Origin: Coriobacteriaceae bacterium
Lineage (GTDB): Bacteria; Actinomycetota; Coriobacteriia; Coriobacteriales; QAMH01
Direction of reading: 5' to 3'
Assembly: GCA_004553405.1 (NCBI GenBank)
Contig: SFLO01000005.1
Span: 1-14,091, forward strand
Length of the DNA: 14,091 nucleotides
Position numbers and translations under genes: made by a program. Under the pieces are notes generated by a model. The model searched no databases, was not told the origin of the DNA, and was given only the letters and a program-made list of their open reading frames with translations. Shown piece by piece: positions 1 to 14,091 of the stretch. Each line of letters begins with the position of its first letter. Position 1 is the first letter of the stretch.

Positions 1-1
1 C

Positions 2-673
2 AAGCGCGCCCAAGAGATCATCGGCCGCGAGTTCAGCGTGCCGGGCCTGCTCCAGGTGGCCCTCACGCACCCCAGCTATGTCAAGCACACCAAGAGCGGG
101 GACAACTACGAGCGCCTCGAGTTCTTGGGCGACAGCATCCTCGGCGCGATCATCGCCGAGGAGGTCTTCGGGATGTTTCCCGACCTCGAGGAAGGCGGCC
201 TCACCCGCATCAAGGTGAGCTTGGTGAGCGGTGCGAGCCTCTCGCAGGTGTGCGGCGAGCTCGGCCTGGGCGAGTGCATAATCTTTGGGGATTCGGAGGC
301 CGGCACGCAGGGCCGCGGCCTGCACAGCGCCCTCGAAAACGTCTACGAGGCCATCGTCGCCGCGCTCTACCTCGACGGCGGCATCGACATCGCCCGCGAG
401 TGGGTGATGAGGACGCTCGGGCCCCACATCAGCCGCGACATCGCCACCGAGCCAGAAAGCCCCAAGAGCTCGCTGCAGGAGTACCTGCAGGCGCGCCGCC
501 GCAAGCCCACCTACCGGATCACGGACATCATCGGGCCCCCTCACGACCGCGTCTTCCAAGCGGCCGTCTACTGCGGCGACGAGCTCATCGGCACCGGAGA
601 GGGCCACAGCAAGAAGGCCGCGGAGGCTGCCGCCGCGCAGCAGGCGCTCGAGACCCTGGGGGTCTCCAAGTAG
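2..673 (+). CDS. rnc: Ribonuclease III (5'-truncated by window edge)
   Basis: Endoribonuclease that cuts double-stranded RNA, for example in rRNA precursor maturation; it acts in the cytoplasm as a dimer. The reading frame is open from base 2, so the start codon and roughly the first ten residues lie outside the window; 223 residues are visible. The GTG at 38 is internal, because the frame upstream still reads like the family (...EIIGREF before LLQVALTHPSY). The catalytic-domain signature ERLEFLGDS is at about 110-136, holding two metal ligands (Glu at 119-121, Asp at 131-133). The second motif reads ENVYEAIVAALYLDGG. Its Glu (347-349) is kept, but the usual Asp three residues before it is Asn (338-340). 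A double-stranded RNA-binding domain follows (SSLQEYLQARRR ... GEGHSKKAAEAAAAQQAL). It is the first gene of the visible rnc-smc-ftsY-ffh block, an order common in Gram-positive bacteria. The identification is secure. Confidence 0.96.
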   Translation, partial: KRAQEIIGREFSVPGLLQVALTHPSYVKHTKSGDNYERLEFLGDSILGAIIAEEVFGMFPDLEEGGLTRIKVSLVSGASLSQVCGELGLGECIIFGDSEAGTQGRGLHSALENVYEAIVAALYLDGGIDIAREWVMRTLGPHISRDIATEPESPKSSLQEYLQARRRKPTYRITDIIGPPHDRVFQAAVYCGDELIGTGEGHSKKAAEAAAAQQALETLGVSK

Positions 674-690
674 GGCCGCGCAAGGCCCCG

Positions 691-699
691 TGATAAAAT
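691..699 (+). promoter_or_regulatory. Possible extended -10 promoter for smc
   Basis: TGATAAAAT, an extended -10 (TG-N-TAAAAT, five of six matches to TATAAT), stands out in the short GC-rich rnc-smc gap. There is no recognisable -35 seventeen bases upstream. A small hairpin (GGGCC at 673-677, GGCCC at 684-688) right after the rnc stop could slow transcription. smc may therefore have its own start as well as read-through from rnc. This is inference from sequence only. Confidence 0.33.
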
Positions 700-724
700 C
701 AATCAGTTATGCCCACCTGCAGAC

Positions 725-730
725 AAAGGG
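725..730 (+). promoter_or_regulatory. Ribosome binding site that decides the smc start
   Basis: AAAGGG lies 6 nt before the GTG at 737 but directly abuts the in-frame TTG at 731. Spacing favours GTG 737. So does the resulting N-terminus, MYLKSLVLKGFKSFAD, which matches the usual MYLK start of bacterial SMC proteins. Confidence 0.65.
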
Positions 731-736
731 TTGCAC

Positions 737-3700
737 GTGTATCTCAAATCGCTAGTCCTCAAGGGGTTCAAGTCCTTCGCAGACCGCTCCGTGCTCAAGC
801 TCGAGCCGGGGATGACCGTTGTCGTGGGCCCCAACGGCTCGGGCAAGTCGAACGTCAGCGACGCCGTGCTGTGGGTGCTCGGCGAGCAGAGTGCCAAGCA
901 GCTGCGCGGCCAGGCGATGGAAGACGTCATCTTCGCCGGCAGCAGCGCCCGCCAGGCCGTGAGCCTAGCCGAGGTCGACCTCGTGCTCGACAACAGCGAC
1001 GGCACGCTTCCGCTCGACTTCAACGAGGTCGTCATCACCCGCCGCATGTACCGCAGCGGCGACAGCGAGTACCTCATCAACGGCAGCCCCAGCCGCCTGA
1101 TGGACATCCTCGACGTCCTCAACGACTCCGGCCTGGGACGCGACACCCACTCCATCATCTCCCAGGGCGCCCTGCAGTCGCTGCTGCAGTCGCGCCCGGA
1201 GGACCGCCGCGTGCTGGTGGAGGAGGCTGCGGGCATCCTCAAACACAAGAAACGCAAAGAGCGCGCCGCCAAGAAGCTCCGCAACATGGACGCAGAGCTC
1301 GAGCGCGTCAACGACATCGCCGCAGAGATCGACCGCCAGCTCAAGCCCCTCGAGCGCCAGGCCAGCCGTGCCAAGCAGTACGAGCAGCTCGCCGGCGAGC
1401 TCAAGGAGCTCAACCTCACGCTGGCCGTTGACGACCTGCGCAGGCTCCAGGGCGAGTGGGAGGCCCTCGAGCTCAGGGAGCGCGAGGCAGACGCCGGCGT
1501 GGAGCTGGTCCGCTACCGCCTCGACGAGCGCAAGCGCGAGCTCGAGAAGCTCCAGCGCCTGCTCGAGGAGAAGGGCCTGTTCGTGGGCGACCTCGCCGAG
1601 CAGCGCCGCCGCTGCCAGATGGTCCTCGCCCAGCTCGACAGCGGCATGCTGCTGCTCGAGGAGAAGGGCCGCAACATGGTCACGCGCCTCTCCGAGCTGC
1701 GCCAGTCCATCCACCAGAGCGGCAAGGGACTCGCAGAGGCCCGCGAGCGCCTGGAGCGCGCCGGGGCCGAGCACGTTGAGGCAGAGGCCTCCCTCAAGGC
1801 CGTCCAAGACCAGGTCTCGCAGGCCAGCATCGCCGTCGAGGCGACGCGCAAGCAGCGCAAGGAGGCAGATATCGAGCTCGCCCGCCTCAACGGCGCCCTG
1901 CGCAACCGCGAAAAGCAGCACGACGAGCTCACCCTGCAGGCGCTCAAGGCGGCCGAGAGCCTCTCCACCGCCGATGTCGAGGACGGCCTCCTCGCCCGCC
2001 GCAGCCAGCAGATCGACGACAGCTTCGGCGCGACCCAGGGCACGCTGGGCGCGCGTCGCGCCCGCATCGAGGAGCTCGAGGAGCGCCTCGCCCAGCTGCA
2101 GCAGGAGTCCCTGCTCGCAAAGAGCGACATCGACAAGCGCGTGAGGCTCGTCGACGATGCCCGCCGCGCACTCAACGACAAGCACGATGCGGTCTCCCAG
2201 CTCAAGGCTGAGCTGCGAGGCCTCGAGGAGGTCGATCGCGCCTTCGACGACGCCAGCCCCCTGCTGAGCTGGGCCGTCTCGCAGCGCATTGAGGGAGACG
2301 GCATCCTCGCTCCCCTGAGCGAGCTCATCACCGCACCCGCCGAACTCGAGCACCTCGTCGAGCTCTTGCTGGGCGAGGACCTCTTCGGCCTTGCCACGCA
2401 AGACGCCCAAAGCGCCCTCAAGCTCGTCGAGCGCATGGCCGCGGGCAAGCTCGAGGGCGGCGAGCTCACCCTCGTCCCCGCCGCCGGGCACGGCGCGGGG
2501 GCAGGCGAGCCGGGAGTGGGCACCCGCCTGCTCGACTCCCTCAGCTTCGACCCGGCCTTCGCCCACGTGGCCGAGGTTCTGCTCGGCGACGTCTACCTCG
2601 TCGACAGCCTCGCCCAGGCCCTCGAGGCCTCGCGCGGGGGCGCTTGCGGCGTGCGCTACGCCACGCGCGAGGGGGCGGTGCTGTGGCCCAGCGGCAAGAT
2701 CTGCTTCGGCGCGCCCTCTGCAGACACCGAGGGCGTCTTGGCACGCAAGCGCCGCATCGCCGCGCTGCGAGACGAGCTGCCCCTTGCAGAGGCCGCAGTC
2801 GAGGCCGCACTTGAGGAACTCGCCCAGGCAGAGGACCGCCTGCAGGTGGCCCAGGCAGACGACTTCGAGCTCTCGCAGTCCATCGCCCAACTCACCGGCG
2901 AGGCAGACTCCCTGCGCGAGGAGGCCGGCCGCCTCGAGGCGAGCATCACCGGCCTCATGCAGGAGCGCAGCGAGATAGCCCTGCGCCGCGAACGCGTGGC
3001 CCAAGAAACCGAGCAGACCAGGGCCTGCATCCAGGAGCTCGAGCAGCGCAAGGTGGAGCTCGCCCAGGAGAGGTCCCAGCTCGAGGAGGAGGCCGCCCAG
3101 GCAAAGGAGCGCCGCGGCGTGCTCTTCCAGGAGGAAAACGAATCCTCCGCCGCCATCCAGAAGCTCCAAGTCGAGCTCGCCACCGTGCGCGAGAGGGAGC
3201 GCCACCTGCGCGCCACCTGCGAGTCGAGCACCCGCACCATCGAGAAGCTGGAAAGCCAGCTCGAGGTCTCGCACCAGACCGAGCGCAACCTCGAGATTCT
3301 GCGCTTGAGGGTCGAGCCCCTCTACCAGGTCTTCACGGAGCTGCGCGACATCGTCCGCGAGAAGGCCGAGATGCTCAGGGACCGCGCCCAGATCGAGCAG
3401 GCGGGCCAGGGCGACCTGCGCGACACCATCGAGGAGGCCCGCAAGGCGGCCCAAGAGCAGCAAGAGCAGCTCGACGCCGCCAGCGAGGGCCTGGTCCAGG
3501 TGCGCATCGAGAAGTCCAAGCTCGAGGTGCGCGTCGAGCAGGCCATCAAGGTCATCACCGAGGAGAACGGCGTCTTGCTCGACATCGCGCTCGAGATCCC
3601 CGCGCCGGAAGACAGGGTCGAGCTCGAGCAGCGCCGCGACAGGCTCGCCAAGCGCATCAAGGGCCTGGGCAACGTCAACCCCGTCGCCGTGGAGGAGTAC

Positions 3701-4324
3701 CGCAAGCTCAAGGAGAGGCGCGACTTCATCGCCATCCAGGTCGAGGACCTCGAGGGCGCGGCCAAGGCGCTCGACCGCATCGTCGCCGCCATCGACCGCA
3801 AGATGCGCAACCGCTTCATGGAGACCTTCAACCAGGTCAACGCCAACTTCCAAGACATCTTCCAGGCGCTGTTCCCCGGCGGCCAGGGCCATCTCGAGCT
3901 CACCGACCCGGAGAGCCCCGAGACCACCGGCGTCGAGGTCCACGCCCAGCCCCGCGGCAAGGCGGTGCGCAAACAGAGCCTGCTGTCCGGTGGCGAGCAG
4001 AGCCTCGTGAGCCTCGCGCTGCTCTTCGCGGTGTACAGGGTCAACAACACGCCCTTCTACATCCTCGACGAGGTGGAGGCCGCGCTCGACGACACCAACC
4101 TGCGCAGGCTGCTGTCCTACCTCGACACCATCCGCGGCGGCACGCAGATCATCATGATCAGCCACCAGCGCCGCACCATGGAGATGGCGGACCTTCTCTA
4201 CGGCGTCTCCATGCGCAGCGACGGTGTGTCCAAGCTCGTCAGCCAGAAGCTCGACCAGGCCATACGCAGCGTTGGCGGGTCGGGCGGCGCCAGGGACGTG
4301 GAGTCCTTCACCGGCGCCCAGTAG
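737..4324 (+). CDS. smc: Chromosome partition/condensin protein SMC
   Basis: SMC is the ATP-driven DNA-loop-forming subunit of bacterial condensin; with ScpA and ScpB (not in this window) it organises and segregates the chromosome. The protein is 1195 aa, the normal bacterial length. The N-terminal head has Walker A GPNGSGKSN at 31-39. A first long coiled coil rich in Glu, Lys, Leu, Gln and Arg runs to about 510. A globular hinge follows at about 515-655, beginning near GDGILAPLSELI. The returning coil runs from about 670 to 1000. The C-terminal head has the ABC signature LSGGEQ at 1083-1088, Walker B ILDE at 1109-1112 (Asp 1111, Glu 1112) and the SHQ switch His. All ATPase elements are intact. 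The GTG at 737 is preferred over the TTG at 731. It sits 63 nt after rnc and 29 nt before ftsY, probably co-transcribed. Codon use is strongly C/G-ending. Confidence 0.97.
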   Translation: MYLKSLVLKGFKSFADRSVLKLEPGMTVVVGPNGSGKSNVSDAVLWVLGEQSAKQLRGQAMEDVIFAGSSARQAVSLAEVDLVLDNSDGTLPLDFNEVVITRRMYRSGDSEYLINGSPSRLMDILDVLNDSGLGRDTHSIISQGALQSLLQSRPEDRRVLVEEAAGILKHKKRKERAAKKLRNMDAELERVNDIAAEIDRQLKPLERQASRAKQYEQLAGELKELNLTLAVDDLRRLQGEWEALELREREADAGVELVRYRLDERKRELEKLQRLLEEKGLFVGDLAEQRRRCQMVLAQLDSGMLLLEEKGRNMVTRLSELRQSIHQSGKGLAEARERLERAGAEHVEAEASLKAVQDQVSQASIAVEATRKQRKEADIELARLNGALRNREKQHDELTLQALKAAESLSTADVEDGLLARRSQQIDDSFGATQGTLGARRARIEELEERLAQLQQESLLAKSDIDKRVRLVDDARRALNDKHDAVSQLKAELRGLEEVDRAFDDASPLLSWAVSQRIEGDGILAPLSELITAPAELEHLVELLLGEDLFGLATQDAQSALKLVERMAAGKLEGGELTLVPAAGHGAGAGEPGVGTRLLDSLSFDPAFAHVAEVLLGDVYLVDSLAQALEASRGGACGVRYATREGAVLWPSGKICFGAPSADTEGVLARKRRIAALRDELPLAEAAVEAALEELAQAEDRLQVAQADDFELSQSIAQLTGEADSLREEAGRLEASITGLMQERSEIALRRERVAQETEQTRACIQELEQRKVELAQERSQLEEEAAQAKERRGVLFQEENESSAAIQKLQVELATVRERERHLRATCESSTRTIEKLESQLEVSHQTERNLEILRLRVEPLYQVFTELRDIVREKAEMLRDRAQIEQAGQGDLRDTIEEARKAAQEQQEQLDAASEGLVQVRIEKSKLEVRVEQAIKVITEENGVLLDIALEIPAPEDRVELEQRRDRLAKRIKGLGNVNPVAVEEYRKLKERRDFIAIQVEDLEGAAKALDRIVAAIDRKMRNRFMETFNQVNANFQDIFQALFPGGQGHLELTDPESPETTGVEVHAQPRGKAVRKQSLLSGGEQSLVSLALLFAVYRVNNTPFYILDEVEAALDDTNLRRLLSYLDTIRGGTQIIMISHQRRTMEMADLLYGVSMRSDGVSKLVSQKLDQAIRSVGGSGGARDVESFTGAQ

Positions 4325-4353
4325 TGTCACAGCGATAGGGGAGGAGGATCCCT

Positions 4354-5262
4354 ATGTCATTGAGAGAGCGCCTCGCGCGGGCCCGCCAGAGCCTGACCGA
4401 GAGCATGAACATCCTGTTCAAGCGCGGACCGGAAGTCGACGACGACTTCTGGGACGAGCTCGAGGAGACCCTGATCCTCGCAGACATGGGCGCCCAGGCA
4501 GCGTCAGAGATCGTGGAGCGCCTGAGGGACACCGCGACGCGCAAGGCCCTGCCAGACGCCTACGCGGTCTTGGACCTGCTGGCCGAGACCATCGAGGGCC
4601 TGTTCGCCCAGCCCGAGCAAGACCTCTTCGAGGAAAGCCCCGTCTGCGTGCTCTTTGTGGGCATCAACGGCGCCGGCAAGACGACCACCGTGGGAAAGCT
4701 GGCCAACCAGGGCCTCGCCCAGGGGCGCAGGGCACTCATCGGCAGCGCGGACACCTTCCGCGCAGCGGCGATCGAGCAGCTCGACGTCTGGGGAGAGCGC
4801 AGCGGCGTCGAGGTGGTCAAGCGCGAGCGCGGCGCAGACCCGGCATCCGTGTGCTACGACGTCCTAGAGCGCGCAGAGGCCCTGGGCAGCGACCTCGTGC
4901 TCATCGACACCTCCGGCCGCCTGCACACCAGCGCCGACCTCATGCGCGAGCTCGAGAAGGTCGTCTCCGTCACCCGCAAGCGCGCGGCCATGCCCGTGCG
5001 CGTCGTGCTCGTCATCGACGCCACCACCGGCCAAAACGGCCTGCAGCAGGCGCGTGAGTTCGATCGCGCGCTGGGCTTGGACGGCGTGGTCATGACCAAG
5101 ATGGACGGCACCGCCAAGGGCGGCATCGCCGTCGCCGTCTCGCACGAGCTGCAGCTGCCCATCCTGCGCATGGGCGTGGGCGAGTCGATCGAGGACCTCC
5201 AGGCCTTCGACGCGCATGCCTTCGCAGAGGCGCTCTTCGGCGAGATGCGCAAGGCCCAGTAA
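4354..5262 (+). CDS. ftsY: Signal recognition particle receptor FtsY
   Basis: FtsY is the membrane-associated GTPase that receives SRP-bound ribosomes and hands nascent membrane proteins to the Sec translocon. The 302-aa protein is the compact Gram-positive form: the NG domain with only a short amphipathic N-terminus (SLRERLARARQSL) in place of the long acidic A domain of E. coli. The N domain helices come first. The GTPase motifs follow: G1 GINGAGKT at 103-110, DTFRAAAIEQL, DTSGR, TKMDG at 248-252 and GVGE at 274-277. The start ATG follows an excellent ribosome binding site (GGGGAGGAGG) in the 29-nt gap after smc. Its partner Ffh is the next gene, so both SRP GTPases are likely made together. 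Nothing is missing. Confidence 0.97.
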   Translation: MSLRERLARARQSLTESMNILFKRGPEVDDDFWDELEETLILADMGAQAASEIVERLRDTATRKALPDAYAVLDLLAETIEGLFAQPEQDLFEESPVCVLFVGINGAGKTTTVGKLANQGLAQGRRALIGSADTFRAAAIEQLDVWGERSGVEVVKRERGADPASVCYDVLERAEALGSDLVLIDTSGRLHTSADLMRELEKVVSVTRKRAAMPVRVVLVIDATTGQNGLQQAREFDRALGLDGVVMTKMDGTAKGGIAVAVSHELQLPILRMGVGESIEDLQAFDAHAFAEALFGEMRKAQ

Positions 5263-5291
5263 GAACCCCCCCCGACACACGAGGAAGACCA

Positions 5292-6722
5292 ATGTTCGAG
5301 AACCTTTCCGCAAAGCTCCAGGGCGTCTTCGGCGGCCTCAAGAGCAAGGGCCGCCTGACAGAGGCCGACATCGACGCCGCCATGAAGGAGATCCGCATGG
5401 CGCTGCTCGAGGCAGACGTCAACTACAAGGTGGTGAAGGGCTTCGTCAAGCGCACCAAGGAGCGCTGCCTCGCGGCCGACGTCATGGACAGCCTGACCCC
5501 GGCCCAAAACGTCGTCAAGGTCGTCAACGACGAGCTCACCGCCCTGTTGGGCGGCGAGACCGTGCGCCTCGACTTCGGCAGCCGCATCCCCGGCGTCATC
5601 ATGATGGTGGGCCTGCAGGGCTCCGGCAAGACGACCGCGAGCGCCAAGCTCGCCTACCGCCTCACCAAGATGGGCCACACCCCGCTGCTCGCCGCCTGCG
5701 ACGTCTACCGCCCGGCGGCTGCAGACCAGCTGCAGACCCTCGGCGACGAGCAGGGCGTGCGCGTCTTCCGCGGCGACGGCGCAGACCCGGTGGCCATCGC
5801 CAAGGGCGCTGTCCGCGACGCCATCGACAACCTGCGCGACGTCGTCATCGTCGACACCGCCGGCCGCCTGCATGTGGACGAGGCCATGATGGAGGAGGCC
5901 GTGGCGATCCGCGACGCGGTCAAGCCCGACTACATCTTCTTGGTGGTCGACGCCATGACCGGCCAGGACGCCGTCACCACGGCAGCGGCCTTTGCAGAGA
6001 AGGTCGACTTCGACGGGGTCATCATGTCGAAGATGGACGGCGATGCCCGCGGCGGCGGCGCGCTCTCCATCCGCGAGGTCACCGGCAAGCCCATCGCCTT
6101 CATCAGCGCGGGAGAGAAGCCGGACTCCCTCGAGGTCTTCCACCCCAGCCGCATGGCAGGGCGCATCTTGGGCATGGGCGACGTCCTCTCGGTCATCGAG
6201 AAGGCCGTCGAGGTCCAAGAGCAGCAGATCGCCGCAGAGGAGGCAGAGCGCCTCGCCAAGGCCGAGTTCACCTTCGAGGACTTCTACACCGTCATCGGCC
6301 AGACCCGCAAGATGGGCGGCCTGAACAAGCTCGTCGAGGCCCTGCCCGGCGGCGCCAAGGCCCAAGCCGAGGGCCGCATCGACGAAGGCGAGCTCGACCG
6401 CGTCGAGGCCATCATCAACTCCATGACCCCCGAGGAGCGCCAGAAGCCCCAGGTCCTCAACGGCAGCAGGCGCGCGCGCATCGCCCGCGGCTGCGGCCTC
6501 AGCGTCACCGAGGTCAACCAGGTCATCAAGAAGTTCAACGAGACCCGCAAGATGGTCAAGAAGCTCACGGCCAAGGCGAAGCAGGCAGAGCAGATGACCA
6601 AGGGCAAGAAGGGCAAGAAGCGCAAGGGCCTCTTCGGGCGCAACATGGGCGTGCCCGGCATGGAGGGCGTGGACATGAAGGCGCTCGCCAAGATGATGAA
6701 GGACGGCGGGCTGGACAAGTAA
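5292..6722 (+). CDS. ffh: Signal recognition particle protein Ffh (SRP54)
   Basis: Ffh is the SRP subunit that binds 4.5S RNA and hydrophobic signal sequences and forms a GTPase pair with FtsY. It is 476 aa, typical length. The NG domain shows G1 GLQGSGKT at 107-114, DVYRPAAADQL, DTAGR, SKMDGDARGG and a GMGD closing motif. The M domain begins near EFTFEDFYTVIGQTRKMGG and contains the RNA-binding helix-turn-helix SRRARIARGCGLSVTEVN. A Lys/Arg-rich stretch (KGKKGKKRKG) and a Met-containing tail follow. Oddity: the finger loop between the first M-domain helices (about 342-375, ...NKLVEALPGGAKAQ...) contains no methionine, whereas this loop is usually Met-rich. The start has GAGGAAG upstream. The 29-nt gap to ftsY contains a run of eight C. 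The usual downstream neighbour rpsP is absent; instead a hairpin and an Fe-S ATPase gene follow. Confidence 0.97.
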   Translation: MFENLSAKLQGVFGGLKSKGRLTEADIDAAMKEIRMALLEADVNYKVVKGFVKRTKERCLAADVMDSLTPAQNVVKVVNDELTALLGGETVRLDFGSRIPGVIMMVGLQGSGKTTASAKLAYRLTKMGHTPLLAACDVYRPAAADQLQTLGDEQGVRVFRGDGADPVAIAKGAVRDAIDNLRDVVIVDTAGRLHVDEAMMEEAVAIRDAVKPDYIFLVVDAMTGQDAVTTAAAFAEKVDFDGVIMSKMDGDARGGGALSIREVTGKPIAFISAGEKPDSLEVFHPSRMAGRILGMGDVLSVIEKAVEVQEQQIAAEEAERLAKAEFTFEDFYTVIGQTRKMGGLNKLVEALPGGAKAQAEGRIDEGELDRVEAIINSMTPEERQKPQVLNGSRRARIARGCGLSVTEVNQVIKKFNETRKMVKKLTAKAKQAEQMTKGKKGKKRKGLFGRNMGVPGMEGVDMKALAKMMKDGGLDK

Positions 6723-6732
6723 TCGCGTCTTC

Positions 6733-6798
6733 AGGGCCCCTGGCGCAGGGTGGGACGGCCATAAGTCACCGTCTTGTCACCCAAGCGCCAGGGGCTTT
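6733..6798 (+). terminator. Long nested hairpin after ffh, probable terminator
   Basis: Three stems nest inside one another. The outer arms GCCCCTGGCGC (6736-6746) and GCGCCAGGGGC (6785-6795) are perfect over 11 bp, extended by two G-U pairs and an A-U pair. The middle stem is GGGTG (6748-6752) with CACCC (6778-6782). The inner stem is GACGG (6754-6758) with CCGTC (6769-6773). The tail is only weakly T-rich (TTTGGGTT). Termination of the smc-ftsY-ffh transcript is the simplest role. The unusual length and nesting also allow a processed or regulatory RNA element. It lacks the GGAAGGAAGC-like tetraloop region expected of SRP RNA. Confidence 0.6.
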
Positions 6799-6828
6799 GG
6801 GTTATAAGGGACGAACGAGACCGAGTGT

Positions 6829-6847
6829 CGGCGGGCCTTGCCCGCCG
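6829..6847 (+). promoter_or_regulatory. Short hairpin in the mrp leader
   Basis: CGGCGGG (6829-6835) pairs with CCCGCCG (6841-6847) around a tiny CCTTG loop, followed by TTT. It ends 11 nt before the GGAGG ribosome binding site (6859-6863) of the Fe-S ATPase gene. It could be an attenuator, an mRNA stabiliser or a second weak terminator. A -10-like TATAAG at 6803-6808 lies between the two hairpins, but no -35 is correctly spaced (TTGTCA at 6774-6779 is 23 nt away). Confidence 0.4.
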
Positions 6848-6870
6848 TTTCGAACATTGGAGGAAACATC

Positions 6871-7695
6871 ATGGCTGGATGCAGTGGAAGCTGCGGCTCC
6901 TGCGGGGACTCTTCCTGCGGCGAGCGCAAGGAGCCCCAGGCCCTCAAGCAGCACGAGGGCACCAAGATCGACAAGATCATCGCAATCGCAAGCGGCAAGG
7001 GCGGCGTGGGCAAGTCCCTCACCACCGCTCTGCTGGCCTGCGAACTCAACCGCCGCGGCAAGAAGGTCGGCATCCTCGACGGCGACATCACGGGTCCGTC
7101 CATTCCCCGCTCCTTCGGCGTGCACAGCGCCCCGCAGGTTGACGAGGATGGCATGCTCCTGCCCGCCGTCACCAAGACCGGCATCAAGATCGTCTCTACC
7201 AACATGCTCACCGCAGACGAGGCGACGCCCTTCCTGTGGCGCGGCCCCGTCCTCAACGGCGTGCTGACCCAGTTCTACAGCGACATCAACTGGGGCGAGC
7301 TCGACTACCTGCTCATCGACATGCCCCCGGGCACCGGCGACATCCCCATGACCGTCTTCCAGCAGTTCCCCATCGCGGGCGCCATCGTGGTCTCCTCGCC
7401 GCAGGTCCTGGTGAACATGATCGTCGAGAAGTGCATCCGCATGTGCGCCAGCATGAAGGTCCCCGTTTTGGGCCTCGTCGAGAACATGTCCTACTACGAG
7501 TGCCCCAACTGCAGCGAGAAGCACGAGATCTTCGGCAAGTCCGAAGTCGAGTACATCGCCAAGGAGAAGCACATCGATGCCTGGGCACGCATCCCCATGG
7601 AGCCCCAGGTCACCGCCAAGGTCGACGCCGGCAACGTCGAGGACATCGACAACAGCTGGTACGCCGGCATCGCAGACAAGCTCGAGTCCCTCTAG
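6871..7695 (+). CDS. mrp: Mrp/Nbp35-family iron-sulfur cluster carrier ATPase
   Basis: A cytoplasmic P-loop ATPase (ApbC/Mrp/Nbp35 family, ParA/MinD fold) that holds a [4Fe-4S] cluster and passes it to apoproteins. The protein has 274 aa. The N-terminus is a Cys cluster with Cys 4, 8, 11 and 16, as in Nbp35-type and many anaerobe Mrp proteins. The deviant Walker A SGKGGVGKS is at 41-49. A Walker B-like LLIDMPPGTGD motif follows. The conserved CPNC pair is at Cys 211 and 214, which in the family bridges a cluster across the dimer. The ATG at 6871 has GGAGG 7 nt upstream and is chosen over an in-frame TTG at 6838 inside the hairpin. It is followed after 9 nt by a trigger-factor-like gene and, further on, by a molybdoenzyme operon needing at least five [4Fe-4S] clusters. 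A supply role for that operon is plausible but unproven. Confidence 0.93.
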   Translation: MAGCSGSCGSCGDSSCGERKEPQALKQHEGTKIDKIIAIASGKGGVGKSLTTALLACELNRRGKKVGILDGDITGPSIPRSFGVHSAPQVDEDGMLLPAVTKTGIKIVSTNMLTADEATPFLWRGPVLNGVLTQFYSDINWGELDYLLIDMPPGTGDIPMTVFQQFPIAGAIVVSSPQVLVNMIVEKCIRMCASMKVPVLGLVENMSYYECPNCSEKHEIFGKSEVEYIAKEKHIDAWARIPMEPQVTAKVDAGNVEDIDNSWYAGIADKLESL

Positions 7696-7704
7696 GCAGG
7701 CGCC

Positions 7705-8700
7705 ATGGCAGACACACCCAAGCGCAAGCTCCCGCCCGTCCCCGAATACCACCTCGACAGCTACGAGCCCGTCAGCATCACCCGCCCCGTCTATGTCGTG
7801 ACAGACGAGATCCTCGAGGACCGCATCAAGGCCATCATGGAGGGCGCCTCCAAGGACTACGTCCCCACCAAGCGCCAGGTCGCCGGCCCCAAGGACACCA
7901 TCGAGATCTCCATCCACGTCGACAAGGACGGCGAGGAGGTGAAGGGCCTGTGCAGCGACAAGCAGGTCTACTCGCTGGGCCAGGGTTACATGCCCATCGG
8001 CTTCGACCGCAACGTCGTGGGCATGAAGGTGGGCGAGTCCAAGTCCTTCGACTTCGACGCCCCCGACTTCGACGACCCAGACGCCAAGGAGCGCTCATTC
8101 CACGCCGAGGTCGCGGTGCTCGCCGTCTTGAAGGAGGCCGAGCCCGAGCTCACCGACGAGTGGGTCTCCAAGCACATCATGCTGTGCAAGGACGTTGAGA
8201 CCTTCCGCAACCGCACTCGCAAACAGCTCGAGCAGGAGGCCGCCAAGGCGGCCGAGGGCGAGCTCATGGACCGCGCGGTCCGCGAGCTGGCCACCCGCTT
8301 CAAGGGCAGCATCGACGACGTCTGGTACGAGTCCACGCGCGACGACATCCTGCGCACCTACGAGGAGCAGGCGAAAGCCCAGGGCACCGACCTCGACGGC
8401 CTGCTGGCCGCCCAGGGCATGGACAAGCAGCAGTTCAACATGATGCTGATGCTGCAGGTCCGCGAGATGCTCGTCCAGGGATTCGTGCTCGACGCCTGGG
8501 CGCGCCACTACGGGCTCGAGGCCACGGAGGACGACGTCCTCTACGTCGCCAACCTCATGTCCAACAACCGCGGCAAGCTCATGCTCGACAACCTGCGCGA
8601 GGCAGGCGAGGAAGAGCAGCTCAAGGGCCTCGAGATGGCGGCAAGGCGCTACGTGGCCAACAAGGACCTCCTCGAGAAGGCCCATATCACAGAGGAGTAG
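7705..8700 (+). CDS. Trigger-factor-like chaperone without ribosome-binding domain
   Basis: The 331-aa protein matches trigger factor from its inter-domain linker onward. Residues about 12-45 (VPEYHLDSYEPVSITRP ... VTDEILEDRI) correspond to the linker. Residues about 50-145 form an FKBP-type prolyl isomerase domain (DTIEISIHVDKDGEEVKG, then YMPIGFDRNVVGMKVGE with Gly 99 and Phe 100). From about 150 (LTDEWVSKHI) to the end it is the helical SurA-like substrate-binding domain. The N-terminal ribosome-binding domain and its Gly-Phe-Arg signature are absent. There is no room for them, because the mrp stop is only 9 nt upstream. No signal peptide is seen, so it is probably a cytoplasmic folding factor or isomerase, perhaps acting after synthesis on specific clients. 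A full-length tig is expected elsewhere in the genome. Coupling to mrp suggests shared regulation. Family assignment is firm; the client is unknown. Confidence 0.85.
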   Translation: MADTPKRKLPPVPEYHLDSYEPVSITRPVYVVTDEILEDRIKAIMEGASKDYVPTKRQVAGPKDTIEISIHVDKDGEEVKGLCSDKQVYSLGQGYMPIGFDRNVVGMKVGESKSFDFDAPDFDDPDAKERSFHAEVAVLAVLKEAEPELTDEWVSKHIMLCKDVETFRNRTRKQLEQEAAKAAEGELMDRAVRELATRFKGSIDDVWYESTRDDILRTYEEQAKAQGTDLDGLLAAQGMDKQQFNMMLMLQVREMLVQGFVLDAWARHYGLEATEDDVLYVANLMSNNRGKLMLDNLREAGEEEQLKGLEMAARRYVANKDLLEKAHITEE

Positions 8701-8750
8701 CCGCTCCCAACAGGGCAGCGCGCACGGCGCTCCACCCATCCGCGCAGCAC

Positions 8751-8782
8751 AGGGCGGCCCCGCTTCCGAGTGGGGTCGCCCT
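8751..8782 (+). terminator. Hairpin terminator after the mrp/trigger-factor-like pair
   Basis: AGGGCGGCCCC (8751-8761) pairs with GGGGTCGCCCT (8772-8782): 11 bp including one G-U, with a 10-nt loop. CTTTG follows. The T-run is short, as often in GC-rich genomes. It separates the mrp operon from the molybdoenzyme operon. Confidence 0.7.
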
Positions 8783-8899
8783 CTTTGCCTCACGGCGCCG
8801 ATCGTCCCGCTCCGCCACCGCTGGTTCCGACGGCAAATCTATCCTTCAAAAAACATAAACCATTGACCTATCTGCGTGTTCTCGACGGAAGGATTTTTG

Positions 8900-8928
8900 T
8901 TGAGGGAGGTATGGATTTGGTTCATTAT
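8900..8928 (+). promoter_or_regulatory. Possible sigma70-type promoter of the molybdoenzyme operon
   Basis: TTGAGG (8900-8905, four of six matches) and CATTAT (8923-8928, four of six) are spaced exactly 17 nt in the AT-rich part of the leader. This would give an untranslated leader of about 145 nt. TTGACC at 8863-8868 is a better -35 box but has no -10 partner at the right distance. Weak evidence. Confidence 0.3.
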
Positions 8929-9067
8929 AGGTTGGACTATCGTGGCAGCGGTATCTCTGCGCCCTGTTTCTATTTGGGAAGAGAGAGGGCTTGGAGGGAG
9001 CGCGCGATACTTGCAAGTGAGCATCGGCCCGTCCGGTGTTTGCAAGATGCTGAGAGAGAAGAAGGAA

Positions 9068-9074
9068 AAGGAGG
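9068..9074 (+). promoter_or_regulatory. Ribosome binding site that decides the molybdoenzyme start
   Basis: A perfect AAGGAGG sits 5 nt before GTG 9080. The in-frame ATG at 9047 and GTG at 8876 have nothing comparable. The choice matters because it determines that the catalytic subunit begins MTDRKLEVLQMEG, with no Tat or other export signal. Confidence 0.75.
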
Positions 9075-9079
9075 AGCAA

Positions 9080-12000
9080 GTGACAGACAGGAAACTCGAA
9101 GTCCTTCAGATGGAGGGTGTCGAGGTCAGGAAAACCTGTTGCTACTTCTGCCACCACAACTGCGGCGTTCTCGCCTACGTTAAGGATGGCGAGCTGCTGT
9201 ACACCGAGGGCGATCCCAACACGTCCAACGCCGGTGGTCTGTGCGCACGTGGCAACCAGGCAATGACTTTCTACGATGCCCCGACTCGCATCAACTACCC
9301 GCTCAAGCGCGCGGGCAAGAAGGGCGAGAACAAGTGGGAGCGCGTCTCTTGGGACCAGGCTCTCACCGAGATTGCCGACAAGATCAACACCATCAAGGCA
9401 GAGAGCGGCGCAGAGGCCGTGGCTGCCATCGCCGGTACCCTTCGTACCGACGACTGGGCACGCCGCCGCTTCATGAACCTCTTCGGCACCCCCAACGTGT
9501 GCCACAACTCCCTGCTCTGCTGGGTTCCCACCTTCATGGTGGAGACCGCAGTGGCCGGCTGGTCTCCCTTCGAGACCGACCTGGGCGGTTCCAAGTGCGT
9601 CATCCTGTGGGGTTTCAACCCCGGTGCCGCCAACCTGCCCGCAGCCCACGGCTACTTCGATCTTCAGAGGCAGACCGGCATGAAGATCATCGTCGTCGAC
9701 CCCCGCTACACCGAGACCGCAGCTCATGCAGACCTGTGGCTCCCGCTGCGCCCGGGTTCCGACACCGCTCTGGCGCTGGCCATGATCAACGTCATCTGCA
9801 ACGAGTACATCTACGATATGGACTTCGTTGACGAGTGGTGCATCGGCTTCGACGAGCTGGTCGACCACATCGACCAGTACGATCCCGAGTGGGCCGCCGA
9901 GAAGACCTGGCTCGACCCCGAGCTGATCCGCCAGGCCGCCCGCATGTACGCCACCAACACCCCCGGCAACATCCAGTGGGGCTGCACGTGGGACCAGCTG
10001 GGCAAGACCTCTGGCGCCGGCTCCCATGCCCGCCAGATCCTGCGCGCCATCACCGGCAACCTCGACGTTCCCGGTGGCGACGGCATGCCCGGTCCCGCTG
10101 CCTACGTGACCGACTACGAGCTCGAGTTCAACGAGGAGCTCCCCGAGGAGGTCAAGTCCAAGCAGATCGGCGCAGACAAGTTCCCGCTGACCACCTTCCC
10201 CGGCTATGACCGCCTGGCTGGCATCTCCAAGGAGAAGTGGGGCAAGGCATTCACCGCCGAGTGGATGTGCGAGGCCCACGGCCCGTCCATCTTCAAGGCC
10301 ATTCTCACCGGTGTGCCCTACAAGATCCGCGCCCTCTTCGTCTCCGGCTCCAACCCGCTGAGCTCCTACGGCGACGCCAAGATGACCTACGAGGCAACCA
10401 AGCAGGTCGAGTTCCTGGTCGTGCTCGAGTACGTCATGACCCCCACCGCCCTGCAGGCAGACTACGTCCTGCCCGTTGCCGGTGCTATCGAGCGCCCCGT
10501 CATCCACACCAACTACGGTGTCACGGACTCCATCGTCTGCCACCAGCGCGGCGTCGAGCCCGCCTACGAGCGCAAGACCGACTACAACATCTGGCGTGAC
10601 CTCGGCCTGGCATGCGGCCAGGATGAGAAGAAGTTCTGGCCCAACGAGCGCCTCGAGGACGAGTTCTTCGATGTTCTCAAGCCGCTGAACCTTCCCATCA
10701 CCAGCTACGACGACTTCGTCGAGCGCTTCCGCATGTACTACCCGCCTCTGCAGCAGGCCAAGCACCTCAAGCGCGGCTACTTCTGCACTGCATCCGGCAA
10801 GGTTGAGCTCAAGTCCTCCGTCCTGGAGGAGCTGGGTCTTCCCGGCCTGCCCGTCTACCTCGAGCCCTCTGAGAACGAGATCGAGCATCCCGAGGTTGCC
10901 GAGGAGTTCCCCCTGGTGCTCACCACCGGCGGCGGCTTCATGCCCTACTGCCATTCCGAGCACTTCAACAACCCCATCTTCCGCTTCGTTATCCCCGATC
11001 CCCACTTCACCATCCACCCGGATACCGCCAAGAAGCTGGGCATCAAGGCCAACGACTGGTGCTGGATCGAGACTCGCCGAGGCCGCATCAAGCAGCGCGC
11101 AAACGTCGAGCCCAGCCTGGATCCCCGCGTGATCTACACCCAGCGCGGCTGGTGGTTCCCCGAGCGCTCCCATGAGGGTTTCCAGCCCTTCGGCTGCATG
11201 GAGTCCAACACCAACATGCTGACCTCCGTCGACGACGAGGACTGCTGCCCCATGACCGGCTGCTGGGCCAACCGCGGCCTGCTCTGCAAGGTCTACAAGT
11301 GCACCGAGATGGACCACGAGTTCACCTATGAGGACTCCCTGTACTCCATCCCCGGCAACCGTCGCGAGCCCGGCATCGACTGGGATTACGTGAAGAACCC
11401 GCCCCGCGCGCTTCCCTTCAACGAGCCCATCTTCGCCCAGCCCGACTTCGAGGTTCCCGCTGGCCTCGAGTGGGACTACAAGACCCGCAAGGCATGGAAC
11501 GCCGAGAAGACCCAGTACTTCGACGCTGCCTCTGGCTGGATGATCGGCAAGGACAACGGCGCCTACTACCAGTACGGCACCGGCTACCGCTACCTCGCTC
11601 TCGACGGCGTGAACTACCTGGTCGACGAGGCCAACGACGTCTTCTACGACTTCAGCGGCGCCCAGGTTGCCACTCCTGCAGCACCTGTCGAGGTCCCCGA
11701 GGGCCTGAAGTACGACTACTTCCGCCAGAAGGTCGTCGAGCCCAGCACCGGCTTCTACCTGGATGCCAGCGGCTGGTTGATCGACGAGGCCACCAGCTCC
11801 TATTACGAGCGCTACACCCTGCGCAAGTACGACTCTGCCCTCAACGTCCTGGTCGACCAGGAGACCGGCAAGTTCTACAGCATGCAGGATCCCGCTCAGG
11901 AGGTCACCCTGGACGAGTACACCCTCGCCCGCGCTGAGAAGATCAAGAACCTGCCCTATGGCTACACCTACGATGCCAACTCCGGCTGGGTCATCAGCAA

Positions 12001-12178
12001 CGGTGCCTACTACGAGCTCATGACCATGCGCAAGTACGACGCCGGCCTCAACCTGCTGGTTGATGGCAAGACCGGCGCTTACTACAGCATGCAGGATCCC
12101 ACCCTGCGCGTTAACGCCGACGGCACCCCCTATGTGGAGGCCGCCGAGGAGGCTGTCGAGGAAGGAGAGGAGGCCTAA
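9080..12178 (+). CDS. Molybdopterin oxidoreductase catalytic subunit with C-terminal repeat extension
   Basis: A DMSO-reductase-superfamily enzyme, 1032 aa, expected to carry bis-MGD molybdenum (or tungsten) and one [4Fe-4S] cluster. The cluster motif is Cys 21, 24, 28 and 55, followed by Arg 57. Cys 147 in SLLCW sits where the metal-ligating Cys is in acetylene hydratase (Cys 141). The conserved course WERVSWDQAL, RRFMNLFGTPN, ADLWLPLRPGSD, ADYVLP, SGKVEL and IETRRGRIK up to YKC at about 741 follows the acetylene hydratase-like group by my recollection of that family. Acetylene hydratase itself ends near this point. Its catalytic Asp 13 is His 25 here, so acetylene hydration is unlikely. Residues 742-1032 are extra: a linker, three aromatic-rich repeats (793 to about 1020) and an acidic tail. 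There is no Tat signal, so it should stay cytoplasmic. Gut Coriobacteriia catechol dehydroxylases belong to the same broad superfamily. The substrate cannot be read from the sequence. Confidence 0.9.
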   Translation: MTDRKLEVLQMEGVEVRKTCCYFCHHNCGVLAYVKDGELLYTEGDPNTSNAGGLCARGNQAMTFYDAPTRINYPLKRAGKKGENKWERVSWDQALTEIADKINTIKAESGAEAVAAIAGTLRTDDWARRRFMNLFGTPNVCHNSLLCWVPTFMVETAVAGWSPFETDLGGSKCVILWGFNPGAANLPAAHGYFDLQRQTGMKIIVVDPRYTETAAHADLWLPLRPGSDTALALAMINVICNEYIYDMDFVDEWCIGFDELVDHIDQYDPEWAAEKTWLDPELIRQAARMYATNTPGNIQWGCTWDQLGKTSGAGSHARQILRAITGNLDVPGGDGMPGPAAYVTDYELEFNEELPEEVKSKQIGADKFPLTTFPGYDRLAGISKEKWGKAFTAEWMCEAHGPSIFKAILTGVPYKIRALFVSGSNPLSSYGDAKMTYEATKQVEFLVVLEYVMTPTALQADYVLPVAGAIERPVIHTNYGVTDSIVCHQRGVEPAYERKTDYNIWRDLGLACGQDEKKFWPNERLEDEFFDVLKPLNLPITSYDDFVERFRMYYPPLQQAKHLKRGYFCTASGKVELKSSVLEELGLPGLPVYLEPSENEIEHPEVAEEFPLVLTTGGGFMPYCHSEHFNNPIFRFVIPDPHFTIHPDTAKKLGIKANDWCWIETRRGRIKQRANVEPSLDPRVIYTQRGWWFPERSHEGFQPFGCMESNTNMLTSVDDEDCCPMTGCWANRGLLCKVYKCTEMDHEFTYEDSLYSIPGNRREPGIDWDYVKNPPRALPFNEPIFAQPDFEVPAGLEWDYKTRKAWNAEKTQYFDAASGWMIGKDNGAYYQYGTGYRYLALDGVNYLVDEANDVFYDFSGAQVATPAAPVEVPEGLKYDYFRQKVVEPSTGFYLDASGWLIDEATSSYYERYTLRKYDSALNVLVDQETGKFYSMQDPAQEVTLDEYTLARAEKIKNLPYGYTYDANSGWVISNGAYYELMTMRKYDAGLNLLVDGKTGAYYSMQDPTLRVNADGTPYVEAAEEAVEEGEEA
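11456..12139 (+). repeat. Three tandem aromatic-rich repeats inside the molybdoenzyme gene
   Basis: The encoded units start at about residues 793, 873 and 959. Each carries a Ser-Gly-Trp core (818, 897, 968), then a Tyr-Tyr pair, an Arg-Tyr or Lys-Tyr-Asp step, LNxLVD or NYLVD, and a closing FY or YYSMQDP. Repeat 3 lacks roughly ten residues at its front. Repeats 2 and 3 are also similar in DNA: CTACAGCATGCAGGATCCC occurs at 11875-11893 and 12082-12100, and TGCGCAAGTACGAC at 11820-11833 and 12027-12040, both pairs exactly 207 nt apart. This points to duplication of a unit of about 69 codons. The pattern loosely recalls OCRE or choline-binding-type aromatic repeats, but I cannot assign it to a known family. 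Confidence 0.85.
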
Positions 12179-12179
12179 C

Positions 12180-12740
12180 ATGACCCGCTACGCAATGATC
12201 ATGGACACGCGTCGCTGCATTGGCTGCCACTCCTGCACCATCGCATGCCGCACCTGGAACGAGCTTCCCGTCGACATCATCTACAACCCGGTTGTCTCCG
12301 AAGGTGCTGTTGGCGAGTGGCCCAACGTCCACCTGAACTTCACCCCGCTGATCTGCATGCACTGCGCAAAGCCCGCATGCGTTCCCGCCTGCCCCACCGG
12401 CGCATCCCGCCAGGACGCAGACGGCATCGTCTGGGTTGAGCCCACTCAGTGCATGGGCTGCAAGGTGTGCGCCAACGCATGCCCCTACGGCGCCCGCGAC
12501 TACAACAAGAAGGAGGGCTGGATCCGCAAGTGCACCTTCTGCAAGGACCGCACCCGCGCCGGCTTCCAGACCCACTGCGTGCAGACCTGCCATCAGAAGG
12601 CTCGTATCTTCGGCGACCTCGACGATCCGAACTCCGAGGCAGCAAAGCTCGTCAACAGCAACTACTGCGAGCGTATCTTCCCCGAGCTGGGTACTGACCC
12701 GCAGATCTACTACATCCGAGACACTGGAAGGAGGTCCTAA
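12180..12740 (+). CDS. Four-cluster ferredoxin-like electron transfer subunit
   Basis: The 186-aa B subunit of a complex iron-sulfur molybdoenzyme (DmsB/PsrB/NrfC type), carrying electrons between the membrane subunit and the molybdenum subunit. Four Cys groups are complete: 13/16/19/23, 59/62/67/71, 91/94/97/101 and 118/121/133/137. These are sufficient for four [4Fe-4S] clusters, since the third group has four Cys and no Trp substitution. The ATG lies 1 nt after the catalytic subunit's stop, with GGAGAGGAGG in the preceding coding end, so translation is coupled. An in-frame upstream ATG at 12060 would add 40 residues overlapping the previous gene and is rejected. No signal peptide; it should sit with the catalytic subunit on the cytoplasmic face. 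Confidence 0.95.
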   Translation: MTRYAMIMDTRRCIGCHSCTIACRTWNELPVDIIYNPVVSEGAVGEWPNVHLNFTPLICMHCAKPACVPACPTGASRQDADGIVWVEPTQCMGCKVCANACPYGARDYNKKEGWIRKCTFCKDRTRAGFQTHCVQTCHQKARIFGDLDDPNSEAAKLVNSNYCERIFPELGTDPQIYYIRDTGRRS

Positions 12741-13891
12741 TGAAGCAGTTTTGGGGTTGGGAACTTGCAACCTACCTGTATCTGGGCGGCCTCGGTGGCG
12801 GCATGCTGTGCTTTGCAGCCGTCATCGGCCTGTTCCTGGAGCCGTCCCTTGTGACCTCCGGTTCCCTGGTCTGGGTCCTGCTTTGGGCCATCATCATCAT
12901 CTGCATCGGCGTTGCCCTGCTGGTTTACGAGCTGGGACAGCCAATCGTATTCGAGCGAGCCTTCGTCACTAAGACCTCCGTCATCAAGTGGGGCGCTGTG
13001 GTGCTGGTTCTCTCCTGCGTCTTCGCAGCTCTCTTCCTCATCTGGGAGATCACCTGGTTCAACTTCCTGCCGTGCATCCCCTATGAGGGCTTTGCTAAGC
13101 TCTGCCTGGGCCTGGCTGGCTTCTTCGGCATTTGCGTCATGGTCTACACTGGCACTATGCTGAGCTCCCTGAAGGCCAAGGCCTTCTGGAACACCCCGGC
13201 ACTGCCCATGCTGTTCACCATCTCCGCACTGTCCACCGGTGCCTGCATGGACGCACTGCTCTTCGGTCACTTCCCCCTGCCTGCCGAGTGGCTCCAGGCC
13301 GGCGCCTTCCTGGGCACCGCCGAGTGGACTGCCAACATGCATGAGGTTGTCGAGTTCCTGCACGTGGCCGACCTGGTCCTGGCCATCGCCGAGATCATCT
13401 GCCTGCTGCTCTACGTCCTGCTGATGTTCTGCGCACCCGCTTCCACCGACGCCAAGAAGGTTGCGGACAAGTGGGTTCGCGGCTCTTGGGCACCCATCTT
13501 CTGGGGCGGCATGCTCATCCTCGGCCTGGTCGTCCCCGTCTGCTTCAACGCCTACGGCCTTGCCATGGGCGGCAGCGTCCTGGGCGAGTACGTCGCACCC
13601 ATCATGGTGCTGTGCTCCGGCCTCCTGTTCCGCTTCATGATCATCTACTCCGCAGACCGCAAGCTCTATGCAGGTGAGGAGCGCTATTACAACCAGGCAG
13701 GCGACATCCATGATGAGTTCTGCACCTACTGGAAGCCCGGCGCCACCTACTTCGAGGTTGTCAACGCTGCTGACTTCGATGACATCAGCGTCCCCGAGGC
13801 CGATCCCAAGACCCCCATCGCTACCAAGCTGAAGTGGGCTCTGAACATGGGCGAGGGCACCCCCGAGCCCAAGCCGGCCTATCCGCGCTAG
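12740..13891 (+). CDS. NrfD/PsrC-family membrane subunit
   Basis: A polytopic membrane protein of 383 aa that anchors the complex and exchanges electrons with the quinone pool. Eight membrane segments are visible at about 10-33, 41-64, 81-104, 117-141, 152-175, 203-231, 250-274 and 283-304. After segment 2 comes YELGQP, resembling the DLGxP element common in the family, with Glu for Asp. Residues 305-383 form an unusually long soluble tail with Tyr, Asp and Pro (DRKLYAGEERYYNQAG to PEPKPAYPR). With an even number of segments and positive residues after them, this tail is probably cytoplasmic. The start codon overlaps the previous stop (TAATG), with AAGGAGG (12728-12734) 5 nt before it. It is the last gene of the operon, followed by a strong hairpin. 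Confidence 0.92.
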   Translation: MKQFWGWELATYLYLGGLGGGMLCFAAVIGLFLEPSLVTSGSLVWVLLWAIIIICIGVALLVYELGQPIVFERAFVTKTSVIKWGAVVLVLSCVFAALFLIWEITWFNFLPCIPYEGFAKLCLGLAGFFGICVMVYTGTMLSSLKAKAFWNTPALPMLFTISALSTGACMDALLFGHFPLPAEWLQAGAFLGTAEWTANMHEVVEFLHVADLVLAIAEIICLLLYVLLMFCAPASTDAKKVADKWVRGSWAPIFWGGMLILGLVVPVCFNAYGLAMGGSVLGEYVAPIMVLCSGLLFRFMIIYSADRKLYAGEERYYNQAGDIHDEFCTYWKPGATYFEVVNAADFDDISVPEADPKTPIATKLKWALNMGEGTPEPKPAYPR

Positions 13892-13918
13892 ATCTTCAGC
13901 TAGGCTGTCCTGCAGCGT

Positions 13919-13936
13919 GAGGGTGCTCTAACCCTC
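13919..13936 (+). other. Small hairpin downstream of the membrane subunit gene
   Basis: GAGGGT (13919-13924) and ACCCTC (13931-13936) form a 6-bp stem with a 6-nt loop, 27 nt after the stop codon and 15 nt before the main terminator. It may protect or pause the transcript. Little else can be said. Confidence 0.4.
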
Positions 13937-13951
13937 GAATAGGATCGTAAC

Positions 13952-13985
13952 GAGCGCCCCTCCTCTCACACGAGGAGGGGCGCTC
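13952..13985 (+). terminator. Strong terminator hairpin of the molybdoenzyme operon
   Basis: GAGCGCCCCTCCTC (13952-13965) and GAGGAGGGGCGCTC (13972-13985) form a perfect 14-bp stem around TCACAC, followed by TGCATTCAT. The T-content after the stem is modest, but the stem is the strongest in the window and sits right after the last gene of the operon. It could also serve a convergent gene. Confidence 0.8.
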
Positions 13986-14052
13986 TGCATTCATGCGCCA
14001 TTTGGTCAGAACCGCTGTGGCGACGGATTCTGGAAAAGATCCCCGGTCCCCC

Positions 14053-14081
14053 TTGACCGGCGCCCGTGGCAGGCGTAGAGT
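14053..14081 (+). promoter_or_regulatory. Sigma70-type promoter at the right edge
   Basis: TTGACC (14053-14058, five of six) and TAGAGT (14076-14081, four of six) are separated by exactly 17 nt. They lie downstream of the terminator and point off the right end, so transcription would start near 14088. The -35 box overlaps a perfect dyad, CCGGTC (14043-14048) and GACCGG (14055-14060) with a 6-nt spacer, which could be an operator. The 13986-14052 stretch holds no gene I can support. The gene controlled lies outside the window. Confidence 0.6.
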
Positions 14082-14091
14082 TCTCAGTCCC

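Follow-up and report, generated by a model that had tools for sequence, protein, structure and literature searches.

The DNA analysed here (the window, 14,091 nucleotides) carries three genes in a row on the forward strand, encoding a catalytic molybdoenzyme subunit (A), a ferredoxin-like protein (B) and an NrfD-type membrane subunit (C). Subunit A comprises a core and a C-terminal extension, with the following features.

9080..12178, + strand: subunit A, catalytic, 1032 aa; GTG start, TAA stop
9080..11302, + strand: acetylene-hydratase-like core of subunit A; Molybdop_Fe4S4, Molybdopterin and Molydop_binding domains
11303..11449, + strand: linker, residues 742-790; joins the core to the first module
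11450..11659, + strand: OCRE-type module 1, residues 791-860; aromatic at each of the five positions that contact proline in RBM5 (W,Y,Y,Y,Y)
11690..11890, + strand: OCRE-type module 2, residues 871-937; AF2 model pLDDT 92.9
11927..12097, + strand: OCRE-type module 3, residues 950-1006; degenerate towards the N-terminus, where most of the module is missing
12098..12175, + strand: acidic C-terminal tail, residues 1007-1032; residues 1021-1032 with pLDDT <50
12180..12740, + strand: subunit B, 186 aa; [4Fe-4S] electron-transfer protein of NrfC/DmsB type
12740..13891, + strand: subunit C, 383 aa; membrane subunit of NrfD/PsrC type, extended at the C-terminus and closing with GTPEPKPAYPR

The GTG start of subunit A at 9080 lies 4 bases downstream of GGAGGA (9070-9075), and a homologous MTDRKLE also opens the relatives P0004 and P0020; the TAA stop occupies 12176-12178. 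Residues 19-741 matched residues 4-727 of acetylene hydratase 2E7Z (phmmer, E 1.3e-119), in agreement with the first-pass annotation, which had placed the end of the superfamily match near residue 741. The two cores superposed with a TM score of 0.91 on the target at 34% identity. Subunit A shares with this enzyme of Syntrophotalea (Pelobacter) acetylenica the core fold, the Fe-S Cys motif and the metal-ligand Cys (Cys141, equivalent to C147, invariant in the 75 sequences of set A2). It differs in its 291 additional residues, in the adjacent genes for B and C, and in having His25, nearly invariant in set A2, in place of the catalytic Asp13. Because replacing Asp13 with Ala abolishes the activity of acetylene hydratase (PMC12096430), subunit A is probably not an acetylene hydratase, judged by this residue. 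Acetylene use in an enrichment has been credited to acetylene-hydratase-like genes of a Coriobacteriales genome, with a call for biochemical proof (PMC7858054).

Catechol dehydroxylases (Dadh, Hcdh, Cadh and Dodh of Eggerthella and Gordonibacter), whose nearest relative is said to be acetylene hydratase, resemble subunit A by description in their bis-MGD cofactor and bacterial class, and those of E. lenta are likewise accompanied by a 4Fe-4S protein and a membrane anchor (PMC7028382). Tat signals are present on the E. lenta enzymes (PMC7028382), whereas a search for the twin-arginine pattern within 60 residues ahead of the Cys motif found a twin-arginine-like motif in 0 of 79 loci of the subunit A family. 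The absence of such a motif from A suggests that A and B are probably cytoplasmic, and it also separates subunit A from NrfD/PsrC-type complexes (polysulfide reductase, NrfCD), with which it shares the row of A, ferredoxin-like B and NrfD-type C. Subunit A would be a Cys-ligated bis-MGD oxidoreductase from the acetylene-hydratase/catechol-dehydroxylase branch that works in the cytoplasm, partnered by B and membrane subunit C. Many loci encode a second, related molybdoenzyme further downstream. The gene ahead of it is usually a CCG gene in Coriobacteriia, and in other phyla usually a radical-SAM gene whose product has an HMPTM zinc ribbon.

Three repeats beyond the cofactor-binding core

The extension consists of the last 291 residues of subunit A (742-1032, window 11303-12175). 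Its frame opens at 11303; the start given in the first-pass annotation, 11304, is one base out of frame, and reading from there meets stops. A module HMM built from 17 other single-module loci, with the window left out, scored the extension at 126.5 bits, against a best of 11.9 bits among the 1872 of 2000 shuffled extensions that scored at all. The proposed layout of about 291 residues with a linker, three repeats and an acidic tail is confirmed. The repeat pattern originally described held in part: each of the three modules has SGW, YY and LVD, but KYD and (F/Y)YSMQDP are confined to modules 2 and 3. Aromatic residues make up 46 of the 291 positions. Autocorrelation gave no significant 8-residue aromatic period in the window (8 pairs vs 5.6 expected, reached in 901 of 5000 shuffles). 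In the whole-chain AF2 model, confidence in 10-residue blocks from 741 to 1020 was 75-94, with a pTM of 0.78.

Catalytic subunits of this superfamily had been expected to end without such a domain, and loci of other phyla agree. Eleven of 15 stop 10-18 residues past an NRGLLCKV-type motif and the other four end likewise, which places the extension outside the cofactor cap. Genes for B and C are found behind A in 14 of these 15 loci; the contig of the remaining one (L079) ends past B.

Relationship of the modules to OCRE domains

The modules were compared with OCRE, a domain of the splicing factors RBM5 and RBM10. At E<=0.1, the OCRE family model PF17780 recognised 46 of 48 related modules; the best E was 7.2e-15, and scores among relatives rose to 41.2 bits. 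A profile of the bacterial modules searched against the PDB returned RBM5 OCRE first (E 3.5e-4), and the model of a single module (AF2, pLDDT 92.9) had RBM10 and RBM5 OCRE as its top two structural matches, both weak (TM 0.45 and 0.41). The extension alone found nothing in the PDB by phmmer, and no wall-binding family was among its matches at E<=1. The window's own extension scored 24.6 bits, just below the PF17780 cut-off of 24.7. Scores this close to the cut-off are uninformative because unrelated proteins reach them: RHS/YD-repeat proteins scored 20.5-23.6 bits, one passing the cut-off with neighbours added, and small proteins from the Desulfosporosinus phylum scored 23.5-28.4 bits. A Salmonella Rhs protein is likewise listed with a weak OCRE match of 9.8e-3 (PMC7400221). 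The assignment is based on the family as a whole, the RBM5/RBM10 profile match and the structural ranking. By profile, the modules are of OCRE type and related to OCRE. The extension does match a named domain, then, but one from splicing factors and not a common C-terminal domain of molybdoenzymes.

In RBM5, exposed tyrosines of a negatively charged OCRE surface hold a polyproline helix flanked by arginines; a single motif binds weakly (~mM), and a tail of several motifs binds at 20-40 uM (PMC5127646). We placed the proline-contact positions by hand, using an alignment with RBM5 and the residues named in PMC5127646. With His included, aromatic residues stand at the places of Tyr470, 479, 486 and 488 in 48, 47, 45 and 48 of 48 bacterial modules; Tyr495 has an aromatic counterpart in 8 of 48. 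With Tyr, Trp and Phe only, at least four of the five positions are aromatic in 44 of 48 modules. All five are aromatic in 7 of 48, among them module 1 of the window, whose modules 2 and 3 have three aromatic positions each. Median net charge of the modules is -8 (range -13 to 0). The bacterial modules thus resemble RBM5/RBM10 OCRE in their aromatic octamer-like strands, SG-aromatic and YYD motifs, acidity, mostly aromatic contact positions and best profile and (weak) structure matches. They differ in their length of ~69 residues with extra conserved parts at both ends, their tandem arrangement, their fusion to a molybdoenzyme and a mostly non-aromatic Tyr495 position. RHS/YD proteins have tyrosine-rich repeats and weak OCRE scores too, but score lower and are without the SGW-YYD-LVD module.

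Distribution and selection of the modules

A contig scan found 114 relatives of subunit A, and the best 80 were used, with a module called where the module HMM exceeded 15 bits. Among these best 80 of 114, modules were present in 61 of 65 Coriobacteriia-side loci (L004 and L010 were put on that side by the tree; L022 lies outside the tree set). There was one module in 17 loci, two in 36, three in 6 and four in 2; the counts of L004, L005 and L047 are lower bounds, since these loci run past contig ends. Protein P0017 gave seven module matches, the weakest at 7 bits, and so has 6-7 modules. Of the four loci without a match, L003 and L067 end ahead of the extension and are undecidable, and L058, counted as module-bearing, has masked bases followed by a module in another frame, the next one. 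L062 is without a module despite an intact frame and B gene. Modules are therefore present in 62 of 63 decidable Coriobacteriia-side loci from the best 80 of 114 relatives, and absent from all 15 loci of other phyla, which come from Bacillota, Chloroflexota and a Pelobacter-labelled genome. This clade restriction and the AF2 domain fold are the support that the first-pass annotation had anticipated. Genomes with this enzyme family include Gordonibacter, Adlercreutzia, Ellagibacter and Paraeggerthella.

A quick-method tree was built from 63 cores, taken from 56 of the 80 loci, six proteins and the window, and we rooted it on 13 loci of other phyla. On this tree the module label required 2 changes; shuffled labels averaged 12.9, and 0 of 500 shuffles were as low. 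We read the two changes as a single gain on the Coriobacteriia branch plus one loss in L062. The modules would have arisen once, in the Coriobacteriia branch of subunit A, their number changing afterwards. Selection was estimated from 13 relative pairs with unsaturated dS out of 14 tried; pairs share species, and medians were taken by hand. The modules had a median omega of 0.10 (range 0-0.30) and the core one of 0.09 (0.03-0.23); the linker, with a median of 0.18 (0-1.06), lay above both. Purifying selection on the modules is about as strict as on the core.

The search was extended to whole genomes. In the class Coriobacteriia, PF17780 matched 30 of 296 genomes, 26 of them above the cut-off; three of the 30 (G017, G021, G125) are RHS/YD look-alikes. 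The module profile matched 29 of 296, every match in a frame of 868-1204 aa, the size of subunit A. Modules are found almost solely in subunit A. Beyond the 80-locus set, one frame of these 29 genomes was read, the 917-aa frame of G225, which encodes a molybdoenzyme other than subunit A and bears a single module. Over 94 residues, the tail of this protein shares 60% identity with the last module and linker of subunit A from the same genome and, equally, with L011 and L050; the next best reaches 51% at most. We infer that this module was copied from subunit A.

Outside the class, the PF17780 matches that were read were rejected as OCRE enzymes. In an Actinomycetota sample, 6 of 396 genomes matched; the three above the cut-off (G001, G005, G082) are all Coriobacteriia, and of the other three, the two that were read are RHS/YD proteins (the third is L103). 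The Desulfosporosinus phylum gave 4 of 299, three above the cut-off (24.7-28.4 bits), and the three of the four that were read (L104, L106 and L107; the fourth is L105) are small membrane- or lipoprotein-type proteins by look. The phylum of the Pelobacter-labelled genome gave 4 of 198, one above the cut-off with neighbours, all four RHS/YD-like. The control genomes gave 0 of 14 in every PF17780 search.

Candidate ligands and possible roles of the array

The end of the window's subunit C, GTPEPKPAYPR, raised the suspicion of a ligand within the operon. We compared 74 C tails, from 73 of the 80 loci and the window, 14 of them from other phyla. PP, PxPKP or PxPxP occurred within the last 45 residues in 4 of 74 (L040, L051, L060 and the window). 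Tails usually close with PGExxY...FxxxW and a few further residues, whether or not the locus has modules. Within the clade of the window, L001 and L002 have longer tails that contain none of these proline motifs. Docking to the membrane partner, an earlier suggestion, is thus not supported as a general rule where it would run through a proline-rich tail, and the NrfD tail was rejected as the general ligand; in the window itself, GTPEPKPAYPR may still be one. No PPP or PPxxRGR was found by regular expression in 50 CCG frames, nor did 14 CCG sequences from 13 loci, read individually, contain a general proline-rich ligand. The same expressions matched 1 of 75 B frames (L061, a stop-to-stop frame) and 1 of 57 second-molybdoenzyme frames (L059). 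CCG proteins and B were rejected as general carriers. Tails of the second molybdoenzyme, longer in many Eggerthellaceae, do not track module number by eye and were also set aside.

P0004 and P0020, close relatives of the window, carry 7 and 10 repeats behind three modules, with PPxxRGR in 4 and 6 of them. These repeats may be a ligand in cis, a reading not helped by the net acidic charge of the tails (-32 and -4). One 59-aa unit of the P0004-type tail matched 22 of 296 Coriobacteriia genomes at E<=0.1 (best 0.011), which we took as chance. A protein search found this type of tail only in P0004 and P0020, among 7990 similar-length candidates sharing most words.

From the RBM5 analogy, the aromatic positions, the acidity and the absence of a twin-arginine-like motif, we propose cytoplasmic docking by multivalent peptide recognition. 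Each module would be a small beta sheet exposing an aromatic side-chain cluster amid acidic surroundings. A single module would weakly grip an extended Pro/Arg-rich peptide of a partner, and several modules would add avidity, so that, on the cytoplasmic side, the array would hold the oxidoreductase to its partner or link several copies of the oxidoreductase to one another. As a whole, we consider this explanation somewhat probable. Docking to another protein, among the roles first suggested, is the best reading.

Alternatively, the OCRE-like modules could act within the complex, packing on A, B or C or dimerising and so stabilising it, with no separate proline-rich partner. No such partner was found in the operon, modules are nearly confined to subunit A, and AF2 confidence is good across the extension in the whole chain. 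However, A, B and C occur together without a module in 14 of 15 other-phyla loci, module number varies from 1 to 4, with 6-7 in P0017, and a different molybdoenzyme bears a module in G225. We regard this role as rather unlikely. It is improbable that the OCRE likeness reflects convergence of tyrosine-rich repeats, with the modules binding carbohydrate, cell wall or another surface. The scores of RHS/YD-repeat proteins and of small proteins from another phylum (up to 28.4 bits), and the weak match of the Salmonella Rhs protein (PMC7400221), would fit convergence, but the modules reach 41.2 bits and OCRE structures rank top, if weakly, in the structural matches. The lack of wall-binding families among the extension matches speaks against surface binding, and surface docking, also suggested at first, is unlikely because none of the 79 loci has a twin-arginine-like motif.

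Capture of aromatic substrates, or their passage to the active site, had also been put forward and seems highly improbable; no supporting evidence was found beyond the aromatic content of the extension and the connection between this branch and catechol dehydroxylases (PMC7028382). Other phyla keep the enzyme without the array, and the conserved aromatics coincide with OCRE peptide-contact positions. Returning to docking through OCRE-type modules, a broader form is possible, and we offer it tentatively: a Coriobacteriia OCRE/Pro-Arg system, in which module arrays on cytoplasmic molybdoenzymes would bind Pro/Arg-rich repeats of partners or of their own tails (P0004, P0020) and draw an electron-transfer enzyme into multivalent assemblies. 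Such assemblies would be a bacterial parallel to splicing factors holding snRNP tails.

We found no literature joining OCRE and molybdopterin, in a search lying mostly outside subscription journals. The excerpts of OCRE-domain papers (including PMC5127646 and PMC8409303) gave no bacterial OCRE protein beyond the weak Rhs match (PMC7400221), and those of PMC12771579 no passage on the domain. One database record is already named for this domain; no paper on it was found. The OCRE family itself is already known, and what is new is its setting on a bacterial molybdoenzyme, its clade-wide conservation and the module on a second enzyme.

OCRE is a peptide-binding domain of eukaryotic splicing regulators, and because the modules resemble it, a bacterial enzyme may dock in a manner so far known from eukaryotes. 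The bacterial array, conserved, selected and portable on a respiratory-type enzyme, could serve as a simple system for the general role of the fold. The result marks an uncharacterised enzyme family in Coriobacteriia and suggests that some molybdoenzymes of this class are recruited to their partners by multivalent peptide recognition.

Genes flanking the A-B-C operon

The operon encoding the acetylene-hydratase-like molybdoenzyme (subunit A), its [4Fe-4S] protein (subunit B) and the NrfD/PsrC-type membrane protein (subunit C) has the following features within or near it.

Within 1-8700, + strand, upstream of the operon: RNase III, SMC, two SRP54-type GTPases, an ATPase of the Mrp/NUBPL type and a protein carrying a trigger-factor C-terminal domain
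13736-13888: C-terminal extension of the NrfD-type subunit C, approximately 51 residues, ending in GTPEPKPAYPR
13952-13985: perfect inverted repeat of 14 bases with a loop of 6, located 3' of the operon

The two SRP54-type GTPases are presumably FtsY and Ffh. Longer subunit C tails were also found in two related loci, L001 and L002, but not in most other relatives. The inverted repeat lacks a T run and was not among the predictions of a terminator scan of the window.

Among the best 80 of 114 loci related to subunit A, a second acetylene-hydratase-like molybdoenzyme often lies downstream of the A-B-C genes. This gene is usually preceded by a CCG gene in Coriobacteriia loci and by a radical-SAM gene with an HMPTM zinc ribbon in loci of other phyla. 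DUF2064 genes also recur downstream of subunit C in these 80 loci.

Repeat tails and small OCRE-scoring proteins

Two close relatives of the window protein carry further repeats C-terminal to their three OCRE modules, with 7 in P0004 (residues ~1080-1646) and 10 in P0020 (residues ~1080-1877). Their elements are RGR, LP(S/A)N and P(I/V)YER, and PPxxRGR is present in 4 of 7 and 6 of 10 repeats, respectively. Repeats of this type were absent from the window and had no convincing match across 296 Coriobacteriia genomes.

Small membrane- or lipoprotein-like proteins at three further loci (L104, L106 and L107) scored near the OCRE cut-off (PF17780, 24.7 bits). Each contains a single YxEQTGRY..WYVV stretch, and they appear unrelated to the molybdoenzyme.

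OCRE modules in another molybdoenzyme and their absence from one subunit A

Two loci are listed here.

L110, 2179-4926, - strand, genome G225: molybdoenzyme other than subunit A, with one C-terminal OCRE module
L062, 5890-8268: Coriobacteriia copy of subunit A without OCRE modules

The L110 module is closest to the last module of subunit A in the same genome. In the L062 copy, SIPGS from the beginning of the linker and an EGGEE end are both retained, a sequence pattern that looks as if the OCRE modules had been deleted.
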